Shown here in pieces: positions 1-64,000 of a stretch of DNA of 64,000 nt. The notes under the pieces were generated by a model. The model did no database searches, was not told the DNA's origin, and was given only the letters and a program-made list of their open reading frames with translations. A program made the position numbers and the translations under genes. The DNA lies in contig NZ_CACZTX010000001.1 in assembly GCF_902784195.1 (NCBI RefSeq), positions 434,001 through 498,000 of the forward strand, in the 5' to 3' direction. The stretch is from an uncultured Methanobrevibacter sp. (GTDB taxonomy: Archaea > Methanobacteriota > Methanobacteria > Methanobacteriales > Methanobacteriaceae). The stretch's first letter is position 1, and every line of letters starts with the position of its first letter.

Positions 1-2
1 AT

Positions 3-422
3 CAGGTTATTGAAGCGCTCATTCTTACAGTTTCTTCAGCATTTTTCCTATCATGGACCGGAATACTTACCATGCTCATTGCAGCAGCAAGGAACTACTT
101 AGTAATGAATGAAAAGTTAAGTTCCAAATTAGCGATTATGTTCATCATAATTACCCTAATCATTTGCCCTATAATCAATACAATGGGCTTGATTGGACTT
201 CTTCCTATGATTGGAATCATACAGCTTACCATTTGCAACTATTACTTGAAAACAATCAAATGGATTAAGGTAGCATTCATTGTAAACGTTTTGATTTATG
301 CAATTTACTTTATAGGAATCTACGATATTGTATCATGCCTTACTCAAGTGATTACAGCAATAATTGGATTTATTTCATTATTTAAGTTAATTAAAAATGA
401 AAAAGAAGAAAAAATAATTTAA
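3..422 (+). CDS. YgjV-like inner membrane protein, partial at left edge
   Basis: The reading frame is open to the left edge of the window, so the gene starts outside; the ATG at 72 is internal. The visible 139 residues are very hydrophobic, with about four membrane helices, and the stretch ending in AAARNYLV (about residues 25-32 of the visible part) resembles the Ile/Val-Arg-Asn motif of the small YgjV/Imp membrane family. It ends with a charged KNEKEEKII tail at the inner membrane face. Function in this family is not established. Nothing in the neighbourhood (a convergent symporter gene) explains its role. Family call is moderate, coding call is firm. Confidence 0.6.
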   Translation, partial: QVIEALILTVSSAFFLSWTGILTMLIAAARNYLVMNEKLSSKLAIMFIIITLIICPIINTMGLIGLLPMIGIIQLTICNYYLKTIKWIKVAFIVNVLIYAIYFIGIYDIVSCLTQVITAIIGFISLFKLIKNEKEEKII

Positions 423-500
423 ATAAAAATAAATGAATAAATACTGCATTAATTCTTTGATAATAAAAAAAGAAAATATTTGAAGAGAGAAACTTAAGAA

Positions 501-1451
501 TTACTCTTCATTACTAAAATATTTTGTAAAGATATATGCAAGAATTGATCCTGCAAAGTTTTGCCATACTGAATATAATGCTCCAGGAACTGTTGCCAAA
601 GTCAATGCTGGGAAATGTGTTTTTGCAAGACTTGTAGACAATCCTGAGTTCTGGAAAGCAAGTTCAATAGCAATGGTAACCATCTGTTTTCTCTTCATTC
701 CAGACAAGTAACCTACCGCAAATCCTAAAAGCATTGCTATGAAATATTGCAAAACGATTGCAGCAATTATTACAAGAGATGAACTGATGATTGCTTCCTT
801 GTTTGCTCCAATGACTCCTGCAACGATTATCGCAATAACAACAGAAGACAATGCAGGCAAATAATCCTTCAATTTCTCACAAAAGTCTGGAAATTTATAG
901 TTAAGGAACAATCCTAAAGCTATTGGAATTATTACAATCTGCACAATTGAAATGAACATGTCAACTGGATTGAACGCTATTGTATTTCCAATCAGAAGCA
1001 ATGTGATTATTGGAGTTAAGATAGGTGAAATAACTGTGGAAACTGCAGTGAGTGAAACTGAAAGCGCCACATCACCTTTTGCTAGAAATGTGATTACATC
1101 AGATGCTGTTCCTCCAGGAACTGTTCCAACAAGAACAAGCCCTACAGTCAATGCCTCATTTAAAGATAAGATGCTTGCAATTGCAAATGCTATCAATGGC
1201 ATTAACAGATATTGGGCACTGACCCCTAACAAAATCTCTTTAGGCCTTTTGAATACATTTACAAAGTTCTCTATTTTTAATGTTGTACCCATTCCAAAGA
1301 GGATTACCCCTAAAAGAACATTAATAACATTTATTCCCATAAACTCTTCCATAACCCAATTGAATGAATTTGGAATGATTACAGCAATTACAACTGCAAT
1401 AAGAATGATTATAAAAAAATATTTTTCAACCAATTTAAAAATTCTTTTCAT
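501..1451 (-). CDS. Bile acid:sodium symporter (BASS) family transporter
   Basis: A 316-residue polytopic membrane protein with about ten helices, the usual length for BASS-family secondary transporters. The motifs typical of the family are present: GMGTTL near residue 55, GTVPGGTASDVITFLAKGD (about 108-126) followed by a Ser/Thr-rich helix, and ELAFQNSGLSTSLA (about 263-276), which correspond to the two discontinuous core helices that bind sodium and substrate. Substrate cannot be read from the sequence; family members carry bile acids, pantoate, pyruvate and other organic anions. It stands alone on the minus strand, divergent from the next gene. A bile salt hydrolase gene lies elsewhere in the window (31501-32478), but a functional link is only inference. 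Confidence 0.8.
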   Translation of the reverse strand: MKRIFKLVEKYFFIIILIAVVIAVIIPNSFNWVMEEFMGINVINVLLGVILFGMGTTLKIENFVNVFKRPKEILLGVSAQYLLMPLIAFAIASILSLNEALTVGLVLVGTVPGGTASDVITFLAKGDVALSVSLTAVSTVISPILTPIITLLLIGNTIAFNPVDMFISIVQIVIIPIALGLFLNYKFPDFCEKLKDYLPALSSVVIAIIVAGVIGANKEAIISSSLVIIAAIVLQYFIAMLLGFAVGYLSGMKRKQMVTIAIELAFQNSGLSTSLAKTHFPALTLATVPGALYSVWQNFAGSILAYIFTKYFSNEE

Positions 1452-1572
1452 AACTTTAATATTTGTTAAATCTATAAATAAATGTTTATATTAAAGAATT
1501 AAATCATAAGGAACACATGAAAAAATCTCTTACTTCACTAAACTTAAATATTTTTAAAAATAATATATTAAC

Positions 1573-2004
1573 ATGACTTTCATGAATAATAATGCAAATA
1601 TAAAACAATTCCAATTGATTAAATTCCTAAATGAAAACGTCAATGATGATCATGTGATATCAAGAATTTCAATTGTACTTCGTAGAGACAAATTAGAAGC
1701 TCCTTATTATATGAATACCAAAATCAGACTCTCTTCTTGCCTTGATAATGGAGAAAATGGACTTATTCATGCAATGAACATATTAAATCATAGCAGAATG
1801 TACAATTTAACTGAAGACCGATACAATGAAATTAAATCATTGATTATTGATACATTTGAGAACAAACAATCTGAACAAGTTGAATTCTCTAAAAATGATA
1901 AACAGATTAAAATAGATTTAATGTCTAAAAACGATGAAGAATTCAAGAATCTTTATGAAAACTATCATGAACTTTTTGAGAAAATAGATAATCTGATTGA
2001 TTAG
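1573..2004 (+). CDS. Hypothetical protein, 143 aa
   Basis: A soluble, charged protein that I do not recognise. It contains no membrane segment, no cysteine motif and no obvious catalytic signature; the C-terminal third is helical and acidic (NLYENYHELFEKIDNLID). No clear Shine-Dalgarno precedes either ATG at 1573 or ATG at 1582, so the message may be leaderless: an AT-rich TATA-like stretch lies about 20-30 bases upstream. It is divergent from the symporter gene and is followed 77 bases later by an acetyltransferase on the same strand. Coding is supported by length and codon pattern; function is unknown. Confidence 0.55.
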   Translation: MTFMNNNANIKQFQLIKFLNENVNDDHVISRISIVLRRDKLEAPYYMNTKIRLSSCLDNGENGLIHAMNILNHSRMYNLTEDRYNEIKSLIIDTFENKQSEQVEFSKNDKQIKIDLMSKNDEEFKNLYENYHELFEKIDNLID

Positions 2005-2081
2005 AGAACATTATCATATAAAAAAAATTATAAAAAAATTATAAAAAATAAGAAATTAACCAATAATACGGGGATTAATCA

Positions 2082-2648
2082 ATGAAAGAAATTGAGAAAA
2101 TGCAAGCTGGATTGGAATATTGTTATGACGATGAAGATATTTCAATGATGAAATTGCATGCCATAGAAAATGCAAACGTATTTAATTCTCTCGCAGAAGA
2201 TGATTTAGACAAACAGCATGAGGTATTATCCGAGATTTTAGGTTCTGTTGGTGAAAAGGTATGGATTGCAAAGCGATTCTGCTTTGATAATGGCAAAAAC
2301 ATTTTCATCGGCAACAATTTTACTGGAAACTTCAACTTGACAATACTTGACATCAAAGAAGTCTACATTGGAGATAATGTAATGATTGGTCCAAATACTA
2401 CTATAACAACAGTTGGCCATCCATTATCCCCTAAAAAAAGACGAGACCATTTGGCACAGGCCTCTGAAATCAGAATTGGAAATGACGTATGGTTAGGTGC
2501 AAATGTGACAATTCTTCCTGGAGTGACCATTGGAAATAATGTGGTTGTTGGTGCTGGTGCAGTGGTCAGCAAAGACATTCCTGACAATTCCCTTGCACTT
2601 GGAGTTCCTGCGAGAGTTGTTAAAAAATTGGAAAATGATATTGATTGA
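2082..2648 (+). CDS. Maltose/galactoside O-acetyltransferase-like, hexapeptide repeat
   Basis: A 188-residue left-handed beta-helix acetyltransferase of the LacA/Maa/NodL group. After an N-terminal helical cap (to about residue 60) come repeated [LIV]-G-x-x-x-x turns: FIGNNF, YIGDNVMIGPNTTI, the catalytic-loop histidine in TTVGHPLSP (about residue 113), then IRIGNDVWLGANVTILPGVTIGNN, and the closing GVPARVVKKL typical of this family. These enzymes transfer acetyl from acetyl-CoA to sugar hydroxyls. GGGGATTAATCA precedes the ATG. It sits alone, with no sugar genes adjacent, so the natural acceptor is not known. Confidence 0.85.
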   Translation: MKEIEKMQAGLEYCYDDEDISMMKLHAIENANVFNSLAEDDLDKQHEVLSEILGSVGEKVWIAKRFCFDNGKNIFIGNNFTGNFNLTILDIKEVYIGDNVMIGPNTTITTVGHPLSPKKRRDHLAQASEIRIGNDVWLGANVTILPGVTIGNNVVVGAGAVVSKDIPDNSLALGVPARVVKKLENDID

Positions 2649-2719
2649 TTAAAAAAATAATAAAAAAAAATGATTTAAAAAATGATTTAAAAAGAGGAAA
2701 AATATAAAAATAAAAAATA

Positions 2720-2739
2720 GGTTAAGTTTTAACTTAACC
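2720..2739 (-). terminator. Hairpin plus T-tract terminator of the metal ATPase gene
   Basis: A perfect inverted repeat, GGTTAAGTT then TT then AACTTAACC, lies 10 bases beyond the ATPase stop codon. On the minus strand it is followed by several runs of T, the arrangement expected for a transcription stop. Confidence 0.6.
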
Positions 2740-2748
2740 AAAGTTTTT

Positions 2749-5430
2749 CTAAAATAATGGATCTTTCACTCTAGCAATCCTAAATGAATTAAGTATAACC
2801 ACCAAAGTTAATCCCAGGTCACCAATACCAACAGACGTCATTAAAGTAATTAAACCTAATATCGCAAGGATTACAAAGAGAGCCTTTACGAAAATGGATA
2901 GTGAAATGTTTTGTTTAATAATATTCATTGTCTTTTGGCTTAAACTGAATAGGTAAGGCAACTTACTAATGTCATCCTGCATTAGAGCCACATCAGCGGT
3001 TTCAATAGCTACATCGGAACCTGCAGCACCCATTGCAATACCGATGTTTGCACGTGCCAATGCAGGTGCATCATTGATACCGTCACCAACCATAGCCACA
3101 TCACCAAACTTGTTACGGATAGTGTCAAGAATGTTTAGCTTATCTTCAGGCAAAAGATTGGAGTAGACATAATCCAGTCCGATTTCATCAGCAACTTTCT
3201 TGGCAGCAATCTTATTGTCACCAGTTAACATAATGGTTTTTACACCTTGTTCCTTAAGATCCTTGATTACATCTGGAGCATTGTCACGAATCTTATCAAC
3301 AACTGTTAAGCTTGCAATAACTCCATCCTCATCACCAATGAAGACAACTGTTTTACCTTCGGCAGAGAACTGATTAATTTCTTCTTGGGAAATGTTAAAC
3401 TCACTGCCTTCAATTAAAGACTCATTTGCAGCATAGAATTGTTTTCCTTCAACATTAGCTATAATGCCTTTTCCAGGAACATTCTTAAAGTCCTCAATTT
3501 CCTCAAACTCTATATCATTTAATGTAGCATAATTAACAATCGCATTTGCTATAGGGTGAGATGAACTGTTCTCCAATGAAGCAGCTATCCTGACAATTTC
3601 ATCTTCAGCATAATCATCATTCAATACATTGATGTCACTTAATTCGAGTTTTCCTTCTGTTAAGGTACCTGTTTTATCGAAAATTACCGCTTTTACATTA
3701 CGCATTTCCTCTACATAGGTACTTCCTTTGATTAACACCCCTTTTTTGGTAGCTGAAGTGATAGCTGACACCATACCGATTGGAGTGGAAATCAGGAATG
3801 CACAAGGACATGAGATTACCATAATTGAAAGTGCTTTGTAAACCCAGTCCACAAGGTTTTGTCCAAAGAACAAGGGAGGTACGAACGCCACACAAGCTGC
3901 AATTACAATCATCAATGGAGTGTAATACTTGGAAATACGTTCTACCAAAGTTTCAGTGTTTGATCTATTCAATTGAGACCTTTTAACAAGGGTTACAATT
4001 TTAGAAATAACTGAATCCTTAGCTTCTTTTGTTACAACCATTTCCAAATACCCGTCTTCATTAACGGTACCTGAGAAGACTTCATCCCCAACAGTCTTGG
4101 TTACAGGAAGACTTTCACCGGTAATGGATGCCTGATTGATTGAAGAAATACCTGAAACTATATTTCCATCCAAAGGAACTTTGTCTCCAGGCCTTATAAC
4201 TACAATTTCACCGATTTTGACATCATCAACATTACGGACTTCCTCTCCATCTTCAACTTTTACCCTTGCAGTTTCTGGAGCTAATTCAACCAATGATTTG
4301 ATTGAACGTTTTGCTCTATGCTCAGCCAAGTCTTCCAAGAATTCCGCTATGTAATATAATAATGCTACAGCTGCACCCTCTTCCCCATGGCCTATTATGA
4401 ATGAAGCGATACAAGCAATCACTACAAGAAGTGCTGGACCGACAGTATGACGTTTTACAAGGGATTTATATGCAAGAATAGCTATTTCATAACCTGCTAT
4501 AAGTGCTCCAAGCATGTATATTATGGTTACAATTGTATGGTCAAAGGATAACCATTCAAGTATATGTCCCCCTATAAAGAGTATTCCACTTGAAACCATG
4601 ATTTGAATTGGCCTATTGTAAATAAGAGGTTTTCCTTCTGCTATAAGCTCTTCATGTTCCTCTTTATCTTCATCATCTGTACAATCAGGGCACCCGCATA
4701 GAGAGAAATCGTCATCATCGTCATCACAACCACAACCACAAGTTCCATCCTCATGCTCATGATCGTGGTCATGGTCATGATGACGCTCATGTCCATGATG
4801 GTGATGGTCATGTTCATGATTATGGCCATGGTCATGACAATCACAATCAGGGTCTTCACAAGAATTCTCCACTATTTTAAGATTATGCTCATGTCCATGC
4901 TCATGATGATGCTCATGATCTTCATCATGACAATCATCGTCATCACAACCACAACCACAAGATTCTTCTTCATGCTCATGATGATGATTATGATTGTGGT
5001 CATGATGATGCTCGTGGTCATCTTCTTCATCATGGCAGTCATCATCTTCACATCCACAGCGACAGGACTCATCATGTTTTTCTTCCTCATGTCCATGCTC
5101 ATGTTCGTGACCATGACTGTGGTCATGATTATGCTCATGGCTGTGGTCGTGATGATGGTCGTGATCATGGTCATGGTCATCATCTGCACAATCAGGGCAT
5201 CCACAAAGACTTATATCAACATCTTCATCATAATCTATCTCTTCTCTATGATCAAAAACACTTAAATCAGTGCTTTTCTGATAATCCTTCAATAACTGCT
5301 TATTGTAATGCTTTTCATTCATACATTTTTCATCACTGCAGTCAGGATCAAAACAAATATAATTGTAATGTTCGGGATTAAAGCATTCCTCTTCATTACA
5401 ATCAGGATCATAACATTTATTTTCTACCAT
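2749..5430 (-). CDS. P1B-type metal-exporting ATPase with very long His/Cys-rich N-terminus
   Basis: An 893-residue metal-transporting P-type ATPase. The core holds TGES in the actuator domain, SCPCAF in the channel helix (near residue 540), the phosphorylation motif DKTGTLTEG (near 583) and GDGINDAPALARANIGIAMG (near 782). The CPC motif and overall fit point to the Zn/Cd/Co/Pb export subgroup (ZntA/CadA). The first roughly 270 residues are unusual: no standard GMxCxxC heavy-metal domain, but repeated C-x-DPDC units, LCGCPDC twice, CGCGC-DDDDC units, and long His-Asp/His-Glu tracts that should bind many metal ions. GGTG precedes the ATG. It follows an ArsR-type regulator by 65 bases and probably shares its transcript. 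Confidence 0.93.
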   Translation of the reverse strand: MVENKCYDPDCNEEECFNPEHYNYICFDPDCSDEKCMNEKHYNKQLLKDYQKSTDLSVFDHREEIDYDEDVDISLCGCPDCADDDHDHDHDHHHDHSHEHNHDHSHGHEHEHGHEEEKHDESCRCGCEDDDCHDEEDDHEHHHDHNHNHHHEHEEESCGCGCDDDDCHDEDHEHHHEHGHEHNLKIVENSCEDPDCDCHDHGHNHEHDHHHHGHERHHDHDHDHEHEDGTCGCGCDDDDDDFSLCGCPDCTDDEDKEEHEELIAEGKPLIYNRPIQIMVSSGILFIGGHILEWLSFDHTIVTIIYMLGALIAGYEIAILAYKSLVKRHTVGPALLVVIACIASFIIGHGEEGAAVALLYYIAEFLEDLAEHRAKRSIKSLVELAPETARVKVEDGEEVRNVDDVKIGEIVVIRPGDKVPLDGNIVSGISSINQASITGESLPVTKTVGDEVFSGTVNEDGYLEMVVTKEAKDSVISKIVTLVKRSQLNRSNTETLVERISKYYTPLMIVIAACVAFVPPLFFGQNLVDWVYKALSIMVISCPCAFLISTPIGMVSAITSATKKGVLIKGSTYVEEMRNVKAVIFDKTGTLTEGKLELSDINVLNDDYAEDEIVRIAASLENSSSHPIANAIVNYATLNDIEFEEIEDFKNVPGKGIIANVEGKQFYAANESLIEGSEFNISQEEINQFSAEGKTVVFIGDEDGVIASLTVVDKIRDNAPDVIKDLKEQGVKTIMLTGDNKIAAKKVADEIGLDYVYSNLLPEDKLNILDTIRNKFGDVAMVGDGINDAPALARANIGIAMGAAGSDVAIETADVALMQDDISKLPYLFSLSQKTMNIIKQNISLSIFVKALFVILAILGLITLMTSVGIGDLGLTLVVILNSFRIARVKDPLF

Positions 5431-5495
5431 ATTGACACCTTAATAAATAAAATAAAATAAAATAAAAAATTTAATTGAAGAATATCCAAAAGTTA

Positions 5496-5879
5496 TTATT
5501 CATTCAAGTGTTCCAAACCCATCTTGTAAATCATTTCAACATGAAGGTCAGTTAATGAATACCTGGCTTGTTTTCCTTCTTTCTCAAATTTAACAATATT
5601 ATGTGCCCTCAATATCCTTAATTGATTAGACACTGCATTTTGATTCAATCCTAATGATTCGCATATGTCACATACACATAAATCCTCATAGCTCAAAAGG
5701 GAAATTATCTTAAGCCTTGTAGGATTTCCAAAAATCTTAAAGAACTCTGAAAGGTCAGAATATTCATCATCAGCCAAGATATGCTTTTTAGCTCTTTCTA
5801 TTGAATCTTCATGGGGATGATATATTTCACACATATCATCATGTTTATTTTCTTCATTTTGTGAATTTTGATTTTTCAT
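5496..5879 (-). CDS. ArsR/SmtB-family metal-responsive repressor
   Basis: A winged-helix regulator of about 127 residues. The recognition region NPTRLKIISLL followed by CVCDICESLGLNQNAVSNQLRILRAHNIV is the classical ArsR/CadC DNA-binding fold, and the CVCDIC segment in the alpha-3 helix matches the metal-thiolate site of CadC/ArsR-type sensors. Extra ligands may come from the N-terminal MCEIYHPHED. A longer reading to 5936 exists, but AGGTG sits seven bases upstream of the ATG at 5879, so that start is preferred. It is first in an apparent two-gene unit with the P1B ATPase and most likely represses it until zinc, cadmium or lead binds (family knowledge; the metal is inferred). Confidence 0.88.
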   Translation of the reverse strand: MKNQNSQNEENKHDDMCEIYHPHEDSIERAKKHILADDEYSDLSEFFKIFGNPTRLKIISLLSYEDLCVCDICESLGLNQNAVSNQLRILRAHNIVKFEKEGKQARYSLTDLHVEMIYKMGLEHLNE

Positions 5880-5919
5880 TTGGAACACCTTTTTATAATA
5901 ATAGTATAACATGTCAACA

Positions 5920-5955
5920 TATTTAAATGTTTTCATATCATGATATTATGATATG
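5920..5955 (-). promoter_or_regulatory. Promoter with candidate ArsR operator
   Basis: Two perfect 8-base arms, CATATCAT at 5934-5941 and ATGATATG at 5948-5955, separated by six bases, form a palindrome just upstream of a TATA-like ATTTAAATA (5920-5928, minus strand). A repressor bound here would cover the BRE/TATA region, a common archaeal repression mode. The size suits an ArsR dimer. Assignment to the adjacent regulator is inference from position. Confidence 0.55.
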
Positions 5956-6038
5956 TTATTAAAAAAATATTGAAAAATGCTAAAAATTAATAAAAAGTAG
6001 AAAAAATAGAAAAAAAGAAAAGAGTTAAAAAAATTTAA

Positions 6039-6219
6039 CTATATGAAAAATGGTAAAATAAAGAATGGGCCTATGGCTGCAAGAAGGAAAAGTCCTATGC
6101 CTAAAGCAGCAATATGCTTTTGTTCATCCATTATTCCATTAATGATTAATAAAATACTGAAAAATCCTAATATTAAGGGTAAGATATGAGAAAATATAAT
6201 AATAAATCCATTTGCCATT
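6039..6219 (-). pseudogene. Small two-helix membrane protein gene with a one-base frameshift
   Basis: Minus-strand translation from ATG 6219 begins MANGFIIIFSHIL, then runs into a different frame and stops after 26 codons. Removing one base near 6180-6183 restores a 59-residue reading that continues PLILGFFSILLIINGIMDE and ends in LLAAIGPFFILPFFI with TAG at 6039: two membrane helices joined by a short charged loop (MDEQKH). GTGAT lies just ahead of the ATG. The composition is clearly protein-like in both halves, so this is either a recently broken gene or a sequencing error. I cannot name the family. Confidence 0.45.
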
Positions 6220-6344
6220 ATATCACATAAATACTTTTTTCAATTATATAATAATTTATTTAATTTAATATTTAAATTTAAGCAGAAAAAAATAGCTAAA
6301 AAAAGAAAATATAAAAATTATTAAATTAAAACAAAGAAGAATTA

Positions 6345-7040
6345 TTAGAAAATTGTAATATCTATTTCTCCTTTATGTAAAGCAGTCCCTACTAAAGCCT
6401 TTTTAATTCCTAATTCATTGATTAGAGGAATTTCATCTTTAGTGATTCCTCCCCCTAAAATTATTTTATCCTTGAATTCATCAAATTTTTCAAACAATTC
6501 CTTATTGAAACCGGCTTCTGTACCTACTGATGAAATATCAAGCAAAATAATTTCATTAGGGTCAATTCTTCTTAAGACTTCCTTAAATCCTTCCAAGTCC
6601 AAATCCATATGTTTAGTATAGAGTTCATTGTTTTTCACATCCACACTTACGATAATTCTTTCCTTAGGATACTTTTCAAAGATCTTCTCAAGCTCTTCAA
6701 TTGATTCAAGTGTTTCAGTAGCTACAATAATCTTATAAGCAAAATCAAGCATGAATTCAAATGTTTCAAGATTATCTACACCTACATCCACAATAACAGG
6801 CAAAATGGTATTGACTTCCTTTATCTTATAGATATTATGATTCCCATTCCTTTCGATAAGGTCCAAATCAGCTATATACATCTCTTTTGCATTTGCCCTT
6901 TTTAATGAGTTAGCTATTTCAACAGGGTCAGATGAAGATGCATAAATAGTTTGTAAAGGGGTGTAAGTGTCTCTATTGCCGCTTTTACCAGATACAGCAA
7001 CAGAATTCATTAAATCTAAAACAGGAATAATCTCTAACAT
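6345..7040 (-). CDS. HisA/HisF-related TIM-barrel protein
   Basis: A 231-residue (beta/alpha)8 barrel related to the histidine enzyme HisA. It opens with IIPVLDLMNSVAVSGKSGNR, where HisA has its IPAIDL-x-x-G-x-V strand, and has phosphate-loop-like segments VIVDVGVDN (about 82-90) and IILGGGITKDE (about 193-203) followed by ALVGTALHKGEI. This is the archaeal HisA-like group found beside, not instead of, true HisA, so the substrate is probably a different sugar phosphate and is unknown. GGTGAAAAT stands before the ATG. It lies downstream of the iron genes but no functional connection is evident. Confidence 0.8.
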   Translation of the reverse strand: MLEIIPVLDLMNSVAVSGKSGNRDTYTPLQTIYASSSDPVEIANSLKRANAKEMYIADLDLIERNGNHNIYKIKEVNTILPVIVDVGVDNLETFEFMLDFAYKIIVATETLESIEELEKIFEKYPKERIIVSVDVKNNELYTKHMDLDLEGFKEVLRRIDPNEIILLDISSVGTEAGFNKELFEKFDEFKDKIILGGGITKDEIPLINELGIKKALVGTALHKGEIDITIF

Positions 7041-7077
7041 ATTTTCACCATCATACCATATTTTTGATAATTATAAA

Positions 7078-7701
7078 TTATTCATCTAATTTTATAAATA
7101 TTTCGTTAGCCAATTCCTTATCTACAGCCAATTGAGTGTTTCCCAATTGGAACACATAGTTAGGGAACTTTTGAATTAGACAAATCCTGGAACCTGGAAT
7201 AAGCCCTAAATTCATGATTTTTCTTAATTTACGAGCATCTTCTGTTTTGATGTGTGAAACTTCACCGGATTCTCCACTGTGACAAGAAACTAAAGGCAAT
7301 GAATACTCGTTTCCCAAATCATTATCACTATCTCCTTTAGGAATTGGATTGTTGTGAGGACAGTTTTCAGGGTTTCCCAAGATTCTGCATATATTGTCTT
7401 CAACCTCTTCACTCATTACATGCTCAATCTGGTCTGCCAGCTCTTCCATTTCATCCATGTCAGCTAAAAACAAGTCTGCCACTACCTTTTCTGCAATCCT
7501 ATGTTTTCTAACTAAAGATCTTCCCAAATGTTCTCCATTTTCAGTTAAGTTGACAAAGCCATCATCAATCTTGACATATTCCTTCTTAGCCAATAATTCA
7601 ATATCTTCCTTATTAAATTCATCAATGACCAATTTCTCTTCCTTTTCAAATTCTCTAACCCAAATATCACGCAAATAATGTTCAATTTCACTTTTTTCCA
7701 T
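7078..7701 (-). CDS. DtxR/IdeR-family metal-dependent repressor with FeoA domain
   Basis: About 207 residues. The N-terminal part corresponds to the DtxR winged helix and dimerisation domain: LTENGEHLGRSLVRKHRIAEKVV, a helix with EELADQIEHVMSEEVED and the CPHNNPIP segment (family form CPHGNPIP), which contribute metal ligands. The C-terminal 75 residues form an SH3-like FeoA domain (MNLGLIPGSRICL). Such proteins sense Fe2+ or Mn2+. The TTG at 7713 gives a longer reading, but GGTG lies seven bases before ATG 7701. It is the last gene of the feoB-zinc ribbon-regulator unit and is the natural candidate to bind the palindrome ahead of feoB. Confidence 0.87.
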   Translation of the reverse strand: MEKSEIEHYLRDIWVREFEKEEKLVIDEFNKEDIELLAKKEYVKIDDGFVNLTENGEHLGRSLVRKHRIAEKVVADLFLADMDEMEELADQIEHVMSEEVEDNICRILGNPENCPHNNPIPKGDSDNDLGNEYSLPLVSCHSGESGEVSHIKTEDARKLRKIMNLGLIPGSRICLIQKFPNYVFQLGNTQLAVDKELANEIFIKLDE

Positions 7702-7795
7702 TTTAAACACCAAAATTGTTAGAAACTATTTAATCATGCTTTTAATCTTTTTAAACACCAAATTGTTAGAAACTATTTAATCATGCTTTTAATCT
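7701..7795. repeat. Tandem duplication (47-48 bp x 2) of a gene end
   Basis: Two adjacent copies, 7701-7748 and 7749-7795, differ by a single A. Each copy holds, on the minus strand, the last codons and TAG stop of the zinc-ribbon gene plus the GGTG ribosome-binding site. The copy nearer the regulator supplies the site used by its start at 7701. Confidence 0.9.
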
Positions 7796-7982
7796 TTTTA
7801 AAACTGTCTTCTATAAACTTATATGATTTGGATTCAGGCAGAATCTCATATCCGCAATTGGGACATTTAACTGTTTTGCAATTGATAGGGCATGAATCAC
7901 AGCTTATTCCATCACACTTTTGAAATGTGAAACCGCAGAATTCACATTTTACTATTTGATCTTTTTTATCATTCTCTTCCAT
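7773..7982 (-). CDS. Small zinc-ribbon protein in the feo unit
   Basis: About 69 residues with eight cysteines in paired CxxC-type knuckles: CEFCGFTF, C-x5-CDSCPINC and CPNCGY, enough for two zinc or iron-sulfur sites. There is no membrane segment. The reading can start at 8000, but AGGGG lies about eight bases upstream of ATG 7982, which is preferred. The gene sits between feoB (61-78 bases upstream) and the DtxR-FeoA regulator, so a role in iron uptake or in its regulation is likely by context; the exact activity is unknown. Its 3' end has been tandemly duplicated. Confidence 0.75.
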   Translation of the reverse strand: MEENDKKDQIVKCEFCGFTFQKCDGISCDSCPINCKTVKCPNCGYEILPESKSYKFIEDSFKKIKSMIK

Positions 7983-8060
7983 TTCAAAGCCCCTATCCAT
8001 CTAAAAACGTTAAAATCATATTCTTATAAACCCACATCTAAAAGATTAAATCCTAAATAA

Positions 8061-10088
8061 TTATAAAACCACATTCAAGCTAGTCAATATGAAGTTTACG
8101 ATAAAACCCATTGTAAATGCAAGAACTATGCTCATTACAGCAATCAAACCAGCTAACTTAACACCTCTTTCCTTAATCATAATCATCAATTGAGCTACAC
8201 AAGGCAAGAACAAAGTTAATGTTACAGAAGCAACAAGCAATTGAACTCCTGTCAATTGATTCTGAATTGTCATAAGTCCTGCAGCACCAAAGTCCCTTCT
8301 AAAGAATCCGAGCACAAATGAGGAACTTGTTGAAGTAGGAAGGCCAATTGCATTGACTACAGGGCTGATGCATGCAATGATCCATTGGAATATTCCGCAT
8401 AAGTCAAGAGCCCAAATGATTACACTGATCAATATGAAAATTGGAATCAATTCCTTGATATACATTACAAGACGTGTCCAAGTCTTTTTAGCGATATGGG
8501 ACAATTTAGGCCATCTTAAAGGAGGCAATTCCATAAAGAAACTTGGCTGTGCCCCTGGAACAAATCTTTTTGCAAGGAAACCAATGACTACAAAGTTGAA
8601 TAGGATTACAGCAAACCAAATCCAAATGGCATTTTGATGTTGGGATAAGAGTGCCATAATAACCCCCAATTGTGCAGAACAAGGAATTGTAAGAGCCATA
8701 AGCATTGTAGCAATGTTTCTCTCCCTTCTTGTTTCAAGTGTTCTTGTCACCATTGTTGCCATACTTCCACAGCCAACTGCAAGCACAAATGGAATAACGC
8801 TTCTTCCACTCAAACCTATCTTTTTAAACCCATTATCCACTAGGAGAGCAAGCCTTGGAAGGTATCCGCTATCTTCAAGTATTGAAAATACAATGAAGAA
8901 AAGTGATACAATAGGGAGGATAATCCCGAATCCATAGGTTAAACCAAGGGTGACGATACCATATTCACCAATAAATAGGTTTTGAATCGGTACCCAAGGA
9001 ATATACTGAACAACAACAGCAGTCACTGCAGGGTTAATGTACTGGCCAAAAATGGTATTTTCCAAAAAGTCTACAAGAATGCCTGCTCCAAGCACTCCAA
9101 CTATCAAATAAAGGCCAAAGTAAAGTACACAAGCAAGTATGATAAGTCCGTAAATCGGATGAATCATTATTCTGCTTAATTTTTCACCTAAGCTATCCTT
9201 ATCCTGAACATTTACACTATCTATTGTTGTGTAGTTTGATTTGATGTGCTTAGCATAATCAGCAAGCCTAAGTTTTGTCAGATACTTGACCGGTTGGTCA
9301 AACTTGGCTTTTTGAGCATCAATAATCTTTGATAAGAGAGCATAATCTTCCTTCTCTTTTACAAGGTTTTCACTGTCTTCATCACCTTCAAGGAGAGAAA
9401 CAGCCAAATATCTTTTAGAAACCGGATAAGATCCCTTAATGTTATTCTTTATCTCAGAAATGGCTATTTCAATAGACCTTCCATAGTCTACATCCAAAAA
9501 AGTTTTTGATTCGCTTAATATTTGATTTTCAATTGAATCATAGTTGACGATTGTATGTTTTAATTCTTCCAATCCCCTGTTTTCTGCAGCAGCAGTCAAG
9601 ACAATAGGAATTCCGAGCTCATGTGACAAGCTTTCAGCATCAACAGTTGCCCCAATCTTTTCAAGCTCATCCATCATATTTAAAACTAAAATCACTTCTT
9701 TTCCTGCATCAATCAACTGCAAAGTAAGGTCAATTGACTTTTCAATGTTCTTAGCATCCACTACATGAACCATCAAGTCAAACTGTTCATCTAAAACCAA
9801 CAATTTAGCTACTCTTTCCTCTTCTGTGATTGTATTTAAATCATAAAGTCCTGGAGGGTCAGTTATATGGACTGTCTTGTTATCATAGGTGAAATTACCC
9901 TCATCGATATCCACTGTGGTTCCAGGGTAATTTGAAACCATTGCAGTCATACCAGTCAATTTATTGAATGTTAAACTCTTCCCTACATTAGGACTTCCTA
10001 TTAAAAGAACGTTTTTGTAGTATGCTTTATCATTATTGATTGATTTATCATCCTCTGAATCAATCTTAGAATTAGTATCCTTCCCCAT
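8061..10088 (-). CDS. feoB: Ferrous iron transporter FeoB
   Basis: A 675-residue FeoB. The N-terminal GTPase has G1 GSPNVGKS (31-38), a G2 region YPGTTVD, G3 DPPGLYD (77-83) and NMMD as G4. It is followed by a helical regulatory segment and a C-terminal membrane domain with about ten helices and the two Gate-like segments (ILEDSGYLPR and its counterpart). It imports Fe2+ across the membrane, gated by GTP hydrolysis. GAGAAGGT precedes the ATG. The downstream zinc-ribbon and DtxR-FeoA genes appear co-transcribed; FeoA is present only as the C-terminal domain of the regulator. A DtxR-type palindrome upstream indicates iron repression. Confidence 0.96.
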   Translation of the reverse strand: MGKDTNSKIDSEDDKSINNDKAYYKNVLLIGSPNVGKSLTFNKLTGMTAMVSNYPGTTVDIDEGNFTYDNKTVHITDPPGLYDLNTITEEERVAKLLVLDEQFDLMVHVVDAKNIEKSIDLTLQLIDAGKEVILVLNMMDELEKIGATVDAESLSHELGIPIVLTAAAENRGLEELKHTIVNYDSIENQILSESKTFLDVDYGRSIEIAISEIKNNIKGSYPVSKRYLAVSLLEGDEDSENLVKEKEDYALLSKIIDAQKAKFDQPVKYLTKLRLADYAKHIKSNYTTIDSVNVQDKDSLGEKLSRIMIHPIYGLIILACVLYFGLYLIVGVLGAGILVDFLENTIFGQYINPAVTAVVVQYIPWVPIQNLFIGEYGIVTLGLTYGFGIILPIVSLFFIVFSILEDSGYLPRLALLVDNGFKKIGLSGRSVIPFVLAVGCGSMATMVTRTLETRRERNIATMLMALTIPCSAQLGVIMALLSQHQNAIWIWFAVILFNFVVIGFLAKRFVPGAQPSFFMELPPLRWPKLSHIAKKTWTRLVMYIKELIPIFILISVIIWALDLCGIFQWIIACISPVVNAIGLPTSTSSSFVLGFFRRDFGAAGLMTIQNQLTGVQLLVASVTLTLFLPCVAQLMIMIKERGVKLAGLIAVMSIVLAFTMGFIVNFILTSLNVVL

Positions 10089-10233
10089 TTTTACCTTCTC
10101 AAAAATTGAATAAAACTACTTAATAATCTTTACCTAAAACTAATTTTATCCATCGATATTGAACAAAACCAGATGATATAAATCTATTTTTAATTTACTT
10201 AGTTAATAATGTATATATGTAAAAAATTAGATT

Positions 10234-10268
10234 TATTTATAAGTTAAAAAGAAATTAGGTAAACCTAA
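10234..10268 (-). promoter_or_regulatory. feoB promoter with DtxR/IdeR-type operator
   Basis: TTAGGTAAACCTAA (10255-10268) is a perfect inverted repeat of TTAGGT with a two-base centre, matching the core of known DtxR/IdeR boxes. On the minus strand it lies 12 bases upstream of a TATA box TTATAAATA (10234-10242), about 165 bases before the feoB start. The regulator encoded at 7078-7701 is the likely ligand. Confidence 0.7.
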
Positions 10269-10362
10269 ATAATAATTTTATTTCCTAATTATATAAATAT
10301 TTCTATAATTATTATTAATATTAAAAAAAGTGAGAGGATATTAAAAAAGGACAATATTAACC

Positions 10363-11148
10363 TTATTTAAAAAATGCCTTATTTACAATTGTTTCTATAT
10401 CAATATTAGTTGCATCTTCAGTTCTTTTGAAATGGGCAAGATACTCAATATTTCCACTTTTACCTTGAATTTTTGAAACATCCAAATCAATTATGTTATA
10501 TCCATATTTCTTAAAATAAGCAATTATATCAAGAATTACATCCTTATGAACTTCCTTATCATTGATGATCCCCTTGAATTTATCTGCTATTTCCTTACCA
10601 CATTCAAATTGAGGCTTTATGAGAAATACCAATTCAAAATCCTCATCCTCCAAGGATATCCTATCTATAATATGCTTTAAGGAAATGAAGGACACATCAG
10701 ATACTATAATATCTATGCCATCAAAGAGATTGCTTGGAGCATTCTTGAAGTTCAATTGCTCATGAAGTTCAACCCTTCCATCATTCCTTAATGAATTTGC
10801 CATCAAATCAGTTCCAACATCAATTGCAACCACCCTTTTTGCACCATTCCTTAGGGAGCAGTCTGTAAATCCTCCAGTAGATGACCCAATGTCCATAACG
10901 CTTTTATCATTCAAGTCCAAATTAAATGATTCTATAGCACCTTCAAGCTTTAATCCTGCTCTTGATACATACTTAATGGAACTGCTATCGATAATTTCGA
11001 CTTTATCATTATCCTTAACGCTATAACTTGCTTTAGTCATTATATTGTCATTTACCTTTACAGACCCAGATTTGATCAGTTCCTTTGCTTTAGTTCTGGA
11101 ATATGTAAAATTATTATTCACTAAATATCTATCCAATCTTTCTTTCAT
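10363..11148 (-). CDS. tlyA: TlyA-family rRNA 2'-O-methyltransferase
   Basis: A 261-residue protein with an N-terminal S4 RNA-binding domain (ERLDRYLVNNN to about residue 60) and an FtsJ-type SAM-dependent methyltransferase domain: SAM motif MDIGSSTGGFTDCSL (about 85-99), VAIDVG, then DIIVSDVSFISL and FLIKPQFECGK with the catalytic lysine expected in this family. TlyA proteins methylate ribose 2'-OH in rRNA; older annotations call them haemolysins. CGGTGTTTAG precedes the ATG. No co-transcribed partner is obvious. Confidence 0.88.
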   Translation of the reverse strand: MKERLDRYLVNNNFTYSRTKAKELIKSGSVKVNDNIMTKASYSVKDNDKVEIIDSSSIKYVSRAGLKLEGAIESFNLDLNDKSVMDIGSSTGGFTDCSLRNGAKRVVAIDVGTDLMANSLRNDGRVELHEQLNFKNAPSNLFDGIDIIVSDVSFISLKHIIDRISLEDEDFELVFLIKPQFECGKEIADKFKGIINDKEVHKDVILDIIAYFKKYGYNIIDLDVSKIQGKSGNIEYLAHFKRTEDATNIDIETIVNKAFFK

Positions 11149-11350
11149 CTAAACACCGATATAGAAAATCCTTAAATTTTTACCAATAATAATAATTTGT
11201 TTATTGTATATATTAAAACTGATGTATGTAAAAATAATTGATTATGAAAATCAGAATAGGGCAATAATAGAAATAATAAAGGGGGAATGATTAAAATAAA
11301 CTGGAAAATCAGATAGAATGAATGAATAAAAAAATAAAATGGGGGAGAAA

Positions 11351-11377
11351 AAGAAAAGAGAATTCATCTCTTTTCTT
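11351..11377 (-). terminator. Hairpin in the spacer after the geranylgeranyl reductase gene
   Basis: Perfect 11-base arms AAGAAAAGAGA and TCTCTTTTCTT around ATTCA. The 397-base spacer 11149-11545 otherwise holds only AT-rich sequence and no ORF of note. The hairpin lies about 170 bases beyond the reductase stop, so its use as a terminator is uncertain. Confidence 0.35.
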
Positions 11378-11545
11378 ATTCATATTGTGTTTAAAAATAC
11401 TAGCTAAGATTAAAAATAAAGAGAATGAACCCTTAAACATATTTTATACTTTATAGTATATAAAGTTTACTTGAAAAATAATAAATTTTAATTGATTTGA
11501 ATAAAATGTAAAAAAAATAATAGAATAAAAAATTAAATCATGGCT

Positions 11546-12742
11546 TTAAAATAAAATCTTAAACAACTTTGTAAACTTCAAGGCAAGACGAGGAGATATT
11601 TTTAAAAATACCTTTAAAATGTCCTTTGGAGCCATATTCCTGTAATCAAGCCCGACGAAAGCATGAATAATCTGATTCAAATCATTATCACTTAAAGAAA
11701 GAAATACCTCATGGGCAATAGCTAATTTAGGAATAGCACCTTGAGTGTATTCATCATACAATACTTCATATTCCTTAAGTCTTTCTGCTGAATAATCCTT
11801 GTCCCTTATAGCTCTAGCTGCCACTTGGCCTGCAGTCTTTCCTCCAAGCATGCCCAAAATTATTCCACCACCAGTGATAGGATCTACCTGACCTGCTGCA
11901 TCACCGCAAACCAATAGGTTATCGCTGCATATTTGGCCAATCAAACCTCCGATTGGGTCTCCACCAACATTCAGTTCAACTGCCTTTGCATTTTTCAAAG
12001 GAGGATATGATTCAATGAATTCATTTAAGTAGTCAATGGCTGGCCTTTTGCTTGCTGAAGATATTGCAATGCCAACATTTGCAATGTCATCTCCCTTTGG
12101 AAATACCCATGCATAGCCACCATTTGCAAAAGCGCCTAAATGAAGCTCAACCAAGTCCATCCTTTCACAATCGACTCCAACCATTTCATATTGAACTCCA
12201 GACATCATTTGCTGTGGCTTTTTAGTGGAGTTTATGCCAAATGCCTTGGCCACTCGAGATTCAGGACCATCTGCAGCAATTACTATGCGAGCCTTTATTT
12301 CAATGATTTCTCCCATATGTTCACAGTCAATTACATAAAATGAACCATCGGAATCCTCATCTTTCATAATGGATTTTGCTAATGTCTTAACCATTATTTT
12401 AGCACCTGCTCTTGCAGCATCCATAGCCATATACTTATCAAAGACCTTCCTTTCAATGACATATCCCTTTTCTGGCAGCACTGTCTCATCAAGAGTCAAT
12501 CTTGTTTTATCCGGTGCAATAATAGCTCCCCCATTGATTCTCTGAACAGCCCATTGTGGATTCGGTTCAATCTCAAGCCATTTAAGCCCATGGTCATAAA
12601 TGCCTTCTGCACATCTTTTAGGAGTCCCTATTTCTGACTTCTTATCTATCAATATTACGCTTGCCCCTCCTAAAGCAGCATGTTTAGCTGCAGCAGAGCC
12701 AGCAGGACCTGCACCAATTACTAAAACATCAGTTTCCATCAT
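11546..12742 (-). CDS. Digeranylgeranylglycerophospholipid reductase family flavoprotein
   Basis: About 398 residues, the size of archaeal geranylgeranyl reductases. It has the FAD Rossmann motif VLVIGAGPAGSAAAKHAA at the N-terminus, the KRCAEGI segment that carries the family's active-site cysteine, a second FAD contact ADGPESRVAK, and CGDAAGQVDPITGGGI near residue 280. These enzymes saturate the isoprenoid chains of archaeal membrane lipids at the inner membrane face. The longest reading begins at 12760, but starts at 12742 or 12739 (Met-Met-Glu-Thr-Asp) align better with the flavin motif and follow GATGAT. It is transcribed alone. Confidence 0.9.
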   Translation of the reverse strand: MMETDVLVIGAGPAGSAAAKHAALGGASVILIDKKSEIGTPKRCAEGIYDHGLKWLEIEPNPQWAVQRINGGAIIAPDKTRLTLDETVLPEKGYVIERKVFDKYMAMDAARAGAKIMVKTLAKSIMKDEDSDGSFYVIDCEHMGEIIEIKARIVIAADGPESRVAKAFGINSTKKPQQMMSGVQYEMVGVDCERMDLVELHLGAFANGGYAWVFPKGDDIANVGIAISSASKRPAIDYLNEFIESYPPLKNAKAVELNVGGDPIGGLIGQICSDNLLVCGDAAGQVDPITGGGIILGMLGGKTAGQVAARAIRDKDYSAERLKEYEVLYDEYTQGAIPKLAIAHEVFLSLSDNDLNQIIHAFVGLDYRNMAPKDILKVFLKISPRLALKFTKLFKILF

Positions 12743-12960
12743 AATTATCATCAAAACCAATAAATTTTTTTAACTAAAGTCCCTAATCTAAAATTTAGAA
12801 CATATAATAATTAAGAAAATGTAATATTTAAATTTTTAGAAATTTAATCCATTAAACATGCTAAAATCATATATAAAAATTAAAAGAATGTAAAGTGGAA
12901 ACTAATTAAAAACAGCCCCATTATAAAATATAAAATTAAAAAAAATAAAATTATTAAAAA

Positions 12961-13032
12961 AAGTTAAAAAAAGTAAAATTATTAAAAAAAAGTTAAAAAA
13001 AGTAAAATTATGGGTTTAATCATTTAAACCCA
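12961..13032 (-). terminator. Hairpin and duplicated T-rich tract after the secreted protein gene
   Basis: TGGGTTTAA and TTAAACCCA (13011-13032, loop TCAT) form a 9-base stem 23 bases beyond the stop at 13055. On the minus strand the following 50 bases repeat a T-rich unit twice (plus strand AGTTAAAAAAAGTAAAATT), giving several U-runs for termination. Confidence 0.65.
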
Positions 13033-13054
13033 CAGTTAATACTTAAAATAAAAA

Positions 13055-13567
13055 TTAAGCCTTTACTGCATCAGATATAAATTCTTTTTCAGATGCTGAA
13101 ACAACAACCAATTTATCATCTTTTGCATATGCAAAAGTATAGTACGGATAAGTTGTAATGGTATAAATGTAATTACCGCTTACAAATCTGGTTACATTTT
13201 GAGGGTGATACTCCAAATAACCAGCAACTCCATTTATGGTTTCACTATTCCCCCCATAATGACGAGCTGTGTCATCAGTTGCCTTATGGCTAGGGTTTTT
13301 AGAAACGCTTAATGAAAGTGTATCATTATCTTTTTTATAATTCTTTATCTCTGAGAAATAAGCTATATTATCAACAGTCTTGTTATATTTTGTTGTGGTG
13401 TTTCTTACAACTTCTTCAAATCCATCAGGAACATTGAAATTGACTCCATCCACAGTTACTGTATTTCCACCACCCAGGAGACTTCCAAGATCAAAAGCAT
13501 TGACCGCCCCTATACTAACAATAGCTATAATCGCTACAACCAATAGAGCAAATAATTTTTTATTCAT
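13055..13567 (-). CDS. Secreted or cell-surface hypothetical protein
   Basis: A 170-residue protein with a clear signal peptide: Met-Asn-Lys-Lys, a hydrophobic core LFALLVVAIIAIVSIGAV, and a likely cleavage after VNA. The mature part is rich in Thr, Asn, Tyr and Lys, starts with a Gly-rich stretch (LGSLLGGGN), has two N-x-T sequons (RNTTTKYNKT) and the pattern GVNFNVPDGFEEV, seen in short extracellular domains of Methanobrevibacter. No enzyme motif is visible. GGTTGATAAT precedes the ATG. A strong hairpin terminator follows, so it is monocistronic. Confidence 0.7.
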   Translation of the reverse strand: MNKKLFALLVVAIIAIVSIGAVNAFDLGSLLGGGNTVTVDGVNFNVPDGFEEVVRNTTTKYNKTVDNIAYFSEIKNYKKDNDTLSLSVSKNPSHKATDDTARHYGGNSETINGVAGYLEYHPQNVTRFVSGNYIYTITTYPYYTFAYAKDDKLVVVSASEKEFISDAVKA

Positions 13568-13895
13568 ATTATCAACCTTAAGTTTTTGTTATAGATATAT
13601 TAATCTTTCATTATATATATGTTTTAAAATATTAAAAATAATTATTAAATTGTTAATCAATATTAATAATTAATACTATTTTAATAATAGAAATGTAAAA
13701 TAATTAAAAAATATTCATATTTTAAATAAAAAATGAAATATTGAATTTTTTATAAAATAGTTTTTATACTTAACAATTAACAAAATTAACTATTTATATA
13801 TTAGAAAACTTATATTTTATTAAGAAACCCCATATTTTTCCCAATATAAAAATCAATACAAAAAACATTATTACGTGAATAATCAGGTGCATCAA
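13568..13895. other. AT-rich intergenic region (328 bp)
   Basis: This divergent region between the secreted-protein gene and the methyltransferase gene must hold both promoters. AATATAAAAATC (around 13842) is a plausible TATA element for the plus-strand gene. I see no ORF or stable hairpin. Confidence 0.4.
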
Positions 13896-14885
13896 ATGAA
13901 AATAATGAATAAAATTTTATCCAAAAGCAATAGTTATAATTATTACAAAACCAATTTTGAAAAATTAAAAAAAGAAAATAAAGAATTGATAGCGGAAAAA
14001 GAGAGTGATGAAAAGAATTATGAAAATAAAATAAAAAAATTAAATGAAAAATACGGCAAAGAGACTGAAAAGCTTAATAAAAAATATAATCATGATATCC
14101 GTGAACTTAATAAAAAATACAGCCATGAAATTGGTGAGATGAATAAAAATTTAAATTCACTCAAAAATGATTTAATGAATATTAATCATTCAGAAGAAAT
14201 AATCAATAATGAACTTAAATATGCTTTTGTATTTAATGATACAATAAAAAACTCAGAATGGTTAAAAGAAAGAAATTTTTCATTGGTTAATTCTGCTGCA
14301 AATTACTCATTCATGTATTCATTATATCGTATTTTAAATGATGCACAGCCAAAAAATATTTTAGAAATGGGTTTAGGGCAAACTACTAAATTAACCTCCC
14401 AATATGCCAAATATTTTAACGATGCTAAATTAACAGTCTTGGAAAGTGATGAAACTTGGATAGAAAATTTCTCTAAAAATCTAGAGATCTCAGAAAATAT
14501 ACAAATACTTAACCTTGATGTGGAAACATTTGAATATAATAACACAATCAATCTCCGTTTTAAAGACATTTCAAAAATTGTTGAAGATGAAAAATACGAT
14601 TTAATCATTATCGACGGTCCAAGAGGGTTTATAGTAAAAGATGGAAAAAATGAACTTTTAGATTATTCAAGATCAAATATATGGCAAATGATTCCATCCA
14701 ATCTAGCAGATGATTTTATAATCATAATTGATGATTATGAAAGAAAAGGTGAAAGAAACACTATGGACCATACTAAAGAATTGTTAAAAGAAAATGATAT
14801 AGACATATTTTCATATACCTCTAAAGGATTAAAAACACAACATGCAATTTTTTCTGAAAAATATAGATTTATTAGTTGGATCTAA
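13896..14885 (+). CDS. Tagged coiled-coil protein with class I methyltransferase-like domain
   Basis: About 329 residues. The start at ATG 13896 follows AGGTG by six bases; the GTG at 13875 is less likely. Residues 1-25 carry the tag ILSKSNSYNYYKTNFEKL, then a Lys/Glu-rich coiled coil to about residue 105, then a Rossmann-like domain with ILEMGLGQTTKLTSQYAKYF as a SAM-type motif, LTVLESDETWIENF, DLIIIDGPRGFIV and IIIDDYERKGERNTM. It is a close paralogue of the protein at 41768-42763. The domain resembles sugar or small-molecule methyltransferases; the substrate is unknown. A glycosyltransferase cluster follows on the same strand, suggesting a surface-glycan role. Confidence 0.7.
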   Translation: MKIMNKILSKSNSYNYYKTNFEKLKKENKELIAEKESDEKNYENKIKKLNEKYGKETEKLNKKYNHDIRELNKKYSHEIGEMNKNLNSLKNDLMNINHSEEIINNELKYAFVFNDTIKNSEWLKERNFSLVNSAANYSFMYSLYRILNDAQPKNILEMGLGQTTKLTSQYAKYFNDAKLTVLESDETWIENFSKNLEISENIQILNLDVETFEYNNTINLRFKDISKIVEDEKYDLIIIDGPRGFIVKDGKNELLDYSRSNIWQMIPSNLADDFIIIIDDYERKGERNTMDHTKELLKENDIDIFSYTSKGLKTQHAIFSEKYRFISWI

Positions 14886-15023
14886 AATTTTGGAAAAATG
14901 AGTAAAAATGAAAAAGAATAAGATTAAAAAAAAGAAATAAAAATAAAAAAAAAAAAGAAATAAAAATAAAAAAAGGAATAAAATATAAAAATAGATTAAA
15001 AAAAAAGAAATAAAAATAAAAAA
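14886..15023. repeat. A-rich low-complexity repeats between convergent genes
   Basis: Three imperfect copies of AAAAAAGAAATAAAAATAAA fill the 138 bases between two convergent stop codons. On the minus strand this is a set of U-tracts suitable for ending transcription of the ferredoxin gene. Confidence 0.6.
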
Positions 15024-15782
15024 CTATAAGTAAAATTCAGGTTCTTTTCTTTCTGCATTTGCACTTTCAAATGCTGGTTTTTTAGCTTCAAATGCTTCTC
15101 CAGTGAAAGCCCTAGCATTTTCTGGGCAAATGTTTATGCATGAAGTGCATCTTGTACATAAGTCTAGGTCAACATCTGCTGGATCATCATCAGGAATAGC
15201 TTTCTCAGGACAAACACCTATACATTCAAGACAGAATACACATTTACTTTCATCACAGGATACAATGAATGGAAGGGTTTTATAATCTACATAAGGTCTG
15301 TTTCCTGGAATTTCAGTTTCTAAAGAATCACCAGCTGCTATTTTTTCAATACACTTTTGTGCAAATTCATTGATTTTTCCAATATCTGAATCATCAGGCC
15401 TTCCAACTGCAACACCATCAAATATGGAATGATGGCTGATAGTGGATGCAGCAGCAATTACATCAAAACCATTTTCATCCAATAAGTCAACAAGTTCAAG
15501 CAATGCATCAGTTACATGTGCATTTCCATAATTTACAACAGCTATTGCTTTTGTATTGTCTCCAGTTAACTTGGATAATCTTGCTCTTGCGGTTTTTGGA
15601 ATTCTTCCTGCAAAAACAGGCATTCCAACTAAAACAATATCATCCGATGAAAATTCTTTTTCACCATCAAAGTAAAGCAAATCACAAATTTCATAATCTT
15701 TACTAAAGTTACTCGCCATTTGATTAAGTACTTTTTTTGTTGTTTCAGACGGGCTAAAAAATATATTTGTTATTTTACTCAT
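15024..15782 (-). CDS. EFR1-type flavodoxin/ferredoxin fusion protein
   Basis: A 252-residue protein. The N-terminal 150 residues are flavodoxin-like: FFSPSETTKKVLNQMA is a phosphate-binding FMN loop variant and VLVGMPVFAGRIP the second loop. The C-terminal part has two 4Fe-4S motifs, CVFCLECIGVCPEKAI and CTRCTSCINICPENA. This arrangement is the EFR1 ferredoxin family, small cytoplasmic electron carriers common in anaerobes. AAGGTGAGAAT precedes the ATG. It stands alone between two glycan-related genes; electron partners are not visible. Confidence 0.85.
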   Translation of the reverse strand: MSKITNIFFSPSETTKKVLNQMASNFSKDYEICDLLYFDGEKEFSSDDIVLVGMPVFAGRIPKTARARLSKLTGDNTKAIAVVNYGNAHVTDALLELVDLLDENGFDVIAAASTISHHSIFDGVAVGRPDDSDIGKINEFAQKCIEKIAAGDSLETEIPGNRPYVDYKTLPFIVSCDESKCVFCLECIGVCPEKAIPDDDPADVDLDLCTRCTSCINICPENARAFTGEAFEAKKPAFESANAERKEPEFYL

Positions 15783-16008
15783 ATTCTCACCTTAATTTAA
15801 AATCTAAATTTCTAAAAAATGATTTATACTATTTTTATTATTATATTTATTATTTTTTAAATATGTACATTTTGTTAATATGAGTAGTATTATACCCTAT
15901 AAAAAAAACTAAAAATATATATATATACCTCAACATATAATCCTTAAATAAAGAAAGAAAGGATTAACTAAACTTAATTTAGTTAATAAATGATATTCTG
16001 GAGAAAAA

Positions 16009-17460
16009 ATGTCTAAATTACTTATTAAAATCCCTATTTTAAAAATTGAAGATAGGGCAAATAATTTTGATAACACAATTAGAAATCAAACACTTTATGA
16101 AATTGAAATAATTTACATTAAGAGCCATAATGAATCATCTGAAATTATTTATTCAATTTCTGAAACTGAACCATTAAAAAAAGCCATTCAAGATAATAAT
16201 TTTGTAAAAGATAATTTAATTAAAACTGATAATGGCGAATCATCTGATTTTATTAAGGAATATTCATTTAAAGAAGAAACATTTATTTTTGACATTTTGA
16301 AAGAATTTGAAAGATTCCTAAAAGAAAATTCCTTGCAGGAATATTACAATCTTGATTTCCTAAAGCTTAAATTAAAAATTTCAAAAAAATTTTTAGAGGA
16401 CTCACAAGAGAACCATAAAGAAGATTTTTATAGAATGATGCGTTCAGATTTCATAAATACAGACATAAGCAATGAAATCTTTAAAAAATTACCTTTAGAC
16501 TTGTATAGATTCTTCATATGGGTTTTAAATGAGGAAACCCAATTAAAGTATTCATCTTTTGAAATGCATGCAAATGGATTCTATAATTACATTATTAAAA
16601 AGGAACTAGATTCTGAAATAGAAAGTTTTTCAAAAATAGGCATTAATCAAGATAAACAGAATGCCCCTTTATTAATTGTCACATTAACTTCTTTTCCAGC
16701 CCGCATAAATGAAATTCATTATACTATCTATTCCCTTTTAAACCAAAGATTAAAGCCAGACAAAGTAGTTCTATGGTTAGCTGAAGAACAATTTCCAAAT
16801 AAGGAAGAAGATTTGCCTAATAATCTATTGAAACTAAAGTCTAATGGCTTAACAATTGAATGGTGTGATGACATCAAATCCTATAAAAAACTAATACCTG
16901 CCCTAGAGAAATATCCTAAAGATTTTTTAGTTACTGCTGATGATGACATTTACTATCATGAAACATGGCTAGAGGATATGTGGAAAGTATACGAAAAACA
17001 CCCAAATACAATCATATCCTCAAGAACAAGACGTATCAAAATTAATTCTGAAGATGAAATACTTCCATACAACAATTGGAATCTGATTAATGATGATAGT
17101 GAAAGCTCATATCTAAATTTACCTACTGGTGCTGGAGGCATATTATATTTCCCAAATGCCCTTTCCAATAAGGTATTTGAAAAAAACTTATTCGAAGAAT
17201 TCTGCCCTACAACTGATGATCTTTGGTTTTGGGCAATGGCCGTCTTAAACAAAACTAAAATTACATGTATTGATAATCCTTTTAACATACTGAAATATGT
17301 AAATATTACGCAAGAACTTGGTCTTATTAATGCTCCTACATTATGGCTTTACAACAAAGAAGGAAACAATGATAAGCAATTCAATAATTTATTAGAACAT
17401 TTTCCAGAAATTAAAAAGATCATAATAAATGAAAAAAAACAAAAAGAGTTTGTTGGGTGA
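16009..17460 (+). CDS. Glycosyltransferase-like protein
   Basis: A 483-residue protein whose C-terminal half (from about residue 220) looks like a GT-A fold: LLIVTLTSFPARINEIHYTI, then KPDKVVLWLAEEQFP, FLVTADDDIYYHETWL with the DxD-type metal site near residue 310, and PTTDDLWFWAMAVL. The N-terminal half is helical, charged and unrecognised. Similar proteins occur in polysaccharide clusters and are described as glycosyltransferases; donor and acceptor are unknown. GGAG lies before the ATG. The next gene overlaps its ribosome-binding site with this stop codon, indicating a common transcript. Confidence 0.72.
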   Translation: MSKLLIKIPILKIEDRANNFDNTIRNQTLYEIEIIYIKSHNESSEIIYSISETEPLKKAIQDNNFVKDNLIKTDNGESSDFIKEYSFKEETFIFDILKEFERFLKENSLQEYYNLDFLKLKLKISKKFLEDSQENHKEDFYRMMRSDFINTDISNEIFKKLPLDLYRFFIWVLNEETQLKYSSFEMHANGFYNYIIKKELDSEIESFSKIGINQDKQNAPLLIVTLTSFPARINEIHYTIYSLLNQRLKPDKVVLWLAEEQFPNKEEDLPNNLLKLKSNGLTIEWCDDIKSYKKLIPALEKYPKDFLVTADDDIYYHETWLEDMWKVYEKHPNTIISSRTRRIKINSEDEILPYNNWNLINDDSESSYLNLPTGAGGILYFPNALSNKVFEKNLFEEFCPTTDDLWFWAMAVLNKTKITCIDNPFNILKYVNITQELGLINAPTLWLYNKEGNNDKQFNNLLEHFPEIKKIIINEKKQKEFVG

Positions 17461-17467
17461 TTACCTT

Positions 17468-17858
17468 ATGAAAACAGAAGAGAAATTTGATGAAGAATAT
17501 TTTAATAAATTGGATTCCCTGTTAAATGAAAAAGACATAATTTTAAATCGAAACATTGAATATTCATTTATTCTAGAACAAGAGATAAACACCCTAAAAC
17601 GGAAAATAAACGCAAAAGAACAGGAAACAAAAGCACTGAAACAAAAAATAAACGCAAAAGAACAGGAAACAAAAGCACTGAAACAAAAAATAAACGCAAA
17701 AAAACGCAAAAGAACAGAAAGTGAAAGCTTTAAAACAAGAAACAAAAACAAAAGAAAAAACAATTTCAAAACTTAAAAATGAAAATAAACTTATCAAATC
17801 CACTATTAGTTGGAGAATTACTAAACCTTTAAGATACATCAGCAAATTAATCAAATGA
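17468..17858 (+). pseudogene. Coiled-coil protein with SWRITKPLR tail, frameshifted inside a repeat
   Basis: Begins at ATG 17468 behind GGGTGAT (the stop of the preceding gene lies in this site). The intact frame encodes a coiled coil with the 14-residue repeat KINAKEQETKALKQ. In the third repeat about ten extra bases (near 17698-17707) shift the frame, and the original reading ends at 17776 in a Lys/Arg-rich tail. In the alternative frame the coil continues (NAKEQKVKALKQETK) and ends with SWRITKPLRYISKLIK at 17858, a C-terminal motif known from polysaccharide glycosyltransferase proteins and also present in the protein at 45367-47430. It is either a broken gene or a slippage-switchable one. 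Confidence 0.65.
17603..17707 (+). repeat. 42-bp in-frame tandem repeat
   Basis: Copies at 17603-17644 and 17645-17686 are identical; a third, starting at 17687, is interrupted by a ten-base insertion made of AAAACGC-like sequence. Each unit encodes 14 residues of coiled coil. Confidence 0.9.
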
Positions 17859-17907
17859 CTTCTTCAATTTCTATGCAAAAGAAAAAAATAATACTTTTAA
17901 GATTTTC

Positions 17908-19344
17908 ATGTCAATAAAAGAGAAACTCATTTACAGAATTTTTAAAAAAACTAATTTTTTTAATAATGAAAAGGGATTTATCTTTTCCATCATTATACCA
18001 ATATATAATACAGAAAAATATTTAGCTGAGGCTATTGATTCTGTTATAAATCAGACCTTCGATTTCCAAAAAGTTCAAATCATTTTAATGGATGACGGCA
18101 GTTCAGATAGCTCTTCAGAGATTTGCAAGGAATACTGTGAAAAATATCCTCGCAATATAGAATATTTCTATCAGGAAAATCAGGGAGTATCAGTTGCAAG
18201 GAATACTTCCATGAAATATGCAAAAGGTAAATGGATTAATTTTTTAGATAGTGATGATAAGTTAGAATCAAATGCCTTAGAGGAAATATTTTCAAATTTA
18301 TTAGATTTTGATGAGGATATTGATGTAATTTCAATGCCAAGATACCAATTTGATGCCGTTGAAGGCCCTATGGGTTTAAATCATAAATTCAAAAAGAATC
18401 GTGTTGTAAACATTTTTGAGGAATACGATTTTCCGAGAACCCCTGTAAACTCTTCATTCTTAAGAAGAGAAGCAGCAATAAAATTTAAATTCAAGAAAGG
18501 CCTTTTCATATCCGAAGATTCCCTTTTTATAAATAAGATAATACTTGAAAAATGTAAATTTGGGGTAGTGGGAACTACAAGATATCTCTATCGAAAACGA
18601 TTTGAAGAAGAGTCATTAATAAATACAAAAAAATTTGAAAAGTCATATTTTAATCCACGTATGGAGATTTATTTTAAGGAATTGATAAGATATTCAATGG
18701 AAAAATACGGATCTGTTTTGAAATATATCCAATCTGTCTTAATGTACGACCTCCAATGGCTATTTTTGGAAAATACTCAAGATGGAATATTGGATGAAAG
18801 GGAAATGAAAGAATATTATAAAAATATCCATGATGTAATTCAGCATGTGGATGATGAGATAATTCTATCACAGAAACTAAATAAATTCCAAAAATACCAT
18901 ATTCTTAGTTTTAAAAATGGAAAAGATTCTTTTGATATTGAAAAATGGGATAAAGACTTAATTTTATATTACGGCAAAAAGGAATTTGATAAGCTATCAA
19001 ATCATAAGATAAAAATTACAGATTTGAAAAAAGAAGGAAACTCTATAAATTTAAAATGCTCATTTGGATTTTATCCATGGGATAATTTTAGAATCACTGC
19101 CTACAGAAATGATGAGGCATTGGATTTGAACTTATTCAAAGAGGAAAGCACAATTTCAACTAGCCAGATAATTGCTAAAAGATATTTCTATGAAATGAAA
19201 TTTGATCTAAGAGATAGTGAAAATAGAATTCATTTTGATATGGAAATAGATTCAAATAAATATCCTATGAAATTGAATTTTCCTAATCATGACGAAAACA
19301 TCATTTTAGATAAATACACTTTAGTAATTTATCACAATGAATAA
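17908..19344 (+). CDS. Family 2 glycosyltransferase with extra C-terminal domain
   Basis: A 478-residue cytoplasmic enzyme. Residues 25-240 are a GT2 domain: FSIIIPIYNTEKYLAEAIDS, QIILMDDGSSDSS, YFYQENQGVSVARN and NFLDSDDKLE carry the nucleotide-sugar and metal sites. The last 110 residues (ITDLKKEGNSINLKCSF to the end) look like a beta-sandwich often appended to polysaccharide transferases. No membrane helices are visible. It follows the frameshifted coiled-coil gene on the same strand, so it belongs to the same glycan unit. Sugar specificity cannot be read. Confidence 0.88.
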   Translation: MSIKEKLIYRIFKKTNFFNNEKGFIFSIIIPIYNTEKYLAEAIDSVINQTFDFQKVQIILMDDGSSDSSSEICKEYCEKYPRNIEYFYQENQGVSVARNTSMKYAKGKWINFLDSDDKLESNALEEIFSNLLDFDEDIDVISMPRYQFDAVEGPMGLNHKFKKNRVVNIFEEYDFPRTPVNSSFLRREAAIKFKFKKGLFISEDSLFINKIILEKCKFGVVGTTRYLYRKRFEEESLINTKKFEKSYFNPRMEIYFKELIRYSMEKYGSVLKYIQSVLMYDLQWLFLENTQDGILDEREMKEYYKNIHDVIQHVDDEIILSQKLNKFQKYHILSFKNGKDSFDIEKWDKDLILYYGKKEFDKLSNHKIKITDLKKEGNSINLKCSFGFYPWDNFRITAYRNDEALDLNLFKEESTISTSQIIAKRYFYEMKFDLRDSENRIHFDMEIDSNKYPMKLNFPNHDENIILDKYTLVIYHNE

Positions 19345-19499
19345 AATTGTTGAATTAATTATCATTAAAAAAAAAAAAAAAAGATGTTTCTAAAAAAATG
19401 AAATAATAGAAAAATTATAAAATTTAGAAGAAAATTTAATAAAAAAATATAAAAAAAGTTATGAAAATATAGATGAAAATTTTAAAAAAAGATTACAAC

Positions 19500-19796
19500 T
19501 TATAATCTATAATTTTCATTAATGTATTCATCAAGTTCTAAGTAAGACTCATCGATTACTTCATCGATTCTTTCATTAGATAAGTCGGACAACTCATCTG
19601 TATCAATTTCAATTGATGCATCTACATCAAGTTCACCATTTTCATCAGGATAGCTAATTTCAATGCTTACATCCATATCCAAAATTTCCTTTTGTGACTT
19701 TACAGATGCTTGAATTTTTTTCTCAATAGTTTCAGACAAAAAATTTGAAATGTCTTCAAGATCATCTTCTGATAATTCTTTAAGTTTTGATACCAT
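19500..19796 (-). CDS. DUF3194 family protein
   Basis: A small acidic protein of 98 residues: an N-terminal helical part (KLKELSEDDLEDISNFLSETIEKKI), then beta-strands rich in Asp/Glu (DMDVSIEISYPDENGELDVD). This fits the archaeal DUF3194 family, which is usually encoded beside prefoldin beta, as here (89 bases downstream). AAGGTG precedes the ATG. Function is unknown; the context suggests protein folding or ribosome work. It is the last gene of the long minus-strand block. Confidence 0.75.
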   Translation of the reverse strand: MVSKLKELSEDDLEDISNFLSETIEKKIQASVKSQKEILDMDVSIEISYPDENGELDVDASIEIDTDELSDLSNERIDEVIDESYLELDEYINENYRL

Positions 19797-19884
19797 GTTA
19801 ACACCTTAAAAAATCATTTTATACAATACGAATTAAAAAATGAAAGATAAAAAAAGAAAATAGATAAAAATTAATTTAATCTAT

Positions 19885-20232
19885 TTATCCTTGTACTCCA
19901 CCCATAGCTTGTTGGATGGTTGCTTGCATTTCTTCAAGTTTTTTCATGACTCTTTCTTCTTGACGGGTCATGGTTTGTTGTCTTAATTTAAGAGTTTCAA
20001 CTTTATCTTCAAGCTCTTCTAAAGTTTCATTACGTTCAACTTTAATTAATAAGTTTCCTGCAGATTTGAATACTTCAGCTCCTTCTGGAGTCTTTTTAAG
20101 TTCTTCAAGCGCAGTTTCGGTTTCTCTTAATTGAATGTCAACATTTTGTTTTTGAATGGTAACAGCTTGAGCTTGTTGTTGTAATTGTTGGAATTGGTTT
20201 AATTGATGTTGTATATTTTGTGGAATTTCCAT
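19885..20232 (-). CDS. pfdB: Prefoldin subunit beta
   Basis: 115 residues, the normal length. It is built of two long coiled-coil helices (IPQNIQHQLNQFQQLQQQAQ and LEDKVETLKLRQQTMTRQEE) around a short beta-hairpin containing VFKSAGNLLIKVER, and ends in the Gly/Gln-rich QAMGGVQG tail typical of archaeal beta subunits. Four beta and two alpha subunits form the jellyfish-shaped cytosolic chaperone that hands unfolded proteins to the thermosome. GGTGAAAAT precedes the ATG. Confidence 0.95.
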   Translation of the reverse strand: MEIPQNIQHQLNQFQQLQQQAQAVTIQKQNVDIQLRETETALEELKKTPEGAEVFKSAGNLLIKVERNETLEELEDKVETLKLRQQTMTRQEERVMKKLEEMQATIQQAMGGVQG

Positions 20233-20432
20233 ATTTTCACCTTTAATCTTTTTTATAATAATATTAGTTTAATTTTTAATTATTTAATATAATTAGCTAA
20301 TAAATCATTATACTATAATATATTATTAGTTAAATATTTAAAACTATTGATTTAGAAAATTTAAATTGATTGAAATTGAGAAATTGATTAATTTTAAAAT
20401 TAGAAAACTAAAAATTAATCTCAAGCAAACAA

Positions 20433-20726
20433 TTAGTTTTCAGTCAATTCATTTATCTCAACGGATAAGTTAATCCATTTGATAGCTGAATTGATTGATG
20501 CTCTAAAAGATGTGGCATCTTCTGCATCTATTGTGATTATGATAGAATTCTTATCCAATTTCAAATCCATAGAAGATCTGTAATCAGGAGAAGTCTCAAA
20601 TTCAAGCAAAATGGAATCGTAAACGATTTTAGCTTGCTTTTCTGTATCAAAATCAATTACAATATCACTGTTTATTGATTTTAGAATTTCACTTTCACTA
20701 ATAAGAATCTCCCCTGGATAAAACAA
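20433..20726 (-). CDS. KEOPS complex subunit Pcc1
   Basis: A small alpha/beta protein matching Pcc1: DIVIDFDTEKQAKIVYDSILLEFET followed by a basic-acidic core and IIITIDAEDATSFRASINSAIKWI. In archaea Pcc1 dimerises within KEOPS, which makes the t6A modification of tRNA. The start is unusual: the only conventional in-frame start is TTG 20726 with no ribosome-binding site, while a strong AGGGGAG lies six bases before an ATT codon at 20700-20702. The true product is probably about 89 residues. It follows the Brix gene by about 40 bases in one operon. Confidence 0.85.
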   Translation of the reverse strand: MFYPGEILISESEILKSINSDIVIDFDTEKQAKIVYDSILLEFETSPDYRSSMDLKLDKNSIIITIDAEDATSFRASINSAIKWINLSVEINELTEN

Positions 20727-20766
20727 ATTAATAAATCAATGATTTTAAAGCAAATAATAAATGAAT

Positions 20767-21258
20767 TTAATTTTCTACTATTTTTTTTACGTTTATTTGG
20801 AAATCTATTTGTTCCCCTTTCTTATTTACAAAATAGAGTATTGCAAAGTTCTTTTCATCATCATAGTCAGCATAGGATATCCTGATGTAATTTGAGTCTT
20901 GAGGCTCTGTAGTAACTTCAATCCCCAATACTTCAGCCAAAACATCCAACTCCCTGACAGTTGATCTGATTTTCAAATCCTTAGGGCTGATGTGAAGACG
21001 CTCATTTGTAGTGTTGACAGAAACAAGCAATGCCAATTTTTCATTTGCCTCAAGGTCATAAAAGGTTAGTTTGCTTGGATTTCCCTTTATCTGATACACT
21101 AAAACAAGACTGTCATGACCTAATTGCTTAGCTTTAATAAGCAAATCCCTTAAGCTGCTTTTTCCCCTATTGGTATAATCAAATCCAAAAGCATGGGAAA
21201 AGTTCTTGCAGAATGTTCTTGTTTTCTGAGATGGTTTTCTTGATGTAGAAATAAGCAT
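20767..21258 (-). CDS. Brix-domain ribosome biogenesis protein
   Basis: A 163-residue archaeal single-domain Brix/Imp4 protein: LISTSRKPSQKTRTFCKNFSHAF at the N-terminus (a conserved Ser-Arg-Lys-Pro segment), GKSSLRDLLIKAKQLGHDSLVLVYQ, and the second half-domain IRSTVRELDVLAEVLGI. Eukaryotic relatives bind rRNA during 60S and 40S assembly. GAGGATTATC precedes the ATG. It is encoded between RpoP and Pcc1, a conserved archaeal neighbourhood. A hairpin terminator (21333-21363) lies upstream, so transcription may restart here. Confidence 0.87.
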   Translation of the reverse strand: MLISTSRKPSQKTRTFCKNFSHAFGFDYTNRGKSSLRDLLIKAKQLGHDSLVLVYQIKGNPSKLTFYDLEANEKLALLVSVNTTNERLHISPKDLKIRSTVRELDVLAEVLGIEVTTEPQDSNYIRISYADYDDEKNFAILYFVNKKGEQIDFQINVKKIVEN

Positions 21259-21332
21259 GATAATCCTCTTTTTTATAATTTTGATAGGAATTAGAAATAG
21301 ATATGCATAAAATTAGTAAAAATTATAAAAAG

Positions 21333-21363
21333 GCTAATTTTAATATAGGCAATTAAAATTAGC
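21333..21363 (-). terminator. Hairpin plus T-tract after rpoP
   Basis: Perfect 12-base arms GCTAATTTTAAT and ATTAAAATTAGC with a seven-base loop, followed on the minus strand by CTTTTTATAATTTTTAC. It would end the L37Ae-rpoP transcript. Confidence 0.65.
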
Positions 21364-21485
21364 AAATAGCTAAAATAACTAAATAGCTAATAAAAATAGA
21401 AAATGAAAGCAGTGATCAGACCGCCAAGCTAAATAGTTATTAAAGATAATTAAAGAATAATTATAAATAAAAAATTATTTAATAA

Positions 21486-21617
21486 CTATCTTGCTTTTAC
21501 AAGTTTTCTGACTTCTGGAACTTTTTTAAATAAAATCCTATATCTGCATTTAGGACATTTATTTTCCATGTAACCTTTGTGGTCAACTTCAGTTCCACAT
21601 TCAGGACATCTGTACAA
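21486..21617 (-). CDS. rpoP: DNA-directed RNA polymerase subunit P
   Basis: A 43-residue zinc-ribbon protein with CPECG and CPKC knuckles and the conserved ending [19 protein letters not shown], matching archaeal RpoP (eukaryotic Rpb12). It stabilises the core polymerase. The start codon is TTG at 21617, directly after the L37Ae stop, with GGAGGAAAC inside the end of the L37Ae gene serving as ribosome-binding site. This tight coupling keeps both small zinc proteins in one transcript. Confidence 0.92.
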
Positions 21618-21887
21618 TTAGTTTCCTCCAACTACTCTTTTAATGTTACGGGTAGCAGCTTTTGCCATTGGAGTTTCAGGTACGTATGCTCCACCGGTAA
21701 AGACAGTACCACATTTTTTACATTCCCAAATTCCAGCGCTTACTCTTTTTACGTAAGGTCTGTCACATTTAGGGCAAACATGTTTCTTTTTCATGTTTTC
21801 TTCGATTTTCTTAACTTGTCTTTTTGCTTTTCTTCCGTATCTAGCACCAAATCTGCCAGTAATACCAACTTTTTTTGTTCTTGCCAT
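21618..21887 (-). CDS. rpl37ae: Large ribosomal subunit protein eL43 (L37Ae)
   Basis: 89 residues; starts [20 protein letters not shown], the family's hallmark, and carries a zinc ribbon CPKC-x14-C-x2-C ([28 protein letters not shown]). It ends with the motif [17 protein letters not shown] 50S subunit protein near the E site. GGAGATATTTTAA precedes the ATG. Its stop codon abuts the rpoP start. Confidence 0.96.
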
Positions 21888-22368
21888 TTAAAATATCTCC
21901 AGTAAAATTGAATTAATTAAATAAGTGATTAAGCTTCAACACCTACAAAGCTTAATTTTATGTATTATTTAATCCATCACATGATAAACAATAAATATGA
22001 AGTAATAAGACATACTCTTGTCTTTAATTATAAGATTAAATAAAAAGATCTACTTTACTAATTATAACCTATAAACGATAATTAAAATAAAGAGAATATT
22101 GTTAAAATTATAAAGCCATTACAGCAATTAGGCTATAAACTTAACTAATAATATAATATAGTATTTAAAAGTATATAAAGTTAATGGTTTTTTGATATTT
22201 TAATTTGAGAAAAATAGCTATTTTTTATTTTAGATTTAAATAAATCTTTAATTTTACAATTTAACATTGAATTAAACCATTTTTTACAATAATTATATAT
22301 ATTGAAAGGATTTTTGAAAATAAAAATAAAATTTTGAAAATAAATTAAAAAATAAAAAATAATTAAAA
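21888..22368. other. AT-rich intergenic region (about 480 bp)
   Basis: Between the rrp42 stop and L37Ae. It should hold the L37Ae-rpoP promoter (several TATA-like ATATAATATAG stretches near 22150-22165). No ORF, tRNA-like cloverleaf or other structured element was seen. Confidence 0.4.
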
Positions 22369-22396
22369 ACTAGTTAGGAATAGTTCCCAAACTAGT
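22369..22396 (-). terminator. Hairpin overlapping the rrp42 stop codon
   Basis: ACTAGTT/AACTAGT outer stem, GGAA/TTCC inner stem, TAG loop, followed on the minus strand by a long T-rich tract. The stop codon (22392-22394) is inside the stem. Confidence 0.55.
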
Positions 22397-23183
22397 CTAA
22401 ATGACTTAATAAGTCATCTTTGGTAGTGAATGCCATGTGAACAGCATCAAGGATTTCATCTCTACTTAAAGGTGCTTCTCCACCTTTTTGCATGGAACAG
22501 ACATGATTTCCTTCATCAGTTACACCAATGGTAATTCTTGCATCCAAGATTTCTTCCTCTTCTAAGGAAGGATCTAAAATCAATCCATTGCCGATTTTTA
22601 CAAAGGTGGATAAAGCCAATTTATCTCTAATAGGTAAATCCATGGTTTCATCTTCAGATAAAACAACTTCATCATCAATGTATTCAGCAACAGGCAATTT
22701 GGTGTTCATTAAAGCTGCCATTACAGCAAGATTGGATGCATCAAACAAGTTTCCATCGTAATCAATTACGTGTAAGTCAATGAAAAGCATCCATACTTTT
22801 TTGCCTTCTTCAATACAAAGCTTTTCTAAGTCCACTAATTCACTTTCACGGATTCCACGATCTACAACACGTGCAAGTTCAATGGATTCAGGGCTAGGTG
22901 GACCTGGTTCAAATCCAGGAGCAGCCATTGGCAATAGTTCACAATTGGTCATCAATACACCTAAATTAGGGGTGTCTCCAAATGGTTCACCAATAGTTGG
23001 TTTAACACCTACAATAACTTGAGTGTCACCTAATCTAACTCTTGCAGAACCTTCTGCCTTATCGATCACATTAGGTTCAATGAAAATATCTCTTCTTTCA
23101 TCAAAAGCTCTTCCATCAGCTCTTTTACCATCATTTATAAGTCTTGTAATACTTCTTCTAGTAATTTCTGGTACAATATCCAT
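22392..23183 (-). CDS. rrp42: Exosome complex core subunit Rrp42
   Basis: 263 residues, an RNase PH-fold protein: RADGRAFDERRDIFIEPNVIDKAEGSARVRLGDTQVIVGVK, then VVDRGIRESELVDLEKLCI and DGNLFDASNLAVMAAL. It lacks the catalytic residues found in Rrp41, as expected; three Rrp41-Rrp42 dimers form the phosphorolytic RNA exosome ring. GGTTGTGAAAAT precedes the ATG, eleven bases after the rrp41 stop. Last gene of the psmA-to-rrp42 stretch before a hairpin terminator. Confidence 0.95.
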   Translation of the reverse strand: MDIVPEITRRSITRLINDGKRADGRAFDERRDIFIEPNVIDKAEGSARVRLGDTQVIVGVKPTIGEPFGDTPNLGVLMTNCELLPMAAPGFEPGPPSPESIELARVVDRGIRESELVDLEKLCIEEGKKVWMLFIDLHVIDYDGNLFDASNLAVMAALMNTKLPVAEYIDDEVVLSEDETMDLPIRDKLALSTFVKIGNGLILDPSLEEEEILDARITIGVTDEGNHVCSMQKGGEAPLSRDEILDAVHMAFTTKDDLLSHLD

Positions 23184-23194
23184 ATTTTCACAAC

Positions 23195-23905
23195 CTATTC
23201 AGAACTATACCTGTTTTTTAAAGCTTCATGTTGGAGTTCGCTAATTTTCATACATCCTTCCATAGCTAAATCCAAAGCTTCTTCAAATTCTTCTTCAGTT
23301 AAGTTACCGTCTGCTTGGAGTAAAGTAATTTCACCGGTTCTTGGCATGATTGCGATAGGAACGTCAGCTTGTCCTTCCTTATCCTCTTTTTCAGATAAGT
23401 CTAAAACAATTTGGTCGTTTACCTTACCTGCAGCACAACCCACTACAATATCTTTCATTGGAATACCTGCATCAGCTAAAGCAACAGCAGCTGCAGTGAT
23501 TCCTGCACAACGGGTTCCTCCTTCTGCTTCAATAACTTCAATTGATACATCAACCATTGATCTTGGGAAAGATTCCAACATTAAAGCAGGTCTGAGTGCA
23601 TCAGCAGCAATTTTGGAAATTTCAGTTGATCTTCTATCTGGACCAGGTCTCTTACGGTCATCTACTGAAAATGGAGCCATATTGTATCTTACTCTAATTA
23701 CACCAGTATTAGGTTTTAATAAACGTCTGATATAGGATTCTCTTGGGCCGTATACAGATGCTAAGATTTTATTTCCACCAACTTCCAAGTAAGCAGAACC
23801 ATCTGCTCTTTTCAAGACTCCAGCTTCAATTTTAATTGGACGGAGCTCATTATAAGCTCTGCCGTCAGCTCTTAATTCTTTGTCATTTGAGATAATAAAA
23901 AACAC
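23195..23905 (-). CDS. rrp41: Exosome complex catalytic subunit Rrp41
   Basis: RNase PH-fold protein of about 233 residues: [43 protein letters not shown], the phosphate site [20 protein letters not shown] and catalytic [20 protein letters not shown] with the conserved acidic residues. It phosphorolytically degrades RNA 3'-to-5'. Start is doubtful: GTG 23905 lies within the ribosome-binding site GAGGTG itself, which is six bases before an ATT at 23894-23896 (Ile-Ile-Ser-Asn-Asp-Lys). No ATG exists in frame near there. Genes for Rrp4 and Rrp42 flank it in the usual order. Confidence 0.95.
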
Positions 23906-23961
23906 CTCTTCAAAATCACATTCATAATTAACAATAATTATTAAATTTTTAATTCAACAGC

Positions 23962-25353
23962 TTAAATACCTCTTCCTTGTGAAATGTTTAAAGTAGGAGA
24001 TTTAGAATTATCTGCACGACTTAAATCAAAAGAAGATTTATTGTTCTTTTTTTGCTCATTGATAAATTCATAGGTATCCATGAAATTAGGCTTTTTTGAT
24101 TTTTCTTCCTTTTCATCATCTTCAGAATCTTCTTGGGAAGCAACTTCTTCAACTTCCTCTTCAGGAGCCTCTTCATCTTCCACTGCATCTTCATCTTCAG
24201 AATCTTCTTCTACAGCTTCTTCTTCAGAAATTTCCTCTTCAGAATCCTCTAAATCTTCAGAATCTTCTTCCACGTCTTCTTCATCTTCAGAAATAGCATC
24301 AGAGATTACATCTTCCAATTCTTCATCAGAGATATCGTCTTCAAAGTCTTCGATTTCTTCTTCAGAATCCTCATCATCTAAGTCTTCCTCATCTTCGTCT
24401 TCAGAATCCTCATCATCTAAGTCTTCCTCATCGATATCTTCGTAATCTTCAGTTTCATCATTGAAGTCTTCTACATCATCCTCGAATTCATCTTCTTCAG
24501 AATCATCATCATCCAAGTCTTCTTCTGAGTCATCATCAAGGAATCCTTCTTCAGCTAATTCCTTTTCAACTTCATCTCTGAAATCTTGAAGTTCAGGTTT
24601 TTTCAAACCTTCTTCAAATGCATCCTCTTCTTCAGCTTCTTCTTCGACTATTTCTTCGACTTCTTCCTCTTCTGGAGGTAATTCGCCGTCAATAAGTAAA
24701 CAAAGCTTGTTTTTAATTCTATCAGTTAAACCAGAGGTATGAGCTTCTCTTTCGATTAACTTGATAATGTTCTTGACGATTTGTTCCATGTCTTCATTAC
24801 CTTTTACCCAAACAAGACCATTTTGACCGACTACAATCTTACAGCCGGTTTTATCCTTGATCATATTAATCATGGACCCTTTCTTACCAATTAAACGAGG
24901 CACTTTAGTAGGAGCGATATCTACAATAACTCCCCCTTTGAATTTGCCCATTCCACGGCCTTTTAAACCTAATTTAACCTTTTTAACTTCATCAACATCG
25001 ACGATTCTTAAGAAAAGAACATCACCGATATCAAATACTCTACTTAATTCCTTTTTCTCTCTTCCGAATACTTCAGATGCAGGCAAGATACCAGAGTATG
25101 GTGAGTTAATGTCCACTCCCCACATTGAGAATCTGACATCATCGATTTTACCAATGACCACATCACCTTTTTTAGGAAGATATTTGCTTTTCAAAGGAAT
25201 TACACTAATTTTCTTATTCCTTAAAGAAACTAAACCTAAGAGTTTGGAACAAATTTTTCCATCATCTTCAAAGGTTCCTCTTCCTGGATAATAATCATCC
25301 TCTGCTAATAATTCTCCAGGAACAACTAAATCTTTTTCATTCACATATATCAT
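23962..25353 (-). CDS. rrp4: Exosome RNA-binding cap subunit Rrp4 with long acidic tail
   Basis: The first 240 residues are a normal Rrp4: [19 protein letters not shown], an S1 domain ([26 protein letters not shown]), and a KH domain with [21 protein letters not shown]. The cap binds RNA and feeds it to the Rrp41/42 ring. The remaining roughly 220 residues are almost entirely Asp, Glu and Ser with a few hydrophobic positions, ending in a more ordinary tail [19 protein letters not shown]; archaeal Rrp4 proteins are usually near 230-310 residues. Start at 25353 (MIYVNEKDL) is preferred to 25368. Followed by rrp41 after 56 bases. Confidence 0.94.
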
Positions 25354-25493
25354 ACATATACTTCCCATAAGAGTATATTAAATTCAACTACACACCTAAA
25401 TTAAAACACCTATAAGTTAATCCAATTAGTCTCTTATTCTCTAATCAAATTAAAATCCATCAGCATTTAATTGCAAATAGACCATTCAAATAG

Positions 25494-26198
25494 TTAATTT
25501 ATTAATTTAGTTTCAGCTTCTCCTCCTGAGATAGAAGCCATTTTATGATTAAAATCATCTTGAAGACCACCAGGCATTTCTACAATTCCAATCCAAGAAC
25601 CATCTTGCTGCCATTCTTCATTTACAATTTTTCCAAATGGGCGAATTGCAGAATAAGCATTACCTGCTGCTGTGCTTGGCAATCTAACAGCCATTTTAAC
25701 TTTTTCAAATTTAATTGGGATTAAAACTTTAATTGCTTTTAAAGCAATTTGAACCTGTTCATCAACAGATTTAAATGCATCGACTTTAACTTTTGCCTCG
25801 TTCATTGCATTTTCAATTCTCATTGCTGGATGTGGAAGACCGTTTTGAGGGTTAATACCTTCTCTAGCTATTTTAGCAATAACCTGTTTCCTCTTGTCTT
25901 CTTGCATTTGTCTTCTTTGCTCAGCAGTTAATTGAACATGCCCCTTTTTAAGAATTTGGCTAGCCACTTCCAAAACATCAGTTGTTCCAAATACCTTTTC
26001 CATAGCTTCCTCAGAAGCCTTGTCTCCTTTTTTGGAATCCTTGAATATTTCTTCAACAGCCAAGATGTCTTCAATTTCAATTTCTTTTTCATTATCTGGA
26101 TTTCTAAAGTCTGCAGCTAAATCAGGATCAACTAAAATTTCAAATTTTTCTCCAAAAGATTCTAATCTTGCAATAATAGCATCATCTACATTTACCAT
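25494..26198 (-). CDS. Ribosome maturation protein SBDS (SDO1 homologue)
   Basis: 234 residues with the three SBDS domains: N-terminal FYSH domain ([29 protein letters not shown]), a helical middle domain with [19 protein letters not shown] and [10 protein letters not shown], and a C-terminal ferredoxin-like domain ([20 protein letters not shown]). In eukaryotes SBDS helps release eIF6 from the large subunit; archaeal genes sit beside the exosome as here. GGTGAGTAAGC precedes the ATG. It lies 125 bases upstream of rrp4. Confidence 0.95.
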
Positions 26199-26302
26199 GC
26201 TTACTCACCAAAAACCAATTAATTTGATATTGCTTTTTAATACATTTTAAAAAAATAAAAAATGTAATTTATATACATTAATAAAAATGTAAAAATGAAA
26301 AT

Positions 26303-26319
26303 GAGTTCATTATGAACTC
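26303..26319 (-). terminator. Short hairpin upstream of the SBDS gene
   Basis: GAGTTCA and TGAACTC with a three-base loop, followed on the minus strand by a T-rich stretch. It may end the psmA transcript (and the structured element behind it) or attenuate entry into the SBDS gene. Confidence 0.45.
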
Positions 26320-26361
26320 AAAAATTAAAATATAAAAATTTAAGAATGTTGAGAAAGATGT

Positions 26362-26479
26362 GGGAAACCCCCATATCCTCTAAGATTTTAGATATGCTTA
26401 ATAATCATCCTTAAATGTTTATGTTCGCTTAAGAATTTTTCTGTAAGAACTAGCTTAACGCCAAACTTTGCAGTTTCCC
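26362..26479 (-). ncRNA. Candidate structured RNA behind psmA
   Basis: A 118-base segment starting nine bases after the psmA stop. On the minus strand its ends pair perfectly (GGGAAAC with GTTTCCC); inside are CATATC/GATATG with a 13-base loop and a GTTC/GAAC pair enclosing TTAAG/CTTAA-like arms. Its base composition is visibly richer in G and C than the flanking spacer. ACA follows directly on the closing stem, reminiscent of H/ACA guide RNAs, but the single stem is longer than usual for that class and no K-turn is clear. It could instead be a 3'-UTR element of psmA. Confidence 0.4.
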
Positions 26480-26487
26480 TTAAAGCC

Positions 26488-27375
26488 TTACTCTTCAGAA
26501 TCTTTTTCACCAACGCTTTCTTCAGTAACATTTTCATCTACTTCATCTTCAGAAGTCTCTTCGGAAGCTTCAGCGGTTTGATCTGCTTTTTCATCTACTA
26601 CATCTTCAGCATCTTCCTCGGATTCCTCTTCCTCTTCTTCAGCATTTCTCTCAAGAAGAGCTTCGACATATTCAGATACTTCATCATCAGATAATTTTCT
26701 GTAGCTTTGAGTATCTACTTCAATGACAGCTATTTCAACGCTTTGAGCAGTGGTTCTGCCTTCAGTAGCTTCATAAAGTGCATCTAAACCTAAGTTTATA
26801 GCATCATATAAGCTAATGTCGTCTTCATATCTTTCTTCAAAGACATCCATAGCTGCTTGTACACCAGATCCAATAGCTGTTGCCTTATATTCAATTAAAG
26901 CTCCACTTGGGTCTGTTTCGAATAATTTTACTTCTTCACCATTCACTCCACCAATGATGAGTGCTGAACCGAAAGGTCTTACACCACCATTTTGAGTGTA
27001 CATTTGTTTCATGTCACAGATTTTTTTAGCTAAACCTCCAACAAGAATTGGTTCATTATAAGTTATTCTGTTAATTTGAGATTCAATACGTGCTCTTTCA
27101 ATCAATGCTCTTGCATCAGCTACAAGACCAGAAGTAGCAGCACCGATATGATTGTCAATTTGGAATATTTTTTCAATAGATTTTGCTTCAACTAATCTGC
27201 TTACAGTTCTTTTATCTACAATAAGAACTACACCTTCTTTGGATTTGAGACCTAAAGAGGTGGTTCCTCTTTTTACAGCTTCTCTTGCATATTCTACTTG
27301 GAAAAGTCTTCCATCTGGACTGAATACAGTAATTGCTCTGTCATAGCCAGCATTTTGTTGTTGTAAAGGTTGCAT
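26488..27375 (-). CDS. psmA: Proteasome subunit alpha with acidic C-terminal extension
   Basis: 295 residues. The N-terminal signature [39 protein letters not shown] is the proteasome alpha motif; later come [13 protein letters not shown] and [17 protein letters not shown]. Alpha subunits form the outer, gating rings of the 20S particle. The family normally ends near residue 240-250; here about 50 extra residues of Glu/Asp/Ser ([20 protein letters not shown] and beyond) follow. AGGTGATATTAA precedes the ATG. It heads the SBDS-exosome stretch, a conserved archaeal arrangement; RNase P protein genes lie upstream across a 500-base gap. Confidence 0.96.
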
Positions 27376-27876
27376 TTAATATCACCTATTTTTTTCTAGA
27401 ATTTTTAATTTCACAAACAAATTACTTAATAAATTACATATTTTATTTAAAATCAATCCAATTTATCTAAAATAATAACAGCATAATTACTTTATCAAAT
27501 AATAAATAAACTAAATACTTTTTAAATTTATTTTTAAATTTAAAGATTATGCATTATTTAACTCATTTCATCTTATTTTCATCTTATATTCTAAATTACA
27601 GCCTTTTAAAAAGAATAAATAAAATTTCAGCCATAATTTACGTTTAAACAAATTCAAATTAATTTTAAAAAATAAACCAAACATTCTGTTATTTGGTAAT
27701 ATGTATTTTATTGATATTTCTGTCAATACTATATTATAATAAAGTTATTTATAAATGTTTTCAAATTTTTATTTTATTATTGATTTATTGAAAAGAAAAA
27801 GAGAAATTTTTTAAAAAAAAAGAGAGGAAATAAATAGAAAGATTTTAAATAGTAACGGATTTAAAAAAAAAAAGTT
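27376..27876. other. AT-rich intergenic region (501 bp)
   Basis: Between the RNase P protein genes and psmA. TATA-like ATTTATAAATG lies near 27748-27758 on the plus strand and several AT-rich boxes could serve psmA. I see no ORF, no tRNA and no strong hairpin. Confidence 0.4.
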
Positions 27877-28266
27877 CTATTGGATGATATCACCATCAAT
27901 GAATTTTGAAATTCCTGATTTGACTGTTCCGGAAACTCCAATTGTATTGATGGCAATTTTCCTTTTGTTTTGCCTTGTTAAAGTGGATAGAGCAACCCTT
28001 ACATCATTCTCATAGGATCTTCCGCATCTTAAGACTGTCTTATAATTGAAAATAGCTTCATCATTATGGGTGCTTTCTTCAATTAGATAATGTCTCATGA
28101 CCCATAAGTCAAAGTTGCTTGAATGGTTTTCTCCCCAGTATCTAATGCAAGCATCCCAGCAATATACCAACATGTCTTCCTTGGATATTTCCACTTCTGA
28201 CTTTACATCAAGAATCAGGTAATGATGATTTTTCCTTAATGTTGGAGGCAATACCTTTAGTTTCAT
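27877..28266 (-). CDS. rnp2: Ribonuclease P protein component 2 (Pop5)
   Basis: 129 residues of the Pop5/Rpp14 ferredoxin-like family: LPPTLRKNHHYLILDVKSE at the start, CIRYWGENHSSNFDLWVMRH and VLRCGRSYENDVRVALSTLT. It pairs with Rpp30 on the catalytic domain of RNase P RNA for 5' maturation of tRNA. The ATG overlaps the stop of the rnp3 gene (ATGA) and its GAGGAGG ribosome-binding site is formed by the codons of the acidic tail of rnp3, so the two are translationally coupled. Confidence 0.93.
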   Translation of the reverse strand: MKLKVLPPTLRKNHHYLILDVKSEVEISKEDMLVYCWDACIRYWGENHSSNFDLWVMRHYLIEESTHNDEAIFNYKTVLRCGRSYENDVRVALSTLTRQNKRKIAINTIGVSGTVKSGISKFIDGDIIQ

Positions 28267-29168
28267 AATTCATCCTCCTCTTCATTATCAATATATTCAT
28301 CATTAATATCTTCATCATCAATCAAATCATAATCGAAGTCTTCATCAAAGTCCCCAAATTCATTGAATTCTTCCAAATCACTCTCAAGATTGTCATAAGT
28401 ATCAGTGAAATCATCCCCATCTATACGTTTCACGCCTTTAACAATCATGCTTTTCCTTTCCTTATTGAAGTCAACGATTTGCTTAGGATAATAATAAAAT
28501 CCATTGTATATCTCTTCATTGCTAAATCCAATGGACTTGAAAAAGGATACAACATCCCTTGTAGAGCGTACATCATAAATTGATTTGGAATCTGTTGTTA
28601 GAATCAATGGGAACTTGAATTTGCGATGGAACTTAAGGATTTCCTTAAAGCTGCTTATTACATTAGCCCTGTATCTGAGATGATTGTTTAAGATGTCTCT
28701 AAAGCATAATTCAATAGCTACATTGTTTCTTTTAGCTTCCTTTGCCAATACATGATTCATACCGGAATCTCTTCTTTTATAGTAAGGTCTTGACAATACA
28801 TCAATCCTATGGTTTTCACAAACGCTACGATTAACCTTCAAGTCACCGCCTAAACAGCTGATGTAATTGGACTTATTGCGATATTTGTTGATTATTTTTC
28901 TGATTTCATTTGAATTGGCATTTAGGATATTTATCCCCATAGAAAGCTCAGCATGCTCAAAATTAGTTTTTTTGTTTCTATAGGTCTGATTGAAGTCAAC
29001 TGAGGATAATTCCCCAATCAAATCATCCTTATATTCAAGAGCCTTTTCAAAATTATCAGGAGAATAATTCAAATTAAGATAATCCCATCCGAACTTATTG
29101 GCTTCCTTTACCAAGGCCAAATCATTATCGTAATTCTGCCCTCTTAGATTCAAGTCATAAAATTTCAT
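28263..29168 (-). CDS. rnp3: Ribonuclease P protein component 3 (Rpp30) with acidic tail
   Basis: 301 residues; a TIM-barrel RNase P protein: FYDLNLRGQNYDNDLALVKEANKFGWDYL, IDVLSRPYYKRRDSGMNHVLAKEAKRNNVAIE and PLILTTDSKSIYDVRSTRDVVSFFKSIG are typical. From about residue 243 the chain becomes strongly acidic (Asp, Glu, Phe, Tyr), about 55 residues more than the usual 230-245. GGTAATCAA precedes the ATG. The stop overlaps the rnp2 start by four bases. Confidence 0.93.
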   Translation of the reverse strand: MKFYDLNLRGQNYDNDLALVKEANKFGWDYLNLNYSPDNFEKALEYKDDLIGELSSVDFNQTYRNKKTNFEHAELSMGINILNANSNEIRKIINKYRNKSNYISCLGGDLKVNRSVCENHRIDVLSRPYYKRRDSGMNHVLAKEAKRNNVAIELCFRDILNNHLRYRANVISSFKEILKFHRKFKFPLILTTDSKSIYDVRSTRDVVSFFKSIGFSNEEIYNGFYYYPKQIVDFNKERKSMIVKGVKRIDGDDFTDTYDNLESDLEEFNEFGDFDEDFDYDLIDDEDINDEYIDNEEEDEL

Positions 29169-29262
29169 TTGATTACCTTAATTCGCTTTTAAATATAATT
29201 TTTTTAGAGTAGTTATTAGAATAGTATATTTTATAATTTATTATTAATGTTTAAAATAGTTT

Positions 29263-29703
29263 CTAATCTTTTTTGATATTTTCAGGGAATATTTCAGAGA
29301 TTTTCTTGATTGCAACCTCTTTTTTAGCAGGATATGCAGCTATTTTAATCTTTAAGTGAATGCTGTCTCCACCATCAAGAATTTCCCACTCCTCTTCTAA
29401 GGCCTTTTCCTTAGATAATCTTAAGAACAAATTGCCCTTTTCATCCATTTTTCTATCTAGATCATTATACAATTTAACAAGCTGATCTTCTCCAATGGAT
29501 TCTATAAGAGTGTTAATGAATTCTTTTGTTTCTCTTTTTTTAGATACAGTTCCAGTTAAGATAAGCATTTTCTCTTCCAAAAGACCTTCTGCCTCTTCCA
29601 CTTCAGGTTCTGCAGTAGGCAAGATATTAAAAAGAGCTTCTAAAACTTCATCCTTATCCTCATTTTCGTAAATAAAGACACGATATCTGATATTATGAAT
29701 CAT
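29263..29703 (-). CDS. RNA-binding protein of the archaeal COG1325 group
   Basis: About 146 residues from MIHNIRYRVFIYENEDKDEV; the earlier Met at 29718 is less likely. The alternating strands and helices (LILTGTVSKKRETKEFINTLIE, DQLVKLYNDLDRKMDEKGNLFLRLSKEKAL) match a small archaeal RNA-binding family commonly listed as an exosome-associated or DUF54-type protein and often encoded between L15e and RNase P genes, as here. No catalytic site is expected. Its precise RNA target is unknown. Confidence 0.75.
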   Translation of the reverse strand: MIHNIRYRVFIYENEDKDEVLEALFNILPTAEPEVEEAEGLLEEKMLILTGTVSKKRETKEFINTLIESIGEDQLVKLYNDLDRKMDEKGNLFLRLSKEKALEEEWEILDGGDSIHLKIKIAAYPAKKEVAIKKISEIFPENIKKD

Positions 29704-29850
29704 GATTAACAATCCCAATAATGAAATTAATTTAAATTTAATTAAAATTATAAAATAAAATTATAATAATTGAAAAAAAGTATAGATTATAATTAAAAAT
29801 AGTTTTAAAAAAATAAAAAAAATAAAAAGAAAAGAAAAATTAAAAAAAGA

Positions 29851-30399
29851 TTATTTTAATCTTTTTTCACTACCTTTTCCTCTATTTCTACGGCCACGGC
29901 CTTTTTTACCAGCACTGGTTAAGCCTCTGAGAGCTCTGCTTCTGTGCTGTTTTTCACAAATCCAGTTGATTTTAGGGTCGTTTTTAATAGAAGGACTTTG
30001 TGGGTCTACTAAGATTACTTCAAAGTATTTGTATTTTCCGTCAGCCCATACCCAGTAAGAGTTTAATACTTCCATGTTAGGGTATTTTTTAGCTACACGT
30101 TCTTCACCGATTCTTTGAATAGACTTAGCCATGGTAATTTTGTTTACACCCATTCTTTTTGGTCTACGACCATGTTTGAAACGAGTTTTCCTACGTCCAC
30201 CACGTCTAACCTTTACTCTTACAACCACGAAACCTTTTTTAGCCCTGTAACCTAAAGATCTTGCACGATCAATTCTGGTTGGTCTATCGATTCTAGTGAT
30301 TGCAGGTTGTTTCCTCCATTGAGGAACTCTTTGCCACATAAGTTCTCTTACATAAGACTCATCTGGATTTTTCCATGCATCTCTAATATATTTGTACAT
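29851..30399 (-). CDS. rpl15e: Large ribosomal subunit protein eL15
   Basis: 182 residues: [17 protein letters not shown] at the start, [45 protein letters not shown] and the very basic end [19 protein letters not shown] are all characteristic of eL15, which lies in the core of the 50S subunit. The second of two adjacent ATG codons (30399) gives the family's usual start; GAGGTTATTTAA precedes it. First gene of the minus-strand RNA-processing block. Confidence 0.96.
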
Positions 30400-30708
30400 C
30401 ATTTAAATAACCTCTTGTTCAGCTTTACGCCACATCCAAAGGACAATATTTAAAATGGTTTTTTGATTAAGTGTATTAGTTTAAATAGAGTAGTGAATAG
30501 CTATTTAATTATTAATCAAATTCTAAATATTATAGTCCATAAGAGTTTAATTTTTTGTTAGAACATTGCTATCAAACAGCAAATACACTAACATATTATA
30601 ATATATACTAGTAATCATTTAAAAAGTTTTTGTATAAAAACAGATATTTTAGAATTGGGAGAAGATTGATAGACTATTAAAATAAATCAAATATGAAAAA
30701 ATAAAATA
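30400..30708. other. Intergenic region ahead of rpl15e (309 bp)
   Basis: It contains the rpl15e promoter: a TATA-like TATATTATAATATG around 30595-30610. Just downstream lies a small hairpin at 30556-30593 (TGTTAG/CTAACA enclosing TTGCT/AGCAA on the minus strand). No coding sequence is evident. Confidence 0.4.
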
Positions 30709-30845
30709 CTAGTTAATTCTATAAAAAAATAAAAAAAAACTCTAGTTAATTCTATAAAAAAATAAAAAAAAACTCTAGTTAATTCTATAAAAAAATAAAA
30801 AAAAACTAGTTAATTCTATAAAAAAATAAAAAAAACTAGTTATAG
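30709..30845. repeat. Four-copy tandem repeat after the rubrerythrin gene
   Basis: Units beginning CTAGTTAATTCTATA start at 30709, 30742, 30775 and 30806 (33, 33, 31 and 30 bases), followed by a partial unit at 30836. Each ends in an A-tract, i.e. a T-tract on the minus strand, starting ten bases beyond the rubrerythrin stop. Confidence 0.92.
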
Positions 30846-30854
30846 TTTAAAATA

Positions 30855-31400
30855 TTAGATATAACTTGTGTCTTGTTTTCTGAAGTGTGCTTGTGGGTGA
30901 TCACATAATGGACAGACTTCAGGTGCATCTTTTCCAATATGGATATAACCACAGTTATTACATTTCCATGCAATCTCTTCATCTTTTTTAAAGACTTTGT
31001 CTGCTTTTATCTTAGCAGATAAAGCATTGTATCTGTCTTCGTGGACCTTTTCAGTAGCACCTGCGGCATCAAATAAATCTGCAATGTCATCGAATCCTTC
31101 TTCTCTTGCGGTTTCTGCAAATTCATTGTACATCTCAGTCCATTCATAATGCTCACCTGCTGCAGCATCTGCAAGGTTGCTTAAAGTGTCAGGTACTTTT
31201 CCACCATTCAAGAGCTTGAACCAGATTTTTGCATGTTCTTTTTCATTGTCAGATGATTCCTGGAAAATGTCCTTGATTTCCACATAACCATCTTTTTTAG
31301 CTTGAGAAGCATAAAATTCATATTTTACACGAGCTTGAGATTCGCCAGCAAGAGCTGCTTTTAAGTTTTCTTCAGTTTTTGTTCCTTTTAAATCTGCCAT
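30855..31400 (-). CDS. rbr: Rubrerythrin
   Basis: 181 residues. The N-terminal four-helix ferritin-like domain has the di-iron ligands in ESQARVKYEFYA, DNEKEHAKIWF and TEKVHEDRYN; the C-terminal rubredoxin-like domain has CNNCGYIHIGKDAPEVCPLC. It reduces hydrogen peroxide in anaerobes and is a standard oxygen-defence protein of methanogens. AGGAGGAATTTT gives a very strong ribosome-binding site, fitting high expression. Monocistronic, followed by the T-rich tandem repeat. Confidence 0.95.
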   Translation of the reverse strand: MADLKGTKTEENLKAALAGESQARVKYEFYASQAKKDGYVEIKDIFQESSDNEKEHAKIWFKLLNGGKVPDTLSNLADAAAGEHYEWTEMYNEFAETAREEGFDDIADLFDAAGATEKVHEDRYNALSAKIKADKVFKKDEEIAWKCNNCGYIHIGKDAPEVCPLCDHPQAHFRKQDTSYI

Positions 31401-31500
31401 AAAATTCCTCCTAATATTAATTCATTACTAATATTATATTTTCATGCCATAAAAACTTTTTAAAAATTGTATAAAATAAACAATAATAAAAAGATTAGCA

Positions 31501-32478
31501 TCAATTTACAAAATTTATTTGCGCTTCATCAATTAAAGGATAAATGATCAAACTTTCACCATCAAGATTCTCTTTATTTAAATCTACAGCAGTTATTTGA
31601 TGATTATCATATGTTTTATAATATAAAATGCCTTTATTAGTGTTGTAACAGGATGAATAAATTGTATATTCATATAAATCAGGATCATCAATAAATGTCA
31701 ATCCTTTCTGCTGTTCAACAGAGGCCAAAATATGGAAAAATTGAGAAACACTTTCACTTTCACTTTCGCCAGAGAATGAATTTTCTTTAGTGAATGCCAC
31801 TTTTGCAAATCTTGATGAAGAGGACAAGTCACCAGGAAGTCCAATTGCACCCATACCTCTGCTATAAGTATCCAATTCAATATCTTTAGAGAAGGTATTT
31901 TCCGGTGTTTTAACAGATAAGTTCCTATAATTATTCAAATTGAATAATTGCATATCAAAGCGAGGATTATTAGTTAAAACCCCAACAGGATTATCATAAA
32001 CTTTCAACCCATCTTCTAAAGGTTCAACAATAATAGATGAATTCTCATCAGATATCATCCAATGAAGAGGAGATAAAGGCAAGTTATCCGAATAGTTTAT
32101 ATTTACTAAATTAAGATTCATAAGCAATTCCTTAACATCCTCTATCGACTCTGACTGCGATAACAAATAAGGAATAAATTCAAATGGTGTAACATTCACC
32201 ATATCATCCTCAATTTCTCTATAAATAGCATTTCCTGCAAAGTTAAGACCTGCAATAGCCACTCCTTTTTCATTGCAAGCATCATAATATAAAGGATACT
32301 CATCAATGCCTGCAGTAATACCAATGATTGCAAAATGTGATTTCATGTCATCTATTTTCCGAAATTTGAATTCGTAGTTTCTTGGAGTTATGCAAACTCT
32401 TTCATTATATGAAATTTCATAGTCAAAGTTTCTACCAAAATAATGGTTTGCTGTTAGATATTCACTAGCAGTACACAT
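31501..32478 (-). CDS. Choloylglycine (bile salt) hydrolase family protein
   Basis: 325 residues, the family's usual size. It begins Met-Cys-Thr; removal of Met exposes Cys2, the N-terminal nucleophile of Ntn hydrolases. Other expected active-site positions are seen in FGRNFDYE (Arg and Asp), VLTNNPRFDMQLFNLNNY (Asn) and SSSSRFAKVAF (Arg). Members cleave conjugated bile salts or penicillin V; bile salt hydrolases are known from gut Methanobrevibacter. GAGGGATTAAA precedes the ATG. No signal peptide, so the enzyme is cytoplasmic. Bile salt rather than penicillin specificity is inferred from habitat and family, not proven. Confidence 0.88.
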   Translation of the reverse strand: MCTASEYLTANHYFGRNFDYEISYNERVCITPRNYEFKFRKIDDMKSHFAIIGITAGIDEYPLYYDACNEKGVAIAGLNFAGNAIYREIEDDMVNVTPFEFIPYLLSQSESIEDVKELLMNLNLVNINYSDNLPLSPLHWMISDENSSIIVEPLEDGLKVYDNPVGVLTNNPRFDMQLFNLNNYRNLSVKTPENTFSKDIELDTYSRGMGAIGLPGDLSSSSRFAKVAFTKENSFSGESESESVSQFFHILASVEQQKGLTFIDDPDLYEYTIYSSCYNTNKGILYYKTYDNHQITAVDLNKENLDGESLIIYPLIDEAQINFVN

Positions 32479-32762
32479 TTTAATCCCTCAAAAGTTAATC
32501 TAATTAAATGTTCATATATTTTAAAACAATTAGTTAATTTAATATTTATTTTATCTTATATTTAAACTTTTGTATAGAAAATTAAAATAATTTTATAAAA
32601 CTGTATAAATAAAAATATTAAAAAATGGACAATTTTTATATAAATCTTAAAAAATATTCAATTATGAAAATAAATAGATAAAAAATTTGAAAAATGGTCA
32701 ATAAATTCAAAAATTAAAAAAAAGTTGGGAAATTCTAATAATTAAAAAAAATAAAAAATAGG
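32479..32762. other. Intergenic region between aqpM and the bile salt hydrolase gene
   Basis: AT-rich, with the hydrolase promoter (TATA-like TTATATTTAAAC near 32556-32567). No ORF seen; the right-hand end leads into the aquaporin terminator. Confidence 0.35.
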
Positions 32763-32784
32763 AAATAAGAGAAAACTCTTATTT
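32763..32784 (-). terminator. Hairpin plus T-tract after the aquaporin gene
   Basis: AAATAAGAG and CTCTTATTT form a perfect 9-base stem with an AAAA loop, ten bases beyond the stop; on the minus strand TTTTTTATTTTTTTT follows. Confidence 0.65.
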
Positions 32785-32794
32785 TAAAAAAATA

Positions 32795-33568
32795 TTATTC
32801 TTCAAATGGTTGTGGCAAAGCACAAGCGTCGTTTCCTTTTGCTAAGTATGTGTAAATTAAAGCTGCAAGGATAGCACCTACAATAGGGCCAACTAAATAA
32901 ATTGGGAAGAATCCCCAAAGGTTAGCTCCACCAAGTAAGGTGTCCATTAAGTAAGGACCAAAGGTACGTGCTGGGTTAATGGATGCACCAGTGAATGCAC
33001 CAAGTACAATGATTACAGCAGCTACAGTCATACCAATGGAGATACCTGCAACACCAGGGTCTGCTTTTTTATCCACAGCAACACCCATTACAACAAGCAT
33101 CAAGAAGAAAGTACCGATACATTCTGCAATCATTGCTGGAATATATCCTACACTCAAACCAGGCGCAGTAGCACCTAATCCTCCAATTGTTACAGCAGGA
33201 GCACCTAAACATACAAATAATAATAAACTTCCTAAAACTGCACCGATCGCTTGTGCTACGATGTAGTAAACACTATCAATTAATGAAATGTTTTTGCTTA
33301 CAAGCAAACCGATTGTTACAGCAGGGTTTAAGTGTGCACCTGAAATTTTTCCAAATAAGTAAATACATGCCATTACAGTTAATCCGAATGCAAGTCCAAT
33401 AGCTAACCAGTCTCCTAAACCACCAAGGAGCCCAATACCAGCTGCACCAGGATCAACACCATCATCAATAAGTAAAGTTACAACTGCAGATCCAGTACCG
33501 AAGAACACTAGGAAAAAGGTACCAATAAGCTCTGCAATGAATTTTTTAGTAATATTACATGAAGCCAT
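32795..33568 (-). CDS. aqpM: MIP-family aquaporin/glycerol channel (AqpM-like)
   Basis: 257 residues with six membrane helices and the two NPA half-helices: SGAHLNPAVTIG (about 80) and GASINPARTFGPYL (about 198). Loop A is long and Gly-rich, as in methanogen AqpM. It conducts water and possibly glycerol, CO2 or H2S across the membrane. AGGAGAGAAATT precedes the ATG. Monocistronic with a hairpin terminator. Water-versus-solute selectivity cannot be decided by eye. Confidence 0.92.
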   Translation of the reverse strand: MASCNITKKFIAELIGTFFLVFFGTGSAVVTLLIDDGVDPGAAGIGLLGGLGDWLAIGLAFGLTVMACIYLFGKISGAHLNPAVTIGLLVSKNISLIDSVYYIVAQAIGAVLGSLLLFVCLGAPAVTIGGLGATAPGLSVGYIPAMIAECIGTFFLMLVVMGVAVDKKADPGVAGISIGMTVAAVIIVLGAFTGASINPARTFGPYLMDTLLGGANLWGFFPIYLVGPIVGAILAALIYTYLAKGNDACALPQPFEE

Positions 33569-33675
33569 AATTTCTCTCCTATATTTAAATAATCTTATAC
33601 TGATTAAGTTTGAAACCTTAAAAAAAAAATAAAGATAACTTAAAGAAAAATCTTTAAATTATCCAATAAACTTAT

Positions 33676-35172
33676 TTATACAGATTCTTTCCATTGACAG
33701 TATTCGTGTTTTGCATCAATCATACATGCAGCACAGTTCTTACATCCTCTTACAGGGGAACCAGGAACTTCCTTGTTAAGTGCAATGATGTTAGTCATCA
33801 TGGTAGCGGTTACAGGTTCAGGAGTAAGTAAGCAAGGGTAGTCTGCAAGTCTCATTAATGAAGAGAATCTTACTGTAATTCCACAAGCAGGGTAAGTGTA
33901 TCTTTGTGGATTCATAAGTACTTCATTTTCAGCAATAGCACTTAAGTCAACGTCAAATCCAGCAGCTTTAGGCACAAGGTCAATTTTTTGACTGCTTCTA
34001 GCTTTTCTAGCATTGTTGATTGAAGTGTAACCTCTATAGATCATGTCCATAAAGTCACAGTTGTGCAATTCTGCAGCTGCTCCTCTGGTAGGGTATTGTT
34101 GTACGAAGTTGTGGAATCTTTTGGTTAATAAGTCTACAACCATAGGTGCATTGAATCCATCTAATTCAAGAATGTATTCAGCAGCACATGCAGTTGAACC
34201 GGTTGCTAATGACAAGACATTGTAAGGGGTTTTGAAGTTGTCAACATTAGCTTTTAAGGAAGCTTCCATTACTTTTGCAGTTGCTTGAATAACTGCTAAG
34301 ATTACGTCATCCTTACACATGTTGTAGCTTGCTTGACCAATGTGGTGACCAATATCTCCAACACAGTATGCTGGCACGGTTACAATGTTACCGTAGTGTA
34401 CGCCATCATCCATTGCAGCTTTTACAACAGAAGTCATTTCCTTTTTGTATCCTAACATGAATTTTCTTACATCAAATGAGGAGTGACCTGCATCGTCCAT
34501 TAATTTTCCTTGAGCTTCTACAGGCTCTTTGTAAATCATTTGCAATGCTTCAATTTCTTTTTGAGTTGCTTCAGCAGCAGTTGCGCCAGCTTCAATAGCG
34601 TTTGCAAATGCATCTCCAACACCATAGGAAGTGTTCATACCCCAGGATTTTGCAGATAAAATAGCTTGCTTGTGCATTACAGGAATGTCAATGGTTTGCA
34701 AGATTTGGTTTACTACATTAGAGGTACTACCAGGCATCAATGCAAAGTCCACTACACAGGTAGGACCATAGAATCCGCCATAACGACGAATGGATTCTTT
34801 TGCAATCAATGCTTCATTGTCAGCAATGGCCTTAATGAAAACATCCATGCTATCTGCAAATTCACCATCTTCCTCACATAAGATTTCAAGTACAGGAGGA
34901 GTTTGGTAATGTTCAATAAATGGATCGTCTTCCGGTCTGATTGTTTCAGCAACAGAAGTCAATACTTTGTAATGGCTTTCTACAGATTTCTTGTGCAAGT
35001 CAATTACAGATTCTGCTTGTCCATCTGCACAGGTCATGCCTGCTACAGCATCTGCATAAGGTTTTGCATCAACAATCTTGAAGTCATTGTATCTATTTTT
35101 AGAAATTACATCAATATCTGCTTGAAGTGCAGCTACTGATTCATTAATCATTTTTTCATATAATTCTTTCAT
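33676..35172 (-). CDS. DUF2193 family protein with C-terminal cysteine cluster
   Basis: A 498-residue soluble protein that matches the methanogen-specific DUF2193 family in length and character. The N-terminus is helical (YEKMINESVAALQADIDVI); the middle has ESIRRYGGFYGPTCVVDFALMPG and VVTVPAY-like strands suggestive of a large alpha/beta or barrel fold; the C-terminus has a striking CKNCAACMIDAKHEYC, a likely metal or Fe-S site. Family function is undescribed. The second of two adjacent ATG codons (35172) has better spacing from GGTG. It stands alone behind a 630-base spacer, suggesting its own regulated promoter. Confidence 0.75.
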   Translation of the reverse strand: MKELYEKMINESVAALQADIDVISKNRYNDFKIVDAKPYADAVAGMTCADGQAESVIDLHKKSVESHYKVLTSVAETIRPEDDPFIEHYQTPPVLEILCEEDGEFADSMDVFIKAIADNEALIAKESIRRYGGFYGPTCVVDFALMPGSTSNVVNQILQTIDIPVMHKQAILSAKSWGMNTSYGVGDAFANAIEAGATAAEATQKEIEALQMIYKEPVEAQGKLMDDAGHSSFDVRKFMLGYKKEMTSVVKAAMDDGVHYGNIVTVPAYCVGDIGHHIGQASYNMCKDDVILAVIQATAKVMEASLKANVDNFKTPYNVLSLATGSTACAAEYILELDGFNAPMVVDLLTKRFHNFVQQYPTRGAAAELHNCDFMDMIYRGYTSINNARKARSSQKIDLVPKAAGFDVDLSAIAENEVLMNPQRYTYPACGITVRFSSLMRLADYPCLLTPEPVTATMMTNIIALNKEVPGSPVRGCKNCAACMIDAKHEYCQWKESV

Positions 35173-35733
35173 CATAACACCACATTATATAAAAAATTCG
35201 ACCGCTAAAGTTTATTTTATTTTAAAAGGTTAAATCAATTAGTTTATTCTAAAAGGTTAAATTAAATTAAATTAATTTAAAATGTTAAATTAAATTAATT
35301 CATTCAATATGTTAAATTAAAATAAACGCATAAAAGATTAAGATTATATTAAAAAATAGATTAAAAAATATTTAAATCAAATAAAAATAAGAATTTATCT
35401 TTATTTTGATGAAATATTGAATAAAAATCTATAAAGTATAATCTTCTCTTATATTATAATTAATTGAATAAATATATATAATTTTTGAAATGATTCTAAA
35501 TTATACTAATAATCTATATTCGTTAAAAAAAATAGAAAAAATAGATATGAAATTTGATTTAATTTAATTGAATATATGATTAATTAAAATGATGTTTTAG
35601 ACTAAAACTATTAGAATTGTTTATCCAAAAATTTGTTAAAAAGAATAGAACTGAAAATTATTATGAATGTAATATGTTTATCCTACATGATGTGTTAAAA
35701 ATAGTAAAAAAATGTAAAAAATAAAAAAAAGTA
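35173..35733. other. Long AT-rich intergenic region (about 560 bp)
   Basis: It lies between metK and the DUF2193 gene. Near 35225-35330 a degenerate repeat of AAAAGGTTAAAT/AATGTTAAATTAAATT recurs four times, possibly a regulatory region for the DUF2193 gene. No ORF or tRNA seen. Confidence 0.4.
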
Positions 35734-35754
35734 GAAACTTCATTAAGAAGTCTC
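35734..35754 (-). terminator. Hairpin plus T-tract after metK
   Basis: ACTTC/GAAGT stem with ATTAA loop, extended past one mismatch by GA/TC, about 50 bases beyond the stop. On the minus strand several runs of T follow. Confidence 0.5.
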
Positions 35755-35805
35755 AAAAAGATTCAAGAAATAAATATTGAGAATAGATATAAGAAATAAT
35801 TTAAA

Positions 35806-36978
35806 TTATTCTACAATGTATTTCTTTAAGTCTTCAGCCTTATCGGTTTGCTCCCATGGAAGACCTTCAATACCAAAGTGACCGTATTTAGCGGTTTGCT
35901 TATACTTGGTAGATCTTAAGTTCAAGGTTTCAATGATTCCATCAGGAGTTAACTTAAAGTTTTCACGAACGATTTCATCAAAGGATTTGCTGGTTTTCAC
36001 TTCAGTTCCATAGGTATCCACCATAACGGAAGTCGGTTCAGCAACTCCAATTGCATAGGAAATTTGGATTTCACATTTTTCAGCAAGCCCACTTGCTACA
36101 ATGTTCTTTGCAATGTATCTTGCCATGTAACATGCGCTTCTGTCCACTTTAGTGCAGTCCTTACCTGAAAATGCTCCACCACCGTGTCTTGCATATCCTC
36201 CGTAGGTGTCTACAATAATCTTACGACCGGTTAATCCTGCATCACCATGAGGACCACCGATTTCAAAGACACCGGTTGGGTTGATGTGCTCTTTGGTGTT
36301 TTCGGTCATTAATTCCTGTGGAATGACTGCCTTAAATAACTTTTCACGGATATCTGCCTTAAGTTGCTCTTGATTATTGGACATTGTCTCATCATGTTGG
36401 GTTGAAAGAACAATTGCATCCAATGAAAGCACATTTCCGTCCTTATCATAGTTTACGGAAACTTGAGCTTTACCATCAGGCCTTAAATATGGAATTTCAC
36501 CAGTTTCCCTTAATTCTGTTAATTTATTTGTAAGCTTACGTGCCAAATCAATTGGGAATGGCATTAATGAATCAGTCTCATTAGTTGCATAACCGAACAT
36601 CATACCTTGATCTCCAGCACCGCTTTCTTCACCTTCACGGTCTACACCTTGCTTGATGTCTGGAGATTGAGCATGAAGCAAACTGACTACTTCACAGTTA
36701 TGACCATCAAATTTCAATTCAGGATTGTCATATCCGATTTCAATGATAGTGTCTCTAATGATTCTTTCAATATCTTCTCTAGTAATGTTAGCATCTGCTG
36801 TAACTTCACCGAATACCAGACAGAAATCAGTTGTTACACAAGTTTCACATGCAACGTGAGCATGAGGGTCCTGTTCCATGTATGCATCTAAAATTGCATC
36901 AGATATAATATCAGCAACTTTATCAGGATGTCCTTGAGTTACTGATTCGGATGTGAATGTTTTATATACTTCACTCAT
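35806..36978 (-). CDS. metK: S-adenosylmethionine synthetase, bacterial type
   Basis: 390 residues with the three-domain bacterial MetK plan: [20 protein letters not shown] at the N-terminus, [16 protein letters not shown] (about 117-132), and [27 protein letters not shown] (about 268-294), which bind ATP, methionine and metal ions. Makes the methyl donor for the cell. Most archaea use a very different archaeal-type MAT, so a bacterial-type enzyme points to horizontal acquisition; whether this genome also has the archaeal enzyme is not visible here. GGTGAAAAT precedes the ATG. Confidence 0.95.
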
Positions 36979-37172
36979 ATTTTCACCATATAATAATACG
37001 TATAAATTGTTTGTTCATAAAAAATTATTTATATAAAAATTATCTCAATTTTTAATCAAATTATATTCCAAAAAGAATTTAAAAATTTTTAAAGAATATG
37101 AAATATTGATTAATTATTATCTATTTATATTTCTCTATTTTCTTATATATATACTTGGTTTTTAAAAAAAAA

Positions 37173-38057
37173 TTATTTATATGCGTGGATAATTCCAATA
37201 TCTTCTATATCAAAAGTCCAAAGAGGAACAACATTTACTTTAAAACCTTGTTTTTCTAAAATATTTACAATATCCTCATGATTATCATTTCTTAACCCTG
37301 CATGATGTTCCATTATGATTTCTTCAAAACCACTTAGATCTGTGTTTCTGATGATATCAAATTCGCATCCTTCACAATCCATTTTTAATAGTGTAGGTTT
37401 AATATTGAATTTGCTTAAAATATCCTCCAAGGTAATGACTTCAATTTCATAAGAATCTTCAGAATCAATATACTCTGAAGTAGAATCCATTTTATCTATG
37501 GAAATTGTTCCTTTTTTATAGGAAACGGCATAGTTGAATAAATTGGTTTTATCCTTAAGATGTGGATTTAATCCAACATTCTTTAAAGATAATTCATATA
37601 ATTCTCTTACGGGTTCAAAACCATATACAGTTAAACCTTTGCTTGCAAAATCCAAAGCAGTATCCCCTACATTGGATCCAATATCAAGGATTATCTTGCC
37701 CTTTTCCATATTTTTAAACTCATAAGGATATTCACAGAATTCCTCTGCAAAAATTCCGCATTCTTCACGAACAACCTTAAATTTCTCCAGTTCCACTATT
37801 TCTCCTTGAGATGCTTGATTGAAGAAATCCTTACATTTTTGTTTATCAGAATCCTTTAAATAAGGCAACACCAATAACAGTGAATGGCATAGGTCCCTTT
37901 GACTTGAATCAAATTTAAATGAGCCAATTTTCTTTGATTTGACAATTACATTATCCTTAACCCCTATATAATATAAAAATGAGGAAATGGGATTATAAAG
38001 CTCTTTTAATAATTTAATTGCTTGTTTAAATTCATAATAAGCTTGACTTCTTTTCAT
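37173..38057 (-). CDS. FkbM-family methyltransferase
   Basis: 294 residues. After an 110-residue helical N-terminal part comes a class I SAM fold: GKIILDIGSNVGDTALDFASKGLTVYGFEPV, VITLEDILSK and PTLLKMDCEGCEFDIIRNTD, the last being an FkbM hallmark. These enzymes O-methylate sugars or lipids, often in surface polysaccharide clusters. GAGGTTAATA precedes the ATG. It is the last gene of the minus-strand glycan cluster (GT39, polyprenol-phosphate GT2, GtrA, FkbM). Confidence 0.87.
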   Translation of the reverse strand: MKRSQAYYEFKQAIKLLKELYNPISSFLYYIGVKDNVIVKSKKIGSFKFDSSQRDLCHSLLLVLPYLKDSDKQKCKDFFNQASQGEIVELEKFKVVREECGIFAEEFCEYPYEFKNMEKGKIILDIGSNVGDTALDFASKGLTVYGFEPVRELYELSLKNVGLNPHLKDKTNLFNYAVSYKKGTISIDKMDSTSEYIDSEDSYEIEVITLEDILSKFNIKPTLLKMDCEGCEFDIIRNTDLSGFEEIIMEHHAGLRNDNHEDIVNILEKQGFKVNVVPLWTFDIEDIGIIHAYK

Positions 38058-38077
38058 TATTAACCTCTAAAACAATT

Positions 38078-38461
38078 CTAAACTTTTTTAAAGATAATGA
38101 CTTTACTAAACAAATAATTTAATGTGATGATTACAACTGCAGTAACTAATTTTGAGAATGTGTTTTCTAAACTTAAAACATCAATAAATACTATCATCAG
38201 TAATGTATCTATAACTCCTGTAAAGAGTCTTGCAGAATAAAACATTGATATTTCTTTGATTATATTTTTATTTTCACTTTCAAATACCCATGTCCTATTA
38301 GTGAAATATGCGAAAAATACAGATAGTATCCAAGCAAAAATATTTGAAAATACATAATAAACATGAAAAACATCTGTTAATATCAAATAAGTTCCTATGT
38401 TTATTATTGATGTTAATATTCCAAAAATTATATAAGTTAGTAATTCTTTTTTAAGATTCAT
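38078..38461 (-). CDS. GtrA-family membrane protein
   Basis: About 127 residues with four membrane helices: LLTYIIFGILTSIINIGTYL, VFSNIFAWILSVFFAYFTNR, a third near ARLFTGVIDTLLMIVFI and a fourth ending VIIFKK. The FAYFTNRTWVF segment is typical of GtrA, thought to flip undecaprenyl/dolichyl-phosphate-linked sugars. Longer readings to 38515 run into a duplicated sequence; GGAAATGTAGATATT precedes ATG 38461. It follows a GtrB/DPMS-like transferase, its usual partner. Confidence 0.85.
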   Translation of the reverse strand: MNLKKELLTYIIFGILTSIINIGTYLILTDVFHVYYVFSNIFAWILSVFFAYFTNRTWVFESENKNIIKEISMFYSARLFTGVIDTLLMIVFIDVLSLENTFSKLVTAVVIITLNYLFSKVIIFKKV

Positions 38462-38491
38462 AATATCTACATTTCCAATGCATATCCATAA

Positions 38492-38568
38492 TTGATTAAA
38501 TAATAACATAATCAATTACTCATCATCAACTTGATTAAATAATAACATAATCAATTACTCATCATCAA
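38492..38568. repeat. 39-bp tandem duplication at the end of a glycosyltransferase gene
   Basis: Identical 38-base units at 38492-38529 and 38531-38568. Each contains, on the minus strand, the last codons (Asp-Asp-Glu) and TAA stop of the GT2 gene plus 24 downstream bases. Confidence 0.93.
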
Positions 38569-39487
38569 TATTTGTTTCCTTTATAATAAAAATAGGCCTA
38601 TTTTTAGTTTCAATATATGTTTTTTCTAAATATTTGCCTAAAATACCTATGGAAAATAACTGAATTCCACCAATAAGCAATATGATACAAATAGTTGAAG
38701 GCCATCCAGGTACAGGGTTATTGTATAATATATTTTTTATAATAATAAAGAGAATCAATATAAAAGACATTAGGGAAAACAAAACTCCGAAAAATGTTGA
38801 AATTGATAATGGGATTGTGGAAAAACTTACTATTGCATCTATGGAATATCTGAATAATCCCCAAAATGACCAACTAGTTTCACCAACTGCCCTTTCAACA
38901 TTTTCATATTCAATCCATTTAGTCTTAAATCCAACCCATTCAAATAATCCTTTTGAAAAACGATTATATTCATCTAATTCTAAAATTGAATCTACTACAG
39001 GCCTAGTCATTAACCTATAATCCCTAGCACCATCCACTAAATTTATTTCAGACAATGCATTAATTAATTTATAAAAAGATCTTGCAAAAAGAGAACGTAT
39101 AACAGGTTCCCCTTTTCTAGAGACTCTTCTTGTTGCTACGATATCATAATCTTCAGTTTTAATAATTTTTAACATTTCTGGAAGTAAATTAGGAGGATCC
39201 TGTAAATCCACATCAATTACTACCACATAATCTCCTTTTGATTTTTTTAAACCGGCATATAAGGCAGATTCTTTACCAAAATTTCTTGAAAATGAAATAT
39301 ATTTTATTGATTTAAGTTTATTAGATAAATCTTTTATATTGGCTAAAGTATTATCCCTTGAACCATCATTGATAAAAATTATTTCCCAATCCATGTCTAA
39401 TCCATTCAATACTTTATAAATCTCATCAAAGAATATGATGACAGATTTTTCTTCATTAAAACATGGCACAACTACACTTAACAACAT
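38555..39487 (-). CDS. Polyprenol-phosphate glycosyltransferase (GT2, DPMS/GtrB type)
   Basis: About 310 residues. GT2 domain: LLSVVVPCFNEEKSVIIFFDEI, IIFINDGSRDNTL, ISFSRNFGKESALYAGLK and VVVIDVDLQDPPNLLPEM, then two C-terminal membrane helices (TIPLSISTFFGVLFSLMSFI and ICIILLIGGIQLFSIGILG). This plan transfers a sugar from a nucleotide donor to a polyprenyl phosphate at the inner membrane face. The start at 39487 follows GGAATTTTA; 39508 is less likely. It pairs with GtrA downstream and a GT39-like enzyme upstream, a complete lipid-linked-sugar route. Confidence 0.9.
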   Translation of the reverse strand: MLLSVVVPCFNEEKSVIIFFDEIYKVLNGLDMDWEIIFINDGSRDNTLANIKDLSNKLKSIKYISFSRNFGKESALYAGLKKSKGDYVVVIDVDLQDPPNLLPEMLKIIKTEDYDIVATRRVSRKGEPVIRSLFARSFYKLINALSEINLVDGARDYRLMTRPVVDSILELDEYNRFSKGLFEWVGFKTKWIEYENVERAVGETSWSFWGLFRYSIDAIVSFSTIPLSISTFFGVLFSLMSFILILFIIIKNILYNNPVPGWPSTICIILLIGGIQLFSIGILGKYLEKTYIETKNRPIFIIKETNIDDE

Positions 39488-39551
39488 TAAAATTCCTACC
39501 CAAAACAATTCTTAATTCTTTACAAAATATATTTCTAACCAGAACCATAGC

Positions 39552-41027
39552 TCATATATCCAACTCATAAAAATTATTTAACCCAATATAATATATATTA
39601 TTTTTAGGAATATCACATTTAAGGTTTGAACGTTTTTTATGTAAAATTATATAAATCTTCTTATCTTTATTTTCTTCAACCACTTGATTAATATCTTTTA
39701 ACTTATGAATATCCATCACATCTTTCATATCCTCAAAAGAAACACCATTGACAGAATCTGCATTTATATATATTTTTGCATGATTTAAATTAGGTCCAAA
39801 TTGCATAATTTCAATTTCATCTACAATTATAACAGAATCATTATTGTTTATTCCATCAATAAATTTACAGTTATTACTACCAATTTCAGATAGATTTTGA
39901 GCTTCTTCAAATGAATAGAATAAAGAACAGCTACCCATTATTAATACCAAAGTTAAAAGAATCGCAAATAATCTCTTTTCTTCAATTTTACTAATAAATA
40001 TTGAAATTGAAAACCAGAATACTGCAATTACAGGAATCAAATACCTATGTAAAAGAACCGGCTTATATGTTAAAGATAATATGATAAGAGCTAAAACTGT
40101 CCCAAATGAAGCGAAAATTCCGAATACTATGTAAATATTGTCCTTTTCATTTAGATTCTTATAATAATATATTATGCTTCCCACTAAAACAAAAAGTATT
40201 ATGATTGAAAAAATCTTTAATGTATCATCACAAGTTATAGGAATCATGAAATAAGATAATGAATCCATAATAGTTATAAATGTAACTGGTTCAACCCAAA
40301 ATGATTGATGGACTCTGGATATTTGATTTAATAAAATCAAACCCCAGGGTATATAAGAAATGAAAATTACGATTACTGAAATGACCCATTTCTTTAATTC
40401 AGAAAACCTATCATAATCTATGTCTTTATTTAAAAGAATGTATACAAACAAAATCAAATAAATAATTACAGAGGATAAAGCTGCAAAATAATGGGTATAA
40501 GCACAGCATATAGTTAAAGCAGTGAAGATTATCCATGATTTCATATCTGATTTAGTAATAACATCCTTTAAATATACAAAGGATATTAATAAAAAGAACA
40601 AAGCCCAACTATACATTCTTATGAATAAGTACTTATAAAAAAATTCAGGCATAGCAACTACGGTAAATGACATTAGCCCAGCAGTTAACCAACCATATTC
40701 TTTTTTTATTTTTGTAAGACTTATTATCAATATCAAAATATATGGAATAACACTCATCATTTTCATAACAAAAATAGTGTTAAAATTTATATTTAATAAA
40801 GTTAATATTTTTGTTACAATTTTAAGGATAATGTAATATAATGGAGGATGAACATCATAAGAAGTTATTGTAATCGCATTATTGATTGAATATTTTATTA
40901 AACTTAATGTGAAGAATTCATCAATATGAAAAAGGGAATTTGCTAAAGGTGAAAAAATCATGAATATACATATGAAACAACTTATAATAAACAAAATTTT
41001 TCCAATGGCCTCCTTTGTTTCAAACAT
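39552..41027 (-). CDS. GT-C membrane glycosyltransferase (GT39/ArnT-like)
   Basis: 491 residues, about ten membrane helices. The first outer loop has HIDEFFTLSLIKYS with the acidic pair typical of GT-C enzymes, and a second loop has SYDVHPPLYYIILK, the His-Pro-Pro motif of the PMT/ArnT group. The last 110 residues form a soluble extracellular domain (NNDSVIIVDEIEIMQFGP). Such enzymes move sugars from polyprenyl phosphates onto proteins or glycans outside the cell, fitting the adjacent polyprenol-phosphate transferase. GGAGGGTTTGA precedes the ATG, 25 bases after the upp stop. Confidence 0.85.
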   Translation of the reverse strand: MFETKEAIGKILFIISCFICIFMIFSPLANSLFHIDEFFTLSLIKYSINNAITITSYDVHPPLYYIILKIVTKILTLLNINFNTIFVMKMMSVIPYILILIISLTKIKKEYGWLTAGLMSFTVVAMPEFFYKYLFIRMYSWALFFLLISFVYLKDVITKSDMKSWIIFTALTICCAYTHYFAALSSVIIYLILFVYILLNKDIDYDRFSELKKWVISVIVIFISYIPWGLILLNQISRVHQSFWVEPVTFITIMDSLSYFMIPITCDDTLKIFSIIILFVLVGSIIYYYKNLNEKDNIYIVFGIFASFGTVLALIILSLTYKPVLLHRYLIPVIAVFWFSISIFISKIEEKRLFAILLTLVLIMGSCSLFYSFEEAQNLSEIGSNNCKFIDGINNNDSVIIVDEIEIMQFGPNLNHAKIYINADSVNGVSFEDMKDVMDIHKLKDINQVVEENKDKKIYIILHKKRSNLKCDIPKNNIYYIGLNNFYELDI

Positions 41028-41051
41028 TCAAACCCTCCATTAATAATAAAA

Positions 41052-41678
41052 TTATTTAGTACCGTAGATTCTATCTCCAGCATCTCCAAGACCTGGAACG
41101 ATATATTTATTTTCATTTAATCCCTTATCCACCACTGCACAATAGATTTGAACGTCAGGATGGTTTGTTTCAATGACTTTAATTCCTTCAGGAGCTGCAA
41201 CAATGCATAAAAACTTAATTGCCTTTACACCATCTTCCTTAAGCCTATCTATAGTAGCGGATACACTTCCACCAGTTGCAAGCATAGGATCGATAATCAT
41301 AGCTATCCTATCACCAATTCCATCAGGCATCTTGTAGTAGTATTCAACAGGTTCAAAGGTTTCCTCGTTACGATAGAGACCAATATGACCTACTTTAGCG
41401 TTAGGAATTACATTTATGATTCCTTCCACCATACCCATACCTGCCCTTAAAATAGGCACAACAGCATAATTATCCTCATTTAACTTACCGGTTTTCATTT
41501 TTGCAAGAGGAGTTTCAATTTCAGTTTCTTCAAGCTTTGCATCTTTAGTTGCCTCATAACACAAAAGAGTGGAAATTTCTGTTACAAGCTCTCTAAACTC
41601 TTTTGTACCAGTATTTACATCTCTTAAAATACCTAATTTATGTGTTATTAATGGATGATTCAAAACAATTTCATTCAT
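41052..41678 (-). CDS. upp: Uracil phosphoribosyltransferase
   Basis: 208 residues, standard length. [13 protein letters not shown] near the start, [30 protein letters not shown] (the PRPP-binding loop, about residues 127-143) and [22 protein letters not shown] at the C-terminus are all family hallmarks. It converts uracil and PRPP to UMP. GGAGACATAAT precedes the ATG. It is surrounded by glycan genes, while its usual partner, a uracil permease, lies 7.6 kb away at 49255-50565. Confidence 0.96.
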
Positions 41679-41767
41679 ATTATGTCTCCAAGGATTATTG
41701 TTAATATATTTGGAATAAATATGTTAAATAGGTTATTATTTGAAAAATATCATTAAAAAAAATTCAA

Positions 41768-42763
41768 TCATATCCAAGTTACATATCTGTATTTTTCTGT
41801 ACAAATTACATATTGTCTTTTTAGACCTGTGCATGAATATTCATAAAATTCTATACCCTCTCTAGAAAGCAATTCTTTTACTATAGACATAGTGTTTTGT
41901 TCACCTTGCCTATTAAAATCATCAATAATTATTATAAAATCTTCAGCAAGGTTTTTTGGAATTAGCTCCAAAACATTAGACCTGGAATAATCTAACTCTT
42001 TACTTACACCATTCTCGACAACAAAACCTTGAGGCCCATCAATTATAACTAAATCAAATTTGTCATCGGCAACAATGTCCAAAACCCCTTTAAATCTAGT
42101 ATTTAAAGTACCATCTATTGTAACATTTTCTAAATCCATATGGCAAATATGTATATTCTCAGAAATGACCAATTGTTCAGCGAAATTTTCTATCCAAATT
42201 TCATCCCCTTCCAGAACAGTTAATTTACAATCATTAAAATAATTTGCAAATTGTGAAGTTAATTTAGTTGTTTGACCCATTCCTAATTCCAAAATATTCT
42301 TAGGTTCAGCATCATTTAATATTCTATAAAGAGAGTACATAAATGAATAATTGGCTGCAGAATTGACTAATGAAAAATCCTTTTTAATTAACCATTCTGA
42401 CTCCTTTATAGTATCATTAAACACGAATGCATATTTTAGTTCATTATTGATTTGCCTATAAAATTTATCATTTTTTGCAGTAATCCTCTTATAATCATTA
42501 AATCTATTAAAACTATCTGAAAGAATAGTGTTAATTTTATTACTTACACTATCTAAAAATTCTATTTCATGATCATTTTTATCATTTAATAATTTAATTT
42601 CCTCTTTTAAAAGGGAAATATTTTTATCTTTATTTTCTAAATCTTTTTTTAATTGATTTATAATTTCTTTTAATTCTTTATTCTCTAATGATAAAGATTC
42701 GGTAGTTTCCTTATAATAATTATAACTATTGCTCTTATTTAATAAGTTCTCTTTAAATGACAT
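41768..42763 (-). CDS. Tagged coiled-coil protein with class I methyltransferase-like domain
   Basis: 331 residues. N-terminal tag LLNKSNSYNYYKETTESLS, a coiled coil to about residue 95, then NNELKYAFVFNDTIKESEWL and a Rossmann-like domain with ILELGMGQTTKLTSQFANYF, LTVLEGDEIWIENF, DLVIIDGPQGFVV and IIIDDFNRQGEQNTM. The C-terminal 230 residues are closely similar to the protein at 13896-14885 while the coiled coils differ. Probably a sugar or glycan methyltransferase; substrate unknown. GAGTGGAAAA precedes the ATG. It follows a CgeB-like glycosyltransferase by 18 bases in the same transcript. Confidence 0.72.
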   Translation of the reverse strand: MSFKENLLNKSNSYNYYKETTESLSLENKELKEIINQLKKDLENKDKNISLLKEEIKLLNDKNDHEIEFLDSVSNKINTILSDSFNRFNDYKRITAKNDKFYRQINNELKYAFVFNDTIKESEWLIKKDFSLVNSAANYSFMYSLYRILNDAEPKNILELGMGQTTKLTSQFANYFNDCKLTVLEGDEIWIENFAEQLVISENIHICHMDLENVTIDGTLNTRFKGVLDIVADDKFDLVIIDGPQGFVVENGVSKELDYSRSNVLELIPKNLAEDFIIIIDDFNRQGEQNTMSIVKELLSREGIEFYEYSCTGLKRQYVICTEKYRYVTWI

Positions 42764-42781
42764 TTTTCCACTCTAAAATAA

Positions 42782-43906
42782 TTATTCTAATGAAAGGTCC
42801 TTTAGACATTTTAAAATGGTATCCACACGATTATCAAATGTATGATTATTTAAAACTATTTCCTGACCTTTCTTAGATAGTTTTTCTCTTTCTTCATCAT
42901 TAGCCAAGAAATATTCCAATTTATTATTCAAATCATCAATTGAGTCATAAGTGATTATATTACCTTCAAATAAAGAAATAGCAGAGGGAATTTGATCTGA
43001 AATAATAAATGTTCCACAAGCTAAAGCATCAAATAACCTATTTGATGGGAAATCTTTAATTTTCATATCTTCCCAATGGTCATTCAACAATATTTTACAA
43101 GATGAATAATTTTTATGCAAATCTTTATTAGGTATGAATTTCCCTTTAATATTTTCCTTATCAATAAATTTTTCCCAACCCATACCATAAACAGAAACAT
43201 TATGATCAGTTTCCATAACATCTCTTACAATCTCTCTGAAAACACCTCGTGTTACTCCTACAAAAAGAATTTCATCTTCAAGTTCATCACATTCTTCATG
43301 GTAGAATACACTTGGATCAGTACATTGAAAAAGAGGTAGAACGGGAGTATTAATTTTATTATTTATAATTTTTGCATATTTTTCAGAGGCTATGAAGGAT
43401 ATATCATATTTATCATATTCTTCTAAACTAACCATATCAGGGTGAGAAATATTCCATAGGATATTAATTTTATCATAACTAGGTCTGAAATCTACTAATC
43501 CTCTTAAGACTATATTAATATCAACTTTATCATCTATTGAATACCAATCTTCCCTTTCATGCAAAAGTACATAAAAACCTTTTTTTTCAAAAGCTTTTTT
43601 CAACGCAACTGCAAAGAAATAATCTCCCCAATGATTTGAACCTTTAGGAGATGGACATTTTATTGCAATAGTTAAATTGTCATATTCCTCATTTCTTAAC
43701 TTTTCAATTATTTTAGGTTTAGTGAATTTTCCTAATTTTTTCCCAGTAATTGCTAAATTAGCATTACTGATTTTTAAATCAGCACTAAGTTTTCTATTTT
43801 TTTTCTTAAGCGCATTATTCTGTTTTTTAAATTTTAAGTAGTTTTTTTTATAATATTTAAATTGACCACTTTTTGATAATATCTTTGAAAAAAATTTATC
43901 CTTAAT
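42782..43906 (-). CDS. CgeB/YkvP-like glycosyltransferase with apparent ATT start
   Basis: The GT-B-like catalytic half runs from about residue 80: LTIAIKCPSPKGSNHWGDYF, INILWNISHPDMVSLEEYDKY, ILFVGVTRGVFREIV and FPSNRLFDALACGTFIISDQ, typical of Glyco_trans_1_2/CgeB proteins. The first conventional start is TTG at 43603, but coding clearly continues upstream to 43906: the added part has the tag ILSKSGQFKYYKKNY and a coiled coil shared with neighbours. No ATG, GTG or TTG occurs there; GGGTGA (43911-43916) stands four bases before ATT (43904-43906), the probable start. It begins right after the TAG of the upstream GT4 gene, in the same frame. Confidence 0.8.
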   Translation of the reverse strand: MKDKFFSKILSKSGQFKYYKKNYLKFKKQNNALKKKNRKLSADLKISNANLAITGKKLGKFTKPKIIEKLRNEEYDNLTIAIKCPSPKGSNHWGDYFFAVALKKAFEKKGFYVLLHEREDWYSIDDKVDINIVLRGLVDFRPSYDKINILWNISHPDMVSLEEYDKYDISFIASEKYAKIINNKINTPVLPLFQCTDPSVFYHEECDELEDEILFVGVTRGVFREIVRDVMETDHNVSVYGMGWEKFIDKENIKGKFIPNKDLHKNYSSCKILLNDHWEDMKIKDFPSNRLFDALACGTFIISDQIPSAISLFEGNIITYDSIDDLNNKLEYFLANDEEREKLSKKGQEIVLNNHTFDNRVDTILKCLKDLSLE

Positions 43907-43915
43907 AAAATCACC

Positions 43916-45358
43916 CTAATAATTAATGTTATTATAAATTTGTAAATAATCTTCAACCATGGAATCAATGGATTTTAATTGAATATTCTGAATTTGCTTT
44001 TGTTTAGAACAATATTTTTCCTGATCCCCAATGATGGAGGAAATAATATTATAAGTTTCATCCATATCATATATATTTATAAACCAACCACCATCATTCT
44101 CCAAAACTCTTTCTTCTAAAGCACCTAATTTACTAACAAGAACAGGTATTCCAAAATTCCATGCTTCCGATAAAGTAAAAGAAAATGATTCCGCACAAAT
44201 AGAAAAAATCCCTATAAATGAGGGTTTAATATTCTTTATATGTTCATATAAATCTTCATAATCATACTTTCCATGATGAATTCCTATGTTCTTTAAATAA
44301 GAAGGAGTAAAACCTAAAAAATGAAATTCTAAATTTGAATCTTTATCAATATCATATAATTCTTTAATAATATTAATTCCCTTTTGTGGATGTAAATTTC
44401 CAAGGAATAAAATTTTTGTAGGCTCTTCTATAGATGGAATCTCAAATAATTCTTCTTTAACTTCATTCAATTCCAAACCATGTTCAATAATACTAAAATT
44501 ATTTTCATCCAAATCATAATTCTCAAATAGAATATTTTTTATATAATTTGTTGGAGTTATAAAATAAGAAATATCTGAAAACATTTGAGAAACCATATAT
44601 CTCCAATTGTAAACAAAAGATTTCATATTTTTTATTTTAGAAATATCAGACATTGGCATGAAACAATTTTTCTCACTCCTTGAGTTAATGCATTTACCAT
44701 GACAGAACTTCAAATCACCATCTAACAAAGTATAAGCAGGACAAATAAAATAAAGATCATGAATAGATAAAATTACAGGTATTTCCAACTCTTTACATAA
44801 TCTAGGCAAATCAAATGTATGGAACAGTAAATGATGAATATGAACCATATCAATAGAATAATTTATTAGAATATTAAGATAAATATTGGAATATTCCATG
44901 ATATATGTTTTTTCAATATACCATCCACTATATAAAGTCCATTCATTTATCTTTCTAAATTCATTGCCAATAAAGTGATATAATATCATATCATCATTAT
45001 TTGCAGTTAATAAATAAATATCAAAATCAACAGTAATATTCTTTGAAATATCAAAAACATTCTTTGGTGTTCCTCCAGACCCTGAATGTAAGACATACAA
45101 TAATTTTTTCTTTGAATTAGATTGATTATTTTTTAATGAATCTTTATTTAAAATATAAAAATTTTTTAAATCGTTAATAATCTGATTAGAAAAATCTAAT
45201 TCATTTCTTAAACTAGAATTCTTCTTCTTTAAACTAACATTACTCTTTTTTAACTTACCATTTTCTTTTTTTAATTTATTGAAATTGTTTTTATAATATT
45301 TAAATTGATTACTGTTAGATAAAAATTTAGACATTATTTTATTTTTAATGATAAGCAC
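43916..45358 (-). CDS. GT4 family glycosyltransferase with N-terminal tag and coiled coil
   Basis: 480 residues. Tag FLSNSNQFKYYKNNFNKLKK (about 12-31), coiled coil to about 75, then a GT-B fold: LLYVLHSGSGGTPKNVFDIS, VHIHHLLFHTFDLPRLCKEL, ILSIHDLYFICPAYTL, TKILFLGNLHPQKGINIIKE and SFSFTLSEAWNFGIPVLVSKLG with the donor-binding Glu. It adds a sugar from a nucleotide donor, retaining configuration, in surface-glycan synthesis. The C-rich ICPAYTLLDGDLKFCHGKC segment could bind a metal. GTG 45358 is the longest start; ATG 45334 and an ATT at 45347-45349 are alternatives. Confidence 0.87.
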   Translation of the reverse strand: MLIIKNKIMSKFLSNSNQFKYYKNNFNKLKKENGKLKKSNVSLKKKNSSLRNELDFSNQIINDLKNFYILNKDSLKNNQSNSKKKLLYVLHSGSGGTPKNVFDISKNITVDFDIYLLTANNDDMILYHFIGNEFRKINEWTLYSGWYIEKTYIMEYSNIYLNILINYSIDMVHIHHLLFHTFDLPRLCKELEIPVILSIHDLYFICPAYTLLDGDLKFCHGKCINSRSEKNCFMPMSDISKIKNMKSFVYNWRYMVSQMFSDISYFITPTNYIKNILFENYDLDENNFSIIEHGLELNEVKEELFEIPSIEEPTKILFLGNLHPQKGINIIKELYDIDKDSNLEFHFLGFTPSYLKNIGIHHGKYDYEDLYEHIKNIKPSFIGIFSICAESFSFTLSEAWNFGIPVLVSKLGALEERVLENDGGWFINIYDMDETYNIISSIIGDQEKYCSKQKQIQNIQLKSIDSMVEDYLQIYNNINY

Positions 45359-45366
45359 AACCTTAA

Positions 45367-47430
45367 CTATTTGATTAATTTTTTAATTTTTCTTAGGGGT
45401 TTAGTTAATTTCCAGCTTTTTGATGAAAGAATTTCTTTTTTAAACTTTTTTGATGAAGAAATTTCTTTTTTAAACTTTTTATTTTCAGCTTCTAAACGTT
45501 CAATACGTTTATTTAATCTTAAATTCTTATCAGAAGCCAGATAATAATCTAATCTTAATTTATATTCTCTAAGATTCTCTGAAATAAGAACATATTCATA
45601 AATCTTTTGCATATATTGTGAAAGGTTTGCAACATATTGATAATCTATACTTTCATATTTCTCTTTAGCTAATTTAAAATATTCCTCAGAATTAGAAGGA
45701 ATTATATAATAAGAAGTATGAGTTAAACAAAATGTATAGTATTCTTCTTTTAATTCTTCAAAATATCCATTTTTCTTTAAAAAGTCTTCAACTAAATCAA
45801 AAATCTTAAAAATATCTTTATTTTTTGTAGATGTGTGATTAACAGAAGTAGGATTTACATATCTATAATGATATAAAAATTTGGGTACGAAAGAAATCCT
45901 TTTTGCTCTTAACATAGATTTTACATGGAATGGAACATCATCAAAAGCAACCCCCAAATCAAAACGAAAATCATCATACTTATCTATAAATGATTTTTTA
46001 TATAATTTAGACCATGGGGCAAAAGCAGCATTCATAACATAATGTTTCGCATCATGATAATCGAAAGTGAATCTATTAAAATTTACTCCTTTAAAAACAT
46101 TATCAAAATCAAAATATGGAGAATCATACTCGATATCCTGCCCATCAATGAATCTAGCTATTTTAAAAATAACCAAATCTGATTCATTTAATAATGCATT
46201 TATATACAAATCTTCAAGTGTGTTAGGCAAAACATAATCATCAGGGTCGAAAAAATAGACATATTCTCCAGAAGCTTCTTCTAATGCTCTATTTCTAGCA
46301 GAACCACATCCTCCATTTTCTTTATTAATAATTTTTACACGAGAATCTTTTTTTGAAAAATCTTCCAAAATAGCTAAAGAATTATCTGGAGATCCATCAT
46401 TTACACAAAGAAGCTCAAAATCAATGAATGTTTGACGTAAAAGACTAGAAATTGCCTCTTCAAGATACTGTTCTACATTATAAATAGGAATTACAACTGA
46501 TATTCTTGGTTTTTCAGGATTTTGAGTGAAATTAACTAAATCTTTTAAATTTTCATTATTTTTATATTTAAAATAAAAAATATCTTCAAAATCTCTTAAC
46601 AACTTAGAATCCTTAGAAAAAATTTCTCTTGAAGCATTTAAAATATCACTAGCACCATCAGGCCCTATAAAATTAATAAATCCCATCATTTCATATCTAA
46701 ATAAATGATTAATTTCATCAAATTTTGAATCTTTTAGATAATCAAAAACCATTTTATAATGCATCATATGATCATAACGTTTTTTATACGTATTACATTG
46801 ATTAGCACCATTAACATAAAAATAAGCATAAACATCTGTAGGTACTGCAAAAATCATATCCAGATTAGCTAAAACTTCAGCTAAAAAAACCGGATCCTGC
46901 CCTCTTAATAAATCTGGGAAAAATATGGAATTAGAAATTAAAAAATCTTTTTTATATATGTTCTTATAAAAAGACCAAGGAATTCCATACTCTTGAGGTT
47001 CAAATGATTCATAATCTTCATAATATTTAAAATTTGCAAATGGAGAAAACTCATCTTTTTCATTTACTAATTTAATATTTCCAGTAACTAAATTTGCATC
47101 ATTATTATTTGCTTCCTCATATAATTTCTCTAAAGCATCATCATCTATAAAAAAATCATCAGCATCTAAAAAACCAATATATTGCCCCTTTGCTTCAGTA
47201 ATCCCCAAATTTCTTGCTTTACCTGATCCCTGATTCTCTTGAGAGAAAACTTTAATAGATTCATACTTTTCAGCAAACTCATTTAACACTTCTAAAGAAT
47301 TGTCTGTAGAACCATCATTAACACATATTAACTCTTTTTCAATTAAAGTTTGTTTAAGGAAACTATTAATAGATTTTTCAAGACGGGAAGCATCATTATA
47401 CACTGGCATAATCACTGAAACATTAACCAT
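45367..47430 (-). CDS. Two-domain family 2 glycosyltransferase
   Basis: About 687 residues with two GT2 domains in tandem. First: VSVIMPVYNDASRLEKSINS, ELICVNDGSTDNS, GFLDADDFF. Second (from about residue 315): ISVVIPIYNVEQYLEEAISS, ELLCVNDGSPDNS, YFFDPDDYVLPN. A coiled coil and the terminal motif SWKLTKPLRKIKKLIK close the chain. Two sites suggest a polymerase adding alternating sugars or two separate transfers. ATG 47430 follows GGGTGAT; the reading to 47457 is less likely. It is followed nine bases later by the GT4 gene. In the coil region SSKKFKKEI recurs as a short repeat. Confidence 0.9.
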   Translation of the reverse strand: MVNVSVIMPVYNDASRLEKSINSFLKQTLIEKELICVNDGSTDNSLEVLNEFAEKYESIKVFSQENQGSGKARNLGITEAKGQYIGFLDADDFFIDDDALEKLYEEANNNDANLVTGNIKLVNEKDEFSPFANFKYYEDYESFEPQEYGIPWSFYKNIYKKDFLISNSIFFPDLLRGQDPVFLAEVLANLDMIFAVPTDVYAYFYVNGANQCNTYKKRYDHMMHYKMVFDYLKDSKFDEINHLFRYEMMGFINFIGPDGASDILNASREIFSKDSKLLRDFEDIFYFKYKNNENLKDLVNFTQNPEKPRISVVIPIYNVEQYLEEAISSLLRQTFIDFELLCVNDGSPDNSLAILEDFSKKDSRVKIINKENGGCGSARNRALEEASGEYVYFFDPDDYVLPNTLEDLYINALLNESDLVIFKIARFIDGQDIEYDSPYFDFDNVFKGVNFNRFTFDYHDAKHYVMNAAFAPWSKLYKKSFIDKYDDFRFDLGVAFDDVPFHVKSMLRAKRISFVPKFLYHYRYVNPTSVNHTSTKNKDIFKIFDLVEDFLKKNGYFEELKEEYYTFCLTHTSYYIIPSNSEEYFKLAKEKYESIDYQYVANLSQYMQKIYEYVLISENLREYKLRLDYYLASDKNLRLNKRIERLEAENKKFKKEISSSKKFKKEILSSKSWKLTKPLRKIKKLIK

Positions 47431-47688
47431 ACAATCACCCAAAAAACAAAAATACATTCATATATAATGATATTATATATAAAATATAATATTTAAAGAT
47501 TTTTAAAATTTAAAATATTTATATCCATTCAATAAATCTGTATTTTGCAGCATAAAACGAGTTAATTTTTCCCATAAACTAAAATTAAAAGGTTATGTTT
47601 TTATCATGTAATAATTCTAAAAATGTATTGTTTGCAATTTCTTTTAAAAACAACAATAATATGATGAATCCCCGCAAAATTCTTGGAA

Positions 47689-49011
47689 TCAACAACCAAT
47701 CTGGAACAATTCAAATCCTAATTTTTCTATTTTCTTATCATAAATGTTTCTTCCATCAAATATGATCTTTTGATTTAATTTCTCTTCAAACAATTCAAAA
47801 TCAAGATATCTGAACTCTTTCCATTCAGTGATTAAAATAAGAGCATCAGACCCATCTAAAGCATCATATCTATTTTCAGTAAACTCAATAGAACTTAAAT
47901 ACTCATCATCAATAACTCTTTTGAACTCTGCAGTAGCTTGAGGGTCATATGCCTTGATTTTAGCTCCTCTTTTAATAAGTTCTGAAATTACAATGATTGA
48001 TGTGGCTTCACGTACATCATCAGTTCCTGGTTTGAATGAAAGACCCCAAATGCTAAAAGTAAGACCTGATAAATCATCACCGAATCTATCTACTACCTTG
48101 TTTACCAATACCATCTTTTGATCTTTATTGACCTCTTCAACATTTGACAAAATCCTTGGGAAATATCCGTGTGATTGGGATGTGTTTATTAAAGCTTGAA
48201 CATCCTTTGGGAAACAGCTTCCACCATATCCACAACCTGCATAAATGAAATCATAACCTATTCTTCTGTCTGAACCTATTCCTAAGCGCACTTTCTGAAC
48301 ATTTGCACCGGTAACCTCACAAATATTAGCTATTTCATTCATAAAAGATATTTTAGTAGCAAGCATTGCATTGGCAACATATTTAGTCATTTCAGCAGAT
48401 TTTATATCCATCAATACAAACCTATCATGATTAAGAACAAATGACTGGTACAAATCCTTTAAAGTCTCAAAAACTTCATCATCTTCAGCACCAATAACCA
48501 CACGATCAGGATGCATGCAATCCTCAATAGCCCTTCCCTCTTTTAGGAATTCCGGATTTGATGCAATGCTGATTTTAACAGGAGAATTGTTTTCCTTGAG
48601 TATGCATTCGATATGATTCTTAACCTTATAACCAGTACCTATAGGAACAGTTGACTTAATAACAACCAAGGAATCATGGGAAATGTTATTTGCAATATCT
48701 GTTGCAGCTGAGAATATATAATCTAGATTAGCACTGCCATCTTCAGCCATAGGAGTTCCAACAGCAATGAAAATGATATTGGAATCATCTAAAGCTTCCT
48801 TAATGTCAGTTGTGAAAACCAAGTCTCCTTTCTCTTGACCATTAATAACCATAGTTCCTAAATGAGGTTCAAAAATAGGCAAGATTCCTTTTTTAAGGTT
48901 ATTTATCTTTTCTTCTACAATATCTACGCAATAGACCTTATTTCCCATTTTTGAAAAGCATGCACCAGTTACAAGGCCAACATAGCCAGTTCCAATTACA
49001 GTTATACGCAT
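47689..49011 (-). CDS. ugd: UDP-glucose 6-dehydrogenase
   Basis: 440 residues: NAD Rossmann motif ITVIGTGYVGLVTGACFSKMG, substrate region GTPMAEDGSANLDYI, NPEFLKEGRAIED, and the catalytic cysteine in GCGYGGSCFPKDVQALI (about 256-272), then WGLSFKPGTDDVREATS. It oxidises UDP-glucose to UDP-glucuronate using NAD+, feeding the adjacent glycosyltransferases; a UDP-N-acetyl-hexosamine or GDP-mannose substrate is possible. CGGTGATTTA precedes the ATG. First gene of the minus-strand glycan cluster after the uracil permease. Confidence 0.92.
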   Translation of the reverse strand: MRITVIGTGYVGLVTGACFSKMGNKVYCVDIVEEKINNLKKGILPIFEPHLGTMVINGQEKGDLVFTTDIKEALDDSNIIFIAVGTPMAEDGSANLDYIFSAATDIANNISHDSLVVIKSTVPIGTGYKVKNHIECILKENNSPVKISIASNPEFLKEGRAIEDCMHPDRVVIGAEDDEVFETLKDLYQSFVLNHDRFVLMDIKSAEMTKYVANAMLATKISFMNEIANICEVTGANVQKVRLGIGSDRRIGYDFIYAGCGYGGSCFPKDVQALINTSQSHGYFPRILSNVEEVNKDQKMVLVNKVVDRFGDDLSGLTFSIWGLSFKPGTDDVREATSIIVISELIKRGAKIKAYDPQATAEFKRVIDDEYLSSIEFTENRYDALDGSDALILITEWKEFRYLDFELFEEKLNQKIIFDGRNIYDKKIEKLGFELFQIGC

Positions 49012-49227
49012 TAAATCACCGAAAAAATAAAATAATAAAAAAATTAATTATATTATTATAATATTTGATTTAAAAACATATAAAATTTTTTATAGATTAT
49101 TTATTAAATAAGTTAATTAAAATTTTAAAAAAAGAAATGAAAAAATAAATAAAAAAAGCAGATTCAGATGAGAAAGTTTTTTAGATTTAAGAAAAATAAT
49201 AATTTTAAAAAAAAAGAAAAAAAGAGA

Positions 49228-49281
49228 TTAATGAACTTCAGTGAATTCATTATCTTAATGAACTTCAGTGAATTCATTATC
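49228..49281. repeat. 27-bp tandem duplication of the uraA gene end
   Basis: Two identical 27-base units, 49228-49254 and 49255-49281. Each is exactly the last eight codons plus TAA of uraA (Asp-Asn-Glu-Phe-Thr-Glu-Val-His-stop) on the minus strand. Confidence 0.95.
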
Positions 49282-50565
49282 CTCTTTTCTTTCTGGAATA
49301 AGTAAATTGAGTATTACACCAACGATTGCTGCAAGAGCCATACCTGAAATGGAAACTGACAAGTCACCTTGAACGATAGATAAGGTAGCTCCACCTAAAC
49401 CTAAAACCAACATGGTAGCTGCTACAACAATGTTCTTGTTGTTGTTGAAGTTCACTTCCTCTTGAATCAAGAGCTTTACCCCATTAACTGCAATGAAACC
49501 GTAAAGGAGAATAGCTACACCACCGATTACAGGGTTAGGCATAGCTGCAAGAAGTGCAGTTAAATGTCCAGAGAATGCAAAGAGAATTGCAAATACTGCA
49601 GTCAAACCGATTACATAAATGGATGCAACTCTAGTTAAACCTACAACTGAAGTGTTTTCACCATAAGTTGTGTTTGCAGGACCACCAATGAATGCTGCAA
49701 CGAAAGTAGCAAGACCATCACCAAAAAGGGTTTTGTTTAAACCAGGATCAGAAATCAAGTCACGACCAATGATTTCACCTAATACCTTATGGTCCCCTAC
49801 ATGCTCTACCATAGTTACAAGAGCGATTGGAACAATTGTCAAAAGAGCTGCAGGATTGAAGCTATAGTTTATAAATGGCATATAGAAATCAGGAATTTCA
49901 AATAAGCTAGCTGCAAAGAATCCTGAGAAGTCAACCATACCTAAGCAAGCTGCTACAGCATATGATACAATAATACCAATCAAGAAAGGAATAACCTTAA
50001 GCATTCCTCTACCACGAATAGCTATTACAGCAGTTGTCAAGAATGCAACAAGTGCAACAATAAGGTTATTGATTGGAACTACAGCTTGATCAAGACCGAT
50101 TTCCTGAATTGCAGTAGGAGCTAAACATAAACCGATAACCATAATCATAGGACCTACAATTACTGGAGGAAGTAACTTGTTAATCCATTCATTACCAGTA
50201 ATTCTGATGATTATAGCAATAGCCATATACACTAAACCTACAACCATTAAAGCTGAGAAAATACTTGACTTACCTCCAATAGCAAATCCTGCAATCATAG
50301 GAGCAATAAAAGCAAATGAACTTCCCAGATATACTGGACTTCTATTCCGTGTAACAATTACATAAATAAGTGTACCTATCCCTGAAGCAATCAAAGCAAC
50401 TGGAACAGATAGCACAGGTTCGCCAACAGTGGTGTTTACTACAATTGGTACTAAGATTGTAGCACCAAAAATAGCGCATAAACGTTGAAGGGATAATAAA
50501 ATCAACTCAAAAATAGGAGGTTTATCCCATAAACCATAAATCATATCACTATCATTTTCACTCAT
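49255..50565 (-). CDS. uraA: Uracil/xanthine permease (NCS2 family)
   Basis: 436 residues, about 14 membrane helices. The N-terminus ERLLLSLQRLCAIFGATILVP is typed here as FELILLSLQRLCAIFGATIL; other marks are YLGSSFAFIAP, GLCLAPTAI, the NCS2 signature around VGDHKVLGEIIGRDL, and FIGGPANTTYGENTSVV with the substrate-binding Glu. It imports uracil with protons, supplying Upp. GTGTGATATA precedes the ATG. Its 3' end has been tandemly duplicated, and glycan genes lie between it and upp. Confidence 0.93.
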   Translation of the reverse strand: MSENDSDMIYGLWDKPPIFELILLSLQRLCAIFGATILVPIVVNTTVGEPVLSVPVALIASGIGTLIYVIVTRNRSPVYLGSSFAFIAPMIAGFAIGGKSSIFSALMVVGLVYMAIAIIIRITGNEWINKLLPPVIVGPMIMVIGLCLAPTAIQEIGLDQAVVPINNLIVALVAFLTTAVIAIRGRGMLKVIPFLIGIIVSYAVAACLGMVDFSGFFAASLFEIPDFYMPFINYSFNPAALLTIVPIALVTMVEHVGDHKVLGEIIGRDLISDPGLNKTLFGDGLATFVAAFIGGPANTTYGENTSVVGLTRVASIYVIGLTAVFAILFAFSGHLTALLAAMPNPVIGGVAILLYGFIAVNGVKLLIQEEVNFNNNKNIVVAATMLVLGLGGATLSIVQGDLSVSISGMALAAIVGVILNLLIPERKEDNEFTEVH

Positions 50566-50947
50566 TATATCACACTATAAACTAAAGAGTTAATAATTTA
50601 ATTAATTAATAAAAATTATAAAAAAGAAATAAATTAATTCAAAATTTATTAATTAATTTATTATCAAATTTATATTTATTAATCCCATTATTAAAACTTT
50701 TTTAAAACTTTTGAACAGAGTGTGTTTTTCAATAAAATAAATGAATTTTTTATAAAAAATAGTAAGAAAATTATTAAAAAATGAACTATTGATTAATTAT
50801 CAAAAATAAAATAATGGAAAAAATGAACTATTGATTAATTATTAAATATAAATAATTAAAAAATGAATAATTTTAAAAATAAAAGTAAAAATAGAAAATA
50901 AAGATTGTAAAAAGTAAAAGAATAAAGGAATTTAGAATTGAAAAGAA
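50566..50947. other. AT-rich intergenic region with a 25-bp direct repeat
   Basis: Two copies of a 25-base sequence containing ATGAACTATTGATTAATTAT lie at 50776-50800 and 50818-50842 (period 42). The uraA promoter must lie in the right-hand part near the gene start. No ORF seen. Confidence 0.5.
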
Positions 50948-51427
50948 TTAATCTTCATTAACAAAATCATCTAAGGATTTTCCTGTAAAATGGAAAACAT
51001 CCCAATCCTTTTCTTCCGCCCCAAGGGATTTATAGAATTCCTTGCTTGGTTCATTCCATTCAAGACAAGTCCATTCAAATCTTCCATAACCTCTTTCCTT
51101 TACAATCTTAGCAAGTTCCCTTAACAATGCCTTACCATAACCTTTCCCACGATATTCAGGGTCTATGAAAAGGTCTTCAAGGTGCATATTGACATTGGCA
51201 ATGTAAGTTGAAAAGCTTAAGAAGAAAAATGCAAACCCTATTTCCTTTCCATCTTCAAGAGCAAAAATGACTTCAGCTTGATTCTTATCGAAAATCCAAT
51301 ACTTCAATGCCTCTTCAGTAGCTATAACCTCATCTAAACGATGCTCATAATCAGCTAATTTCTTGATAAATTCCAATATTAAAGGAACATCTTTTTCTTC
51401 TGCATTTCTAAATGTTAATTCCGGCAT
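50948..51427 (-). CDS. GNAT-family N-acetyltransferase (SSAT-like)
   Basis: 159 residues. The acetyl-CoA motif A is LEDLFIDPEYRGKGYGKALL (about 83-102), followed by GRFEWTCLEWNEPSKEFYKSLGA, the B motif with Asn and Tyr typical of the diamine/spermidine acetyltransferase subgroup. N-terminal FRNAEEKDVPLILEFIKKLADYE also fits that group. It likely acetylates a small amine; substrate not proven. GGAGACTGTTT-type site precedes the ATG. Neighbouring genes give no further hint. Confidence 0.85.
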   Translation of the reverse strand: MPELTFRNAEEKDVPLILEFIKKLADYEHRLDEVIATEEALKYWIFDKNQAEVIFALEDGKEIGFAFFFLSFSTYIANVNMHLEDLFIDPEYRGKGYGKALLRELAKIVKERGYGRFEWTCLEWNEPSKEFYKSLGAEEKDWDVFHFTGKSLDDFVNED

Positions 51428-51527
51428 AAACAGTCTCCAATTATTTAATGGTAAAAATTAGTTAAATCAAAATATAAAAAATTAATTATCCAATCAAATA
51501 TAAAAATTAGTTAAAATAACTAAAAGG

Positions 51528-51998
51528 TTATTCTAACTCAAATAATTTATCTTCATAATCTTCAACAAAATATCTTATATTCTTTCTTCCCTTTGTAATG
51601 AAGCTATGGCCCTCATATTCAAGCATTTCCTTTTGATATTCCACTCCTCCAGGATATTTCTGATTCAATTCCCCATCCTTTTTAAGAGTTCTCCAAAATG
51701 GTATCTTATTATCCTCTCTTTCCTCACTTGCTTGAGCAGCTAAAGAAATGAAAATACCTGCAGTCAACGGACAAGTAAATTCAGCACCATGTTTCTTTGC
51801 TAAAAATTCTCTAATTTGGCCTGTAGTAATCAGTTTTCCCTTAGGAATCTTAGCCATGATTTCATTATACTCAAATGGAGGAGCAATCAGCATATCCTCT
51901 CCACCATAACGTTCAATGGATTTCTCATCTGTAACTTTAATAATTTTAGGCATGTCTTTAGAATCGTTAAGTTTTTCATTAAAAGTTTTTCTCGCCAT
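51528..51998 (-). CDS. MGMT-fold DNA-binding protein (Atl1-like)
   Basis: 156 residues. The core IMAKIPKGKLITTGQIREFLAKKHG and IPFWRTLKKDGELNQKYPGG resembles the DNA-binding domain of O6-methylguanine-DNA methyltransferase, in which an Arg flips the base. The reactive PCHR cysteine motif is not present, so this is an alkyltransferase-like protein or another relative rather than a repair methyltransferase. GGTGATATT precedes the ATG. Role in damage recognition is inference. Confidence 0.65.
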   Translation of the reverse strand: MARKTFNEKLNDSKDMPKIIKVTDEKSIERYGGEDMLIAPPFEYNEIMAKIPKGKLITTGQIREFLAKKHGAEFTCPLTAGIFISLAAQASEEREDNKIPFWRTLKKDGELNQKYPGGVEYQKEMLEYEGHSFITKGRKNIRYFVEDYEDKLFELE

Positions 51999-52148
51999 AA
52001 TATCACCAATTAGAACTTTTCAGTTAAAACAAAAATTTTTAAAATAATTTAACATCACTTCAAAAAGTTAAAAAATTTATGTGTAAATCTTAATTGAACT
52101 TAATGGGTTATAAAGATTTCTACTTGTTCTTATATCTTAAAACTATTA

Positions 52149-53342
52149 TTACTCGACCAAGTCATTCAAAGCATTTTCAAATTTATCGGTGATTGCTTCC
52201 CAATCATTTGACTTTACATATTCCCTTCCTTTTTTGGAAATCTCTTCATATTTTCCTTCATCAAGAATCCTTTGAGCAGTCTCTAAAACTTCCTCTGCCT
52301 TTTGAACATACTCAATTCCGTTTCCATAACCAAACTCTTTAGAAATTCCAGGAAGCTCTGTTGCTATAACCACCTTTTCCATAGCCAAATACTCATAAAG
52401 CTTTATTGGAACGATATCCTGCATGATTTCCTCATCGATATAAGCTGGAAGAAGACAGAAATCTGCAGAAGCCAAAAACTCAGGAATCATTTCATAAGGT
52501 TGCTTTCCAGTGAGAATCAATTGGTCACCAAGGTCATACTCCTCTTTAATTTTAACCATCTTGTCATAGGCATCACCATCACCTACAATGAGAATCTTCA
52601 TGTTATGATACTTTTCCTTATTTTTTCCAAGTTCCATAGCCAATTCCTTCATGCCTGCAAATTCATAGATCCACCCCATAAAGAATAGAACTGTGTCATT
52701 TTTATCGATGTTATACATATCCCTTATATTTGAATCATCAAGTTGAGGGTCAAAGTCATTTAAATCAATTCCAGCATCAATTAAAATGGTTTCATTTGGA
52801 TTAGCACCCAAATCCATTGCCAGTTCTTTAAGCTTTTGATTGATAGTAATTACAAGGTCAGAACGTTCTATTGCCTTGATGTTGACTTTCTTTCCAAATG
52901 ACTGAAATGTCTTTTCTGGAATAAGTGCATATAGCACATCAATCAAGTAGTATACAAATGGAATATTATGTTTATTTGCAAGCTTTGAAGCGGAATAAGC
53001 ATTAAGCAAACCCAATCCCATGATTACATCTGGCTTGAATTCTTCAATTTGCCTTTTGATTTCCTTTTTATGAGTATAATATAATGACATGTAGTTTAAA
53101 ACTGGTTTTTTAATGAAAGAAGGCCTGATTACTTGAATGTCTGCTTCTGGCTTTACTTTGAATACATTGTCATGAACTTCCCTTTTGAACATGAATCCAT
53201 CAGGATCCTCTTTTGGCCAATCAATAGGATAATCTATAACTTTCACTTCATGTCCACGCAGTACCATACGGTCCATCAAATGGTGTTGCTGATGTGGATT
53301 CCTCTTTAACCAGTCTGATTCTTGAACTACTAATATTTTCAT
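52149..53342 (-). CDS. GT4 family glycosyltransferase
   Basis: 397 residues with a GT-B fold: ILVVQESDWLKRNPHQQHHLMDRMVLRGHEV at the N-terminus, DVIMGLGLLNAYSASKLANKHNIPFVYYL, TVLFFMGWIYEFAGMKELAMELG, MKILIVGDGDAYDKM and IVPIKLYEYLAMEKVVIATELPG carrying the donor-sugar acidic residue. It probably adds a hexose in glycan or glycolipid synthesis. GGTGAGTTT precedes the ATG. It is not adjacent to the main glycan cluster; a structured 757-base region lies upstream. Confidence 0.88.
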   Translation of the reverse strand: MKILVVQESDWLKRNPHQQHHLMDRMVLRGHEVKVIDYPIDWPKEDPDGFMFKREVHDNVFKVKPEADIQVIRPSFIKKPVLNYMSLYYTHKKEIKRQIEEFKPDVIMGLGLLNAYSASKLANKHNIPFVYYLIDVLYALIPEKTFQSFGKKVNIKAIERSDLVITINQKLKELAMDLGANPNETILIDAGIDLNDFDPQLDDSNIRDMYNIDKNDTVLFFMGWIYEFAGMKELAMELGKNKEKYHNMKILIVGDGDAYDKMVKIKEEYDLGDQLILTGKQPYEMIPEFLASADFCLLPAYIDEEIMQDIVPIKLYEYLAMEKVVIATELPGISKEFGYGNGIEYVQKAEEVLETAQRILDEGKYEEISKKGREYVKSNDWEAITDKFENALNDLVE

Positions 53343-53559
53343 AAACTCACCAAATTTCCAAAAAAGAATTATTATTTATTTATATGTAATTTTTTATTTA
53401 AATAGATAAAGAATTATAAAAAATAAATTTCTAATTAAAAATTGATTTTCTAATCTTAAATCAATGTTATAACGAAATAAAAACAATATGCCAAGTTTAA
53501 ATCAACATTAACCTCTAATTTTCCTATTATTTTATAAACAAACAAAGATAATTTAATTT

Positions 53560-53798
53560 TAGAGGTTTTTTCACTCCATTAAAAAATCACCCATTTTCGA
53601 GAAAATTTTGGAGGTGATAATATTAAAATTTCGGTTAAAGAAATATTCCTTTTAATCATTGAAATCAATTCCCAGATTTCATTCAAAGAATTTTTCTTTT
53701 ACTTTGTCGAAGTTTTGAAATTAATTATCCTCCTAATTAAATAATTAATTTCTTAAAAAAAAACTAAAGTTAGATTTCTTTGGAGTGAATTTCCTCTA
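53560..53798. other. 239-bp fold-back element (MITE-like or structured RNA)
   Basis: The two halves of this stretch pair along most of their length. From outside in: TAGAGG (53560-53565) with CCTCTA (53793-53798); TTCACTCCA (53570-53578) with TGGAGTGAA (53781-53789); GGAGG (53610-53614) with CCTCC (53729-53733) and adjacent ATAAT/ATTAT; AAAATTTCG (53625-53633) with CGAAGTTTT (53708-53716); TGAAATC (53660-53666) with GATTTCA (53675-53681). A TATA-like TTTTATAAAC (53530-53539) lies about 25 bases before the left end. No clear target-site duplication flanks it. Confidence 0.6.
53622..53744 (+). CDS. Possible 40-aa hydrophobic peptide with ATT start, inside the fold-back element
   Basis: An exceptionally strong GGAGGTGAT (53610-53618) stands three bases before ATT at 53622, from which a 40-codon frame runs to TAA: KISVKEIFLLIIEINSQIS, then a Phe-rich stretch (FKEFFFYFVEVLKL) and a hydrophobic Leu/Ile end with a terminal Lys. 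There is no ATG, and the same bases take part in base pairing of the fold-back element, so translation would depend on its opening. It may be a real small membrane peptide, a leader peptide, or a chance frame in a structured RNA. Confidence 0.3.
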   Translation: MKISVKEIFLLIIEINSQISFKEFFFYFVEVLKLIILLIK

Positions 53799-53902
53799 CT
53801 TTATTTAACTAGTTTAGTAAATTAAAAAATGGGCTAAAATGGTTTAATTTAACTTTAATATCTAGCAAATGTTTAAATATTAAAAATAGTAAAATATTAA
53901 TT

Positions 53903-53991
53903 GATAATACTAAGTATTATCTAGAAATTATTATTTAAAATATTTTCTTGAAAATGGGATTATTAAAGGAACATTACTTTCCTTTAATAAT
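53903..53991 (+). terminator. Two perfect hairpins downstream of the fold-back element
   Basis: GATAATAC/GTATTATC (53903-53921, loop TAA) and ATTATTAAAGGAA/TTCCTTTAATAAT (53959-53971 and 53979-53991). The second has a 13-base stem and is followed by T-rich sequence, so it could end a plus-strand RNA starting near 53560, about 110 bases before the next gene. Confidence 0.5.
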
Positions 53992-54099
53992 AAATTATAC
54001 TATTTTTATACTTTAATTATAATTTTTCTATAGCTTTTTTATTAATTAAACATACAATAATAAATATCTATTCATTTTAAAAATAATAATTGTGATAAT

Positions 54100-54639
54100 A
54101 TGAGAATTTGTCTTTATGGTGCTGGAAGCACTCAAATAAAATCCAAATATACTGAAGAATCATACAAATTAGGAGAGGAAATAGCTAAAAGAGGACATAC
54201 TCTTGTATTTGGTGGAGGATCTACAGGGGTTATGGGTGCTGTTTCAAAAGGAGCAATAGACAATAATGGAAAAGTTATAGGAATTGCACCGGAATGGATG
54301 GAAGATTTTGAAGGAATCTGTAGAGATTGCGATGAATTCATTTACACAGAATCCATGGATGAGAGAAAAAAGCTATTTTTAAAAAATTCAGATGCTTTCA
54401 TAATAGCCCCTGGTGGAATAGGAACCCTTGATGAATTCTTTGAAATCATTGTGTTGAAGAAATTAAAACAGCACAACAAAAAGATAATCCTCTTTAATCT
54501 CTTCGATTATTATGACCCTATGTTAGAAATGCTTGATTTTATGTTGGAAGAAGGAGTCGTTAGAGAAGAGATTGATAAGAACACCTTTAAAATAGCTGAT
54601 TCAATTGAAAGAGTTTTTGAGCTTTTGGAAAAAGAATAA
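54100..54639 (+). CDS. LOG/TIGR00730-type Rossmann-fold nucleotide hydrolase
   Basis: 179 residues. VFGGGSTGVMGAVSKGAIDN near residue 38 and PGGIGTLDEFFEIIVLKKL near residue 105 are the two signatures of the LOG family (old name lysine decarboxylase), enzymes that cleave the ribose-phosphate bond of adenine or pyrimidine nucleotides. Catalytic Arg and Glu are expected in MDERKKLF and the PGG-x-GT-x-x-E motif, both present. GTGATAAT precedes the ATG. Alone on the plus strand, downstream of the structured intergenic region. Confidence 0.85.
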   Translation: MRICLYGAGSTQIKSKYTEESYKLGEEIAKRGHTLVFGGGSTGVMGAVSKGAIDNNGKVIGIAPEWMEDFEGICRDCDEFIYTESMDERKKLFLKNSDAFIIAPGGIGTLDEFFEIIVLKKLKQHNKKIILFNLFDYYDPMLEMLDFMLEEGVVREEIDKNTFKIADSIERVFELLEKE

Positions 54640-54695
54640 TTTAAAAAAAGTAAAAAAAATAGCAAAAAATTAATCTAAAAATAAAAATAAAAAAA

Positions 54696-55016
54696 TCAAT
54701 CATACAATTTATTAACCACTTCTAAAGCCTTATTGAATGGCTGCATACCTGAAGTTAAAAGAACTACCTTTAAAACATCCATCATTTCATCACGACTGAT
54801 GTCAAGTTCCTTTTTAGCTTTAGAAACCTGTTTTAAGAATGAAGAGCTTTCAGGTTTAGTTGCAGAGATTGCAATAGCTATTAACTTTTGAGTCCTGTAA
54901 TCCAAAGCATTGGCATTCCAAACATTCTTATCTAAATTTTCAATTGAATCATATAGTTCAGAATCCTCTTTTTTAATTCTGCGAATGCCTTTGCCGTAAA
55001 ATACCTTTTCACCCAT
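54696..55016 (-). CDS. Carboxymuconolactone decarboxylase/AhpD-fold protein, copy 2
   Basis: 106 residues, all helical. FYGKGIRRIKKEDSELYDSI, ALDYRTQKLIAIAISATKP and KVVLLTSGMQPFNKALEVVNKL follow the CMD pattern. The CxxC pair of AhpD peroxidases is absent, so a thiol peroxidase role is unlikely. It is a tandem paralogue of the next gene (55054-55377), sharing most of its C-terminal half. Ligand and function unknown. Confidence 0.78.
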   Translation of the reverse strand: MGEKVFYGKGIRRIKKEDSELYDSIENLDKNVWNANALDYRTQKLIAIAISATKPESSSFLKQVSKAKKELDISRDEMMDVLKVVLLTSGMQPFNKALEVVNKLYD

Positions 55017-55053
55017 AATTTTACAACCTAAAAAAAAATAATAAACTATTAAA

Positions 55054-55377
55054 TTACTCTTCGAAGACTTTATTAGCTATTTGCAAAGCCTTATTGAATG
55101 GTTGCATGCCTGAAGTCAACAATACAACTTTCAAAACATCCACAACTTCATCACGAGTGACACCCAATTCCTTTTTAGCACTCATGATCTGCTTTTCAGT
55201 TGCACGGCTGTCTGCATTGGAAGCTGCAATTCCAATAGCTATCAACTTTTGAGTCTTGTAATCCAATGCCTTTCCATTCCATACAGCATCATTTAATGCT
55301 ACAATAGCTTGGTATAAATCTTCATCTTCCTCTTTTAATTTTCCCATGCCTTTACCGTAAAACACTTCCTCTTTCAT
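55054..55377 (-). CDS. Carboxymuconolactone decarboxylase/AhpD-fold protein, copy 1
   Basis: 107 residues: FYGKGMGKLKEEDEDLYQAIV, ALDYKTQKLIAIGIAASNAD and VLKVVLLTSGMQPFNKALQIAN. Same family and same lack of CxxC as its downstream copy, 37 bases away; the pair arose by tandem duplication followed by divergence in the middle (residues 60-75). A co-transcribed hetero-oligomer is possible, since CMD-fold proteins form trimers and hexamers. Confidence 0.8.
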   Translation of the reverse strand: MKEEVFYGKGMGKLKEEDEDLYQAIVALNDAVWNGKALDYKTQKLIAIGIAASNADSRATEKQIMSAKKELGVTRDEVVDVLKVVLLTSGMQPFNKALQIANKVFEE

Positions 55378-55523
55378 TGTAAAAACTCCAAAAAATAGTC
55401 TTTTTAAATAATAATAGATAATAATAATTTATTTTAAAAAATATTTAATGCTTTTGTCACTTGATTATGCTAAAAAGTAACTAATACTTATTGTTTTTAT
55501 CACTATAACTATAGTAAAAGCAA

Positions 55524-56261
55524 TTAAGGTTGGCAAACCTTACATGGTTCGTAACCTTGGCTAATTGCATCAGATCTGCTATTGAAAGTGACCTTATTCT
55601 TTTCAGAAATCTTTTTACCCCACCTACAGGTAGTGTAATGGAACTTATGGCTGTTTGCACTTGCTATATAAGATCCAGAATCTGAACTGGATGAAGAACT
55701 GCCGCTGTTTGAAGAGCTGTATGAACTTACATACTTTGAGTATCCATCTGAATTAGGTGCCCAATCATATGGATAGAACTCACTTGGAGGAATATACATG
55801 ACTTCAGCAAGCCCTTCCTTCAAAAGCATTTCATTTAGGTTCTTGCCGTCTACAATGACAACAGCCAAGTATCTGCCATATTTATCTGTGTACTTTGAAT
55901 CATCAATATCCAAGCTCACTTCCTTGTTCAAGCAAAATTTCTGAACAAAACGTTTAGAGCAGATATAACCTTCCACTCCTCTTTCCGGAGTGTTCACTCC
56001 CACAAAACGCACCTTTCCAAGTCCATCGACTTCAATGGTGTCACCATCAGTTACATAAGTGCACAAACCAGTGAATTCCGGCTGGCAATCTGTATCATCA
56101 TATTTCTTTAAGATATCATCATTGGACAAATCAGAATATTTGGAAAAAGGAATATCATGAGTGAATCCAGTTCCAGTATAAGCTGATCCTGCAGATATAA
56201 TGGAAAATCCTAAAATAAAAATAATTAGTATGATTAATAAATTTCTACCTTTTAACTTCAT
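55524..56261 (-). CDS. Secreted thermonuclease (SNase-like) with Ada-type zinc tail
   Basis: 245 residues. A signal peptide or anchor (NLLIILIIFILGFSIISAGSA) precedes an SNase domain: VTDGDTIEVDGLGKVRFVGVNTPERG, where Arg of VRF and Glu of TPE match catalytic residues, and DKYGRYLAVVIV supplies the second Arg. A Ser/Gly linker leads to a C-terminal domain with HKFHYTTCRWGKKI and CKVCQP, similar to the zinc-binding Ada fold often fused to such nucleases. It should cut DNA or RNA at or outside the cell surface. AAGGGGGATTAAT precedes the ATG. Confidence 0.88.
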   Translation of the reverse strand: MKLKGRNLLIILIIFILGFSIISAGSAYTGTGFTHDIPFSKYSDLSNDDILKKYDDTDCQPEFTGLCTYVTDGDTIEVDGLGKVRFVGVNTPERGVEGYICSKRFVQKFCLNKEVSLDIDDSKYTDKYGRYLAVVIVDGKNLNEMLLKEGLAEVMYIPPSEFYPYDWAPNSDGYSKYVSSYSSSNSGSSSSSSDSGSYIASANSHKFHYTTCRWGKKISEKNKVTFNSRSDAISQGYEPCKVCQP

Positions 56262-56488
56262 ATTAATCCCCCTTTATTCAAATAAATGAAAAATTTATTC
56301 TAAAATAAATAATACTATTATATTATTGGAAATATATAAAATTTATCTTTAATGGAAAATAAGATTATAAAAAGAATTAATAAAAAAGGAGAAATAAAAA
56401 ATAATTAAATTAAAAAATATTAAATTAAAAATAATTAAATAAAAAAGAATTTAAAAAATAAATTAAAAAGATAATTCTAGTGTTGAAA

Positions 56489-56905
56489 ATGAAAATGCCT
56501 GAAAAGATTGATACAATCATGTTTGCACCTTGTGGTATGAATTGCAAACTATGCATAAAGCATTTATCAGAGAATAACCCATGTCCAGGATGCCTTATTG
56601 ATAGTCCTAACAAGACCAAAAAAGCATTGAAATGCAAAATAAAAAAATGTCTTGAAACAAAAAGAGTCAGGTATTGTGGCAGATGCAGTGAATTTCCTTG
56701 CAAACTCATTAAAAAGCAAGATAAGAATTACAAGAAAAGATACAATTTTTCCACATTAGACAATGCAAAAAGAATCACCTATACTGGAATCAATAAGATA
56801 ATGTTGGAAGACAGCATTAACTGGAAGTGTGAGTCTTGCGGAGGAATCATAAGCATTCAGGAGCATGTCTGCAGCGAATGTGGATTAAAAGATGATGGTA
56901 AATAG
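56489..56905 (+). CDS. DUF3795 cysteine-rich protein
   Basis: About 138 residues with thirteen or more cysteines: MFAPCGMNCKLCIKHLSENNPCPGCL, CKIKKCLETKRVRYCGRCSEFPCKLI and a C-terminal zinc ribbon WKCESCGGIISIQEHVCSECG. The first part fits the DUF3795 family, presumed metal-binding; function unknown. The extra C-terminal ribbon is noteworthy. The start is uncertain (GTG 56480, ATG 56489 or ATG 56495); no strong ribosome-binding site is seen. Confidence 0.8.
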   Translation: MKMPEKIDTIMFAPCGMNCKLCIKHLSENNPCPGCLIDSPNKTKKALKCKIKKCLETKRVRYCGRCSEFPCKLIKKQDKNYKKRYNFSTLDNAKRITYTGINKIMLEDSINWKCESCGGIISIQEHVCSECGLKDDGK

Positions 56906-57062
56906 TTTACTTATTTCTAAAAAAAAGATAAGGGGAAAATAGAATAAAAAATTATAAATTATATTAAATATTAAATAATATAGTACAAAGCTTATATTAA
57001 AAATTCAAATTAAGATTAATAGAATAATAAAAATTTAAAATATATTTAAAATAGTGGTATAA

Positions 57063-57560
57063 ATGAATCCAATTAAATGTCCTAGATGTGGAAAAATAAA
57101 CGATGGAACTACCGATTTCTGCATTTACTGTGGGACTATCTATGATGAATACAATGCAGAGGAAGATGATTCCAATGTCTTCTTTATTCCTACACGTGGA
57201 GGAAAAAAACAAGAAGTCAAACTAAATCATATGCCTGAAAAACTCTCATCCGGAAAAGAAAGTTACAGATGGATGATTATCATAGGTTACTTATTTGCAA
57301 TATTAGGTAGTGTTCTTGGTTTTATTTTTGCCATTTATCTGATAACAAGAAAAGATTCAAACGCGAGAAAACATGGATTAGTCCAATTAGTTGTTTTAAT
57401 AGCTGAATTTGCTCTAATCGGTTTCTTGATTTTCACTGGTCAAATGGATCCGAACATTATCTTAAATCCATTCAATACCACAAACATGACTCAAATGTAC
57501 AATTCAAGTGCAATGAACATGAGTGGTTCCAGTAATTTATCCAGTTTATTTGGTTTTTAA
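57063..57560 (+). CDS. Zinc-ribbon membrane protein
   Basis: 165 residues. An N-terminal zinc ribbon (IKCPRCGKINDGTTDFCIYCG) in the cytoplasm, an acidic linker, two membrane helices (MIIIGYLFAILGSVLGFIFAIYL and LVQLVVLIAEFALIGFLIF) and an Asn/Ser/Met-rich extracytoplasmic tail. This zinc_ribbon_2-plus-helices plan is common among uncharacterised archaeal membrane proteins. GTGGTATAA precedes the ATG. Function unknown. Confidence 0.75.
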   Translation: MNPIKCPRCGKINDGTTDFCIYCGTIYDEYNAEEDDSNVFFIPTRGGKKQEVKLNHMPEKLSSGKESYRWMIIIGYLFAILGSVLGFIFAIYLITRKDSNARKHGLVQLVVLIAEFALIGFLIFTGQMDPNIILNPFNTTNMTQMYNSSAMNMSGSSNLSSLFGF

Positions 57561-57738
57561 ATAAACCATTTTCTTTTTTTTATATGATTAAAATAGCTCT
57601 TTTTAAAAAATAATTAAAAAAGAAATAGATAAAAACTCTTTTTAAAAAATTGATAACAAAAATAGAAAAAATAATTGAAATAACTCTTTTTAAAAAATAA
57701 TTAAAAAATAAAAAATAGTAAATAATTAAAAGAGATAA
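57561..57738. repeat. Three-copy repeat between convergent genes
   Basis: The string CTCTTTTTAAAAAAT occurs three times (near 57597, 57636 and 57683) with related flanks, between the convergent stops of the zinc-ribbon and epimerase genes. Its T- and A-tracts could serve as terminators on both strands. Confidence 0.55.
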
Positions 57739-58734
57739 TCAGAACTCTGCATCTCTTTCAATGTTTTCCCAGTTGTCTGTAAACCAACCATAGACTCTTT
57801 CTAAACCATCATCAAATGAAACAGTTGGTTTGTAACCGAGAATGTCTTTTGCCTTATCAATGGAAGACAACAATTTGGTTTTAGCATCCCAATTACGTCT
57901 TGCCACATAAGCGATTCCTTCAGGGTTTCCAGTTAATTCATTAACCTTATTTGCCATGTCAATAACCCTATGGTCCTTACCGGAACCAAGGTTAATAGCT
58001 TCACCAATAGCTTCCTCTTCAACACCCATTGATAAGAGACCATTTACAATATCTCCTACAAAGGTCCAGTCTCTTGTTTCAGATCCATCACCGGTAATAG
58101 GCAATGCCTGTTTAGTCATAGACCAGTAGAAGAAGTTAGGAATAACATTTCTGTATTTTCCAGGAACTTCCCCAGGACCGAATACATTGAAGAATCTTGC
58201 ATTTACAATAGGCATGTCATATAAGTTATGGAAATAATTGGTATATAATTCACCAAGCAATTTAGTTACTTGGTAAGGAGTGTGCAATGAAATAGAAATG
58301 TCATGTTCTTCAAATGGCATTTTAGAGTCTAAACCGTATACTCCACAACCAGAAGAGGAATATACAAATCTTTCAACACCAGTAAGTTGAGCATATTGAA
58401 GAACTTTCAAGATACCAATACCATTTACCATTAAATCTGTTTCAGGATTGTCAACACTGTTTTGGTTAGCAAAGTGAGCAGCTAAATGGAAAACATAATC
58501 AGGTTTCATTTTAAATACTCTCTTTAGCTCTTCATCATCCAAAATGTCCCCCTGAATGAGCTCTACATTTTCATTTGTTGGCACATTCCATTCATAAGCG
58601 GAAGACATATTGTCGAGTATAATCACTTTTTCTGCACCTAATTCTGCTAATCTTCTTGTTAAGTTACTTCCAACACAACCTGCTCCACCAGTTACTAATA
58701 TGGTTTTATCTTGATATTCATTATATTTAGACAT
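57739..58734 (-). CDS. NAD-dependent sugar epimerase/dehydratase (extended SDR)
   Basis: About 331 residues. NAD motif TILVTGGAGCVGSNLTRRLAELG, YVFHLAAHFANQNSVDNP, catalytic Tyr-Lys in TPYQVTKLLGELY with VYSSSGCGVYG ahead, and NARFFNVFGPGEVPG. These are features of UDP-glucose 4-epimerase-like enzymes acting on nucleotide sugars. The start at 58734 (MSKYNEYQDK) is preferred to 58743. Exact sugar unknown; it is away from the glycan clusters but probably supplies them. Confidence 0.88.
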   Translation of the reverse strand: MSKYNEYQDKTILVTGGAGCVGSNLTRRLAELGAEKVIILDNMSSAYEWNVPTNENVELIQGDILDDEELKRVFKMKPDYVFHLAAHFANQNSVDNPETDLMVNGIGILKVLQYAQLTGVERFVYSSSGCGVYGLDSKMPFEEHDISISLHTPYQVTKLLGELYTNYFHNLYDMPIVNARFFNVFGPGEVPGKYRNVIPNFFYWSMTKQALPITGDGSETRDWTFVGDIVNGLLSMGVEEEAIGEAINLGSGKDHRVIDMANKVNELTGNPEGIAYVARRNWDAKTKLLSSIDKAKDILGYKPTVSFDDGLERVYGWFTDNWENIERDAEF

Positions 58735-58976
58735 AAAAATCACTTCATAGTTAATAGTTGTTAAATTTGTTTAAATTAATTAAAAATAATTTTAACTGTT
58801 TATATGTTATAGGATATGTTTTTATTATTAATAAAATTATTCAATATGAAAAAAATTTTAAGGGGATGGGAACAATTAGACGCAATTAACTAAGAATTAA
58901 TTAAGTAAATTTAATTAAATTTAAATAATAAATAGGAATAAAATAAGATTAAATAATATAATTAGAGGGTGATAGA

Positions 58977-59120
58977 ATGGATCTTGGTCCTGAAGAATTT
59001 TTAATTTATGAAACTTATTTTGAAAATGACGAAAATAATGTAAATAGGAATGAAGGATGTTGCAGTACCTTAATAGTACTTGCAGTACTTTTTATAATAG
59101 TTAATGTATTGATAGTATAA
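58977..59120 (+). CDS. Small single-helix membrane protein, 47 aa
   Basis: MDLGPEEFLIYETYFENDEN, a short linker with CC, then one membrane helix (STLIVLAVLFIIVNVLIV). GAGGGTGATAGA gives an excellent ribosome-binding site, which makes this tiny frame credible. It lies 86 bases upstream of a DUF2085 membrane protein on the same strand and may be co-transcribed. Family and function unknown. Confidence 0.7.
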   Translation: MDLGPEEFLIYETYFENDENNVNRNEGCCSTLIVLAVLFIIVNVLIV

Positions 59121-59206
59121 ACCTCTTTATCGTAAAATCTATTGATTATAGACCCTTGATTGTATAAGTCTCTTTAAAGAATAAATGTTAAAAGAAAGGT
59201 TAAAAA

Positions 59207-59542
59207 ATGAGTGTATTCGATTATATCTGTCATAGAAGACCTGAAAGAAGCTTCTTTTATAAAGGACGCCAATTTCCTGTTTGCGCAAGATGCACAGGGT
59301 TTTACATTAGTGGGATAGCTAGCATAATCCTTATAAAGTTCTTCCCAGTTCCCTATTCCTTAACAACTCTATTTTTAGGAATCATCCTTTTAATCCCATG
59401 TGCAATCGATGGATTTACGCAACTATTTGAAATGAGAGAAAGCAATAACACTCTCAGATTCATTACAGGAATTTTAGGAGGAATAGGCTTAATTTTAGTC
59501 TATGAAATCATGATAGAATTTTTTGTATTTAATTTCTTATAA
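59207..59542 (+). CDS. DUF2085 membrane protein
   Basis: 111 residues. The N-terminal cysteine motif [26 protein letters not shown] is the hallmark of DUF2085, followed by three membrane helices. The C-H-R-x6-9-C-x2-C arrangement suggests a metal or haem-like site at the membrane surface; function is undescribed. AAAGGTTAAAAA precedes the ATG. Confidence 0.87.
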
Positions 59543-59672
59543 AAATGGCTTAAATAACTAAAATTAGAATAAAATAAAAATAGGAACCGAAGAGATAAAA
59601 AAAATAAGAACAGGGAAAAAAAATAAAAAAAGAAAAAAGGAGAAATTTTAAATCTAAAGAGATTTGAAAATA

Positions 59673-60308
59673 TTAGCGTCTTGCACGACCTACTTTACGT
59701 GCAATAACAAGTTCTCCAACAGAAATAAGGCCTGCAAAGAACTTTTCAAGACCACCAGTTGCCCAAATGGCTTCACCAAATGTGGCATTTTCAATATTTT
59801 TCTCATACTCTTCGGCAGTGATTTTTACACCAGTTGTTCTTGTAGAGATTTTAGCGGAAGCTTCCATCAATTCATCCCAACTGACTCCTCTAAGCTCTTT
59901 TTCCATAGCTTTGTAGATTTTATTTACTTTAATATCATATAATGAAGACATGGAATCTACAATATCTACAGATCTTGTAACACCGATTACCTGATTTTCA
60001 TCATTGATAATAGGAATGCTGATTAATTTATTGTTTGAAGCTGCAATAACAACATTTCTTGCCGCTTCATTTTCATTAATGGTCATGATTTCCTCAACAG
60101 GACTCATAACATCAGCAATGGTTGTCTTTCCTTCACGTAATCCTTTGGTTATGTTGAATGAAGTAATCCAACCTTCCAATTTCATGTTTTCATCTAAAAC
60201 TGGAGCGGTGAATCTTCTGTACTCTTCCATTTTTATAGAAACATCTTCGATAGTATCATCTTTTGATACATAAACAAATTCCTTATCCATCATCTCTTTA
60301 GCTTTCAT
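59673..60308 (-). CDS. CBS-domain protein
   Basis: About 211 residues with two CBS motifs: MDKEFVYVSKDDTIEDVSIKM to MKLEGWITSFNI, and MSPVEEIMTINENEAARNVVI to NQVIGVTRSVDIVDSM, then a helical C-terminus (WDELMEASAKISTRTTGVKI). CBS pairs bind adenine nucleotides and regulate attached or partner enzymes. It follows the polyferredoxin gene by 90 bases and may be the last gene of the Eha-like unit, where it could sense energy charge (inference). Confidence 0.85.
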   Translation of the reverse strand: MKAKEMMDKEFVYVSKDDTIEDVSIKMEEYRRFTAPVLDENMKLEGWITSFNITKGLREGKTTIADVMSPVEEIMTINENEAARNVVIAASNNKLISIPIINDENQVIGVTRSVDIVDSMSSLYDIKVNKIYKAMEKELRGVSWDELMEASAKISTRTTGVKITAEEYEKNIENATFGEAIWATGGLEKFFAGLISVGELVIARKVGRARR

Positions 60309-60397
60309 TTTAAACACTTCTCCATAAGATTTTAAAAAATCTGTAAAAATAATCCATTATCCAATTTTATTTTTTAAAAAATTTTTTCATTTATTTC

Positions 60398-61225
60398 TTA
60401 ATCATCTAAAACTAAATTTAAAGCACCTACAGGACATCTGGAACTGCATTCCTTGCATCTTATACATTTATCATTATTTAGAATAATCTCACCGTCAACA
60501 ACCTTAATGGCAGAAACAGGACAGTTATCTTCACATAACTCACAAGCTACACAGATATCCTGATTGACATCAATGTGACTGTAAATCACTACTGGACCTA
60601 AGTCCCTTTTAAGGTTAATTGCTCCTTGAATACATAAGTTAGCACAAGATCCACAACCGCAACAACGGTCCTTGTCAATATAGGAATACACATATCCATC
60701 TTCAGAGTCAATAGCGCCATCTATTGGACATGCCTCTCCATGCTCTTCAATGAATTCTTTAGTTCTAAGAGATATTGCATTGGTAGGACAGTATTTAAGA
60801 CAAGACCCACAGCCAATACATTCATTACGATTTATGGAAATGTCTTCCATTTTAAGAGTTCTATGAGGAACCTTAATCTCCTTTAATGTATATTCTACAG
60901 AATCATCCTCCTTAATGACTGATTCAGCATCCCATACATAAATACATGAAACCGGACAGGTTTGAGCACAAATCTCACATTGCACACAATCTTCACCTAT
61001 TTTAGCTCTTTTAAGCCAAGTGGAAGAACTGATAACCTTAATAGGGCATTCTTCAACGCAAAGATTGCATCTGACACAACGAGGTGAAATGGTTATTAGC
61101 TTTTCCTGATCGTTGAAATCATGAATGTCTACATTAAAGTCTTCAATATCTTCATCTAAATCTACAGATTTAAGAGTGATTTCCCTCTCTAAGGTTTCAA
61201 TCTGCTTTTTTAGTTTAATTTCCAT
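60398..61225 (-). CDS. Polyferredoxin with six 4Fe-4S motifs (Eha-associated)
   Basis: About 275 residues. Six Cys-x2-Cys-x2-Cys-x3-Cys clusters can be counted: CVRCNLCVEECP, CVQCEICAQTCP, CIGCGSCLKYCP, CCGCGSCANLC, CVACELCEDNCP and CIRCKECSSRCP. Such polyferredoxins carry electrons to or from membrane hydrogenases. The start at 61225 follows GGGGATAAAAAT; the reading to 61258 is less likely. Upstream on the same strand lie a PfkB kinase, an Ftr paralogue and a HAD-like protein, the set found with the Eha hydrogenase, so this is probably its 6[4Fe-4S] polyferredoxin. Confidence 0.88.
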   Translation of the reverse strand: MEIKLKKQIETLEREITLKSVDLDEDIEDFNVDIHDFNDQEKLITISPRCVRCNLCVEECPIKVISSSTWLKRAKIGEDCVQCEICAQTCPVSCIYVWDAESVIKEDDSVEYTLKEIKVPHRTLKMEDISINRNECIGCGSCLKYCPTNAISLRTKEFIEEHGEACPIDGAIDSEDGYVYSYIDKDRCCGCGSCANLCIQGAINLKRDLGPVVIYSHIDVNQDICVACELCEDNCPVSAIKVVDGEIILNNDKCIRCKECSSRCPVGALNLVLDD

Positions 61226-61381
61226 ATTTTTATCCCCATAGATAAAGTTTATTATCAATTTACTCTAATGACCAAAATTCTAATCTTAAATTTCACTAGT
61301 TTAAAACATTATTATGTTTATATATCTTTTAAATAATTTAAATAATTTATTATATCAAATAATCTTTTAAATTAAAATTTT

Positions 61382-62425
61382 TCATAAGGACTGTGTAAAC
61401 TCTTCCAATTCCTCTAAAGTAGGCAAACCAGAAATTCCAATAGCTTGAACTGATTTTGAAGCAACCCAATTAGCTATTGTACATGATTTAGCCAAATCGT
61501 ATCCTTTAAGATAGGAATACAGGAAACCAGCATTGAATGAATCTCCTGCAGCGGTTGTATCAACTGCATCACATTCGAATGCAGGTATTTTAACCTCTTC
61601 ATCCTTCTTATTTATTGCATAAGCTCCAATAGAGCCTCTTTTTACAACCACAGTATCAATGCCATCATTGCGAACATAAACTGCCAAATCTCTAAAGCTT
61701 AATGAATCATCATCAGATAAATTCAATTTTTCCTTATAATAATCTTCAAACAATATCTTCAATTCAGCTTCATTAATAAGAAGAATATCAGTTCTTTCAA
61801 GGATTTCCTTAAGTTCTCCTACTCCTTTTTTAGCATAAAGCATTCCAGGATCAAAACTTAAGACAATCTTATCTGCCAATAATGGCAACAATTCCTTTTG
61901 AGCATTGAATGAATCCCCAACAAATGAGGTGTAATGAAGTATCTTGCATGCATTGACATTCAATGGATTGATTTCATCAATTGTTATCTCATCATTTACA
62001 CCAGGGTCTACATAAAGAGCCCTATCTCCTGCATCAGAAATGAATCCCAATACCTTACCTGAATTGCCTCTATCTGCATAGATGAGATTTGTTAAGTAAA
62101 CATCATTGATCATCAAATTGTATTCCAATAAGTCTCCTTCCTCATCATCTGCTATCTTTCCAATATATGATGTTGAGCATCCAAGCTTTGAAAGTCCTAT
62201 GATTGTATTGGCTGCTGAACCCCCCGGAGATTCCTCTTCACCTTTAATGAAGCTTTCCCCATCGATTTCTGCAATATGTCCAACCTTATAGAGCTTATCT
62301 ACATTCAATGCACCAAAGCCTATTACATCCACATTGATTGCATCATAAACTATTTCATCAACACCTAAATCTTCAGCAGTTACATTATTTGAGGATTTTG
62401 GAATATTCTTATCATTTTCTTCCAT
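61382..62425 (-). CDS. PfkB-family carbohydrate kinase (Eha-associated)
   Basis: 347 residues of the ribokinase fold: VDVIGFGALNVDKLYKV, ESPGGSAANTIIGLSKLG (about 67-84) and the anion-hole/catalytic base motif VDTTAAGDSFNAGFLYSYLKGY near residue 300. The first 30 residues are an extra acidic lead. It phosphorylates a sugar or nucleoside; substrate unknown. It lies between the Ftr paralogue and the polyferredoxin, as in the distal part of eha operons. The role in hydrogenase function is not understood. Confidence 0.88.
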   Translation of the reverse strand: MEENDKNIPKSSNNVTAEDLGVDEIVYDAINVDVIGFGALNVDKLYKVGHIAEIDGESFIKGEEESPGGSAANTIIGLSKLGCSTSYIGKIADDEEGDLLEYNLMINDVYLTNLIYADRGNSGKVLGFISDAGDRALYVDPGVNDEITIDEINPLNVNACKILHYTSFVGDSFNAQKELLPLLADKIVLSFDPGMLYAKKGVGELKEILERTDILLINEAELKILFEDYYKEKLNLSDDDSLSFRDLAVYVRNDGIDTVVVKRGSIGAYAINKKDEEVKIPAFECDAVDTTAAGDSFNAGFLYSYLKGYDLAKSCTIANWVASKSVQAIGISGLPTLEELEEFTQSL

Positions 62426-62456
62426 TTAATTCACATCGTAAAAAGATTATAAAGTA

Positions 62457-63347
62457 TTATTCTTTCAAAATATCCAATAAATTGGTCTTATGCTCACCTA
62501 ATTGGCCTTCAAAGTTTCCAGCTGAAATCCTTTCAACACCAGGGATGTCAATTATAGCATCAATAGCTTTTTTAATAGCCAAGTTCATACCTTCCTGACT
62601 GGTTGCATTTATAACGATTTCAGGAATATAATTTACCCCTTCAGGAACTTTTGACTCATCACCGAGTCTTTCCTTCAATGAAGGGCAATACGGATGATTT
62701 GTACTTGGACCAATTTCAGGGAAATTGGTTTCAGGCTTACTTGCAGCAGAGCATATTCCAAAAGGAGTGCAGACTCCTTCAACTTCCATAATAGTGTCGA
62801 TGATAATTCTGCCTGCCTTTAAGACAGCTTCTTTTGTGGAACACATATACCAGAAGTTACCTCCCATGATTCCTTCTGCATAAGCAAGTTCAGATTCAAT
62901 CTGGAAATCAGGAACTGCAATTGGGACATTGATCATCTTTCTTCCAAACTCTTCAATTTCCCATTCATAGCCATCCCCACAATGGCCTACGCTTTCCATC
63001 ATTCCAATAGCGCCAACAGGATTTTCAGTTATGCTGAATACCCTTGTAAATGGCTTTACAAGAATGTCTTGACGAATTCTGTAGGATAATTCCTTTTCAA
63101 ATTTTTTCAAGTCATCAGTTAACCAGAACTGGACAATAGCTCCAGGTCTTCCATCAGGAGTCTTATCAGCGTCTACAAAAGCTTCCACACCTGCTTCAAC
63201 TCTGCCAATGACAGCACTTGGTGTAGCTGTAGCATCGTAAGCTGCTTCCTTTACAGTCAATTCGTCTTCTGCTGTAATCAATGCTCTGATATACATTCCA
63301 TCAAATGATTCAAAGAATGTATCTTCAACCTTATCATAATTTACCAT
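62457..63347 (-). CDS. Formylmethanofuran:H4MPT formyltransferase paralogue (Ftr-II type)
   Basis: About 296 residues, the length of Ftr. [20 protein letters not shown] at the start, [13 protein letters not shown] (about 60-72) and the end region [11 protein letters not shown] match the family, but the sequence looks more divergent than the primary Ftr of methanogenesis, which suggests the second, Eha-linked paralogue. Ftr moves the formyl group from formylmethanofuran to tetrahydromethanopterin. The start at 63347 follows GAGATGA; the earlier Met at 63356 lies in that site. Its position between a HAD-like gene and a PfkB kinase supports the Eha link. Confidence 0.87.
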
Positions 63348-63398
63348 AAATGTCATCTCATTAGTAATAAATCAATTAAATATATTCTAAATATAATA

Positions 63399-64000
63399 TT
63401 AACCTAGTCCGCCAATATCTTTACCACGGATATTATTTCTCATCTCTTTGCTTAACTTAAGCAAATGCTCCCTATTTTCATCTGAAATAATCTCTATGAT
63501 TGGGGCATTCTTATTATGGAAGACCTTTTCAAACTCTTCAATGAGAGAGTAATCAACTTCAAAGTCTCCAAATGCCTCATCAGGACCCTTTTCAGAATAA
63601 GTTCTGATAAAGTCCAAGACATAATCCTTATCAAATCTTGAATGAAGGTCAATCAATATGGAACTTACTATTGTATGGTCAGATATCACTGCAATCTCTG
63701 CAACATTCAAAGGATACTCATTTCCATTGAAACTAACAGACAATCCTCCATTATCCCTTGCATATTGCAATGGCTCAACATCAGTTATGCTGTCACCCAT
63801 GTAGATTATTGAACCTTGACCCAAATCCAATTTCTCAACAATATCCTCAACTGCAATTTGCTTACCTTTACCACCAACAGTTTTCACACTTTCAATGTAC
63901 TTGTTGATTTCAAGCTTTGGAAACTCATTGAAGAAAATGTCATACAAAACATTGAAGTCATCTTCACTTTCATCACCATGTTCAAGTATGATTTTTCTAA
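63399..64000 (-). CDS. HAD-like protein (EhaR-like), partial at right edge
   Basis: The frame is open to the right edge, so the N-terminus lies outside; TTG 63947 is internal. In the visible 200 residues SIIYMGDSITDVEPLQYARDN is a HAD motif IV (GDS-x-TD), and LSVSFNGNEYPLNVAEIAVIS follows as in phosphatase folds. This suits the archaeal HAD-type protein encoded as a non-core member of eha operons. It precedes the Ftr paralogue by about 50 bases on the same strand. The catalytic DxD would be upstream of the window and cannot be checked. Confidence 0.7.
   Translation of the reverse strand, partial: RKIILEHGDESEDDFNVLYDIFFNEFPKLEINKYIESVKTVGGKGKQIAVEDIVEKLDLGQGSIIYMGDSITDVEPLQYARDNGGLSVSFNGNEYPLNVAEIAVISDHTIVSSILIDLHSRFDKDYVLDFIRTYSEKGPDEAFGDFEVDYSLIEEFEKVFHNKNAPIIEIISDENREHLLKLSKEMRNNIRGKDIGGLG

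Follow-up and report, generated by a model that had tools for sequence, protein, structure and literature searches.

MITEs are usually multicopy, yet genomes with one copy have been reported (review PMC10969869). The element described here, a 239-nt fold-back at positions 53560 to 53798 of a 64-kb window (the whole stretch of DNA that was analysed) from an uncultured Methanobrevibacter sp., resembles MITEs in being short, non-coding, and AT-rich, in having inverted ends, and in showing a discrete presence or absence accompanied by a possible direct repeat whose length suits a target site. Unlike MITEs, it is single-copy, without a relative in any genome searched and without a partner insertion sequence among them, and its inverted ends are offset from the left edge of the gap that marks its absence from the nearest relative. 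It also recalls immobile intergenic long palindromes, or fold-back DNA, with which it shares an imperfect full-length inverted repeat within an AT-rich spacer, whereas the demonstrable presence/absence boundary and the repeat at its edges set it apart from them. Among methanogen RNAs, structured leaders and small RNAs are a third point of comparison: the fold-back has, like them, a stable long stem and a predicted hidden ribosome-binding site, but it lies between divergent promoters, and no homolog of it was found in the genomes searched.

Structure of the palindrome and its predicted pairings

The complementary segments that the original prediction had described are present across 53560 to 53798, and the imperfect palindrome over the full length of the fold-back is real. 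Reading the sequence and scanning for the end pattern gave a left inverted end, TAGAGGTTTTTTCACTCCA (53560 to 53578, plus strand), and a right inverted end that reads TAGAGGAAATTCACTCCA on the minus strand (53781 to 53798); both consist of TAGAGG, a spacing of 3 to 4 nt, and then TTCACTCCA. Aligned along their length, the two arms match at 80 positions, mismatch at 13, and have 33 gap columns, a score that was reached by 3 of 2,000 shuffles. The GC content of the block (22.7%) is raised relative to the adjoining spacer on its two sides (16.2% and 14.3%).

As RNA, the 239 nt fold with a predicted energy of –56.4 kcal/mol on the plus strand (z = –5.5; 0 of 200 shuffles as good) and –58.0 kcal/mol on the minus strand (z = –4.7; no shuffle as good). 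Because AT-rich DNA can make shuffles misleading, 638 stretches of 239 nt from the window were folded too and their energies regressed on GC content. After this correction the fold-back ranks among the two or three most extreme of the 638, with two stretches more extreme on the plus strand and one on the minus strand, and it has the lowest energy among the 240 low-GC stretches of the same length. The most extreme folding stretches of the window lie at 4660 to 5260, amid repetitive methionine-rich open frames, and the frame scanned in that region has no Pfam match. Wobble pairs number two on the plus strand and four on the minus strand, with no clear strand bias; since both strands fold equally well and the wobbles are not clearly biased, there is no sign, within these small numbers, of selection on an RNA from one strand.

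A ribosome-binding-site-like motif, GGAGGTGAT (53610 to 53618, plus strand), is predicted to be paired, as had been proposed for it, although the proposed partner CCTCC accounts for only about 40% of the pairing and a local hairpin for about 57%. In the minimum-energy fold, CCTCC is unpaired and occupies the loop of a perfectly paired 12-bp hairpin (53717 to 53752, plus strand). Forcing the pairing with CCTCC costs just 1.5 kcal/mol, so both pairings are plausible. The alternative pairing suggested for the outer TAGAGG, with the upstream AACCTCTAA, is borne out by prediction: once the flanks are included, TAGAGGT at 53560 to 53566 pairs with ACCTCTA at 53511 to 53517 (plus strand) with a probability of about 0.9 (about 0.93 for upstream pairing of TTAGAGG), and the pairing of TTAGAGG with the far arm has a probability of about 0.06, the upstream partner being strongly preferred.

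The locus in the nearest relative and the flanking promoters

The nearest relative used was the Methanobrevibacter olleyae MAG SIG14, with which 4.5 kb were aligned globally. The block is absent from SIG14 as one single gap of 269 nt (53528 to 53796), and the sequence flanking this gap is 87% identical on the left and 85% on the right. The fold-back is thus a discrete block, and its exact limits differ from the proposed 53560 to 53798, the empty site giving 53528 to 53796. The gap is edged by a candidate 8-bp target repeat, whose left copy, TATTTTAT (53528 to 53535), was read directly and whose right copy, TACTTTAT (53797 to 53804), was taken from the alignment and direct reading; the two are identical at 7 of 8 positions, a match expected by chance in about 2% of cases in such DNA when the register is free. 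The empty site in SIG14 holds TAATTTAT once. The left edge of the gap and the inverted end do not coincide, as 24 nt separate TATTTTAT from TAGAGG. The edge repeat would fit a target duplication, and a slippage deletion in SIG14 would fit it equally well. Since the surrounding spacer is missing in other species of the genus, those species are uninformative on gain versus loss. A recent inverted duplication in situ is disfavoured as the origin of the palindrome: the 183-nt adjacent spacer shows 4 gap columns between the window and SIG14, against 33 in the fold-back arms, and arms so much more gapped than the adjacent spacer probably did not arise in this way.

The block is flanked by a group 1 glycosyltransferase gene on the minus strand and a LOG/lysine-decarboxylase-like gene on the plus strand, which are divergent and are neighbours across the genus. 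The spacer between them measures 757 bp here, 488 bp in SIG14, and about 150 to 300 bp in most other species of the genus that have this gene pair. Farther along the window, at 54696 to 55377 on the minus strand, two adjoining genes of the carboxymuconolactone decarboxylase family form an apparent tandem duplicate. A promoter-like box of the glycosyltransferase gene, TATTTAAATA (53395 to 53404, minus strand), is kept in eight related genomes besides the organism's own, standing 53 to 118 nt ahead of the glycosyltransferase start codon in those eight. On the LOG side, a 93-nt non-coding block (53864 to 53956, plus strand) is identical in SIG14 and contains a candidate TATA box of the LOG gene, TTTAAATA, at 53872. 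It is the longest identical run in the aligned 4.5 kb, coding sequence included; around it, identity to SIG14 is about 85% in the adjacent spacer and 92 to 93% in the neighbouring genes. Within the organism's own genome and SIG14, the 93-nt block occurs at no other locus, its region folds with z = –3.6, and the 13-bp hairpin that had been noticed after the fold-back is exact and lies just past it (53959 to 53991). The 93-nt block could serve the LOG gene as a promoter/operator or as a small RNA, and it looks likelier to be functional than the fold-back.

The TATA-like box reported just before the fold-back is found at 53531, as TTTATAAA, and this 8-mer occurs 12 times in the 64-kb window. The box could be the fold-back's own promoter. 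The fold-back lies between the glycosyltransferase promoter and the candidate LOG promoter and so, barring a promoter of its own, probably belongs to neither mRNA.

Search for further copies

By the original prediction, a joint lack of a transcript, of compensatory changes in related genomes, and of a second copy would count against it. This is half borne out: no second copy turned up anywhere searched, and the searches gave no related sequence for counting compensatory changes. BLASTN and a scan for the end pattern, allowing up to 3 mismatches, found no further copy in the organism's own genome, and BLASTN and an exact-match scan for the end pattern found none in 138 other Methanobacteriaceae genomes (139 with its own). 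Across the own genome, 60 relatives, and the 139 family genomes, BLASTN returned nothing beyond short AT-rich matches. The best of these in the relatives (genome L032) straddles the point where two coding frames meet and was set aside as chance, and the best other end-pattern matches checked in the own genome lie inside coding frames. An exact-pattern scan of GTDB contigs and IMG/VR did not find the fold-back, the phage and plasmid collections each gave one marginal match, and no homolog on which covariation could be assessed was found in the relatives and family genomes searched.

By exact match, the end pattern is absent elsewhere in the 139 genomes, no partner element with the same ends was found among them, and a scan for the DDE_Tnp_1 transposase family found no member in the own genome. 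In the collections searched, the fold-back shows neither multiple copies nor copies in related genomes, as MITEs would; like MITEs, it has no transposase gene of its own, its longest open run being 53 codons and the predicted peptide lacking a Pfam match. Since the searches revealed neither another copy nor a partner transposase, we do not class it as a MITE.

Origin of the fold-back

We tentatively favour, with a probability of about 0.45, the insertion of one degenerate fold-back DNA element that is non-autonomous and resembles a MITE in form. Among the three readings originally offered, a mobile element or MITE is the best fit, given the single gap and the 8-bp repeat. Against it stand the lack of a second copy in the genomes searched and of a DDE_Tnp_1 transposase in the own genome, the offset of the inverted ends from the left gap edge, and the imperfection of the 8-bp repeat. 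The insertion is preferred because it explains together why the gap is discrete and edged by a repeat, why the ends are inverted, why the GC content is raised, and why the arms are gapped beyond the local divergence. The fold-back would have arrived as one unit, an imperfect palindrome from the start, and landed where the glycosyltransferase and LOG-family promoters diverge, in the spacer that separates them; the insertion, which a transposase may have carried out in trans, would have duplicated about 8 bp of target, and the element would since have drifted without function. We infer that the difference from SIG14 is a gain here and not a loss in SIG14.

The next best reading, which we consider rather unlikely, takes the palindrome as ancestral or neutral lineage-specific spacer, immobile and functionless, that SIG14 lost by slippage between the 8-bp repeats. 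Palindromes flanked by short direct repeats tend to be deleted, and this one lies between just such repeats; that the whole spacer is lineage-specific in its length speaks for the same view. Against it stands a fold that exceeds both shuffles and the other AT-rich stretches of the window, since neutral DNA would not retain such a structure for long. We are more doubtful still of a structured non-coding RNA, a small RNA or switchable leader transcribed from the box at 53531 with its ends paired and the ribosome-binding site hidden. The z score of –5.5 and the two competing predicted pairings of TAGAGG are consistent with an RNA, and so is the position of the box: the archaeal TATA-to-start spacing resembles about 25 nt, and TTTATAAA precedes TAGAGG by about that distance. 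On the other hand, the equal folding of both strands, the 12 occurrences of TTTATAAA, and the absence of the block from its nearest relative argue against an RNA, no homolog was found that could display compensatory change, and the position between both genes' promoters would place it in neither leader. Nor does it fall into a described family, as Rfam gave no match at the gathering score and the matches below threshold are at chance level. The suggestion of a regulatory RNA has thus gained no positive evidence past the predicted fold and the switch-like pairing.

That the fold-back encodes a hydrophobic peptide of 40 residues, initiated at ATT behind a strong ribosome-binding site that pairing hides, is very improbable. 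The frame (53622 to 53744, plus strand) has in its favour a GGAGG that ends 7 nt ahead of ATT and a motif, GGAGGTGAT, with a single exact copy in the 64 kb. That copy, however, compares with a chance expectation of 0.29, at least one being present in 26 of 100 shuffles, and the frame sits in the 53-codon open run, which is equalled in length in 27% of shuffles. The ATT start also speaks against a gene, Pfam gave no match to the peptide, and a search of 60 relatives yielded no more than two marginal matches, both from distant genomes (E = 0.04 and 0.10) and neither of them convincing. With a length expected by chance and no convincing peptide relatives, the frame is neither conserved nor statistically long; we do not consider it a gene, and the proposed leader peptide finds no support. 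Little weight can likewise be given to the fullest version of the original idea. This would be a small RNA of about 240 nt, specific to the lineage and transcribed from its own promoter, whose TTAGAGG would pair either with the upstream partner or with the far arm, thereby gating the buried site of the hydrophobic peptide.

The fold-back, then, is probably the relic of an ordinary insertion. Transcription and switching, if it had them, would make it more important. Were it a mobile fold-back, rumen Methanobrevibacter would retain in it a trace of non-autonomous elements, about which one relic copy tells little. It serves chiefly as a worked case, in which comparison reduced a conspicuous fold of AT-rich archaeal DNA to a presence/absence insertion.
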